Below are positions 1-38,534 of a stretch of DNA of 38,534 bases, in pieces (positions within the stretch are counted from its first letter, which is position 1; each line of letters opens with the position of its first letter). Position numbers and translations under genes: made by a program. This stretch comes from Jiangella asiatica. Lineage in GTDB: Bacteria; Actinomycetota; Actinomycetes; Jiangellales; Jiangellaceae. Below the pieces are notes generated by a model. That model was not told where the DNA came from, did not search any database, and saw only the letters and a list, made by a program, of their open reading frames with translations. The stretch covers positions 1 through 38,534 of the forward strand of contig NZ_SMKZ01000061.1 of NCBI RefSeq assembly GCF_004349065.1, in the 5' to 3' direction.

Positions 1-181
1 TGTCCAGCCCAACAAACGACGACACCTGACCCGGATTCCAATCCCAAAACGACCGCGCGATCCCACTCACCGCCGGGTAGTACTGAAACACCACCAACAC
101 CACCACCAACGGCACCAACGCCACATACGCAAACCACGGGATCGACGCCACACGACGACGAGATACACCGGTGACTGCCAT
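1..181 (-). CDS. Sugar ABC transporter permease, N-terminal part
   Basis: The gene reads leftward and runs off the window, so only the first 60 codons are visible. The start is ATG at 181 with an AACGGAGGAC ribosome site 7-8 bases upstream. The peptide opens with a short basic stretch (VSRRR), then a long hydrophobic segment (IPWFAYVALVPLVVVLVVFQ) and the words YYPAVSGIARSFWDW. That is the usual start of a UgpA/LplB-type sugar permease: first membrane helix, then a periplasmic loop with a 'S..W' motif. It would import an oligosaccharide or sugar in a complex with a second permease, a binding lipoprotein and a shared ATPase, probably encoded to the left. Being divergent from a secreted glycosidase operon suggests uptake of that enzyme's products. 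This is inference. Family call is good, substrate unknown. Confidence 0.8.
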   Translation of the reverse strand, partial: MAVTGVSRRRVASIPWFAYVALVPLVVVLVVFQYYPAVSGIARSFWDWNPGQVSSFVGLD

Positions 182-220
182 GGTTGTCCTCCGTTGTACA
201 CGGAACGGCGGCGGTCTCGC

Positions 221-234
221 ATAAAACGATTCAA
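221..234. promoter_or_regulatory. Possible LacI-family operator
   Basis: ATAAAACGATTCAA is an imperfect palindrome around a central CG. It resembles the AAACG/CGTTT-type operators bound by many actinobacterial LacI regulators. It sits about 40 bp upstream of the divergent permease start and 140 bp upstream of the glycosidase start, a sensible place to repress either or both. Several positions break the symmetry, so this is a weak match. The rest of 182-373 shows no other clear structure. Confidence 0.3.
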
Positions 235-373
235 GAACCCTGGCGCATCGCCTCATCACTGTCAAGGGACGCGTCCGTGGCCGAATCAGGACACCTTATG
301 ACCTGACCGTTGATCGCGCGTCAGCGCTCGGACAGAGTCGCGGTACCTCGTCGGTCACGACCCGGGAGTCTCC

Positions 374-3300
374 ATGCGCCTGCCGCGCCCGCTCAGCCGT
401 GCCGCCGTCACCGCGGTCGCCGCCGCGTCCGTCGTCGCCGGCCTCGCCACCGTTGCGCCGCCCGCCGGCAGCGCGTCGGCGCTGCTCAGCGCCGCATCGA
501 CGCCCGCGAGTGACAGCTCTGCACCGGTCCCCGGGGTCACCGGCGTGGCCGTCACCGACGACGCCGTCACGGTGACCGGCACCGCTCCCCCGGACACCGT
601 GGTGGACGTGTACGCGCTGCCGACCGAGGCGGACGAGGCGTCGTGGGCCGACGGCGACCCTGTCGCCGCCGTCACCGCGACCGCCGAGGGCGCCTTCACC
701 GCCGAGATCGAGCGCGCGGCCGGCGAACGGGAGCTGTACTACGCCAAGTACCTGGCCGTCGCCGCCGGCGAGGTCCTCGGCACCTACCGCTACGCCGACG
801 ACGTCCGGATCACGCCGACCAACGACTACCCGTACCCGGACAGCCCCACGAAGAAGGGCCTGCAGGTCCAGATGACCGCCGACGCCGAGGAACTGGGCAT
901 CGGCCACGCCGGCATCAACGTCGCGTTCAACTCGCTGATGCAGCTGAGCGACGAAGGGCCGGGCGAGTCCATCCCGTTCGAGTCCGGCGCCACGACCTAC
1001 TACTTCGACGCCGACCACGTCGCCGGCCTGGACCGCCAGATCAAGCCGCTGTCGGACAACGGGGCGGTCGTGAACCTCATCCTCATCCTGTACCGCGACG
1101 ACGCGGCCAACTCGGCCTGGCCGGTGCTCAAGCACCCGGACGCGGACCTCACGGGCGGACCGGTCTTCGCGTTCAACACCGAGACCGCCGAGGGCGTCGC
1201 CCACTACACCGCGGCCATGGAGTTCCTCGCCGACCGCTACACCCGCGAGGACCAGCGCCACGGGCGGGCCACCGGGTTCATCGTCGGCAACGAGGTCGAC
1301 GCGCAGTTCGTCTGGCAGAACATGGGTGAGAAGCCGCTGGAGGAGTTCCTGCTGTCCTACGAGCGGGCGCTGCGGATCACCCACCTGGCCACCCGGGCGG
1401 CCTACGGCGAGGCACGGACCTACACGTCGCTCACCCACTCGTGGACCACGCCCAGCGGGCCCGCCGAGCCGTCCGGCCGGTTCTACCCGGGCAAGGACGT
1501 GGTGGACGGGCTCAACGCGCTCACCAAGGAGCACGGCGACTACCCCTGGTACATCGCACACCACCCGTACCCGGAGAACCTGCTCGACCCGGCGTTCTGG
1601 GAGGACACCACCGCGACGCCGGACCCGCGCACCACACCGCGCATCACGTTCAAGAACATCGAGGTGCTCAACGCGTACTTGCTCGGCGAGGAGCAGCTCT
1701 ACCGGGGGCAGCCGCGCCGGGTGATCCTGTCCGAGCAGGGCTGCAACACCCCCGGCACCTCCGTCGAGGCCGAGCGGCTGCAGGCGGCCTGCTACGCGCT
1801 CGCCTACTACAAGATCCACTTCCTGGAGTCGATCGACTCGTTCATCCTGCACCGCCACGTCGACCACAAGGTCGAGGGCGGGCTGCGGCTGGGCCTGTGG
1901 TGGTGGGACGACGAGCGACCGGAGCCGGCGCCGCCACGCGACCACAAGCTGATCTACGACGTGTTCCGCTACATCGACACCGAGCGGTCGCTCGAGGTCA
2001 CCGACTTCGCCCTCGACGTCATCGGCATCGACGACTGGTCGGAGCTGGTGGACGGCTGGGACCCCGACGCCCTCGCCGTACGTGACCTCCCGCGGACCGT
2101 CGGCGCCAGCGTGACCGCCCGGCCGTTGCGCGGCACGCCGCTGTTCGACTTCGACGACGGCACGACGCAGGGCTGGCGCACCTCCGACGCCGTCGACGAG
2201 GTCGAGGCGGTCGACGGGCACCTGCGGGCGGGCTTCACGTTCGAGGCGGGCATGGCGGCCGACCTGGCCAAGCTGTGGCGCGGCGCCGACGTCGTCCTGG
2301 ACCAGCCGGTCGACGCCGGCGACGCCGCCGCGGTGACGCTCCAGGTCCGCATCCCGGCCGACGCCGACATCGGCTCCCGCTACGCCCGGGTGCGGCTGTA
2401 CGGCGCGGACGGCAGCGTCGCCGAAGGCACCGCGCGGCTGCCGTCCGACGGCCGCTGGCACACCGTCGCCGTCGACGTCACCGGTTGGGACGGGCGCACC
2501 GCGATCGAGCGGATCAAAGTGTGGACCCGAGGCGACACCAACGCCGCGTGGTCCGGTCACATCGACGTCGACGACGTCCGGCTGGCCGGCGCGCTGGCAG
2601 GGGCCGACCGCGTCGCCAACGTCGAGATCGACGCCGCCGGCGCGGAGGGCATCGGCTCCGGTGCACCCGTCGACATCACCGTCCGCAACCACGACCTGCG
2701 GCCCGTGAGCGAGCCGGTCGCGGTGCAGGAGTGCGACGGCGTGTCCGTGACCCCGGACGCGCTCGACGCCACCGGCCTGGCACCCGGCGAGTCCCGCACG
2801 TTCACCGTCACCGTCGAACGGTCCGCGCCGGCCGACCCCTACGACCCGGCGCTGTGCTTCGTCGTCGCCGGTCACCGCTACACCGAGCGAGTAGCGGTGC
2901 CGCCGGAGCCCGTGCCGGTCCCGACCTCGATCTACGACTTCGACGACGGCACCACGCAGGGCTGGCAGGCCGGCCCCGGCATGGACTCCGTGGCGGCCGC
3001 CACCACCACGGCCAACGGGCCCGGCTCACCGCAGGCCGGCTCGCACCTGCTGGACGGAACCGCGACCGTGGGCTCGTCGCTGGCGCCGAAGACGATGCTC
3101 GCCGACCCGGCCACGCCCCTGGACCTCAGCGCGGCCCAGAGCGTCGTCGTCTACGTCAACTCCTACGGCGGCGCGCCCGGCGCCACCAGCTACCAGGTGA
3201 CGTTCAGGCTCGGCTCCGGCGACGACGAGCTCAGCATCACCGAGCCGTACTCGCCCGACGGCTGGAACGAGGTGCTGCTCGACGTGTCGTCCTGGGCCGG

Positions 3301-3409
3301 CCGGGCCGCCGTCGACCACCTCGAGGTCACCATGCACGCGGTCGGCGCCGACTACCCGACGTGGAACCCGCACTTCCAGATCGACTCCGTGGGGTGGTAC
3401 GGCGGTTGA
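374..3409 (+). CDS. Secreted DUF5722-like glycosidase with two C-terminal binding domains
   Basis: A 1011-aa exported protein. The N-terminus is a signal peptide: RLPRPLSR, then a hydrophobic Ala/Val stretch ending near PAGSASA. ATG at 374 is preceded by CGGGAG. Residues about 150-570 read as a TIM-barrel glycosidase of the DUF5722 type. GNEVD at residue about 305-309 (Glu307) and LSEQG at about 452-456 (Glu454) sit where clan GH-A enzymes carry the acid/base and the nucleophile. Aromatic patches such as HSWTTPSG and HHPYPEN would line a sugar cleft. Two repeats opening DFDDGTTQGW at about 592 and 855 begin beta-sandwich carbohydrate-binding-like domains. A CARDB/NEW3-like stretch lies between them. 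The gene overlaps the next by four bases, so the three downstream-running genes form one operon. The substrate is not readable from sequence. The family has few characterised members. Confidence 0.8.
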   Translation: MRLPRPLSRAAVTAVAAASVVAGLATVAPPAGSASALLSAASTPASDSSAPVPGVTGVAVTDDAVTVTGTAPPDTVVDVYALPTEADEASWADGDPVAAVTATAEGAFTAEIERAAGERELYYAKYLAVAAGEVLGTYRYADDVRITPTNDYPYPDSPTKKGLQVQMTADAEELGIGHAGINVAFNSLMQLSDEGPGESIPFESGATTYYFDADHVAGLDRQIKPLSDNGAVVNLILILYRDDAANSAWPVLKHPDADLTGGPVFAFNTETAEGVAHYTAAMEFLADRYTREDQRHGRATGFIVGNEVDAQFVWQNMGEKPLEEFLLSYERALRITHLATRAAYGEARTYTSLTHSWTTPSGPAEPSGRFYPGKDVVDGLNALTKEHGDYPWYIAHHPYPENLLDPAFWEDTTATPDPRTTPRITFKNIEVLNAYLLGEEQLYRGQPRRVILSEQGCNTPGTSVEAERLQAACYALAYYKIHFLESIDSFILHRHVDHKVEGGLRLGLWWWDDERPEPAPPRDHKLIYDVFRYIDTERSLEVTDFALDVIGIDDWSELVDGWDPDALAVRDLPRTVGASVTARPLRGTPLFDFDDGTTQGWRTSDAVDEVEAVDGHLRAGFTFEAGMAADLAKLWRGADVVLDQPVDAGDAAAVTLQVRIPADADIGSRYARVRLYGADGSVAEGTARLPSDGRWHTVAVDVTGWDGRTAIERIKVWTRGDTNAAWSGHIDVDDVRLAGALAGADRVANVEIDAAGAEGIGSGAPVDITVRNHDLRPVSEPVAVQECDGVSVTPDALDATGLAPGESRTFTVTVERSAPADPYDPALCFVVAGHRYTERVAVPPEPVPVPTSIYDFDDGTTQGWQAGPGMDSVAAATTTANGPGSPQAGSHLLDGTATVGSSLAPKTMLADPATPLDLSAAQSVVVYVNSYGGAPGATSYQVTFRLGSGDDELSITEPYSPDGWNEVLLDVSSWAGRAAVDHLEVTMHAVGADYPTWNPHFQIDSVGWYGG

Positions 3410-4293
3410 TCATCGACAGCCACTGCCACGCCTGGCGACGCTGGCCGTACGACGCCGCCGTCCCCGACCCGGACCACCGCGGCAGCGTCGACGCACTGCT
3501 CTACGAGCTGGACGCGGGCGGCGTCGAGCGGGCCGCCGTCGTCTGCGCCCGGATCGGCCACGAGGCCGGCCCGGGCTGCGCGAACGACGACAACAACGAC
3601 TACGTCGCGGCCGCGGCCGGCCGGCACCCGGACCGGCTGGTCACCGTCGCCGACGTCGACTCCTTCTGGCGGCCCGAGCACCACACGCCCGGCGCGGCGG
3701 ACCGGCTGCGCGAGGCGGCTGAGCGGTACGCACTGGCCGCGTTCACGCACTACGTGACCGAGCGGGACGACGGCTGGTTCGGGACCAACGACGGGCTCGA
3801 GTTCTTCGCCGCGGCCGCCGAGCTGGACCTCGTGGCGTCACTCGCGGTGCCGCCGGCCTGGTTCGACGCCGTCGGCGCCGTCGCCGCCGCACACCCGACA
3901 CTGCCGATCCTGCTGCACCACCTCGGGCACGTGCGGCCCGGCGACGACGACGCGATGGCCGGCCTGCTCGCCCTGGCCGGCCCACCCAATGTCCTGGTCA
4001 AGGTCTGCGGGTTCCACTACCTGACGGCGCCGCCGTGGGGGTTCCCGTTCGAGGCGGCCCGCGAGCGCGTGCTGCGGCCCGTCGCCGACGCGTTCGGCCC
4101 GCATCGGCTGGCGTGGGGCTCGGATTTCCCCGCCGCGCGCACCCACGTCACGTACACGCAGTCGCTCGCCGTCGTCCGCGACCACACCCCGTGGTGGACC
4201 GACGCCGAGCGCGACCTCGTCCTCGGCGGCACCCTGGACCGGGTGTTGCGAACCCGCCGCCCGCTGCGATCCCTTCCGTGGAGTCACCGATGA
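3406..4293 (+). CDS. Amidohydrolase-2 family metal-dependent hydrolase
   Basis: About 295 aa with the start IIDSHCHAW, the HxH metal motif of amidohydrolase_2 (PF04909-type) TIM barrels. Later motifs are LLHHLGH (residues about 166-172) and WGSDFPAAR near 240, which supply the barrel His and the catalytic Asp. Family members hydrolyse or decarboxylate small ring compounds and lactones, and those in sugar loci are often lactonases. I chose TTG 3406 because it overlaps the upstream stop as TTGA and puts the HxH at the usual distance from the N-terminus. GTG 3394 (+4 residues) is an alternative. It overlaps the downstream ATG as ATGA, so it is translationally coupled on both sides. No signal peptide is seen, so it is cytoplasmic. 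A sugar-lactone role is inferred from context. Confidence 0.8.
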   Translation: MIIDSHCHAWRRWPYDAAVPDPDHRGSVDALLYELDAGGVERAAVVCARIGHEAGPGCANDDNNDYVAAAAGRHPDRLVTVADVDSFWRPEHHTPGAADRLREAAERYALAAFTHYVTERDDGWFGTNDGLEFFAAAAELDLVASLAVPPAWFDAVGAVAAAHPTLPILLHHLGHVRPGDDDAMAGLLALAGPPNVLVKVCGFHYLTAPPWGFPFEAARERVLRPVADAFGPHRLAWGSDFPAARTHVTYTQSLAVVRDHTPWWTDAERDLVLGGTLDRVLRTRRPLRSLPWSHR

Positions 4294-6392
4294 CCGAGCA
4301 GCCCCTTCCCCGTGTGACGCACTCGCCGCACTACCGCCACGCCGCCTACGGCGGGGAGAGCGTCGCGCTGCACGCCGGCGCGATGCGGGTGGACGTGCAC
4401 CGGCGCACCACCGGCTGGGGCTGGGCCGAGCTCACCGGCCCGGACGGCACCGTGCTCGCCGTCCTGGACCACCTCGGCGAGGTGAGCCTGCGCGACTCGC
4501 CGGTGCCGGTGCGGCTCGAGGCCGACGCGGTGCGGCGCGAGGGCGACCACCGGCTGGTCTTCGACGTGCGCGCCCGGGTCGTCGCGGAGGCGCTGCGCGA
4601 CACGTCGTTCGCGAGGTGGATCGGCTCGCCGTTCGCCGGCCCGGCGCTGACGGGCCGCGTGAGCCTGAGCGCCGACCCCGACGGTGCCCGGCTCCGGCTG
4701 GAGTACGAGCTGCGGTCCGAGGCCGACCTCTACGTCCGGTACCTGCGCGGACCGTGGCTGCGGGTCGGTGAGGGGTCCTTCGGTGCCGAGCGCGACGACG
4801 CGATCCTGCCCGGCGTCGAGTGGGCGCTGGGCGAGGAGTGGACCAGCGGCACCGACTGGTTCCGTGACCCGTGGGCGATGCGGGTGACGCCGCACCGCAA
4901 CACCGTCGCCGTCCCGGTCATGGCGGTGTCGCGGGGCGGCTGGGCGGTCGCGCTGTCGTGGCGGCCGGACCAGGACTGCACCGGGTGGTTCAGCATGCCG
5001 CGCGAGCACCCGCAGCCGGTGTTCGCCGCACCCAACGTCGTCGAGCGCCGCGCCGGGTCGCTGCTCGGGCTGATGCTCCCCGAAGCGCGCGACCTCGGCG
5101 GCGACCACTGGCACGCCGACCCGCCCCTGGAACTGCACAAGGGACAGCAGATCGCCCTGACCGCCGAGGTGTCGGTGGTCGCCGGCCGGAGCCTCGACGC
5201 CGTCGTCGACTGGGTCCGCCGCCACGGCCTGCCCAAACCGCCGGCGCCGCGGTGGCCGGCCGAGGAGACGCTGCACCGGATCGCCGAGGCCTTCACCACC
5301 CGCCTCTGGCACGACGGGCGCGGCTACGGCACCGCCCAGTTCGACGGCGACGCGTTCCGCGCGGAGCCCGCGTTCGCGCGCGGCTACCTGGCGCGGTTCC
5401 CGGACAGCCCGCACGCGGACCGGCTGGCCGAGCAGATCGCGTCGCTGGTGCCAGCCGAGATCGCCGACGACACAGCCGCCCTGCAAGCCGAGGGCGACGA
5501 GCTGCTGGCCGCGCAGCGCCCCGACGGCTCGTTCGCGTTCGACCCCGAGGGACGGCACCGCACGAAGGACGACTTCCTCGTCGCCCGCGACCTGGTCGCG
5601 CCCATGGGCGTGGCCGGCGACACCGCGCTCGGCCTCAGCATGAAGCCGGCCATCCGGCTGTTCGAGCTGTTCACCGCCACCGCCGACACCCGCTACGCCG
5701 CAGCCGCACGGCGTGCCCTCGACGCCTGCCTCGACCTGCACCGGCCCGAGGGCGGCGACTACTGGGAGACCCCGCTGCACGCGCCCAACCTGCTCGCCGC
5801 CGGGCACGCCGCCGTCGCCTACGAGCTGGGCCACCGCGCCTTCGGCGACCCCCGCTACCGCGAGCGGACGGCGCACTGGCTGCGCACCCTGCTCGCCTTC
5901 ACCCACCTGTGGGAGCCGCCCGGGCTGCCGATGACCTACAACACCAAGCCGTGCCTGTGCTCGTCTGACTGGTACTTCGCCAACTGGGTCCGCGACCACG
6001 TCCAGTGGGAGGTGCTCACGACGTTCGCGCTGGCCGCCGGGCACGGGCTGGACCTCGCCGCCGCCGACCCCGAGATCGACTGGCGCCGCTACCAGGAGGG
6101 CGTCACCTGGGCGGCGGTGCGATGGCTCCTGGAGCACCGCGACGACACCTGGCGGCCGCACAACCTGCCCGACTCGCTGCGCCTGTACCGCGAGGGCCGG
6201 TTCGACCTGTGCCTGCCCGACACCCACAATGCGACCACCGGCCTCTACGGCGGGATGGCGATCATGCCCGACACCGTCGCCGTCAACCTGCTCGACCTGC
6301 TCCCGAAGGGCTCGGACCCCGACCCGCGACCCACGGCCCGTCGCCCTCAACCCTTCGACCCCACCCCCGCCCACCACTCGGACCCGCGCTGA
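4290..6392 (+). CDS. Six-hairpin glycosidase-like protein
   Basis: A 700-aa protein with no signal peptide. The first ~320 residues are beta-rich (GWGWAELTGPDG, FSMPREHPQPVF), and the last ~380 are helical with repeated Ala/Leu helices and aromatic, acidic loops (GDYWETPLHAPNLL, PMTYNTKPC, SDWYFANWV, DTHNATTGLYGG). That arrangement is an N-terminal beta-sandwich followed by an alpha/alpha toroid, as in six-hairpin glycosidases and some polysaccharide lyases. I cannot assign a GH family or a catalytic pair with confidence. The ATGA overlap with the amidohydrolase places it third in the secreted-glycosidase operon. It probably works inside the cell on imported oligosaccharides. The last 25 residues are Pro/Arg-rich and look like a disordered tail. 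Alternatives include an unsaturated-glucuronyl-hydrolase-like or heparinase-like enzyme. Confidence 0.6.
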   Translation: MTEQPLPRVTHSPHYRHAAYGGESVALHAGAMRVDVHRRTTGWGWAELTGPDGTVLAVLDHLGEVSLRDSPVPVRLEADAVRREGDHRLVFDVRARVVAEALRDTSFARWIGSPFAGPALTGRVSLSADPDGARLRLEYELRSEADLYVRYLRGPWLRVGEGSFGAERDDAILPGVEWALGEEWTSGTDWFRDPWAMRVTPHRNTVAVPVMAVSRGGWAVALSWRPDQDCTGWFSMPREHPQPVFAAPNVVERRAGSLLGLMLPEARDLGGDHWHADPPLELHKGQQIALTAEVSVVAGRSLDAVVDWVRRHGLPKPPAPRWPAEETLHRIAEAFTTRLWHDGRGYGTAQFDGDAFRAEPAFARGYLARFPDSPHADRLAEQIASLVPAEIADDTAALQAEGDELLAAQRPDGSFAFDPEGRHRTKDDFLVARDLVAPMGVAGDTALGLSMKPAIRLFELFTATADTRYAAAARRALDACLDLHRPEGGDYWETPLHAPNLLAAGHAAVAYELGHRAFGDPRYRERTAHWLRTLLAFTHLWEPPGLPMTYNTKPCLCSSDWYFANWVRDHVQWEVLTTFALAAGHGLDLAAADPEIDWRRYQEGVTWAAVRWLLEHRDDTWRPHNLPDSLRLYREGRFDLCLPDTHNATTGLYGGMAIMPDTVAVNLLDLLPKGSDPDPRPTARRPQPFDPTPAHHSDPR

Positions 6393-6457
6393 CCTGAGTG
6401 CGGGCGACGTGCCTGGGCACCCGATATCGCTCCACGATCCGGACAAATCCTCCGCCT

Positions 6458-7501
6458 TCAGTGCCGACGAGGCGTGCCAAGCCGCACCGGGCGCGGCGGG
6501 AGGGGCGGGACTCTCTCGGCGCGACCGGTGCGGGCGGCGGTGAGCATGGTCTCGAGGAACGCGACGGTCGCGGCGGCCGGGCGAGCGGGAGCGCGGTTCG
6601 GGCCGGTGCCGGCGATCAGGTCGGCGAACGACCGTGCCGGCGCTTCGGTGGGGTACGCGGGCTGGCTCGCCGGTGGGACGCGCACGACGCGGGAGCTGTC
6701 GGCCCGGTGCAGGACGACCCGGGCGGCCAGCAGGTCCTGGTCGACGGAGCCGGTGGTGCCGATGTAGCGGACGCCGTGCCGGATGCCCTGCCGGCCCATG
6801 CCGGTCGACGCGACGACGCCGGTGCCGCCGCCGTCGAACCGGAAGGCGGCGACGTCGTCGAGGTCGACGCCGAAGCCGCGGTGGTCGGTGAAGGCGACCA
6901 CCTGCGACACCTCGCGCCCGGTGACCCAGCAAACCATGCCCATGACGTGCGTGACCTGCGTGTGTGCCTGACCGCCGCCGAGCCGCGCGGAGTACGTGCC
7001 GCTGTCCCCCGACGCGGCGAAGATGTCCGCGGTGACGGAGCTGAACTCGGCGATCACCTGGACGAGCTCGCCGATCTCGCCGCGCACCGCCTCGCGGGCG
7101 AAGTCCACCGTCGCCGAGTACTGGTACGTGTAGCCGACGCTGAGGTGCAGCCCGGCCGCCTCGGCGGCGGTGACCAGGTCGAACGCGTCGGCGGCGGTCG
7201 TCGTCATGGTCTTCTCGACCAGCACGTGCAGGCCGGCGTCCAACGCCGCGCGGGCCAGCTCGTGGTGGGTGGCGTGCGGGGTGGCGACGACGACGCCGTC
7301 CACTCCGCCGTCGTCGATCAGCTCCGCCAGCGACGACGCCACCCGCGGCACGCCGTACCGGGACGCCAGCTCGCCGGCGCGCTCCGGCAGCGGGTCGCAC
7401 AGCGCCACCAGCTCGGCGCCGTCGTACCTGGCCAGCGCCGGGATGTGGTGGCTGGCCGCCCACCAGCCGGTCCCGACGACGGCGATGCGCGGCGCGCCCA
7501 T
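6458..7501 (-). CDS. Gfo/Idh/MocA family NAD(P)-dependent dehydrogenase
   Basis: 347 aa. The N-terminal Rossmann fold shows IAVVGTGWWAASHH (residues about 5-18), the GxGxxG-type dinucleotide site. VVVATPHATHH follows, and then the family signature HVLVEKTMTTT with the conserved Glu-Lys near residue 95. The C-terminal half is the alpha/beta substrate domain. Members oxidise or epimerise sugars, inositols or sugar acids with NAD(P). The ATG overlaps the stop of the rhamnonate-dehydratase homologue as ATGA, so it is the last gene of the SorC operon. It meets the preceding rightward operon tail to tail, 65 bp apart. The substrate is probably a sugar or sugar acid linked to the dehydratase pathway, but this is inferred from position only. 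Confidence 0.88.
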   Translation of the reverse strand: MGAPRIAVVGTGWWAASHHIPALARYDGAELVALCDPLPERAGELASRYGVPRVASSLAELIDDGGVDGVVVATPHATHHELARAALDAGLHVLVEKTMTTTAADAFDLVTAAEAAGLHLSVGYTYQYSATVDFAREAVRGEIGELVQVIAEFSSVTADIFAASGDSGTYSARLGGGQAHTQVTHVMGMVCWVTGREVSQVVAFTDHRGFGVDLDDVAAFRFDGGGTGVVASTGMGRQGIRHGVRYIGTTGSVDQDLLAARVVLHRADSSRVVRVPPASQPAYPTEAPARSFADLIAGTGPNRAPARPAAATVAFLETMLTAARTGRAERVPPLPPRPVRLGTPRRH

Positions 7502-8709
7502 CAGGCTGGTGCGGCCAACGCCGCCAGCGCCGGGCGCAGCTTCGCCTCCGGGCTGAGGGTCAGGCCGAAGCCCGGCTCGTCGTTCGGGGTGATCCAGCCG
7601 TCGACCGGCAGCACCTCACCGGTGAACAGCGGCGCATGCTGACCGGTGACCGAGCCGCCGTCGGCGGACAGCACCGGGAACTCGGCGAGGTCGCCGTCGG
7701 GTCGGGTGGCGACGAAGTGGTAGGCCGGCATGCCGCCGACGTGCGGGATGACCTTGACGCCGAAGACCTGGGCGATCGCGGAGATGCGCAGCAGCTCGGT
7801 GAGCCCGCCGCACCACGCCGGGTCGGGCTGGAGCACGTCGACGCCGGCCTCGCAGAGCAGCCGGAACCCGGCCGCGGTGTACTCGTGCTCGCCGGTGGTG
7901 AGCATCATCGACGCCGGCATCCGGTCGCGCAGCCGGCGCAGCCCGGCGTAGTCGTCCGGCGGCAGCGGTTCCTCGATCCAGGCCACCCCGAGGTCGGCGA
8001 CGGCCGCGGCCAGCCGGGCGGCGTAGTCGACGTCCAGCGACATCCAGCAGTCGTACATGATCGGGAAGTCGGCGGGCAGCTTGTCGCGGGCAGCGGCGGC
8101 GATCTCGACGTTGCGGCGCAACCCGTCCTCGCCCTCGCACGGCGCGTACGTCAGCGGCAGCTTGGAGCCGGCGAAGCCGAGATCGCGCGCGGTGGCCGGC
8201 TCCGGCCCGGTGGCGTATACCCGGACCGCGTCGCGGATCTTGCCGCCGAGCAGCGCGTGCACGGGCTCGCCGACGGCCTTGCCGTGCAGGTCCCACAGCG
8301 CGAGGTCGACGCCGGAGATGGCGTGCAGCACGATGCCCTTGCGCCCGTAGAGCAGCGTGCTGGAGAACATCCGGTCCCACAGCCGGCCGTGTGCCGAGGC
8401 GCGCTCTCCGACGACGAGGTACTCCAGGTGCTGCTGGATGATCGCCGCCGTGGCCAGGCCGCCGGAGGTGGTGGCGTGCCCGACGTGCCCGGACGCGCTC
8501 TCCACCTCGACGACGATGCCGCGGTTGGCCCGCGGCCCGATGGCGGACTGCCGGTTGTCGCGGAACTCCGCGTACTTCGTCATCGGGTTGGCGACCTTGC
8601 CCTGCAGCCAGTGCGTCGCCTCGGGCTTCGGCGCCGGGTCCGGTGGTGGTGGTGCGTCCTCGACAAACGTGCGCACGGCGACGATGCGGTCGGGCGGTGT
8701 GGCGCTCAC
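7501..8709 (-). CDS. rhmD: L-rhamnonate dehydratase-like enolase-superfamily enzyme
   Basis: 402 aa, very close in length and layout to Escherichia coli RhmD as I remember it. Shared landmarks are ATHWLQG and NPMTKYAEF near the N-terminus (the family's ANHW/TPMSKY region), SGVDLALWDL, and the metal ligands in MYDCWMS (Asp220), WIEEPLP (Glu246) and TTGEHEY (Glu274). PHVGG carries the general base His323, where RhmD has PHGSS. The expected reaction is dehydration of L-rhamnonate, or a close 6-deoxy or C5/C6 sugar acid, to the 2-keto-3-deoxy acid in a phosphate-free pathway. The GTG start at 8709 has GAGAGG upstream. It lies 45 bp downstream of the SorC regulator and is coupled to the Gfo/Idh gene. 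The changed loop after the catalytic His (VGGMPAYHF) may shift specificity. Confidence 0.8.
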   Translation of the reverse strand: MSATPPDRIVAVRTFVEDAPPPPDPAPKPEATHWLQGKVANPMTKYAEFRDNRQSAIGPRANRGIVVEVESASGHVGHATTSGGLATAAIIQQHLEYLVVGERASAHGRLWDRMFSSTLLYGRKGIVLHAISGVDLALWDLHGKAVGEPVHALLGGKIRDAVRVYATGPEPATARDLGFAGSKLPLTYAPCEGEDGLRRNVEIAAAARDKLPADFPIMYDCWMSLDVDYAARLAAAVADLGVAWIEEPLPPDDYAGLRRLRDRMPASMMLTTGEHEYTAAGFRLLCEAGVDVLQPDPAWCGGLTELLRISAIAQVFGVKVIPHVGGMPAYHFVATRPDGDLAEFPVLSADGGSVTGQHAPLFTGEVLPVDGWITPNDEPGFGLTLSPEAKLRPALAALAAPA

Positions 8710-8754
8710 GGCGTCCTCTCGGTGGTCCCTGCGTCGTGCTCCCTCTCCGTGGTG

Positions 8755-9774
8755 TCACGCTAACGGCCGGTCAGCGGGCGCCGGCGCGTCCTGTCCGGAT
8801 GCGGCCAACGCCAGCAGCCGGCGTGCCAGCGCGGCGTCGACCACGAGCGTCGTGACGAAGCCGCCGCGGACCGCCGCCAGCGCGGCCTCGGCGCGGCGGA
8901 CCCCGTAGGCGGTCGCGATGACCTCGGGGGTGGCGCGCAGCCGGTCGAGCCGGACGCCGACGACGCGGTCGTCGAAGCCGCCGGTGACGTCGCCCCCGGC
9001 GGCGTCGAACAACCGGCCGCTGGACTCGCCGACCGCACCGCGGGCCAGCGCTTCGTCACGCTCGACGGCGGGGACCGCGTCCCACACCGTCGACAGCCCC
9101 GGGCCCCAGCCGCCCACCGACACCACGGCGACGTCCAGCGACGACGACCGGTCCAGCGCCCGGGCGATCTCCGGCTGCCGGCGCAGCGCCGCCGCCGTCG
9201 CCGCGTCCTCGACCACCAGCGGCGCGTAGATCGGCAGCGCGCTGCCACCGGCCAGGGCCGCCACCGACCGCACCACCTCGACGGTGCCGGACGAGGCGCC
9301 GTCGACGGCGATGGACCCGGCCAGCTGCACGACCGTGCACGGCACCAGACGCTCGAGCCGGCCGGCCGTCGCCGCGATGGTGCGGCTCCAGGTGAGGCCG
9401 AGGACCTGACCCTCGCGCACCCGCTCGCCGAGCAGGCCGGCGACGACGCCGGCGATCTCGTCGCGGCTGGCCGACTCCGGCTGCGCGGGCGCCTCGACGA
9501 CGACGGCGTGCGTGACGCCGAGCGCGTCGCGGACCCGCAGCGACAGCTCGTCGTCGATGTGGCCCGGCAGCGTGATCTCGACCTTCACCCAGCCGCGGGC
9601 CCGAGCCTCGGTGAGGATGCGCGCCACCTGGAACCGCGAGAGGCCGAACTCCTCGGCGATCTCGACCTTGGACCGCGCGTCCAGGTAGTGCCGCCGGGCG
9701 ACAGCCCCCGCCAGCACCAGCTCGGACGGCCCGAACCGCGGCGCGTCGCCCGGCGGACGACCCCGTCGTGCCAT
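8755..9774 (-). CDS. SorC/DeoR-type sugar-responsive transcriptional regulator
   Basis: 339 aa from ATG 9774, which has a GGGGG-rich ribosome site. The in-frame upstream extension to 9813 lacks one. The N-terminal helix-turn-helix reads KVEIAEEFGLSRFQVARIL at residues about 34-52. The remainder is the SorC sugar-phosphate-sensing domain (VVQLAGSI, YAPLVVEDAA, VVSVGGWGPG, GDVTGGFDD). Such regulators bind palindromes in their own divergent control region and respond to a phosphorylated sugar or polyol. It stands head to head with the polyol dehydrogenase/ABC operon across 95 bp and leads the rhamnonate-dehydratase operon. It therefore probably controls both. Whether it represses or activates cannot be read from sequence. 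Confidence 0.88.
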   Translation of the reverse strand: MARRGRPPGDAPRFGPSELVLAGAVARRHYLDARSKVEIAEEFGLSRFQVARILTEARARGWVKVEITLPGHIDDELSLRVRDALGVTHAVVVEAPAQPESASRDEIAGVVAGLLGERVREGQVLGLTWSRTIAATAGRLERLVPCTVVQLAGSIAVDGASSGTVEVVRSVAALAGGSALPIYAPLVVEDAATAAALRRQPEIARALDRSSSLDVAVVSVGGWGPGLSTVWDAVPAVERDEALARGAVGESSGRLFDAAGGDVTGGFDDRVVGVRLDRLRATPEVIATAYGVRRAEAALAAVRGGFVTTLVVDAALARRLLALAASGQDAPAPADRPLA

Positions 9775-9784
9775 GTCTGCCCCC

Positions 9785-9850
9785 TTGACCTCGGACGCGA
9801 GCTCGCGATACAAGTAGTTTACACATATGAGCTTCTATTTCGCTCGTATG
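9785..9850. promoter_or_regulatory. Divergent control region with operator palindrome
   Basis: CATATGAGC (9824-9832) and GCTCGTATG (9842-9850) form an inverted repeat with one mismatch and a 9-bp spacer. TATGAGC recurs as a direct repeat at 9847-9853. A rightward promoter can be drawn from TTGACC (9785-9790), an 18-bp spacer and TACAAG. That places the palindrome just after the transcription start, a repressor position. On the other strand TAAACT (9821-9816) could be the -10 of the regulator operon. The palindrome is directly visible. The promoter boxes are moderate matches. Confidence 0.5.
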
Positions 9851-9869
9851 AGCGATATTGGGAGGGCCC

Positions 9870-10877
9870 ATGCGAGCCGCCGTCATCGACGCGCCCGGCG
9901 TCATCTCCGTCCGCGACGTGCCGGCACCCAAACCCGGACCCGGCCAGGTGGTCGTCCAGGTCGGCGCGTGCGGCATCTGCGGCACCGACCTGCACATCGC
10001 GGCCGGCGAGTTCCCGCCCAGCCCCTACCCGCTCATCCCGGGCCACGAGTTCGCCGGCACCGTCGTCGAGCTCGGCCCCGACGTCACCACCGGCATCGCG
10101 GTGGGCGACCGCGTCGCCGTCGACCCCTCCCTGTTCTGCGGGCACTGCCGCCAGTGCCGGCGCGGGCGCGGCAACCTCTGCGAGAACTGGGGCGCCACCG
10201 GCGACACCGTCGACGGCGCGTTCGCCGAGCTCGTCGCCGTCCCCGCCAGCACCTGCTACCGACTGCCCGACAAGCTGAGCTTCGCGCAGGGCGCGCTGGT
10301 CGAGCCGGTCTCGTGCGCGGTGCACGGGGTCCGGCGGCTCGGGGTCGAGGCGGGCGAGCGCATCCTCGTCGTCGGCGCCGGCACGATGGGCCTGATCATG
10401 ACCCAGCTGCTGACCGCGGCCGGAGCCCGGGTCAGCGTCGTCGACCTCGCCGAGGGCAAGCTGCCGCTCGCCATGGAGCTAGGCGCCGCCGAGGTCGCGA
10501 CCAGCGTCCACGACCTGCCGCACCGCGCGTTCGACGGCGCCGTCGACGTCACCGGCGCACCGGCGGCCATCGAGGCGGCGTTCGGGGCGCTGGACCGCGG
10601 CGGCCGGCTGCAGATCTTCGGCGTCGCCGCCGAGGACGCCAGGATCGCCCTCTCGCCGTTCCGCATCTACAACGACGAGATCACCGTCGTCGGGTCGATG
10701 GCGGTGCTGCACAGCTTCGGCGACGCGCTCGACCTGGTCGCGTCCGGGCAGGTCCGCACCGAGCCGCTGGTGTCACACACCGTCGGGCTGGACGGGTTCG
10801 AGGACGCGCTCGACCTGGTCCGCGGCGGCAAGACGATCAAGGCGCAGGTGGTGCCCGGCCCGGACGGTGCCCGGTGA
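9870..10877 (+). CDS. Zinc-dependent polyol/alcohol dehydrogenase
   Basis: 335 aa, MDR superfamily. ATG 9870 follows GGAGG. Catalytic zinc ligands are in GICGTDLH (Cys about 37) and PGHEFAG (His-Glu about 60). The structural zinc loop is CGHCRQCRRGRGNLC. The Rossmann site is VVGAGTMGL, and SVVDLAEGKL follows with an acidic residue ending beta-2, which favours NAD over NADP. This is the sorbitol/threonine/xylitol dehydrogenase branch and oxidises a sugar alcohol to the ketose. It is the first gene of an operon with a sorbitol/mannitol-type ABC transporter (GTGA overlap with the next gene). The natural substrate is therefore probably the imported polyol, such as sorbitol, mannitol or arabitol. 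Confidence 0.85.
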   Translation: MRAAVIDAPGVISVRDVPAPKPGPGQVVVQVGACGICGTDLHIAAGEFPPSPYPLIPGHEFAGTVVELGPDVTTGIAVGDRVAVDPSLFCGHCRQCRRGRGNLCENWGATGDTVDGAFAELVAVPASTCYRLPDKLSFAQGALVEPVSCAVHGVRRLGVEAGERILVVGAGTMGLIMTQLLTAAGARVSVVDLAEGKLPLAMELGAAEVATSVHDLPHRAFDGAVDVTGAPAAIEAAFGALDRGGRLQIFGVAAEDARIALSPFRIYNDEITVVGSMAVLHSFGDALDLVASGQVRTEPLVSHTVGLDGFEDALDLVRGGKTIKAQVVPGPDGAR

Positions 10878-12253
10878 GCGCGGCGGGCGGGCTCCGTCGT
10901 CGCCGGCTGCGGTTGCTCGCCGCGGCGGGCGGGGTCGCGCTGGTCACCGGATGTGCCGGCGCCGGCGCGCTGACCTCTGGCTCCGACGGCGGCACGACCA
11001 TCGTCGTCGCCGTCGTCTCCAACCCGCAGATGACCGACGCGATCGCGCTGGCCGACGACTTCACCGAGGCGCACCCCGACGTCGACGTCGACTTCGTCTC
11101 GCTGCCGGAGAACGAGTCCCGCGCCAAGATCACCGCGTCGGTGGCGACCGGCGGCGGCGAGTTCGACGTCGTCATGGTGAGCAACTACGAGACCGCGATG
11201 TGGGCCGAGAACGGCTGGCTGGTGAACCTGCAGCCGTATGCCGACGCCACCGACGACTACGACACCGACGACTTCATCGCGCCGGTGCGCGAGTCGCTGT
11301 CGCACGACGGCGACATGTACTCCGTCCCGTTCTACGGCGAGTCGTCGTTCCTGGTGTACCGCGAGGACCTGTTCGATGAAGCCGGGTTGACGATGCCCGA
11401 GCGGCCGACCTGGCCGGAGGTGGCCGAGCTGGCCGCCGAGATCGAGGCGGCCAACCCCGGCATGAGCGGCATCTGCCTGCGCGGGCTGGCCGGCTGGGGC
11501 GAGAACCTGGCGCCGCTCAACACCGTCATCAACACCTTCGGCGGGCAGTGGTTCGACGAGGACTGGAACGCCCGGCTGGACTCCCCCGAGGTCCGCGAGG
11601 CCGTCGAGTTCTACGTCGACCTGGTGCGCTCGCACGGCCAGGCCGGCGCGGCCACCAGCGGGTTCGCCGACTGCGCGACGCGCTACGGCCAGGGGCAGGC
11701 CGCCATGTGGTACGACGCCACCTCGATGGTCAACGTCGTGGAGAGCCCCGAGGACTCCGTCACCGCCGGGCTCAACGGCTACGCGCCGGCGCCCGTCGCC
11801 GAGACCGACGCCAGCGGCTGGCTGTACACGTGGTCGCTGGGCATCCCGTCCTCGTCGAACCATGCCGACCAGGCGTGGGAGTTCATCGCCTGGATGACCG
11901 ACAAGCAGTACCCGTACCTCGTCGCCGACGAGCTCGGCTGGGAGCGGGTGCCGCCGGGCAGCCGCACCTCCACCTACGAGATCCCCGAGTACGCCGAGGT
12001 GGCCGCCGCGTTCGCCGAGCCGACGCTGTCGTCGATGGAGGTCGCCGACCAGGACCACACCATGGCCGCGCCGGTCCCCTACGACGGCATCCAGTTCCTC
12101 GCCATCCCCGAGTTCCAGGACCTCGGCACCCGCGTCGGCCAGCAGATCTCCGCCGCCATCGCCGGCCAGATCAGCGTCGACGAGGCGCTGGACCAGGCAC
12201 AGCGGTACGCCGAGACCGTCGGCGAGTCCTATCAGGAGGAGGACGTCTCATGA
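10874..12253 (+). CDS. Polyol/sugar ABC transporter substrate-binding lipoprotein
   Basis: 459 aa from GTG 10874, which overlaps the dehydrogenase stop. The leader has a basic run (LRRRRLR), a hydrophobic core and the lipobox LVTGC with Cys27, so the protein is anchored outside the membrane. The mature part is a family-1 solute-binding protein: EAHPDVDVDFVSLPENE, FDVVMVSNYE, SVPFYGESSFLVYR, and GWGENLAPLNTVINTFGG with WFDEDWNA. The last words are characteristic of sorbitol/mannitol-binding SmoE/MtlE proteins, from memory. It delivers the polyol to the two permeases that follow, and the ATGA overlap couples it to the first. No ATPase gene is in the window, so a shared MsiK-type ATPase is likely, as in many actinomycetes. 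Confidence 0.85.
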   Translation: MSAAGGLRRRRLRLLAAAGGVALVTGCAGAGALTSGSDGGTTIVVAVVSNPQMTDAIALADDFTEAHPDVDVDFVSLPENESRAKITASVATGGGEFDVVMVSNYETAMWAENGWLVNLQPYADATDDYDTDDFIAPVRESLSHDGDMYSVPFYGESSFLVYREDLFDEAGLTMPERPTWPEVAELAAEIEAANPGMSGICLRGLAGWGENLAPLNTVINTFGGQWFDEDWNARLDSPEVREAVEFYVDLVRSHGQAGAATSGFADCATRYGQGQAAMWYDATSMVNVVESPEDSVTAGLNGYAPAPVAETDASGWLYTWSLGIPSSSNHADQAWEFIAWMTDKQYPYLVADELGWERVPPGSRTSTYEIPEYAEVAAAFAEPTLSSMEVADQDHTMAAPVPYDGIQFLAIPEFQDLGTRVGQQISAAIAGQISVDEALDQAQRYAETVGESYQEEDVS

Positions 12254-13194
12254 GTACCGACGTCGCCACCACCGCCGTCCCGCCGCAGCCGGCCGCTTCA
12301 GCGCGCGCAACCGTCCGCTCCGCCCGGATGGAGGGCTGGCGGCGGCGCGCGCCCCTGCTGCCGGCCCTGGTCTTCGCCATCCTGGTCACGCAGATCCCGT
12401 TCCTCGTCACGCTCTGGTACTCGCTGAACTCGTGGAACCTGGTTCGGCCAGGGTCGGAGCGGTTCGTCGGGCTGTCCAACTACGCCGACGTCTTCGCCGA
12501 CCGCGTGTTCCGCCAGGCCGCACTGAACACCGTCGTCATCACCGCCGGCTGCGTGATCGTCGCGATGCTGCTGGGCATCGCGCTCGCCCTTCTCCTGGAC
12601 CGGCGCTTCATCGGCCGCTCCGTCGTGCGGACCCTCATCATCACGCCGTTCCTGATCATGCCGGTGGCCAGCGCGCTGATCTGGGGAACCATGATGTTCG
12701 ACCCGCTGTTCGGGCTGGTCAACTTCGTACTCACGCCGTTCGGCGGCGGCGAATACGACTGGACCAGCTCCGCGCCGCTGGTCTCGGTGATCATCGCGCT
12801 GGTGTGGCAGTGGACGCCGTTCATGACGCTGCTGGTGCTGGCCGGCCTGCAGAGCCAGGGCCGCGACGTCCTCGAGGCCGCGCAGGTGGACGGCGCCGGC
12901 GCGGGCCGAACCTTCCGCTCCATCACGCTGCCGCACCTGCGCCGCTACATCGAGCTCGGCGTGCTGCTGGGCGCGATCTACGTGGTCAACACATTCGACC
13001 AGATCTACATCATGACGCAGGGCGGTCCGGGCACCGCCAGCTCGAACCTGCCCTTCTACATCTACCAGCGGGCGTTCCTCGGCTTCGACGTCGGCCAGGC
13101 CGCGGCCATGGGCGTCGTCGTCGTGATCGGCACCATCGTCGTCGCGACGCTGGCGCTGCGGCTGCTGTTCCGCTCGTTCGCCCAGGAGGATTGA
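12250..13194 (+). CDS. Polyol/sugar ABC transporter permease (SmoF/MtlF-like)
   Basis: 314 aa. A cytoplasmic N-terminal tail of about 35 residues precedes six predicted membrane segments: APLLPALVFAILVTQIPFLV, then VVITAGCVIVAMLLGIALAL, and others. The EAA loop is present (VLEAAQVDGAGAGRTFRSITLPHL), where the transporter meets the ATPase. It overlaps both neighbours by ATGA-type junctions and is preceded by AGGAGGA, so expression is tightly coupled with the binding protein. It is inner-membrane subunit one of the importer, the UgpA/MalF side. Confidence 0.88.
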   Translation: MSTDVATTAVPPQPAASARATVRSARMEGWRRRAPLLPALVFAILVTQIPFLVTLWYSLNSWNLVRPGSERFVGLSNYADVFADRVFRQAALNTVVITAGCVIVAMLLGIALALLLDRRFIGRSVVRTLIITPFLIMPVASALIWGTMMFDPLFGLVNFVLTPFGGGEYDWTSSAPLVSVIIALVWQWTPFMTLLVLAGLQSQGRDVLEAAQVDGAGAGRTFRSITLPHLRRYIELGVLLGAIYVVNTFDQIYIMTQGGPGTASSNLPFYIYQRAFLGFDVGQAAAMGVVVVIGTIVVATLALRLLFRSFAQED

Positions 13195-14033
13195 TGGCCA
13201 CCGTCGACGCCGTGGTCGGGCCGCGCCGCCGGTCCGCCGGACTGCTCACCGTACTCACCTGGATCATCGGGATCGTCTTCTTCTTCCCGGTGCTCTGGAT
13301 GGTGATCACCGCCTTCAAGCGCGAGGCCGACGCCTACACCGACCCGCCCAGCCTGATCTTCACCCCGACGCTCGAGCAGTTCCGGGCGCTGTTCGACGCC
13401 GGCGCCTGGCCGTACTTCCTCAACTCGCTGTTCGCGACGACGGTGTCGACGCTGCTGGTGCTGGCGCTGGCGGTGCCGGCCGCCTACGCGCTGGCGATCC
13501 GCCCGGTCAAGAAGACCCAGGACGTGCTGTTCTTCTTCATCTCCACCAAGATGCTGCCCGTCGTCGCCGTCATCGTGCCGATCTACGTGATCGCCGGGCG
13601 GATCGGCGCACTGGACAACGTCTGGACGCTGATCGTGCTCTACACCGCGATGAACCTGCCGATCGCGGTGTGGATGATGCGCTCGTTCCTGCAGGAGATC
13701 CCCGCCGAGGTGCTGGAGGCCGCCGCGATGGACGGCGCCACGCTGCGGCAGACGCTCGTGCGGGTGCTGCTGCCGATGGTGGCGCCCGGGCTCGCTGCGA
13801 CGGCGCTGATCTGCGTCATCTTCTCGTGGAACGAGTTCTTCTTCTCGGTCAACCTCACCGCGTCCCAGGCCGCCACAGTGCCGCTGTTCCTGGTCGGCTT
13901 CATGACCAGCGAGGGCCTCTACTGGGCGCAGCTGTCCGCCGCCGCCACGCTCGCGTCACTGCCCGTCGTCATCGCCGGCTGGGTCGCCCAGAAGCAGCTG
14001 GTCCGCGGCCTGTCCATGGGCGCCATCAAATAG
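13194..14033 (+). CDS. Polyol/sugar ABC transporter permease (SmoG/MtlG-like)
   Basis: 279 aa, with AGGAGGATTG just before ATG 13194. Six membrane segments are predicted, including TWIIGIVFFFPVLWMVITAF and the C-terminal LASLPVVIAGWVAQ. The EAA loop reads PAEVLEAAAMDGATLRQTL. The C-terminus KQLVRGLSMGAIK matches the typical ending of sorbitol/mannitol permease SmoG/MtlG (a GLxxGAxK tail). It is the last gene of the operon. The inverted-repeat element begins 24 bp later and no separate terminator is visible. Confidence 0.88.
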   Translation: MATVDAVVGPRRRSAGLLTVLTWIIGIVFFFPVLWMVITAFKREADAYTDPPSLIFTPTLEQFRALFDAGAWPYFLNSLFATTVSTLLVLALAVPAAYALAIRPVKKTQDVLFFFISTKMLPVVAVIVPIYVIAGRIGALDNVWTLIVLYTAMNLPIAVWMMRSFLQEIPAEVLEAAAMDGATLRQTLVRVLLPMVAPGLAATALICVIFSWNEFFFSVNLTASQAATVPLFLVGFMTSEGLYWAQLSAAATLASLPVVIAGWVAQKQLVRGLSMGAIK

Positions 14034-14056
14034 CCCACCTCCCCGCCCCCTCCCCT

Positions 14057-14416
14057 TCCGAATGATCACGTTCAGCACGAACTCTCGTGTCGCACCATGC
14101 TTGCAAGCCTTGTGAGGCACGGGATGTCCTGGTGACGTACAGCCACCTGGCCGCGCAGGTGCCCCGGGAGTCGGGTCAAGATCCGTCACGCGGGCGGCTC
14201 CGAGGCTGGCGCGACGGCGTCGTCCTCGCGCTCGGCGCCGATCGCCGGCATCGGCCCTGAAGCGCGACCGGTCCGCCTCCGCCCGGGCGTGCCGGCCATC
14301 CCGTACTGGCGTCGGCAACCGAGCACGCGCCGACCCATCACTAGGCGTTCTCGCGCGTCACCAGGCTTGCAAGCATGGTGCGACACGAGATTTCGTGCTG
14401 AACGTGATCATTCGGA
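14057..14416. repeat. Gene-free element with 54-bp inverted terminal repeats
   Basis: Left arm 14057-14110 and right arm 14363-14416 are reverse complements over 54 bases with a single mismatch (14082 C versus A). Partial pairing continues inward for five more bases. The arms contain the palindromes TGATCA and GCTTGCAAGC and a small CACGA/TCGTG hairpin. The 252 bp between the arms holds no credible ORF, ribosome site or transposase. No flanking target duplication is seen. It could be a non-autonomous transposable element (MITE-like), a multi-copy palindromic element, or a cruciform-forming site. It fills the gap between the polyol operon and the nucleotidase. The rest of 14034-14510 shows nothing else. 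Confidence 0.85.
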
Positions 14417-14510
14417 GCGGGGCGGAGTAGGACCGCGCACGCTACGGCGGCATCCCCGGCCGACGGACTTCCGGTCACCGGAGGGCGCGCCACCTCCTAG
14501 CCTTGTGGGC

Positions 14511-15953
14511 ATGACGTCTCCGGAGCCCCTGATACGCGGTGTCTACGCCAACCGCACGCTCAACCTCCGCTCCGTCCAGGCCATCGGCTACGACATGGAC
14601 TACACGCTCATCCACTACCGGACCGAGGCGTGGGAACGCACGGCGTTCGAGCACGCGTGCCGGGTGCTCAAGACCGGCGACTACCCCGTCGACGGCTTGG
14701 TCTTCGAACCGGACCACTACCTGCAGGGCCTGGTCATCGACCTCGAGCTGGGCAACCTCGTCAAGTCGACCCGCTTCGGCTACGTGATCCAGGCCCAGCA
14801 CGGTACCCGGCAGCTGTCGTTCGACGAGCTGCGCACCACGTACGCCGGCGTCACCGTTGACCTCAACGACAGCCGGTTCCGGTTCATGAACACGCTGTTC
14901 ACCATCTCCGAGTCGGCGCTCTACGCGCAGCTGGTGGACCGGCTCGACGACGGCACGATCCCCGGGCCGCTCGGGTACGACGAGCTGTACCGCGTGGTGT
15001 CCGGTGCGCTGGACGAGTCGCACATGACCGGTGCGCTCAAGGCGGAGATCGTCGCCGACCCCGACCGCTTCTGCGACCTCGACCCCGACACCGCGCGGAC
15101 GCTCATGGACCAGCGGCTGGCCGGCAAGCGGCTGCTGCTGATCACCAACAGCGACTGGTCGTACACGACGGCGATGATGAGCTACGCGTTCGACCGGCAG
15201 GTGCCGTCCGGGTCGTGGCGCGACCTGTTCGACATCGTCGTCGTCGCCGCCAGGAAGCCACAGTTCTTCTCCGCCGACCCGCCGGCGTACCGCGTCGTCG
15301 ACCCCGACCGTGGGCTGTTGCAGCCGCATTGGGGCGCGTTCGAGTCCGGCGAGGTGTACCACGGCGGCTCGGCGCGGCGGGTGGAGCAGAGCCTCCAGCT
15401 CAACGGCGCGGAGATCCTCTACGTCGGCGATCACCTCTTCGGTGACGTGCACGTCACCAAGTCCGCACTGCGCTGGCGGACGGCGCTGATCATGCGTGAG
15501 CTGGAGGCCGAGGTCGCCGCCGCGGCCGAGTTCGCCCCGGCGGAGAGCGACCTGCGCCGTCTCATGACCGAGAAGGCGGACCTGGAGGACCGGCTCGCCC
15601 ACGCCCGGCTCGCCCTGCTGCGTGGCAGCGCCGGCGATGTGCCCGACGACGACGTCACCGGCGGCGCGGTGCCGGGCGAGACGGTCGAGGCGCTGCGGGA
15701 GGCGCTGAAGCGGCTGGACGAGCGGATCGCGCCGCTGGCCAGGACAGCTAGTGAGCTGGGCAACCCGACCTGGGGGCCGATGATGCGCGCCGGCAACGAC
15801 AAGAGCCTGTTCGCCCGGCAGGTCGAGAAGTACGCCGACATCTACACGTCGCGGGTGGCAAATCTGGGCCGCCGCACCCCGTACGCGTTCCTGCGGGCCG
15901 CGCGGACCAGCCTGCCGCACGACATCATGCCGCGGGAGATCGCCCCGGAGTGA
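14511..15953 (+). CDS. HAD-superfamily 5'-nucleotidase (cN-II-like)
   Basis: 480 aa from ATG 14511. The frame is open further upstream through the repeat arm, but the family start fits here. HAD motif I is GYDMDYTLIHY (residues about 24-34, nucleophile Asp and second Asp). LLLITNSDWSYT near 205 gives motif II, and ILYVGDHLFGDVHVTK near 300-316 gives motif IV. These are the marks of the PF05761-type purine 5'-nucleotidases, which dephosphorylate IMP/GMP in the cytosol. The C-terminal ~130 residues include a charged helical stretch (RRLMTEKADLEDRLAHARLA), perhaps coiled coil. It appears monocistronic: upstream is the inverted-repeat element, downstream a convergent gene 3 bp away. Substrate inferred from family. 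Confidence 0.85.
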   Translation: MTSPEPLIRGVYANRTLNLRSVQAIGYDMDYTLIHYRTEAWERTAFEHACRVLKTGDYPVDGLVFEPDHYLQGLVIDLELGNLVKSTRFGYVIQAQHGTRQLSFDELRTTYAGVTVDLNDSRFRFMNTLFTISESALYAQLVDRLDDGTIPGPLGYDELYRVVSGALDESHMTGALKAEIVADPDRFCDLDPDTARTLMDQRLAGKRLLLITNSDWSYTTAMMSYAFDRQVPSGSWRDLFDIVVVAARKPQFFSADPPAYRVVDPDRGLLQPHWGAFESGEVYHGGSARRVEQSLQLNGAEILYVGDHLFGDVHVTKSALRWRTALIMRELEAEVAAAAEFAPAESDLRRLMTEKADLEDRLAHARLALLRGSAGDVPDDDVTGGAVPGETVEALREALKRLDERIAPLARTASELGNPTWGPMMRAGNDKSLFARQVEKYADIYTSRVANLGRRTPYAFLRAARTSLPHDIMPREIAPE

Positions 15954-15956
15954 CGA

Positions 15957-16298
15957 TCAGTCGACGTGGCCGCCGGCCACCCGAAGCACCTGCCCGGTGA
16001 TCCACCTCGCGTGGTCCGAGGCGAGGAACACCACCGCGTCGGGGTGCGCGAGGTCGTCCGCGACCGCGACCGCACCGGCCGCTCCCCGCCGCGCCAGCTC
16101 CGCCGCGAGCCGCTCGGCCCGCGCCGCGTCACCGTCGGCGTGCTCGAACGTGACGCCGTCGGGCACCGCGGCACCGGTGAAGTAGTGCACTGCGACCCGG
16201 GCGCCGAGCGCCGCGAACGCGGTCGCCGTCGCCGCCCCGATACCCCGGTCGGCGCCGGTGACGACGACCACCTTCCCTGCCAACCCCGTATCGATCAC
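15957..16298 (-). pseudogene. SDR dehydrogenase remnant with internal deletion
   Basis: Only about 113 codons from GTG 16298, which is preceded by GAGGG. The N-terminus is a normal short-chain dehydrogenase: GKVVVVTGADRGIGAATATA with the TGxxxGIG cofactor motif, then LGARVAVHYF. The C-terminal words DAVVFLASDHARWITGQVL and RVAGGH are the normal SDR end. About 130 residues are missing in between, including the NAG motif and the catalytic Ser and YxxxK. The junction lies near RRGAAGAVAVADDLAHP. Reading frame and codon use remain intact, so the loss is a clean in-frame deletion. It cannot be an active reductase of the usual kind. It may be a decaying gene or a nucleotide-binding remnant. Confidence 0.7.
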
Positions 16299-16371
16299 GA
16301 CACCCACCCTCGCCGTACGCGGCGCGGGACGCAAGCCGATTCACCGACGCTCGGTTCCGTGAACTCCAGGT

Positions 16372-16426
16372 GAAAAAAGACCGCCCGCGTATGCCCGGGT
16401 GACATCCCAAGAGCATACGCGGACGG
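16372..16426 (-). terminator. Rho-independent terminator of the small peptide gene
   Basis: Read leftward, CCGTCCGCGTATGC (16426-16413) pairs with GCATACGCGGGCGG (16394-16381). This gives a 14-bp stem with one G-U pair and an 18-nt loop, followed at once by TCTTTTTTC (16380-16372). It is the best intrinsic terminator in the window. It lies 60 bp past the stop of the 27-aa ORF, which marks that ORF as a separate transcript and isolates it from the SDR remnant. Confidence 0.9.
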
Positions 16427-16486
16427 ATTTGGTGGGGAGCCGCCAAGCGCCCACCGTGAAGTGAGGACTAAGCGTCCTTCCTACCG

Positions 16487-16570
16487 CTATCCGAGCAGGC
16501 CGGTAACGGTGCCCAGCAGCTCGTTCACGAGCGCCATGATGGTGTCCAGCAAGCCCGAAAGTGCATCCAC
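16487..16570 (-). CDS. Small hydrophobic peptide, 27 aa
   Basis: GTG 16570 has a clean AAGGAG ribosome site (16582-16577) and the frame ends in TAG at 16487. The peptide starts MDALSGLLDTIMALV and ends LLGTVTGLLG. It is almost wholly hydrophobic with three acidic residues, no basic residue and Gly-Leu-Leu repeats, and it would form one amphipathic or membrane-lying helix. It has its own candidate promoter (16685-16658) and a strong terminator (16426-16372), so it looks like a deliberate gene. I do not recognise the family. Phenol-soluble-modulin-like surfactant, type I toxin-like membrane peptide, or small membrane-protein regulator are possible by shape only. A hairpin can cover its ribosome site. 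Confidence 0.65.
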   Translation of the reverse strand: MDALSGLLDTIMALVNELLGTVTGLLG

Positions 16571-16657
16571 GACTGTCTCCTTCGTGACGAAGATCCTCGG
16601 TTGGAGACCTGCCTGGTCAAGCTCTTGGTCCGGACGACCGGGTAGGTCATGACAGTG

Positions 16658-16685
16658 AGTCTAGGCAGTAAAAGAACGCGCGCAA
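16658..16685 (-). promoter_or_regulatory. Candidate promoter of the small peptide gene
   Basis: On the minus strand TTGCGC (16685-16680), a 16-bp spacer and TAGACT (16663-16658) form a plausible sigma-70-type promoter. It would give a leader of about 80 nt before GTG 16570. The spacer is T-rich in an otherwise GC-rich region. The boxes match the consensus at four of six and about four of six positions. Confidence 0.4.
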
Positions 16686-16782
16686 GGAGAAACGAAGAAA
16701 TAGTTCCCGGCGTGTCCCCACGAATAAACCTTGGATTGCTGAAAATGTCGCGCCAAAAAGGACATAACTGCTCAGGAACGAG

Positions 16783-16811
16783 TTGTCATTAGCTTGTCAT
16801 CGCTTTGTCGC
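16783..16811 (+). repeat. Three TTGTC repeats at 11-bp spacing
   Basis: TTGTCAT at 16783-16789, TTGTCAT at 16794-16800 and TTGTCGC at 16805-16811 are direct repeats with an exact 11-bp period, one DNA turn. They lie between the divergent promoters of the small peptide gene and the MetRS leader, in the most AT-rich part of the window. The pattern suggests a protein that binds cooperatively to one face of the helix. No factor can be named. Confidence 0.5.
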
Positions 16812-16861
16812 GGGCACCCCCGGCGCCCATCGGGACCCCGTCGTCGCGTCCCGAGTGTGCG

Positions 16862-16867
16862 TATGAT
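16862..16867 (+). promoter_or_regulatory. -10 box for a leaderless leader-peptide transcript
   Basis: TATGAT is a five-of-six match to the sigma-70 -10 box. It ends seven bases before ATG 16874, so transcription would start at or within a base of the start codon, giving a leaderless mRNA. The -35 region (about 16839-16844, CGTCGT) is poor, which suggests an activator or an extended contact. No Shine-Dalgarno sequence precedes the ATG, which fits leaderless translation. Confidence 0.55.
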
Positions 16868-16873
16868 GGCGAT

Positions 16874-16933
16874 ATGACCCAGCGTTCGCAGCAGATGATG
16901 CGCCCCCTCACGGGGCCGCTGAGCGTGCGCTGA
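16874..16933 (+). CDS. Methionine-rich attenuator leader peptide, 19 aa
   Basis: ATG 16874 to TGA 16933 encodes MTQRSQQMMRPLTGPLSVR. Two adjacent Met codons (16895-16900) lie immediately before a run of competing GC hairpins and an intrinsic terminator, the standard layout of ribosome-mediated attenuation. The downstream gene is a methionyl-tRNA synthetase, so the codon pair matches the regulated function. A ribosome waiting for Met-tRNA at these codons would shift the RNA into the read-through form. There is no ribosome site, and the -10 box suggests a leaderless start. The product is probably degraded and has no function of its own. Confidence 0.7.
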   Translation: MTQRSQQMMRPLTGPLSVR

Positions 16934-16978
16934 CACCGTCACCGACACACCCGAGCCCCTGCCGACGCGGGGGCTTTT
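16902..16978 (+). terminator. Transcription attenuator upstream of MetRS
   Basis: Four segments can be drawn. Segment 1 is GCCCC (16902-16906) and segment 2 is GGGGC (16912-16916). Segment 3 is AGCCCCTGC (16954-16962) and segment 4 is GCGGGGGCT (16967-16975), followed by TTTT. Pairing 3:4 gives a 9-bp stem with one G-U and a CGAC tetraloop, an intrinsic terminator. Pairing 1:2 leaves 3 free to form it. Pairing 2:3 (GGGGC with GCCCC) prevents it. Segment 1 begins one base after the tandem Met codons, so a stalled ribosome would mask it and favour 2:3. Confidence 0.7.
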
Positions 16979-17028
16979 CGTGTCTCTGGAGCTCCTCTCG
17001 TCACGGCATGGGCGAGAAGGAGACCATC

Positions 17029-18552
17029 ATGACCACCCGATCCCCCGACGGTCGCGTCTACGTCACGACCGCCATTCCCTACGTCAACGGCGACCCGCAC
17101 CTCGGCCACGCGCTGGAGCTCGTGCAGGCCGACGTGCTCGCCCGGCACGCCCGCGGTCGCGGCCGGCCGGTGCGGTTCCTCACCGGCACCGACGACAACG
17201 CGTTCAAGAACGTCACCGCGGCGCGCGCGGCCGGCGCGGACGTCCGCGAGTTCGTCGACGCCAACGCCGCCCGGTTCGCCGGGCTACGCGAGCCGCTGCG
17301 GCTGTCCTACGACGACTTCATCCGCACCGGCACCGACCCCCGGCACGCACCCGGCGTCCAGCTGCTGTGGCGGCGCATCGCCGCGAACGGCGACCTCTAC
17401 CGGCGTCGCTACGAAGGGCTGTACTGCGCCGGCTGCGAGCAGTTCTACACCGCCGGCGACCTCGTCGACGGCGCCTGCTCGGAGCACGGCGTCGCGCCGG
17501 AACGCATCAGCGAGGAGAACTGGTTCTTCCGGCTGTCCCGGTACACCGACTCGCTGCTGGACGCCCTGGAGTCCGGGCAAGTGCGGGTGTCGCCGCCGCA
17601 TCGCCGCAACGAGGTGCTGGCGTTCATCCGCGCCGGGCTCTCCGACATCAGCGTCTCGCGGTCGGCCGAGCGGGCCGGCGGCTGGGGCATCTCCGTCCCC
17701 GGCGACCCCACGCAGGTCGTCTACGTGTGGTGGGAGGCGCTGGCCAATTACGTGACGTCGCTGGGTTACGGGAGCGGGGGTGACGACGTCGTCGGCTTCC
17801 GCACGTGGTGGGCTGGGTCGGCCGAGCGGGTGCACGTCATCGGCAAGGGGATCGTGCGCTTCCACGCCGTGTACTGGCTGGCGCAACTGCTCTCGGCCGG
17901 GTTGCCGCTGCCGACGGCGATCGCCGTGCACGACTACCTCAGCGTCGACGGTGCCAAGATCTCCAAGAGCTCGGGCGGCACTGCCGACCCCGTCGACCTG
18001 GTCCGGCGCCACGGCGCGGACGCGGTGCGCTGGTGGCTGGTACGCGACGTCGCCCAGGTCGGCGACACCGACTTCACCGAGGACCGCCTGGTCACCAGGC
18101 ACGACCAGGACCTCGCCAACGGCCTGGGCAACCTCGTGCACCGCACGCTCGGCCTGGTGCACCGGTTCGGGGCCGGCGTGACGTCCGCACCGCCGCCGCG
18201 GAATCGGCTGGTCGAGGCCGCCGACGCGCTGCCGGACGCCGTCGACCGTGCACTCGAGGTCTATGACCTGCGCGCCGCCACCGGTGAGCTGTGCGCCGTC
18301 GTCGACCTCGGCAACCGCACCGTCGAGGCTGAGCGGCCGTGGGAACTGGCCCGCCGGTCCGCGGCCGGGGACGCCGAGGCGGCCGGCCGGCTGCGCGCCG
18401 CACTGGCCACACTCGTGCACGCCTGCAGGGTCGTCGCCGGCGAGCTGGCGCCGTTCGTACCGGACGGAGCCGAGCGGTTGAGCGAGCAGCTGGGCACGGC
18501 CGGGACGGTCCGGCAGCCGCGACCTGTCTTCGAGCGGCTGCGTGAGTCCTAG
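17029..18552 (+). CDS. metG: Methionyl-tRNA synthetase paralogue
   Basis: 507 aa, class I synthetase. ATG 17029 follows GAAGGAG. YVTTAIPYVNGDPHLGHALE carries the HIGH motif as HLGH (residues 24-27), and AKISKSSGG holds the KMSKS loop as KISKS (310-314). A zinc-knuckle-like insert reads CAGCEQFYTAGDLVDGACSE near residue 140. The anticodon-binding helical domain follows from about 360. It charges tRNA with methionine, or is a paralogue that does so under special conditions. The catalytic loop TGTDDNAFKN differs from the TGTDEHG of housekeeping actinobacterial MetRS. That suggests a divergent second copy, as in bacteria with an inhibitor-resistant MetRS. It is preceded by the Met leader/attenuator and followed by antiporter genes after 37 bp. 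Confidence 0.85.
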   Translation: MTTRSPDGRVYVTTAIPYVNGDPHLGHALELVQADVLARHARGRGRPVRFLTGTDDNAFKNVTAARAAGADVREFVDANAARFAGLREPLRLSYDDFIRTGTDPRHAPGVQLLWRRIAANGDLYRRRYEGLYCAGCEQFYTAGDLVDGACSEHGVAPERISEENWFFRLSRYTDSLLDALESGQVRVSPPHRRNEVLAFIRAGLSDISVSRSAERAGGWGISVPGDPTQVVYVWWEALANYVTSLGYGSGGDDVVGFRTWWAGSAERVHVIGKGIVRFHAVYWLAQLLSAGLPLPTAIAVHDYLSVDGAKISKSSGGTADPVDLVRRHGADAVRWWLVRDVAQVGDTDFTEDRLVTRHDQDLANGLGNLVHRTLGLVHRFGAGVTSAPPPRNRLVEAADALPDAVDRALEVYDLRAATGELCAVVDLGNRTVEAERPWELARRSAAGDAEAAGRLRAALATLVHACRVVAGELAPFVPDGAERLSEQLGTAGTVRQPRPVFERLRES

Positions 18553-18589
18553 ACTTTCCGCTGGATCGGCTGGAGGAAAGGACACCGTC

Positions 18590-18814
18590 ATGGGCCAGGG
18601 CGTACACATGCAGGAGCTCCCCGGCATCGGGAAGCGCTACGACATCGACTTGGGCAGCAGCACCCAGCGCATCTCCGTCGTTGTGCGGCAGGGCATCCGC
18701 GACCTCTACGTCTTCACCGACAAGGGCGAGGAACCGACGGCCGTGCTCGAGCTGACCGGCGAGCAGGCTCTCAAGCTCGGCGCGGTCCTCACCGGCACGT
18801 TCTTCGAGGGCTAG
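18590..18814 (+). CDS. KhtT-like cation:proton antiporter regulatory subunit
   Basis: 74 aa from ATG 18590, with GGAGG upstream. LPGIGKRYDIDL, ISVVVRQGIRDLYVF and LELTGEQALKLGAVL match the N-terminal domain of KhtT-type subunits that sit beside K+/H+ antiporters. The TrkA-C half that senses a ligand in full-length KhtT is absent, so this is a short form. It ends three bases before the GTG of the antiporter, so the two are made together and probably form a complex at the membrane. It would gate or stabilise the transporter. Function inferred from family and neighbour. Confidence 0.75.
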   Translation: MGQGVHMQELPGIGKRYDIDLGSSTQRISVVVRQGIRDLYVFTDKGEEPTAVLELTGEQALKLGAVLTGTFFEG

Positions 18815-18817
18815 GGC

Positions 18818-20299
18818 GTGCACGCGGACCTCGTCGGCCTGGGTGCGATCGTCCTCATCGCCGGCCTGGTCGCACGGCTCGGTCGCCGGTACGGCTTCCC
18901 CACCGTGCCCTGCTACATGCTGGTCGGCATCCTGCTCGGCCCGGGCACGCCCGGCCCCGTGCTGATCGACCACCCCGAGGATCTCGCGATCCTCGCCTCG
19001 CTCGGCCTGGTGCTGCTGCTGTTCCACCTCGGCGTGGAGTTCCCGGCCGAGCAGGTCCTCGGCAGCGGCCGCCGGCTGTTCATCGCCGCCGGTGTCTACA
19101 TCGGGCTCAACGTCACCGCCGGCCTGGCCCTCGGCTTCGCGCTCGGCTGGGGCACGTCCGAGGCGCTGGTGACGGGGGGCGCGCTGGGCATCTCGTCGTC
19201 GGCCATCGCCACCAAGCTGCTCATCGAGCTGCGCCGGCTGACCAACGCCGAGACTCCGATCATCCTCGGCATCATCGTCATCGAGGACATGTTCCTCGCG
19301 TTCTATCTGGCGCTGCTGTCGCCGGTGCTCAACGACTCCGGCTCGACCGCCGACTTCGTCGTCGACCTGTTGGTGAGCTTCGGCTTCCTGGTGCTGCTGT
19401 TCGCGATGGCCAGGTTCGGCGCGCGGGCGATCGCGCTGGTGCTGAACAGCCGCGAGGACGAGCTGCTCGCCATCCTCATGGTCGGGCTCGTCGTGCTGGT
19501 GGCCGGGATCGCCCTGGAGGTCGGCGTGTCCGAGGCGATCGGCGCGCTCATGATCGGCCTGGTGGTGTCACGGACCTCGCTGAAGGATCGTGTCGAACAG
19601 CTGGTCATGCCGCTGCGCGACGTCTTCGCGGCCATCTTCTTCGTCTCGTTCGGGCTCACCATCGACGTCGGCGACCTCGGCTCGGTCGCGCTGCCGGCCG
19701 CCGTCGCCGTCGTCATCACCGTCTGCACGAACCTAACGGCGGGCATCGTCACCGCCCGGCTGTTCGGGTTCAATCAGCGCGCCGCCACGAACATCGGCCT
19801 GACGGTGCTCGGCCGCGGCGAGTTCTCGCTCATCCTGGCGACCCTGGCCATCGCGGCCGGCCTGGACGAGCGGATCGGGCCGTTCGTGGCCCTGTATGTG
19901 CTGGTGCTGGCGATCGCCGCGCCGCTGCTGGCCGCCCAGTCGCGGCACTTCGCCCGGTTCGTCCCAGACCGGCTGCTGCGCTCTCGGTACCGCTACGTGC
20001 GGGCGGAGACGATGAGTACGTCGTGCACCCACCAGGACCAGATGCACTACACCGAGACCGACATCGACGTCTGCCAGGAATGCGTCGACATCGGTTCCAC
20101 CTGGGTCCAGCTGCGGCTGTGCATGAAGTGCGGCTACGTCGGATGCTGCGACGACTCGCCGCACAAGCACACCTCGGCTCACTACGAGCGCGAGCACCAC
20201 CCCGTCATCCAGTCCCTGGAGCCTGGGGCGGACTGGCAGTACTGCTACGTCGACGAGATCCTGGTCCGGCAGCCGCTGGGCCGGGCCAGCAGCTCCTGA
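18818..20299 (+). CDS. CPA2 cation/H+ antiporter fused to a UBP-type zinc finger
   Basis: 493 aa from GTG 18818. Residues about 1-385 are a Kef/KhtU-like antiporter with 12 or so hydrophobic segments. Marks include GILLGPGTPGP, LLLFHLGVEF, GALGISSSAIATKLL, IIVIEDMFLAFYLALL with the paired Glu-Asp, and GRGEFSLILATLA. It exchanges K+ or Na+ for H+. Residues about 398-493 are a ZnF-UBP domain: SCTHQDQMHY (Cys403), VCQECVDIGSTW, LRLCMKCGYVGCCDDSPHKH and HYEREHHPVIQSLEPG. This gives the full Cys/His set. In eukaryotes this fold binds the C-terminal Gly-Gly tail of ubiquitin. In bacteria its partner is unknown. It forms one operon with the KhtT-like subunit. Confidence 0.88.
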   Translation: MHADLVGLGAIVLIAGLVARLGRRYGFPTVPCYMLVGILLGPGTPGPVLIDHPEDLAILASLGLVLLLFHLGVEFPAEQVLGSGRRLFIAAGVYIGLNVTAGLALGFALGWGTSEALVTGGALGISSSAIATKLLIELRRLTNAETPIILGIIVIEDMFLAFYLALLSPVLNDSGSTADFVVDLLVSFGFLVLLFAMARFGARAIALVLNSREDELLAILMVGLVVLVAGIALEVGVSEAIGALMIGLVVSRTSLKDRVEQLVMPLRDVFAAIFFVSFGLTIDVGDLGSVALPAAVAVVITVCTNLTAGIVTARLFGFNQRAATNIGLTVLGRGEFSLILATLAIAAGLDERIGPFVALYVLVLAIAAPLLAAQSRHFARFVPDRLLRSRYRYVRAETMSTSCTHQDQMHYTETDIDVCQECVDIGSTWVQLRLCMKCGYVGCCDDSPHKHTSAHYEREHHPVIQSLEPGADWQYCYVDEILVRQPLGRASSS

Positions 20300-20315
20300 C
20301 CCGGCCCGCGCCTGA

Positions 20316-20945
20316 TCAGTCGGCCATCATCGACACCGCCAGCGCGACGATCACCGCGCTGGATACCAGCGCCGTCGTCAGGCGCCCCCGCTCGCTGGTG
20401 ACCACGCGGCCCAGGAGCGCTCCCCCGCTGGCCAGCAGCAGTTGCCAGCTGGCGGAGGCGGCGAAGGCGGCGGCGACGAACACCGTCGCCTCGGCGCTCC
20501 CGTCCAGCTGGGCCCGGCTGCCGACCACGAGTGCGGCGAAGTACACGACAGTCAGCGGGTTGACCGCCGTGATGCCGATGAAGGCGACGTAGGACCGCAG
20601 GGCCGTGGCCGGGCGGCGGTCGAGCGTCGCGTCCCTGAGCAGCGGGCCGGCGCGGTGCCGCGCGTACGCCCGCCCGGCGCCGGCGGCCGCCATGACCAGC
20701 AGCACGGCGGCGGAGACCCAGCGCAGCGATTCGGCGTACGCCTCGATGGAGCCGGCCAGCGCCGCCCCGCCCAGCACCGCCGCGACCGCATACAGCCCGT
20801 CGACGGTGGCGATGCCCAGCGCCGCGGCCGCACCCACCCGCAGCGACGTTCGCGCGGTCAGCGCAACCAGATACGCGCCCACGGCACCGACCGGGATCGC
20901 GATGCCGTAACCGGCCAGCAACCCCGCGAGCAGCGCCGCGCTCAT
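20316..20945 (-). CDS. LysE/RhtB-family amino-acid exporter
   Basis: 209 aa from ATG 20945 with six predicted membrane segments. The N-terminus LLAGLLAGYGIAIPVGAVGA has the Pro-Gly pattern of the LysE fold, and AFIGITAVNPLTVVYFAAL carries the family NP motif. Such proteins export basic or other amino acids or small metabolites by proton exchange. It converges on the antiporter gene with 16 bp between. The upstream 34-codon ORF overlaps its start as ATGA. Substrate unknown. Confidence 0.85.
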   Translation of the reverse strand: MSAALLAGLLAGYGIAIPVGAVGAYLVALTARTSLRVGAAAALGIATVDGLYAVAAVLGGAALAGSIEAYAESLRWVSAAVLLVMAAAGAGRAYARHRAGPLLRDATLDRRPATALRSYVAFIGITAVNPLTVVYFAALVVGSRAQLDGSAEATVFVAAAFAASASWQLLLASGGALLGRVVTSERGRLTTALVSSAVIVALAVSMMAD

Positions 20946-21046
20946 GGCGCGGTGGCGATCGACCCCCAACCGGCGCGCGTCTGCTGCCGCGTCGCGCCAG
21001 CAACGGCGGCGACGGACAGCGACACGAGAACAGGCAAGGTGGTCAT
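20942..21046 (-). CDS. Possible 34-aa leader ORF coupled to the LysE exporter
   Basis: ATG 21046 to TGA 20942. The peptide begins MTTLPVLVSLSVAAVAGATR and ends GWGSIATAP. Its stop overlaps the exporter ATG as ATGA, the same junction used by real operon partners in this window, and the exporter has no ribosome site of its own. Against it, this ORF's own ribosome site is weak (GATGGCGGC) and the sequence is not recognisable. It may be a translation-coupling leader or chance. Confidence 0.3.
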   Translation of the reverse strand: MTTLPVLVSLSVAAVAGATRQQTRAGWGSIATAP

Positions 21047-21108
21047 GCCGCCATCATGACAACGTCCCAGACACCCCCGCCACCGAGTTTTCCCCGCTCC
21101 TCTCCCCC

Positions 21109-21169
21109 GTTGATCATGGAGTTGGTCAGGTTCCTGATGCCGCGGAACCTGACCAACTCCATGATCAAC
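21109..21169. repeat. Perfect 25-bp palindromic repeat, copy 1
   Basis: Arms 21109-21133 and 21145-21169 are exact reverse complements over 25 bp with an 11-nt loop. Each arm starts GTTGATCATGGAGTTGG. A second copy of the same architecture lies at 22115-22175, on the other side of the DUF559 gene. It resembles the repetitive extragenic palindromes scattered through actinobacterial genomes. There is no T-run, so termination is not its obvious role. Confidence 0.9.
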
Positions 21170-21236
21170 AGAGGCCGGGGGGATTGGGCCTGTGGACAAC
21201 CCCTGGAGCGGTCGCGCGGCAGGTCATGATCGGGCG

Positions 21237-22130
21237 ATGCCTCGTCTCGTCCACCTGCCACCGCCATTCCACGACGCGCCGTTCCTCGTCACCGAAGCCC
21301 GCCGCGTCGGGGTGCCGAAGGGTGTGCTCGACGGTACGCGATTCCGGGCGCCCGTCCGTGGGGTCCGGGTGCCGGCGGACCACCCAACGTCGCTCCGCGC
21401 GGCCTGCCAGGCGGTCGGCCTGGCCCTGCCGACCGGCGCGGCATTCAGCCACGAGACCGCCGCTCTCTTGTGCGATCTTCCGGTCCCCCGCTTCGACGGG
21501 CGCATCGACGTCATGGTGGAGCCGGGCGCGGTCGTACCCCGGATTCGGGGCACCGAGGGCCACGTCGGACTCGACCCGGCCACCGTCATCAACGTGGGCG
21601 GCATCGCCCTGGTCCATCCTCGGCGCGCGTTCTTCCAGGTCGCTGCCGGTTGGCGGGTCGACGACCTGGTCGTGCTCGGTGACGCGATCCTGCGCCGCTG
21701 GTGCTCGCCGGACGACCTGGCAGACGAGGCAGCACGGCACGCCCGCCGCCGGGGCATCGTGCGCGCCCGCGAAGCATTGCGGCTCGTCCGGCCCGGCGTC
21801 GACTCCCCCATGGAGTCCCGCCTTCGGCTGTTGATCGTCCGCGCGGGCCTGCCGTTCCCCGTCGTCGGCTTCAACGTGATCGACGACACCGGCAGCTGGT
21901 TGGCCCGCCCCGATCTCGCCTACCCCGACCTCAGGATCGCCATCGAGTACGACGGCGACCATCACCGCACCGACCGGCGGCAATGGCGTCGCGATCGGTT
22001 CCGCGACGAGTCGATGCGTGACGCGGGATGGATCGTCATCACCCTGACGGCAGAGGACGTCCTCCACCACGCCGGCCGCACGGTCGAGCGCATCCGCCGG
22101 CACGTCCGCTCGCGGTTGATCATGGAGTAG
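21237..22130 (+). CDS. DUF559/Vsr-like endonuclease-domain protein with AbiEi-like N-terminus
   Basis: 297 aa from ATG 21237. An in-frame GTG at 21192 is possible, but PRLVHLPPPF fits as the start. The N-terminal ~100 residues (FLVTEARRVGVPKGVLDG, FRAPVRGVRVP, FSHETAALLCDLPVP) follow the AbiEi-antitoxin-like pattern of a winged helix. The C-terminal ~110 residues are a DUF559/PD-(D/E)XK-type nuclease fold: SPMESRLRLLIVRAGLP, ARPDLAYPDLRIAIEYDGDHH with the Asp and Glu-x-Asp metal ligands, RDRFRDESMRDAGW and VITLTAEDVL. This family is abundant and unexplained in actinomycetes. CTGTGGACAACCC lies just upstream. The last codons, LIME-stop, come from the left arm of palindrome copy 2. Confidence 0.75.
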   Translation: MPRLVHLPPPFHDAPFLVTEARRVGVPKGVLDGTRFRAPVRGVRVPADHPTSLRAACQAVGLALPTGAAFSHETAALLCDLPVPRFDGRIDVMVEPGAVVPRIRGTEGHVGLDPATVINVGGIALVHPRRAFFQVAAGWRVDDLVVLGDAILRRWCSPDDLADEAARHARRRGIVRAREALRLVRPGVDSPMESRLRLLIVRAGLPFPVVGFNVIDDTGSWLARPDLAYPDLRIAIEYDGDHHRTDRRQWRRDRFRDESMRDAGWIVITLTAEDVLHHAGRTVERIRRHVRSRLIME

Positions 22131-22175
22131 ATCAGCTTCGCAGCGCGGCGGAACCTGACCTACTCCATGATCAAC
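22115..22175. repeat. Palindromic repeat, copy 2, overlapping the DUF559 stop
   Basis: Arms 22115-22139 and 22151-22175 pair over 25 bp with two mismatches around an 11-nt loop, the same size as copy 1. The 3' arm differs from that of copy 1 at only one of 25 positions. At the differing position the two copies have swapped base pairs (T-A versus A-T), so the stem is conserved. The left arm encodes the last four residues and TAG stop of the nuclease gene. Confidence 0.88.
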
Positions 22176-22204
22176 GGGAGAAGGGGGGCGCCGAGGGGGG
22201 TGAG

Positions 22205-22531
22205 CTACGGGACGCCGAGGGCGCGGAGGGCGGCGGCGACGCCTGCGGCGGCGACCACGACGAGGACGAACGGGGCACGGCGCCAGGCCAGCACGCCACC
22301 CACGGCGACGCCGGCCGGCCGGGCCACGCCGGCGGGCGAGCCGTCGGCCGTGAGCGCGGTCGTCGCGACGAGGGCGGCCAACAGGACGACGGCGCCGATG
22401 CCGACCAGGCGCTCGACCTCGGGCGACAGCGTCACACGCTCGCGCAGGACCGGCCCGGCGTAGCGGAAGGCGAACGTGCCGGCGCCCAGCACGACGACCG
22501 CGGCCACCAGCACCACCCACGACGTCGTCAT
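22205..22531 (-). CDS. azlD: AzlD-type branched-chain amino-acid exporter subunit
   Basis: 108 aa, with hydrophobic segments SWVVLVAAVVVLGAGTFAF, VGIGAVVLLAALVATTAL and RRAPFVLVVVAAAGVAAALR. This is the small-subunit pattern of AzlD. With AzlC it exports branched-chain amino acids or related compounds. Its start overlaps the azlC stop as ATGA. The gene ends 30 bp from palindrome copy 2, which could serve as the shared end of two convergent units. Confidence 0.85.
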   Translation of the reverse strand: MTTSWVVLVAAVVVLGAGTFAFRYAGPVLRERVTLSPEVERLVGIGAVVLLAALVATTALTADGSPAGVARPAGVAVGGVLAWRRAPFVLVVVAAAGVAAALRALGVP

Positions 22532-23229
22532 CGTGCCACCTCCGACGGCGCCGAGCGCCGCGCTGTGATCGCGACCATGATGACCCCGGCCAGGGCCAGC
22601 AGCACCGGCAGCCCGGCCGGCAGGAACGGTGTCGTCACCAGCGCGATCACTGCCCCCGCCACGGCCGACCAGCGGGTCGCGCGGTCGCGCAGGGACGGCA
22701 GCACCAGGGCCAGCAGAACGGCCGGGAACGCGGCGTCCAGGCCGAACCGGTCGGTGTCGGTGACCACGGTGCCGCCGAACGCCCCGACCAGGACACCGAG
22801 GTTCCAGCAGACGAACACGCCGATGCCGACGGACCAGTACGCGGCGCGCCGCCGGGCCGGGTCCGGCTGGGCCAGCGCGAACGCGACGGACTCGTCCATC
22901 ATGACGTGGCTGCCGGCCACGCGCCGCCAGCCACGCCCGAGCACGTCGCCGACGGCGAACCCGAACGGCAGGTGCCGCGCGTTGACCAGGAGCCCGGCGA
23001 CGACTGCCGCCACCGGGTTGCCGCCGGAGGCGACGAGCCCGACGAACATGAACTGCGCCGCACCGGCGAACACCACCAGCGACAGCAGCATCGGCAGCCA
23101 CACCGGCAGCCCGGCGCCGACGGCGATGGCGCCGAACGACAGCCCGACCACGGCGTCGGCGGCGCAGACCAACCCGATGTCGCGGCCCAGGCCCGGCGAC
23201 GACCGGATCGTTCGCCAGATCGAACGCAT
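22528..23229 (-). CDS. azlC: AzlC-type branched-chain amino-acid exporter subunit
   Basis: 233 aa. Family words are AADAVVGLSFGAIAVGAGLP, FAGAAQFMFVGLVASGGN, LLVNARHLPFGFAVG and HVMMDESVAFAL. ATG 23229 follows AGAGGACC. Together with AzlD it forms a small inner-membrane exporter. It is divergent from an XRE-cupin regulator 71 bp away, the usual arrangement for azlCD in actinobacteria, so that regulator probably controls it. Confidence 0.9.
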   Translation of the reverse strand: MRSIWRTIRSSPGLGRDIGLVCAADAVVGLSFGAIAVGAGLPVWLPMLLSLVVFAGAAQFMFVGLVASGGNPVAAVVAGLLVNARHLPFGFAVGDVLGRGWRRVAGSHVMMDESVAFALAQPDPARRRAAYWSVGIGVFVCWNLGVLVGAFGGTVVTDTDRFGLDAAFPAVLLALVLPSLRDRATRWSAVAGAVIALVTTPFLPAGLPVLLALAGVIMVAITARRSAPSEVAR

Positions 23230-23236
23230 GGTCCTC

Positions 23237-23300
23237 TATACTGAACGATTGTGTAGTGTTCGTCAAGGCGAACGAACCGACCGATGGAGCGAACGATCGC
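23237..23300. promoter_or_regulatory. azlC / XRE regulator divergent control region
   Basis: TATACT (23237-23242) is a good -10 box for the rightward regulator gene. GTTCG (23258-23262) and CGAAC (23269-23273) make an inverted repeat. GAACGA-type motifs recur at 23243, 23271 and 23291, a likely binding array for the regulator itself. On the other strand TTGACG (23266-23261) can act as a -35 for azlC. The -35 for the regulator is weak. Confidence 0.45.
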
Positions 23301-23861
23301 ATGGCCGAGAACACCGGAGCGCCCCTCACCGTGATCGCCGCCTCCCTGCAGCGCGAGCGGCGCCGCGTCGGGCTGTCCCTGGCCGAGCTGGCCCGCCGCG
23401 CCGGCATCGCCAAGTCGACGCTGTCGCAGCTGGAGTCGGCGACGGGCAACCCGAGCGTCGAGACGTTGTGGGCGCTCAGCGTCGCCCTCGACGTCCCCTT
23501 CGCCCACCTGGTCGAGCCACAGCGGCCGAAGGTGCAGGTCATCCGGGCCGGCGAGGGTCCGGGTGTGGCGTCGGAGCGATCGGACTACGTCGCGACGGTG
23601 CTGTCGGCGAGTCCGCCGAACGCCCGCCGCGACATCTACCGCGTCGCCGCCCAGCCGGGTGAGCCGCGCGAGTCCGAACCCCACATGCCCGGCGTGGTCG
23701 AGCACGTGGTGCTGAGCTCCGGCCGTGCGCTGGTCGGCCTCACCGACGACCCAGTCGAGCTGCTGCCCGGCGACTACGTCGCCTACCCCGGCGACCTGCC
23801 CCACGTGTTCCGGGCGCTCGCGCCGGACACCGTGGCCGTGCTGGTCTCCGAACACGTCTGA
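23301..23861 (+). CDS. XRE-family regulator with C-terminal cupin
   Basis: 186 aa from ATG 23301 (GTG 23256 is possible). The helix-turn-helix reads GLSLAELARRAGIAKSTLSQ (residues about 25-44). The C-terminal cupin (about 110-180) includes MPGVVEHVVLSSG, LLPGDYVAYPGDLPHVF and VAVLVSEHV. The cupin would sense a small ligand, plausibly an amino acid. Its divergent position to azlCD suggests it represses that exporter until the substrate builds up. Confidence 0.87.
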   Translation: MAENTGAPLTVIAASLQRERRRVGLSLAELARRAGIAKSTLSQLESATGNPSVETLWALSVALDVPFAHLVEPQRPKVQVIRAGEGPGVASERSDYVATVLSASPPNARRDIYRVAAQPGEPRESEPHMPGVVEHVVLSSGRALVGLTDDPVELLPGDYVAYPGDLPHVFRALAPDTVAVLVSEHV

Positions 23862-23878
23862 GATTCCACCGCCGCCGC

Positions 23879-23907
23879 TGTCGAAATCGTTGCCGCCCGC
23901 GTGTCGA
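23879..23907 (+). promoter_or_regulatory. Candidate ECF sigma promoter of the DGPF-sigma operon
   Basis: TGTCGA occurs at 23879-23884 and again at 23902-23907 with 17 bp between, -35/-10 spacing. I recall that ECF42 promoters carry TGTCGA in the -35 region, so this may be the sigma factor's own target. The start codon at 23948 lies about 40 bp further on. The spacing and repeat are directly visible. The link to ECF42 rests on memory of the published motif. Confidence 0.45.
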
Positions 23908-23947
23908 GGAGATGAACGAACACACGACACCGAGGGAGACGACCGAG

Positions 23948-25027
23948 ATGACCGAGACGTTCGAGTTCCGCTGGGAGGGCGAGCTGCGGGCCACGCCCGA
24001 GCAGGTCTGGGACGCGATCACCGTGCACGCCGGCGGCTGGCTGTGGCCGATCAGCTACGAGCCACGGGTCGGCGGGGCGGCGCGCGGGCTGACCGCGCGA
24101 GGCACCGTGACTTCCTGGGACCCGCCCCGGCACTTCGCGACCGAAGGGCCGGACCGCGGCGGGCTCAACCAGCTGGACTGCGTGCTGACCCCGTCGAAAA
24201 CCGGCACCCACCTGGCCTACCGGCACCGTGGCCGCGCTGACGACGCTCAGGAGGTCGCGGCCGGGAGCGAGCACACGAAGTTCTACTACCACTCGCTCGG
24301 CGAGTACGTGCGCCACTTCGCCGGCCGGGAGGCCGCGTACGTGTCCGCCGACGGGCCCGAGTCGTCGGCCGCCGGTGGCTTCGCGGCGGTCCGCCGCGCC
24401 TTGGGCGTCCCTGACGACGTCAGCGCCGGCGACGCGGTCCGGCTCACCCCGCCTGGCCTGCCGGCGATCGACGGCGTCGTCGACTACCTGACGCCGGAGT
24501 TCCTCGGCGTCCGAACCGGCGACGCGCTGTACCGTGTCTACGGCCGGGGCGCTTGGGGCTGGCCGGTCGGCGTGGCACACCACCTGTTCGCCGACGGAGT
24601 CGACCGCGACGCCACCGAGCGGGCCTGGCAGACCTGGCTGAACGAGTTGTTCTCCTCCGAGAGGGATTCTCCGATGACGCAGTACGCGGTCCTCATCTAC
24701 GAGCGCGAGGCGCCCGGCGGCACCGCGCCCGAGCTGCCGCCGGAGGTGATCGCGGCTCACGAGAAGCTGCCGGAACGCATCGTCGCCGCCGGCGGCCGCG
24801 AGGTCGGCGGCCTCGCGCTGGAGCCCAGCTCCACCGCCACCTCGATCCGCGGCGACCTCGTCACCGACGGGCCGTTCATCGAGACCAAGGAGGTCCTGGC
24901 CGGCGTGTTCATCATCGAGGCCCGCGACCTCGACCACGCGATCGAGCTGGCCCGGATGACCCCGATCGTCGACGGCGGGGTCGAGGTGCGCCCGCTGCTC
25001 GGCCTGGATTTCCAGGGCCTGTCCTGA
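23948..25027 (+). CDS. SRPBCC domain fused to YCII/DGPF domain
   Basis: 359 aa from ATG 23948, which has GAGGGAG 10 bases upstream. The upstream in-frame ATG at 23912 has its purine run directly against the codon. Residues about 1-240 are an SRPBCC/AHSA1-like protein: TFEFRWEGELRATPEQVWDA, VGGAARGLTARG, SEHTKFYYHSLGEYV. Residues 243-359 are a complete YCII-related DGPF protein: MTQYAVLIYERE, then TDGPFIETKEVLAGVFIIEA. DGPF proteins are the standard partners of ECF42 sigma factors and are normally free-standing. Here Met243 is in frame with no stop before it and has GAGAGG upstream. Either a true fusion or a second product from an internal start is possible. It overlaps the sigma gene by four bases. 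Confidence 0.82.
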   Translation: MTETFEFRWEGELRATPEQVWDAITVHAGGWLWPISYEPRVGGAARGLTARGTVTSWDPPRHFATEGPDRGGLNQLDCVLTPSKTGTHLAYRHRGRADDAQEVAAGSEHTKFYYHSLGEYVRHFAGREAAYVSADGPESSAAGGFAAVRRALGVPDDVSAGDAVRLTPPGLPAIDGVVDYLTPEFLGVRTGDALYRVYGRGAWGWPVGVAHHLFADGVDRDATERAWQTWLNELFSSERDSPMTQYAVLIYEREAPGGTAPELPPEVIAAHEKLPERIVAAGGREVGGLALEPSSTATSIRGDLVTDGPFIETKEVLAGVFIIEARDLDHAIELARMTPIVDGGVEVRPLLGLDFQGLS

Positions 25028-26295
25028 GGGTCGAGGAGGCGGTCGCCGACGCGCACCGTCGCGAGTGGACCTTCGTGCTCGCCGCCACGGTGCGCGTCAC
25101 GCGCGACATGGACACCGCCGAGGAGGCGGTGCAGGAGGCCTACGTCCAGGCGCTCACGTCGTGGGCCGCCGACGGTGTCCCGGACCGGCCCGGCGCGTGG
25201 CTCACCACGGTCGCCCGCCGCACCGCACTCAACGTGCTGCGGCGGCAGCGCACCCTGCGGGCCAAGCTGCCGCTCCTGCTCGAACCGCCCGACGACGACG
25301 GCGTGGGGTCCGGCGTCGCGGGCGGTGCGGGTGACGACGGCGCCGCCATCCCGGACGACCGGCTGCGGCTGATCTTCACCTGCTGCCACCCCGCGCTCGC
25401 GGAGGAGGCCCGCGTCGCGCTCACGCTCCGGCTGGTCTGCGGGGTGCCGACGGCGGACGTCGCGCACGCGTTCCTGGTCTCCGAGACGACCATGGCCGCC
25501 CGCATCACCCGGGCGAAGAAGAAGATCGCGACCGCACGCATCCGCTACGCGGTGCCGTCGCCGGCCGAGCTGCCGGCCCGGCTGCACACCGTCCTGACCG
25601 TGATCCACCTGCTCCACGCGACCGGCCACACCGCCCACTCCGGGTCCGGTCTGGTCCGCGACGAGCTCGCCGACCGCGCCCTGGACCTGGCCCGGGTGCT
25701 GCGGCTCCTGCTGCCGGCCGAGCGGGAGACGGCCGGGCTGCTGGCGCTGCTGCTGGCTCACCACGCCCGCCGGGCCACCCGTACCGACGACACCGGCCGA
25801 CTGCTCCGGATGGACGAACAGGACCGCTCGGCCTGGGACCGCGTGATCATCGATGAGGCCGACCGGCTCGTCGTCGACGCGCTCACCGCCGGGCCACCGG
25901 GACGGTTCACACTGCAGGCGGCGATCGCGGCCCTGCACGCCCAGGCCTCCAGCTACGCCGAGACCGACTGGCCGCAGATCCGCACCCTCTACGACACGCT
26001 CCTGCGGGTCTGGCCGTCGCCGGTCGTAGCCCTGAACCGCGCCGTGGCGGTGTCGATGGTGGACGGGCCGGCCGCGGCGCTGGCCGAGGTCGAGGCCCTG
26101 GAGCGTGACACCAGGCTGGACGGCTACCGGTACCTGCCGGCCACCAAGGCCGACCTGCTGAGTCGCCTGGGCCGGCACGCCGAGGCCGCCGACGCCTACC
26201 GGGCCGCGCTGGCGCTCACCGGGAACCTCGCCGAGCAGGAGTTCCTCGCCGACCGGATCACCCGCAGCGACGCCGCTCCCGCCCCTCCCCCGTGA
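25024..26295 (+). CDS. ECF42-type RNA polymerase sigma factor with C-terminal extension
   Basis: About 423 aa. Sigma region 2 reads HRREWTFVLAATVRVTRDMD and AEEAVQEAYVQALTSW. Region 4 reads LIFTCCHPALAEEARVALTL, VADV-type helix AHAFLVSETTMAARITRAKK. The long C-terminal half (FTLQAAIAALHAQA, VVALNRAVAVSMVDGPAAAL, TKADLLSRLGRHAEAADAYR) is the TPR-like domain of ECF42, which replaces an anti-sigma factor. It lies beside a DGPF protein as is typical. No ATG, GTG or TTG allows the conserved VEEAVADAHRREW to be included. CTG 25024, overlapping the upstream TGA as CTGA, is the best start. The alternative is a GTG about 17 codons later that would cut into region 2. Confidence 0.88.
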   Translation: MRVEEAVADAHRREWTFVLAATVRVTRDMDTAEEAVQEAYVQALTSWAADGVPDRPGAWLTTVARRTALNVLRRQRTLRAKLPLLLEPPDDDGVGSGVAGGAGDDGAAIPDDRLRLIFTCCHPALAEEARVALTLRLVCGVPTADVAHAFLVSETTMAARITRAKKKIATARIRYAVPSPAELPARLHTVLTVIHLLHATGHTAHSGSGLVRDELADRALDLARVLRLLLPAERETAGLLALLLAHHARRATRTDDTGRLLRMDEQDRSAWDRVIIDEADRLVVDALTAGPPGRFTLQAAIAALHAQASSYAETDWPQIRTLYDTLLRVWPSPVVALNRAVAVSMVDGPAAALAEVEALERDTRLDGYRYLPATKADLLSRLGRHAEAADAYRAALALTGNLAEQEFLADRITRSDAAPAPPP

Positions 26296-26320
26296 TCATG
26301 GTCAGGTGGGCGGTCTGGGA

Positions 26321-27130
26321 TCAGGCTGATGACCAGTGCGCCGGGTGAGCCAGCGACGGCGGCAGTACCGTGTCGCCGTCGCCGCCGGCGGCGTCGACCT
26401 GCGCCTGGGTGAGGAAGATCGCGGTGTCGAGCCGGGCGCCGGACAGGTCCGCGCCGCGCAGTTCCGCCCCGATCAGGTCGGCCCGTCGCACGTCGGCGCC
26501 GCGCAGGTCGGCACCGAGGAGCAGCGCACCGCGCAGGTCCGCCCCGACGAGGTCGGCCCGGCGGAGCTTGGCACCGATGAGGTCGGCGCGGCGCAAGTCG
26601 CGGCCATGGTGGTCGGCGCGCACCAGCGTGCTCACCTCGCGCAGCAGCAGGTCGGCTGCCGTTCGGTGCGCATCCACGTCGACGGACGCCAGCTCGTCCG
26701 GCGCGAGCGCGGTCAGCGCGTCGATCGAGGCGAAGGCCGCGCCGATCCGCTCCCGCAATTGCCGGTCCGGCGCGAGCGACCCCGCCTGCGTCAGGTACCA
26801 CAGCAGCTCGTGCAGGTGCCGCATCGTGGTGAAGCTGGCGAACATGGCGTCGGCCAGCTCCGGTGACGACCGCCAGTCGCCGCCGCCGAACGTCACCTGC
26901 ACGACCTGCTGTCCGGCGCCGAAGCAGTCGTAGACCGTGCAGCCGGGGAAGCCGCGCTCGCGGAGCCGGTCGTGGATGCCGCACCCGAAGTCCGTGCGCA
27001 GGTTCGGGCACGGCTGGCCGGCCGGCTTGTCGACGGCGAAGTCCGCGGACCTCGTCAACTCCGGCACGACGCAGCACAGGCCGGCGCAGCGCGAACAGTC
27101 GGCGCGCAGCCGGACGGCGTGGTCGGGCAC
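26321..27130 (-). CDS. Pentapeptide-repeat protein with N-terminal cysteine cluster
   Basis: 269 aa. The N-terminus holds a metal-binding-like cluster: ADCSRCAGLCC (Cys12, 15, 19, 20), then CPNLRTDFGCGIHD and FPGCTVYDCFG, close to the YkgJ CxxCxxxCC type and likely to bind zinc or an iron-sulfur centre. A helical middle follows. Residues about 175-240 are pentapeptide repeats (DLRRADLIGAKLRRADLVGA, ADLRGADVRRADL), which fold as a right-handed beta-helix. Some such helices mimic DNA and bind gyrase, but most have unknown roles. It lies just after Ku in the same direction. Function unknown. Confidence 0.8.
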   Translation of the reverse strand: MPDHAVRLRADCSRCAGLCCVVPELTRSADFAVDKPAGQPCPNLRTDFGCGIHDRLRERGFPGCTVYDCFGAGQQVVQVTFGGGDWRSSPELADAMFASFTTMRHLHELLWYLTQAGSLAPDRQLRERIGAAFASIDALTALAPDELASVDVDAHRTAADLLLREVSTLVRADHHGRDLRRADLIGAKLRRADLVGADLRGALLLGADLRGADVRRADLIGAELRGADLSGARLDTAIFLTQAQVDAAGGDGDTVLPPSLAHPAHWSSA

Positions 27131-27154
27131 GCAGTCGAGTGTGTCAGGCCGACC

Positions 27155-27189
27155 CCGCCGGACGTACCTGTCGTGGCGGTACGGCGGGC
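27155..27189 (-). terminator. Hairpin between Ku and the pentapeptide gene
   Basis: CCCGC (27155-27159) with GCGGG (27185-27189), and CGTACC (27164-27169) with GGTACG (27179-27184), form one stem with a 4-nt bulge and a 9-nt loop. No T-run follows. It may be a weak terminator or an mRNA end-protecting hairpin in the 102-bp gap. Confidence 0.35.
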
Positions 27190-27232
27190 TCTCGCCCCAT
27201 CCCCGGTCCGGCTCCCGCCGGCCGTTCGCCGC

Positions 27233-28114
27233 TCAGGCGGCCGCCTTCTTCTTCGTCGTCTTCCGGCCCTTGGAGGTCCGGGTGCCGCCGCTCTTCGTAC
27301 CAGCACGCTTCTTCGCGCCGCCGCTCTTCCCGCCGCGGCTCTTCTTCGCCGCTTCCACGCTCTCCTGCAGGGCCGTCACCAGGTCGCTCACCTCAGTGGC
27401 GGCCGGCGCGCTCTCGACCACGACCTCCTCGCCCTCACGCTTGGCGTCGACGAGCTCCTTCACCCGCTCGGTGTAGGTGTCGTGGTACGCCTCGGGCTTC
27501 CAAGGCTCGGTCATCGCGTCGATGAGGTCGACGGCCATCTGCAGCTGTTTGCGGCCGGCCCGGGCATCGGGCAGGTTGCCGACGGTCTTCGCCGCGTCGC
27601 GGATCTCGTCGGCGAAGTACATCGTCTCGAGCACCAGAACCTTGTCCGACGCGCGGATCGCGGCCAGGTACTCCTTGCTGCGCATCACGAACGTCGCGAC
27701 GGCGGCCCGGTTGGTCTTCTCCAGGGCGGCGCGGAGCAGCGCGTAGGAGGAGGTGTTCTCCTCGTCGGCCGGCCCGAGGTAGTAGCTCTTCTGGAAGAGC
27801 ATCGGGTCCACGTCGGCCAGGTCGACGAACTGGGCGATATCCAACGAACGCGACTTGCCCGGTGCGATGTCGGTCAGCTCGTCCGGCTCGACGATGACAT
27901 GCTCGCCGCCGCCGACGTCGTGGCCCTTCACGATGTCCTCGTAGTCCACCTCGCGGCCGGTCCGTTCGTTGACCCGCTTGTAGCGGATGCGGTCGGACGT
28001 GCCGCGCTGGAACTGGTGGAAGTCGACCTCGTGCTCGTCGGTGGCCGAGTACATCGCGACCGGGATCGACACCAGCCCGAAGCTGATGTAGCCCTTCCAG
28101 ATCGACCGTGCCAC
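27233..28114 (-). CDS. ku: Ku protein, non-homologous end joining
   Basis: 293 aa from GTG 28114, with GGGAGG upstream. The core matches bacterial Ku: RSIWKGYISFGLVSIPVAMY, HQFQRGTSDRIRYKRV, DYEDIVKGHDV, FQKSYYLGP and MRSKEYLAAIR. Residues about 1-250 form the ring that threads DNA ends. The final ~45 residues are a Lys/Arg/Gly tail (KKSRGGKSGGAKK, KTTKKKAAA) typical of actinobacterial Ku, which strengthens DNA binding and recruits ligase D. No ligD is in the window. A hemerythrin gene lies 25 bp upstream on the same strand. Confidence 0.95.
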   Translation of the reverse strand: MARSIWKGYISFGLVSIPVAMYSATDEHEVDFHQFQRGTSDRIRYKRVNERTGREVDYEDIVKGHDVGGGEHVIVEPDELTDIAPGKSRSLDIAQFVDLADVDPMLFQKSYYLGPADEENTSSYALLRAALEKTNRAAVATFVMRSKEYLAAIRASDKVLVLETMYFADEIRDAAKTVGNLPDARAGRKQLQMAVDLIDAMTEPWKPEAYHDTYTERVKELVDAKREGEEVVVESAPAATEVSDLVTALQESVEAAKKSRGGKSGGAKKRAGTKSGGTRTSKGRKTTKKKAAA

Positions 28115-28139
28115 GTGGCCTCCCAGCTGCGCGGGTGCG

Positions 28140-28694
28140 TCAGTCCGGACGCACCGTCTCCATCAGCTCTTCCTTGGTCATCGACCCGACGCCCTCCTCG
28201 CCGAGGTTGCGGGCCTGCTGGGCCAGCTCCTCGCGGGTGGCCTCACCCGGCTTCTCGCCCAGGTGCTCGGCGCGCGCGGTCAGGAACGCCTCGCCGAGCT
28301 CGGCCCGCCGCTGGTCGCTGAGCCGTTCACGCATGCCGGGGAGGACGGTCTTCTCCTCCTCCTCGACGTGGTGGCTGACGGAGTCGACCAGCTCCTGGAG
28401 CACCGACTCGTACTCCGGTGCCCGCGCGTCCATCGCCTTCAGCCGCTCGAGGATCGCTTCGGCCTCGGCGTGCTCCTCCTGGCTGTGCGCCACCTCGTCG
28501 GTCTCGCCGGCCTCGTCGCGGGCGACCGGGTACACCTCGGACTCCTCGGCTCTGCTGTGCGCCACCAGCAGCGCGGTCACCTCGGTGAGCGCGAGCTCTC
28601 GCTGGCCCGGATCGGTGCGCAGCAGCTCGAACAACCGCTCCACCTCTCGGTGATCCTTCATGATCAGGTCGACGACATCGTGAGGTTCGCTCAT
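28140..28694 (-). CDS. Hemerythrin HHE-domain protein
   Basis: 184 aa. The iron-ligand pattern of HHE proteins is visible: DLIMKDHREVERLFELL (His15), LLVAHSRAEESEVYP (His-Glu), HSQEEHAEAEAILERL and VSHHVEEEEKTVLPGM. A C-terminal segment (REELAQQARNLGEEGVGSMT) may be a helical tail. Such proteins bind O2, NO or peroxide through a di-iron site and serve in stress sensing or protection. It probably shares a transcript with Ku, which suggests a damage or desiccation response. It is divergent from the FMN reductase gene. Confidence 0.88.
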   Translation of the reverse strand: MSEPHDVVDLIMKDHREVERLFELLRTDPGQRELALTEVTALLVAHSRAEESEVYPVARDEAGETDEVAHSQEEHAEAEAILERLKAMDARAPEYESVLQELVDSVSHHVEEEEKTVLPGMRERLSDQRRAELGEAFLTARAEHLGEKPGEATREELAQQARNLGEEGVGSMTKEELMETVRPD

Positions 28695-28797
28695 GCCGAT
28701 GCGTTACCCGGTCGCGCGTCGGGCTAACGGCGCACGCGTGGCCGCATGCCGGGGCCGTCACCGGGTACCTGACGCAGCAGCCGACGGAGGGAGTGCC

Positions 28798-29406
28798 GTG
28801 AAAGCCGTGGTCTTGAACTGCACGCTCAAGGCGTCGCCGGAGCCGTCCAACACCGGCGCGCTGGCCGCCGTCGTCGTCGAAGGGCTGGAGAGCCGCGGCG
28901 TCACCGTCTCCACGTTCCGGCTCGCGGACCTGAAGGTGCCACCAGGCGTGGCGACCGACCTCGGGGACGGCGACGACTGGCCGGGCATCCACGAGGCGAT
29001 CCTCGACTCCGAGATCCTCGTGCTCGCGACACCGACCTGGGTGGGCCGGCCGTCGTCGCTGGCACAGCGAGCGCTGGAGCGCATGGACGCGATGATCTCC
29101 GAGACCGATGACCGCGGCCGCCCCGTCGCATTCGACCGGGTCGCCGGAGTCGTCGTCACCGGCAACGAGGACGGCGCCCATCACGTCATCTCCGAGCTGT
29201 GCGGCGGCATGATGGACATCGGCTTCACCATTCCGGCGCAGTCATGGACGTACTGGCACCTCGGACCGGGCCCGGGGCCGAACTACCTCGACACCGAGCA
29301 GGGCCATGACTGGTCGCGCTCGACCGGCCACACCATGGCGGCGAACCTCGTCGCCGTGGCGAGCGCACTGGCCGCCGCGCCCATCCCAGCCCCGCCGTCG
29401 AGTTGA
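28798..29406 (+). CDS. NADPH-dependent FMN reductase / flavodoxin-like protein
   Basis: 202 aa from GTG 28798, with GGAGGGAG upstream. It shows the flavodoxin-like fold: VKAVVLNCTLKASPEPSNTG at the FMN phosphate loop, ILVLATPTWVGRPSSLAQRA at the flavin ring, and VAGVVVTGNEDGAHHV. The pattern matches NAD(P)H-dependent FMN reductases or flavodoxin-family oxidoreductases that pass electrons to quinones or iron proteins. It is followed 15 bp later by a Rieske/FAD oxidoreductase and probably shares its transcript. Confidence 0.85.
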   Translation: MKAVVLNCTLKASPEPSNTGALAAVVVEGLESRGVTVSTFRLADLKVPPGVATDLGDGDDWPGIHEAILDSEILVLATPTWVGRPSSLAQRALERMDAMISETDDRGRPVAFDRVAGVVVTGNEDGAHHVISELCGGMMDIGFTIPAQSWTYWHLGPGPGPNYLDTEQGHDWSRSTGHTMAANLVAVASALAAAPIPAPPSS

Positions 29407-29421
29407 GGACACGTACCGGCC

Positions 29422-30933
29422 ATGTCGAACCCTTCGTACTGGATGACCAGCACCGACGACTCGGAGCCGGCGCACCCGCCGGCCACGCCGCCACCGGACG
29501 TGGACGTCGTGGTCCTCGGCGCGGGCATCGCCGGCATCACGACGGCGTACCTCCTGCGCCAAGCGGGGCGGACGGTCGCACTGATCGAGGCCGACCGGCT
29601 CGCCGCCGGCGTCACCGGGCACACCACGGCTAAGGTGACCAGCCAGCACGGCGCGATCTACGCGCAGCTGGGCCGCTCGTTCGGCCCGGACACCGCTCGC
29701 GCGTACGGTGCCGGACAGCAGCTCGCCCGCGAGTGGATCGTGTCGGAGGCCGCCGTGCTGGGCGCGGACGCCGACCTCTCCCCGCGGGACAGCTACACCT
29801 TCGTGGAGCGTGACTCCTCCGCCGACGGCCAACGTCGCGAGGCCACGGCGGCGGCCGAGGCCGGGCTGCCGGCGGAGTACGTCACTGACACCGGGCTCCC
29901 GTTCCCGGTGGCCGGCGCGGTGCGCTTCACCGGGCAGGCCCAGTTCCACCCGCGCCGCTGGCTGCTCGCCCTGGCCGCACGGCTGCCCGGCGACGGTGGC
30001 TACGTGCTCACCGGGACCCGCGCGACCCGGCTCACCGAGGGCGACCCGTGCGTCGTCGACACGACGGCCGGTCCGGTGCGCGGCCGGCACGTCGTCGTCG
30101 CGACCCACTACCCGGTCTTCGACCGGGGCCTCTACTTCGCCCGGCTCGAGCCGCGCCGCGATCTCGTCGTCGCCGCCCCGACGGACGCGGGGGACGCGCC
30201 GGCCGGCATGTACATCAGCACCGAGGACCGGCACTCAGTCCGGACCACCCCGCTCGACGACGGCCGGGTGCTGCTGATCGTCGGCGGCGAGGCACACCGC
30301 GTCGGCGCCCACGTCAGCGTCGCGGCCCGGTACGAGCGCCTCGAGCGGTGGGCCCGCGAACGGTTCCGGGTCGAGCGCTTCTCCCACCGCTGGCTCGCGC
30401 ACGACCTGACCAGCGTCGACACTCTCCCCTACATCGGCCGGTACCACCCCTTCACCCGGAACGTCTGGGTGGCCACCGGCTTCGGCCACTGGGGCATGAC
30501 CAACGGCACCCTGGCCGGTGTGCTGCTGCGCGACCTCATCACCGGTGTCGACAACCCGCTGGCCGGCGTCTTCGACCCGCTGCGCCGCACCGTCCGGCAG
30601 TCGGCCGCCGAGTTCGCCAAGGCCAACGCCTACGTCGCGGGCCGGTTCGTCGGCGACCGGTTCGACGCGGCCGTCCACCGCGGCACCAACGGCATCGCGC
30701 CCGGTACCGGACGCGTCGTCGGCGACGGCCGCCGCGCCGTCGCCGCCTACCGGGACGAGGCCGGCGCGCTGCACCGTCTCTCCGCCCGCTGCACCCACCT
30801 CGGCTGCCTCGTCACCTTCAACGACGCCGAGCGCACGTGGGACTGCGCATGCCACGGGTCACGGTTCGGACTGGACGGCACGGTGCTGGCCGGGCCCGCG
30901 ATCGAACCGCTCGCCGCCGTCGATCCGGACTGA
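29422..30933 (+). CDS. FAD-dependent oxidoreductase with C-terminal Rieske domain
   Basis: 503 aa. The FAD-binding DAO-type domain starts VDVVVLGAGIAGITTAYLLR (residues about 27-46, GxGxxG) with VALIEADRLAAGVTGHTTAK after it, and VWVATGFGHWGMTNGT closes the FAD fold. The last ~90 residues are a Rieske [2Fe-2S] domain: ARCTHLGCLVTF and WDCACHGSRFGLDGTVL, with both Cys-x-His pairs intact. These fused enzymes are widespread in actinobacteria and likely oxidise an amine or small organic substrate, passing electrons through the Rieske centre. No signal peptide is seen. Exact substrate unknown. Confidence 0.9.
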   Translation: MSNPSYWMTSTDDSEPAHPPATPPPDVDVVVLGAGIAGITTAYLLRQAGRTVALIEADRLAAGVTGHTTAKVTSQHGAIYAQLGRSFGPDTARAYGAGQQLAREWIVSEAAVLGADADLSPRDSYTFVERDSSADGQRREATAAAEAGLPAEYVTDTGLPFPVAGAVRFTGQAQFHPRRWLLALAARLPGDGGYVLTGTRATRLTEGDPCVVDTTAGPVRGRHVVVATHYPVFDRGLYFARLEPRRDLVVAAPTDAGDAPAGMYISTEDRHSVRTTPLDDGRVLLIVGGEAHRVGAHVSVAARYERLERWARERFRVERFSHRWLAHDLTSVDTLPYIGRYHPFTRNVWVATGFGHWGMTNGTLAGVLLRDLITGVDNPLAGVFDPLRRTVRQSAAEFAKANAYVAGRFVGDRFDAAVHRGTNGIAPGTGRVVGDGRRAVAAYRDEAGALHRLSARCTHLGCLVTFNDAERTWDCACHGSRFGLDGTVLAGPAIEPLAAVDPD

Positions 30934-30968
30934 GATCCGCGGCTCCGCTTGATCCGCGGGAGGGTCGT

Positions 30969-31265
30969 CTAGGGCTCGCCCAGCAACGTGCCGAGCGGGC
31001 CGAGGTCGAGATCGAGGTCGCGGACGGTGAGCCCGTAGCGCTCGCGCAGGTCGCGCATCGCCGACTCCAGGTGCATGAGGGCCAGCCCGAGCGCCTCCAC
31101 CTGGTCGTCGGTCAGGTCGCCCTGGTCCACCCGGCGCAGCGCCTGACGCTCCATGAGCTGGCGGATCAGCTCGACGACGGTGAGGACGAGCTTGAACAGG
31201 TCACGCTCGACGGTGTCCGCGTCGGACTCGATGCGCCGCGGCAGCACCCGCACCGGCTCAGTCAT
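30969..31265 (-). CDS. gvpK: Gas vesicle protein GvpK
   Basis: 98 aa. RRIESDADTVERDLFKLVLT, VVELIRQLMERQALRRVD and GDLTDDQVEALGLALMHLE are the GvpK core. It is a small helical accessory protein needed for vesicle assembly in most gvp clusters. It is the last gene of the cluster, and its start overlaps the gvpS stop by 8 bp. A CCGCGG...CCGCGG hairpin at about 30938-30960 lies in the 35-bp gap to the convergent Rieske gene and may end both transcripts. Confidence 0.92.
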   Translation of the reverse strand: MTEPVRVLPRRIESDADTVERDLFKLVLTVVELIRQLMERQALRRVDQGDLTDDQVEALGLALMHLESAMRDLRERYGLTVRDLDLDLGPLGTLLGEP

Positions 31266-31446
31266 CGGACCCCTCCGCCCGGATCGAGGTCAGCAGCGCC
31301 CGCAGCTCGACGCGCACGAGGTCGACGCCGGCGAGGGAGATCGTGACGTCCCCGGCCAGCACCACGCCGGTGCCGAGCAATCGGTCCAGCAGGTCGACCA
31401 GCGAGATCTGGGCGTTCGTGTCCGAGCGCGGCGGTGCGACCGTCAT
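31258..31446 (-). CDS. gvpS: GvpA/J-family minor protein GvpS
   Basis: 62 aa: ISLVDLLDRLLGTGVVLAGD and VTISLAGVDLVRVELRALLT. This is a short member of the GvpA/J/M family with the alpha-beta-beta-alpha core, in the position and length of actinobacterial GvpS. It probably caps or nucleates the shell rather than building it. It overlaps gvpL (ATGA) and gvpK. Confidence 0.85.
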   Translation of the reverse strand: MTVAPPRSDTNAQISLVDLLDRLLGTGVVLAGDVTISLAGVDLVRVELRALLTSIRAEGSDD

Positions 31447-32210
31447 GCCGGCTCCACGGTCACGAACGAGTACGGCGGCCACGGGCCGGCCACCTCGACG
31501 CGGGTGTCACCATGACGCTCGGCCAGCGCGGCCATGGCGGTGCGGAACAGGTCCGCCTCGCCGTCGGCGACCAGGTAGGCACCGTTCAGCGTCATCGGCG
31601 TCGCGCTGCCGGTGACCCGCGGATCGTGCACCGCCAGCCGGCGGGCGGCGACGGCGTGCCGCGACAGCTCCCCGTGGACGTCCTCGGCGACGGCGGCTGC
31701 CGTTTGCGCCGCGTCCTGCCGATGGGTGACGGCGGCCTTGCGCCGGCGCAGGTACTCCGCGCCGCTGAGCGCATCCGGCTCGGCCTCGCCCGCTCGATCC
31801 GGATCGTCCGGCGGCGACGGGTACAGCTTGACGCTCCACTCCGCGCAGCCGGCGACGTCGGCCAGCGTCCGGTGCAACGCGTCGCGCCAGCGGCCGAGCC
31901 GGTCCCGGACGCCGTTGTCGTCGGCGCAGACCGTGGCGAGCCGCAGCGGCGCCACCGTCGCGTGCCGGGCCACCTCGTCCACGACGCCGTGGTGTGCCCT
32001 GGCCACCGCCTCCAGCCATTCCGGGTCGCCGAGGTGCTGGCGCAGTGACTCCTCGCCGAAGTCGGCCAGATCGACGGTGCTGACGACGGCGGTGAGGTCG
32101 CCGTCGCGAACCGGCCGGACCGCCGCGCCGTCGATGCCGCGGATCCCGTCGACCACGGCATCGGGCAACGGGCCGGCGACGGCGTAGAGATACGAGCCCT
32201 GGTCAGCCAT
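31443..32210 (-). CDS. gvpL: Gas vesicle protein GvpL (GvpF/L family)
   Basis: 255 aa from ATG 32210, with GAGG upstream. GSYLYAVAGPLPDAVVDG, DLTAVVSTVDLADFG, WLEAVARAHHGVVDEVARHA and VAPLRLATVCADDNGVRDRL are the GvpF/L family core. It is the second of two family members here. It acts as a scaffold or chaperone that binds monomeric GvpA during assembly. The first bases overlap the gvpJ stop. Confidence 0.9.
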   Translation of the reverse strand: MADQGSYLYAVAGPLPDAVVDGIRGIDGAAVRPVRDGDLTAVVSTVDLADFGEESLRQHLGDPEWLEAVARAHHGVVDEVARHATVAPLRLATVCADDNGVRDRLGRWRDALHRTLADVAGCAEWSVKLYPSPPDDPDRAGEAEPDALSGAEYLRRRKAAVTHRQDAAQTAAAVAEDVHGELSRHAVAARRLAVHDPRVTGSATPMTLNGAYLVADGEADLFRTAMAALAERHGDTRVEVAGPWPPYSFVTVEPA

Positions 32211-32535
32211 CCTCGACCTCACGCCGGCGGTCGGGACCGGAGCCGTTGCCGGAGGACAGCATCGGGTCGCGACGCCACCAGTCGATGCCCATCTCCTGGG
32301 CCTTGTCGACTGACGCCACCAGCAGGCGAATCCGGATCGTCAGCAGCTCGATGTCGAGCAGGTTCACCCGGATGTCGCCGGCGATGACGATGCCCTTGTC
32401 CAGCACCCGCTCCAGGATGTCGGCGAGGTCGGCCGGCTGTGGCGCACCCGCCAGCTGCGAACCGGCCAGCCCGTGACCGGCAACCCCGGAGCCGTAGGGG
32501 CGCGTCGCGGGCGCCCGGTCTCGTGTGTCGGCCAT
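32203..32535 (-). CDS. gvpJ: Gas vesicle protein GvpJ
   Basis: 110 aa. After a Gly/Ala-rich N-terminal tail of about 35 residues comes ADLADILERVLDKGIVIAGD, IRVNLLDIELLTIRIRLLVA and the GvpJ-specific ending SVDKAQEMGIDWW plus RRDPMLS. It is a GvpA paralogue thought to form vesicle tips or nucleate assembly. The start at 32535 has GAGGACTGAG upstream and lies 47 bp after gvpG. Confidence 0.9.
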   Translation of the reverse strand: MADTRDRAPATRPYGSGVAGHGLAGSQLAGAPQPADLADILERVLDKGIVIAGDIRVNLLDIELLTIRIRLLVASVDKAQEMGIDWWRRDPMLSSGNGSGPDRRREVEDG

Positions 32536-32582
32536 CGTTCTCAGTCCTCTCTCGCGCGCCGCGTGCTCCGCCGCGGCCGCCT

Positions 32583-32801
32583 TCACAACAGGCGCCCGAT
32601 CAGCTCGTCCTCCATCGCCGCAGCCTCCTCCTCGGACAGCAGGCCGGCCTCGCGGTCGTGCTGGACCTGCTCCAGCGCGCGCCGGATCGCGCTCGGGTCG
32701 CGGTATTGCCGCTCGGCCTCGGCGGCCACCAGGCGGGCCACCGCGACGACCCCGCGGGCCGGCGCGGTCGGCCAGGTCACGAGGGCGGTCAGGAAACCCA
32801 T
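32583..32801 (-). CDS. gvpG: Gas vesicle protein GvpG
   Basis: 72 aa. [20 protein letters not shown] followed by an acidic helical end (EEEAAAMEDELIGRLL) is the GvpG family pattern. It is a small accessory protein that works with GvpF. It overlaps the gvpF stop by 13 bp. Confidence 0.9.
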   Translation of the reverse strand: MGFLTALVTWPTAPARGVVAVARLVAAEAERQYRDPSAIRRALEQVQHDREAGLLSEEEAAAMEDELIGRLL

Positions 32802-33592
32802 CGCTCGTCGCCCGGCACGAAGTCGTACGGCGCGGACGGCCCCAGCAGCTGCACACGCGCGCGGCCGGCGAGGGCCGTCGCCGCCTGCTCGGCCGCGTCG
32901 TCGAAGGACGACCGGTGCTTGTCCTCGACCAGGAACGCCGCCTCCAGGAGGTAGTCGACCTCTCCGGACTCGCGGAAGCTCCAGTCGACCGCGTGCGGCG
33001 TCAGCAGGTCCAGCAGTCCGGCGCCATCGACGTCGCGCTTGACCTCCAGTGCCCGGGCCACCAGCTCTCCGAGCTTGACCCGCTCCGCCAAGCTCATCTC
33101 GACGCTCTGGTCGCGGGTTCGGTCCCGCAGCATCCGGATGTCGGCGTGTTCGACGATGATCTCGGCGAGCACGACCTCCTCGTCGTACCTGGCCCGGATC
33201 AGGAACTGCCGCCGGCCGGTGAGGTCTGCCAGCAGATCCGCGAAGATCTGGCCGTTCGGCAGCAGCAGCTCGGTGACCACCTCGTCGGCGTCGGCGAGCA
33301 GCGAGCCGAACCTGACCGGGACCACCGGCCCGCGCAGGGCCATCGCGTCGTTGACGCGGCTGTGCGCGAGCAGGTCGTCGCGCCGCCCGAAGACCCGGCC
33401 GGTTCGCAGGACACCGACAACGGCGGCGATCGAGCCGTGCTCGATCACCTCGATCCGGGCATCGTCGATACCCGTGAGCTCACCCGGTGCGGTCGTCCCG
33501 GCCGGAACGATCGCGTAAATGTAGTGCGCGTGCCCACCCATCGCGGCTGCCGGCTCGTCGTCCATGGCCGCGTCCGGTCGTGTGAGTGTCAT
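32789..33592 (-). CDS. gvpF: Gas vesicle protein GvpF (GvpF/L family)
   Basis: 267 aa from ATG 33592, which overlaps the gvpA stop and has GGAG 7 bases upstream. [66 protein letters not shown] and the C-terminal [14 protein letters not shown] are the GvpF signature. GvpF binds GvpA and lies at the gas-facing or growth surface. The ordering gvpA-gvpF-gvpG matches Streptomyces clusters. Confidence 0.92.
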
Positions 33593-34008
33593 TCGTCGCT
33601 GCTCCTTCGCCGGCGGGAGGTCGACTTGCGTACAGGTCGGCGCTCGCGCTCCTCTTCTTCGTCGTCGCCGGTCAGGGCGTCTTTGATGCCCTCGATGGCG
33701 CCGGAGGTCCTGCCCTTCGCGCCCTCGCGCATGCCGTTGCCCATCAGCTCGGGGAGGTCCTTGCCGCCGTGCTCGTAGAGGTCGAGGCGGTTGGTCGCCT
33801 CGGCGAAACGTAGGTAGGTGTCGACGCTGGCCACGACGATGCGGGCGTCGATCGTGAGCAGTTCGATGCCGACCAGCGAGACCCGGACGTAGGCATCGAT
33901 CACCAAACCCTTGTCGAGAATGATGTCGACGACGTCCGCCAGGCCGGTCGGCGAGGGGCGCTGCAGGTGGCCGCCGCCTCCGGGATGTCGTTGGTTCGCC
34001 ACGGTCAT
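33589..34008 (-). CDS. gvpA: Major gas vesicle structural protein GvpA, with charged tail
   Basis: 139 aa from ATG 34008, with AAAGG 7 bases upstream (GTG 34014 has no spacing). Residues about 18-75 are the shell-forming core: [40 protein letters not shown] and [15 protein letters not shown]. Classical GvpA is about 70 aa. This one continues for about 65 residues: a Gly/Lys stretch ([20 protein letters not shown]), then [11 protein letters not shown] and an Arg/Ser end. Actinobacterial GvpA proteins often carry such extensions. The tail would project from the shell or be involved in assembly. It lies 17 bp after the GvpZ-like gene. Confidence 0.88.
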
Positions 34009-34025
34009 ACGCACACCTTTCGCTC

Positions 34026-35099
34026 TCAGCGGGACCGGCGACGCCGGCGCGGTACCGGTTCCTCGTCCACGTCTTCCTCGGGCTCCTCGGCGTCCTCGTC
34101 CGCGTATGCCTCCTCCGCCGGCTCCTCCGCCGGCTCCTCGTCGTACTCGTCGTCGTACTCGTCCTCGTCCTCGAGCTCCTCGTCCTCGACGTCCTCCTCT
34201 GGTTCCTCTGCCTGCTCGGACTCCTCCACGGCGCGCTCCTCCTCGAGCGCCTCGTCATGGGTCTTGGAGACCTCGCGGTCGTGGATCTCGCCGCGCCATC
34301 CCTCGACCTGGTCGGGGTCGACCAGGAGGTGCATCATCACGTGCCGGCGGAAGTGCTTGAGCTCCAGCCGAGCCCGCCGGCCCTGCGCGCGCCAGATGTT
34401 GCCAGTGCGCTCCAGCAGGCCCTGCGGGTAGTACTCGAGGACTACGACGACCCTGGTCAGCCGGGGGGCCAGCTCGTGGAACGTGACCGCGCCGTCGACG
34501 TGCCCTTTCGGCCCTGCGGAGCGCCAGACGATGTGTTGATCGGCCACCTGGTCGAGGATCGTCGCCTCCCAGGTGCGATGCGACCACAAGAGCTGCGCCT
34601 TGAAGTCCAGCTTCTCGTCGGAGACCTGCTCCACGCTCTCGACCTTCTTCATGAAGTTCGAGAAGTCCTGGAACTGGGTCCACTGGTTGTAGACGACGCC
34701 GATCGGCGCGCCGATGTCGATCTCTTCGATGATGTTCGTCGCCTTGGTCGCCTTGTCGCCGCCACCACCATCCCCGCCCCGGGAGAACACGCCGGCGATC
34801 TTGTCCTTGATGCCGTTCATCACGCCCTTTGCGGCGCCGGGCACCCCTCCGGTCGCGGCGCCCTTGACGGCCTCACCCGCGGGTTCACCGTTGGCGATGT
34901 CGTCGAGCCGCTCGGTGGCGCGGGTGAGCTTGTCGCTCGCGGACTTCATGGCCCACTCCCCGACGCTGGCCAGGCCGTGCCGAGCTTCGTCCTTCAGCCG
35001 GTCCAGTGGCAGCTCGTCCATCAGGGACCGCGGGCCGCCGCCGGTTCCGGCGCTGTCGCGGTCGCGTGTCTCGGTACGAGTGGCCATGGCCACACTCAC
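34026..35099 (-). CDS. SRPBCC-family gas vesicle accessory protein (GvpZ-like)
   Basis: 357 aa from GTG 35099 (ATG 35087 also possible). Residues about 1-115 are polar with [20 protein letters not shown]. Residues about 118-265 are a polyketide-cyclase/SRPBCC domain: [47 protein letters not shown] and [20 protein letters not shown]. The last ~80 residues are an acidic low-complexity tail ending RRRRRSR. The same family sits in Streptomyces gvp clusters, where I recall the name GvpZ. Its role in vesicle formation is unknown. It overlaps the upstream gene (GTGA) and precedes gvpA. Confidence 0.75.
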
Positions 35100-35650
35100 C
35101 TCCGTCCGCTCGTCGAGCCCGACCGTGCCGACGAGGTGCGCTTGCGCGCCTGGGCCGACGTCTTCGTGGCTGTCTTCTTCTTCGGCCGCCGCTTGCGCTC
35201 CGGCTCCTCGGCGGACTCCTCGTCGAGTTCCTCCTCAGGCTCCTCGGCAGGCTCCTCGCTCTCGGAGTCGTCCGCCGGATCGTCCTCACCGGGGCGACGA
35301 CCCTTGCGCACCGTCTCTGTCGCCTCTCCCACCGCGGGGATCGCGCCGGTCAGCCGGTCGCTCCGGTCGCGGATCGCGTCGCTGAGCCGGTCGATGCGCT
35401 GGCTGGCCGTACCGACGGCAGCCGCCCGGGCCGCGGCGAACAGCGTCGTGCGCACCTGCTCGGACAGCTTGGCCAGCTCGGGCCGGCTTTCGACGAACTC
35501 GTCGGCCTGACGCAGCAGGCCGCGTGGATCGGTGGCCAGCCGGCGGCCGGCCAGCGTGCTGCCGACCATGATGGCCAGCTTGAGCTTCTTCGTGCGGCCA
35601 AGGATGTAGCCGCTGGCCGCCGCCGCGGCGACCCGTGCGCCCGCGCTCAT
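35096..35650 (-). CDS. Gas vesicle cluster protein (GvpY-like)
   Basis: 184 aa from ATG 35650, with GAGGAGAG upstream. The core is AASGYILGRTKKLKLAIMVG then STLAGRRLATDPRGLLRQAD, helical with one hydrophobic segment, then helices (SEQVRTTLFAAARAAAVGTA, RIDRLSDAIRDRSDRLTGAI). The C-terminal third is an acidic run followed by KRRPKKKTATK and Ser/Arg. Databases often label this family 'DNA primase' without support. Its place is in actinobacterial gvp clusters, where I recall GvpY. It is the first full-length gene of this cluster. Confidence 0.65.
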   Translation of the reverse strand: MSAGARVAAAAASGYILGRTKKLKLAIMVGSTLAGRRLATDPRGLLRQADEFVESRPELAKLSEQVRTTLFAAARAAAVGTASQRIDRLSDAIRDRSDRLTGAIPAVGEATETVRKGRRPGEDDPADDSESEEPAEEPEEELDEESAEEPERKRRPKKKTATKTSAQARKRTSSARSGSTSGRR

Positions 35651-35741
35651 GAATGCCTCTCCTCGTGGGCGTTTTCGGCCGGCTTGTTAGCGATTGCACG
35701 TACCCGTGGCCGGCCGATCCAAACGGCTCCGGTTGGGTGTC

Positions 35742-35822
35742 TCAGGCGGCCAGCCGCAGCGGGCGGCGCAGCAGCGAGTCGAGGAGCAGTTCGCGGACGT
35801 CGACCTGATGACCATTCGTCAT
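35742..35822 (-). CDS. 26-aa ORF upstream of the gas vesicle genes
   Basis: ATG 35822 follows CCGGAGGACCCC, a strong ribosome site with good spacing. The frame ends TGA at 35742. The peptide begins MTNGHQVDVRELLLD and ends SLLRRPLRLAA, an amphipathic Leu/Arg helix. It lies 91 bp before the gvpY-like gene, on the same strand, separated by a 9-bp inverted repeat (TCGGCCGGC at 35675 and GCCGGCCGA at 35709). It could be a true small gvp accessory, a regulatory leader peptide, or chance. No family is recognised. Confidence 0.45.
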   Translation of the reverse strand: MTNGHQVDVRELLLDSLLRRPLRLAA

Positions 35823-35918
35823 GGGGTCCTCCGGATAGCGTGACGTGATTGGCACACAGGCCGGAGTACCACGCAGCGTCGGCCCCAAACGGGACGAGGC
35901 CGACATTTCGGCCGAACG

Positions 35919-36473
35919 TCAGCCCGTCGGCAGCGTCGATCCGCTGAGCTGGCCGTCGGGGTCGTAGACGGCGCACATGATGACGCGGTCACCGTCGGCC
36001 CAGGTCTGCTCGGTCGGCAGGATCGGATAGAAGTCGAGTCCCGACTCCTCCACACTGCTCCACCGCTGCGCGAACTCGTCGCCGCACCCCGCCCAGCCCA
36101 GCGCCGCCACTTCGTCGCGGTCCCACGGCCCGTCCGGCGCGTGCACGAAGGAGTACGACTGGTTGTCCGCGCCGTCCTCACACGGTATGAAGAGGACGAC
36201 CTCCTCAGCGGCCGCGGCGGAATACCGCGGATCGGAGAAGCACTCTCCACCCTCGATGTCGAGCACGCCGGTCGTTTGCGCGTCCATCAGGGTTTCGTCC
36301 TTGTGTGTGCTGCCGCCGCAGGCGCCGAGCGCCAGCGCGAGAAACACCAGCGCGATCCCCGGGAGGGCGCGTCCGGGCCGCAGCGGGCCCGGCCAAGGAG
36401 GTTCCGAGCGCGGCGGTCCCGGCCACGGCGCGGACTCCCGCGCGGTCCACGGCGAGACGGTCCGGCTCGGCAC
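35919..36473 (-). CDS. Lipoprotein with septum-formation-like domain
   Basis: Up to 184 aa from GTG 36473. The leader contains a hydrophobic run with lipobox LALGAC (Cys52 in this numbering). The N-terminus is too long and Pro-rich for a normal leader, so the real start may be further in, but no good start codon is seen. The mature part (GECFSDPRYSAAAAEEVVLF, IPCEDGADNQSYSFV, AGCGDEFAQRW, ADGDRVIMCAVYDPDGQL) follows the septum-formation-domain pattern of actinobacterial lipoproteins, with conserved cysteines. It would sit on the outer face of the membrane. Role unknown. Confidence 0.65.
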   Translation of the reverse strand: MPSRTVSPWTARESAPWPGPPRSEPPWPGPLRPGRALPGIALVFLALALGACGGSTHKDETLMDAQTTGVLDIEGGECFSDPRYSAAAAEEVVLFIPCEDGADNQSYSFVHAPDGPWDRDEVAALGWAGCGDEFAQRWSSVEESGLDFYPILPTEQTWADGDRVIMCAVYDPDGQLSGSTLPTG

Positions 36474-36759
36474 GGCCGGAATCGTAGGCAGACCGGCGTG
36501 AACACCTGGTGACGACGGCGTGCCCGGGTGGCCGCTGGTCGATGGCCATTCGGTCGCTGCTGGCGCCGCCGATGCGACCGAGTCGCAAGAGTGGACGGCG
36601 GCTCCGTCTGTTCATCGATGGGCCAGCCACCGGCGATCTGGGCGACCGCGAGCTTTCGCCCGCCCGTGGCTGAATCGGACCCGGCCGTGGCGTGGACGCC
36701 GGCGGCTGTCCGCGGGTCCGGCACGGACGCGGAGTGTCCGGCAAGAAGGAGGCTCGATC

Positions 36760-38433
36760 GTGAGAGACGTCAGAACGCGGGTTCCGCTGCGCTCCCGGCG
36801 CGGTGCCGGGGTGGTCGTCGGTGCCGCGCTGCTCGGCGGCGGCCTGGTGGTCGTCCCGGCGGCCGTGGGCGCCGACAGCGAGCCGCCGACGCAGGTCCCG
36901 GCGGCGGAGATCTACGAGCCGTCGGCCATGCCCGACCGGATCATCCTCACGCCCACGACCACGCCGGCGACGTCGCAGAAGGTGTCGTGGCGCTCGGAGG
37001 TCGGCGGTGAGTGGGCCCAGGCGCAGATCCTGGAGGCACCGATCGCTCTGGGCGGCGTGCAGCCGCCGGCGGATGCCGTCCGCACCGTCATGGCCAGCTC
37101 CACCAGCCCGGTGAACACGTCACTGGGCTACGCCTCGGTGTACCACCAGGTCGAGTTCACCGGCCTCACGCCGAACACCCGCTACACGTACCGGGTCGGC
37201 GACGGGGTCAATTGGAGCGAGTGGACCGACTTCACCACCGCGTCCGAGGCGTTCGAGCCGTTCTCTTTCATCTACTACGGCGACGCCCAGAACTACATCG
37301 ACTCCGCCGTGCCGCGAGTGTTCCGGCAGGCCTTCGCCGACCGGCCAGAGGCCAAGGTGATCGTCAACGCCGGCGACCTCATCAACTCCGCGAACAGCGA
37401 GGAGGAGTGGGGCCAGTGGCACGCCGCCGACGGCTTCATCAACAGCCAGGTCAACAACATCTCCGTCCCCGGCAACCACGAGTACAGCGGCGGGCAGCTG
37501 TCGACCTTCTGGCAGCCGCAGTTCCCGTTCCCGGACAACGGACCGGACTTCGGTGACGAGGCCGTCAACGCCGCGCTGCGCAACACGATCTACTACGTGG
37601 ACTATCAGGGAGTACGGTTCATCGGCCTGAACACCAACATCCAGGGCGACGCGGCGCTCATGGCGACGCAGACCGCCTGGCTGGACCAGACCCTGGCCAG
37701 CAACCCGCACAAGTGGACGGTCGTGACGTTCCACCACCCCGTGTACTCGACCGCGTCCGGACGCAACAACCCGGTAGTGCGTGGCCAGTGGGGCCCGCTG
37801 CTGGAGGAGTACGGCGTGGACCTGGTGCTCCAGGGTCACGACCACACCTACGGGCGCGGCAGCGTGTCGTCGTCGCGCAAGTCCGCCACGGTGCACGACA
37901 GCACCGTCTACGCGGTCTCGGTGTCCGGCGGCAAGATGTACGACGTCGACGGCTCGGTCTGGACCGACAACGGCGCCGACATCATGAACAAGGCGCAGGA
38001 CGCTCAGCTCTACCAGATGATCGACGTCACCGAGGACTCGATCACCTACGAGGCGCGCTACGCCAACGGTGAGCACCACGACGGCGTCGTCATCCGCAAG
38101 AACGACGCCGGCGAGCGCACCGTGCAGGAGATCCGCACGCCGGAGAACACCGTCGGCGAGCAGGTCGTGGTCGACCGCACCGAGGTCGAGTTCCGCGGCA
38201 CGGTCGGCGTCCAGGCCTGGGGTTACGACCCGGGCGAGACGGTGAATGTCTACATCCGCAACCCCGAGCGCGGCCAGGACGTCCTGGTCGGCGAGGCGAC
38301 CGCCGACGAGCTCGGCCGCGTCACCACCACCGCCCAGATGCCCTCCTCAGCGCGCCGGCAGAGCCAGCAGGTCGTGTACCTGGAGAGCGTGAACCAGCAG
38401 ATCACCGGCCCGGAGATCACCATCCTCCGGTGA
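36760..38433 (+). CDS. Secreted purple acid phosphatase-like metallophosphoesterase
   Basis: 557 aa from GTG 36760, with AAGGAGG upstream. A signal peptide (RSRRGAGVVVGAALLGGGLV, cleavage near VGADS) is followed by a fibronectin-III-like domain (residues about 45-165, VEFTGLTPNTRYTYRVGDG). The catalytic domain shows all five metallophosphoesterase motifs of purple acid phosphatases: YYGDAQNY, NAGDLINS, PGNHEYSGG, FHHPVYS and GHDHTYGRG. Residues about 475-557 are a C-terminal Ig-like beta domain. It releases phosphate from organic esters outside the cell. No Pho box was recognised upstream. The 286-bp gap 36474-36759 shows no convincing gene. Confidence 0.88.
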   Translation: MRDVRTRVPLRSRRGAGVVVGAALLGGGLVVVPAAVGADSEPPTQVPAAEIYEPSAMPDRIILTPTTTPATSQKVSWRSEVGGEWAQAQILEAPIALGGVQPPADAVRTVMASSTSPVNTSLGYASVYHQVEFTGLTPNTRYTYRVGDGVNWSEWTDFTTASEAFEPFSFIYYGDAQNYIDSAVPRVFRQAFADRPEAKVIVNAGDLINSANSEEEWGQWHAADGFINSQVNNISVPGNHEYSGGQLSTFWQPQFPFPDNGPDFGDEAVNAALRNTIYYVDYQGVRFIGLNTNIQGDAALMATQTAWLDQTLASNPHKWTVVTFHHPVYSTASGRNNPVVRGQWGPLLEEYGVDLVLQGHDHTYGRGSVSSSRKSATVHDSTVYAVSVSGGKMYDVDGSVWTDNGADIMNKAQDAQLYQMIDVTEDSITYEARYANGEHHDGVVIRKNDAGERTVQEIRTPENTVGEQVVVDRTEVEFRGTVGVQAWGYDPGETVNVYIRNPERGQDVLVGEATADELGRVTTTAQMPSSARRQSQQVVYLESVNQQITGPEITILR

Positions 38434-38449
38434 CGCCGCGATGATCGGC

Positions 38450-38487
38450 CGCGGGCTCCGGGCCGCTTGGGCAGCCCGGGGTCCGCG
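38450..38487 (+). terminator. GC hairpin after the phosphatase gene
   Basis: CGCGGGCTCCGGGC (38450-38463) pairs with GCCCGGGGTCCGCG (38474-38487), with two positions that become G-U in RNA and a 10-nt loop. There is no T-run. Such hairpins commonly end actinobacterial transcripts. Confidence 0.5.
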
Positions 38488-38534
38488 CCCCGTCAGCCTC
38501 GGCCTCCCCGACGGCGGAAGGCGCTGTCGAGGGC

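Follow-up and report, generated by a model that had tools for sequence, protein, structure and literature searches.

The window, i.e. the whole stretch of DNA analysed here (38,534 nucleotides of contig NZ_SMKZ01000061.1), belongs to the genome of Jiangella asiatica (7.03 Mb, 134 contigs) and carries a gene for a methionyl-tRNA synthetase (MetRS) that is preceded by a short leader ORF with two adjacent Met codons and by several complementary segments. All elements named in a preliminary description of this DNA (TATGAT, a 19-codon ORF, ATG ATG, four segments and TTTT) were found in the sequence. The features of the locus are:

16862-16867, plus strand: -10 box TATGAT, found by sequence inspection and followed by six bases and then the leader start codon
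16874-16933, plus strand: leader ORF of 19 codons plus stop (ATG at 16874, stop at 16931-16933), peptide MTQRSQQMMRPLTGPLSVR
16895-16900, plus strand: tandem Met codons 8 and 9 (ATG ATG), the proposed sensing site
16902-16906, plus strand: segment 1, GCCCC, partner of segment 2
16912-16916, plus strand: segment 2, GGGGC, partner of segment 1 or segment 3
16953-16962, plus strand: segment 3, GAGCCCCTGC, placed by folding, cross-species permutation and 3:4 covariation
16967-16976, plus strand: segment 4, GCGGGGGCTT, 3' side of hairpin 3:4, which resembles a terminator
16975-16978, plus strand: run of four T, overlapping the end of segment 4
16987-17026, plus strand: hairpin 5:6 over the MetRS Shine-Dalgarno sequence (AAGGAG at 17017-17022), conserved by pairing
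17029-18552, plus strand: MetRS gene, 507 amino acids, start codon at 17029 (TIGR00398 380 bits, cut-off 336)

The 109-nt leader of the window folds more stably than shuffled sequences (z -2.6; 3 of 200 shuffles were equally good). Between positions 16600 and 17050, a simple consensus scan called no sigma-70 promoter and no good -35 element was seen, and a standard scan called no T-rich terminator, the run in the window being four T. No Rfam family, and hence neither a T-box nor a SAM riboswitch, reached its gathering score in the window or in 11 related loci. Upstream of the leader, at about 16480-16600, a short reading on the minus strand ending in MDALSGLLDSIVALVNQLLGTVTGLLG and a conserved GGTGGGGAGCCGCCAAGCGCCCACC element are common to the Jiangella relatives (including L011 and L015).

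Loci for comparison were collected from searches of the family (Jiangella, Haloactinopolyspora and Phytoactinopolyspora) and of the class, from named genome contigs, from two genomes found with a leader model and from plasmids. After removal of two duplicates (L025, L026), 61 loci of the MetRS lineage remained, and in 60 of these a short ORF containing internal Met codons lies upstream, with hairpins and then the MetRS gene coming after it. Among the lineage loci inspected, the sole exception is L030, a metagenome-assembled genome of the Pseudonocardiaceae; the leader is likewise absent before five more distant MetRS genes (L041-L045) and before 12 other MetRS genes. Leader-bearing loci occur in Jiangellaceae, Micromonosporaceae, Frankia, Actinomadura and Kibdelosporangium as well as in Streptomyces, Embleya and rhizobial plasmids, so that the arrangement recurs before MetRS in two phyla. 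Among 289 genomes of the Rhizobium strain's class, a search at E <= 1e-130 yielded that strain alone; the other rhizobial relatives were taken from plasmid records, from which eight close relatives were included and H4, H8, H9, H24 and H33 left out. One record, L033 (JOAA01000002.1, titled Rhodococcus rhodnii), may be misnamed, as it groups closely with Kibdelosporangium aridum and has a genome of 12.4 Mb.

A covariance model built on the clade A leaders gave 17 strong matches (E <= 4.5e-13) in 393 genomes of the class, all of them before MetRS genes of the window's lineage: 15 precede genes already known and the other two (L151, L152) precede further lineage members whose reading frames appear interrupted. 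Thirteen weak matches (L153-L165, E 2e-5 to 0.0016) were inspected and none leads into a MetRS gene in the stretch read; among 29 further weak matches, one lies antisense to a known leader (G006). In the genome of the window, the only match at E <= 0.01 is the locus itself, which, with the element recurring upstream of MetRS at 60 of the 61 loci, argues for more than chance. On a MetRS tree of 77 sequences (those below 380 amino acids, i.e. L023, L040, L043, L045 and L120, were left out), two changes suffice to explain the 58 leader-bearing rows, a number as low as in none of 500 shuffles, and L030 is placed inside the lineage without a leader. Leader and enzyme therefore appear, judging from the tree, to have been mostly inherited together.

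The leader peptides differ widely: we read MRPHRQRMMRPFPGLLGVR in Micromonospora, MRKIVSNMMRPFPGPVSVH in Kibdelosporangium aridum, MTTSSGQVMMPRSRGR in Actinomadura, MTAQVMMTR in family f17, a GTG-started peptide ending in MMLMPMPSGLLRAS in the Frankia group and MNRSLANATMMMPRS on a Rhizobium plasmid. What stays constant across them are the Met codons (MMRP, MMPR, MMTR, MMLM, MMMPRS). All 57 distinct leaders contain an internal Met and 48 of them a tandem Met, the other nine having at least one; in total Met accounts for 135 of 1046 internal residues, and the ATG triplets number 135 in frame against 4 and 0 in the other two frames, counts that are partly selected because Met-containing ORFs were sought. 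The first base of a TANNNT box lies 13 or 12 nt upstream of the start codon, leaving a gap of 6-7 nt, in 44 of the 57 distinct leaders (leader starts were chosen in part by the -10 box), compared with six occurrences at all other positions of the 60-nt stretches upstream; in Micromonosporaceae this position is taken by CANNAT-like boxes. Most leaders thus look leaderless, the spacing of the box being as expected of leaderless transcripts, which supports what the preliminary description had proposed for the window. The distance from the first Met codon to segment 2 has a median of 17 nt and a standard deviation of 4.0 (42 sequences; range 14-30, the value of 14 being the minimum set by the mask), and the distances of segment 2 from the start and from the stop of the ORF have standard deviations of 9.8 and 10.6, respectively, in leaders of 9-28 codons.

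The helices were assessed by covariation and by a permutation procedure. Among 20 sequences of clade A, 99% of the cells of helix 1:2 and 87% of those of helix 3:4 are paired, and their covariation scores were equalled by one (1:2) and none (3:4) of 500 shuffles. Both stay paired in relatives through compensatory changes, though in clade A the number of 1:2 pairs changed on both sides does not exceed that of shuffles (258/500). For helix 2:3, 88% of cells in fixed columns are paired and covariation is absent; in the Kibdelosporangium group its register seems to be shifted. Pairing of the outer arms of the leader ORF (CAGCG with CGCTG; 70% of cells paired) has no covariation support. Downstream of 3:4, the U run consists of the four T in the window, which the scan did not call; it is clear in the rhizobial relatives and there is none in the Kibdelosporangium group.

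In the permutation procedure, the pairing of a sequence's own segments was compared with that of segments from other species over 5000 permutations, kinship being ignored. Across 28 sequences, foreign segments did as well in 0 (1:2), 80 (2:3), 0 (3:4), 4 (4:5) and 0 (5:6) permutations, compared with 3377 (2:4), 4934 (1:3) and 1419 (3:5) for control pairs. With a single sequence per clade (12 sequences), 2:3 was reached once in 5000 permutations and the control 3:5 was borderline (231/5000). Within clade A (13 sequences), 2:3 is not significant (1311/5000), 1:2 is marginal (257/5000), and 5:6 (0/5000) and 4:5 (42/5000) are retained; within a set of seven sequences of Actinomadura and f17, neither 2:3 (4371/5000) nor 4:5 (3551/5000) nor 5:6 is significant. 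When the RNA was folded with the region covered by a ribosome holding the first Met codon in its A site blocked, segment 3 paired upstream in 36 of 36 representatives. In the 28 sequences this upstream pairing comprises 235 positions, compared with a mean of 171 and a maximum of 215 among 300 shuffles. Taken one by one, few sequences are conclusive: only 7 of the 28 have a better fold than 95% of their shuffled versions. Taken together, a 2:3 antiterminator and a mutually exclusive 3:4 terminator are predicted at these loci, the former from folding and from pairing between clades. The trp/his-type interpretation, which the preliminary description had read from a single sequence and would have seen refuted had relatives not kept the Met codons and the hairpin pairs, is supported by the conserved leader, Met codons and helices.

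Further downstream, we considered a six-segment cascade in which 4:5 pairing would free the MetRS Shine-Dalgarno sequence, and dropped it as a mechanism because freeing segment 4 does not open that sequence: in 16 clade A sequences its mean unpaired fractions in this comparison are 0.23 against 0.25 (higher in two, lower in one). A 4:5 signal across species (28 sequences, clade A) is present despite this, and the Actinomadura/f17 set has none.

The enzyme scores as a type 1 MetRS (4dlp group 344 bits and 1a8h 333 bits, versus 175 bits for 1qqt), following the assignment of solved MetRS enzymes to types 1 and 2 in the available text of PMC8165550. Its motif is GTDDNAFKN and that of the lineage mostly GTDDN[AS]xKN, compared with GTDEHG in the Jiangella housekeeping MetRS. 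The same GTDDN[AS]xKN is seen in L030 and L043, which have no leader, and the second MetRS of Kibdelosporangium reads GSDENSLKN. On contig C96, the genome of the window encodes another MetRS, which shares 40% identity with the first. MetRS genes of the C96 type (at least 84% identical) were found in 19 of the 20 family genomes searched, four of which (G015, G017, G018, G019) have no copy of the window's enzyme at E <= 1e-100, and the window MetRS is therefore an auxiliary copy in Jiangellaceae. The remaining one of the 20, G021 (g6; L117), has a different housekeeping MetRS with a 613-aa frame. At several loci the auxiliary MetRS looks interrupted or shortened while the leader is retained (L023 in G011, L151, L152, L034), as expected of a dispensable gene.

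In a TIGR00398 search of 41 genomes, which could have overlooked a further MetRS with E above 1e-50 or one hidden in an assembly gap, 37 genomes hold a MetRS of the window's lineage and 23 of these at least one further MetRS match. In all 13 genomes of the Frankia group (f18/g40) and in G188, no match other than the enzyme of the window's lineage exceeds the cut-off. By these counts the MetRS under control of the element would be a spare one in most of the lineages tested and apparently the sole one in Frankia. The preliminary description had spoken of MetRS paralogues, which holds for most lineages, but the leader is not confined to paralogues, since it also stands before the only MetRS found in the Frankia group and in G188.

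What comparison of the loci established is the leader ORF with its Met codons, the position of the -10 box, the helices, the spacing from Met codons to segment 2 and the association with a single MetRS lineage. On this basis we regard the element as real and conserved and, very probably, as a functional Met-codon attenuator for MetRS, and we are largely confident that it acts as a ribosome-mediated transcription attenuator sensing methionyl-tRNA. From the arrangement of the segments we infer the following sequence of events. Transcription would begin at the leader start codon or right beside it, with immediate initiation by a ribosome. With plentiful Met-tRNA, the ribosome would pass the Met codons and reach the stop codon, segments 3 and 4 would pair and RNA polymerase would terminate. 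Upon Met-tRNA shortage, the ribosome would stall on the Met codons and cover segment 1, segment 2 would capture segment 3, no terminator would form and MetRS would be transcribed. Scarcity of Met-tRNA should slow translation initiation on the leader as well, an effect that would work in favour of termination, and the antiterminator must win kinetically.

Three other explanations were weighed against methionyl-tRNA sensing. The first is a general translation-stress attenuator that senses any slowdown of the ribosome, for example by antibiotics, the Met codons merely favouring drug-specific stalling. Auxiliary synthetases can be resistance genes, and short upstream ORFs of this kind are described before resistance genes in the accessible portions of the literature; yet Met codons before the Met-charging enzyme are the very feature kept across otherwise very different leaders and all strong hits of the leader model fall before this MetRS, and we rate this explanation as improbable. 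To the same small degree we would credit translational control, in which the main task of the leader, acting through hairpin 5:6, would be to control how accessible the MetRS ribosome-binding site is. This hairpin covers the Shine-Dalgarno sequence and pairs better within than between species, and some 3:4 hairpins (Kibdelosporangium group) have no T run, but the Shine-Dalgarno sequence stays closed when segment 4 is freed and a clear T run follows 3:4 in the rhizobial relatives. Finally, a chance ORF beside an unrelated terminator, for which one may cite the modest z of the window's fold and the commonness of short ORFs, is hardly credible given the recurrence before MetRS in two phyla, the in-frame Met codons and the fixed place of the -10 box.

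Transcription attenuation by methionyl-tRNA sensing, as preferred here, belongs to a mechanism class known for other amino acids. As in trp/his-type attenuators, a leader ORF is combined with overlapping helices 1:2, 2:3 and 3:4; here, in contrast, the sensed amino acid also starts translation and the leader is probably leaderless. Methionine supply is sensed by SAM riboswitches, T-boxes and repressors. T-box and SAM riboswitches likewise respond to the supply of an amino acid or methionine, at other genes, whereas the MetRS element, which matches no Rfam family, would work through a leader ORF. A close parallel is an auxiliary, antibiotic-resistant TrpRS gene of Streptomyces, which Vecchione and Sello reportedly placed under ribosome-mediated transcriptional attenuation in 2010: there too, a spare synthetase gene follows a leader peptide with many of its cognate codons, but the amino acid is tryptophan instead of methionine and the TrpRS is a resistance enzyme, a role that is hypothetical for the MetRS.

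An attenuator or leader peptide is reported or predicted for trpS2 of S. avermitilis in the available text of PMC1262725, which also states that no conserved RNA structure was found before methionine operons of the genomes studied (Seliverstov 2005). In the accessible part of PMC8079986, leader peptides of S. lividans precede leuS, trpS, thrS, alaS and metN; like the leaders described here they are short, mostly stated to be leaderless and located before synthetase genes, and one is a predicted methionine leader. That leader, however, precedes the methionine importer gene metN, has scattered Met codons and is linked to termination called unclear, and none of the eight leaders listed there stands before a MetRS gene. 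The uORFC-8-2 motif before cysS of Rhodobacterales, read as ribosome-mediated attenuation in the available passages of PMC8632094, shares the tandem cognate codons in an upstream ORF before a synthetase gene, but concerns cysteine and one order of Alphaproteobacteria. Our search of open-licence papers (most subscription papers lie outside it) found no Met-codon attenuator on MetRS. The preliminary description, which knew of none, least of all a leaderless one, agrees with this search on the first point, but leaderless synthetase leaders and a predicted Met leader before metN have been published (PMC8079986).

What sets methionine apart is that translation of the sensor itself has to start with Met-tRNA, and the element thereby makes discrimination between shortage of elongator and of initiator Met-tRNA testable. 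More tentatively, leader and MetRS might form a mobile, self-regulated rescue cassette in which a codon-based sensor reads elongator Met-tRNA although Met also starts translation, the altered-motif MetRS withstands a natural MetRS inhibitor or a methionine analogue of some kind, and Frankia made the inducible enzyme its only MetRS; we think this scenario possible, though rather unlikely as a whole. The leader marks a MetRS lineage common to actinomycetes and rhizobial plasmids. It provides a sequence handle for inducible synthetases and may point to natural MetRS inhibitors as yet unknown.
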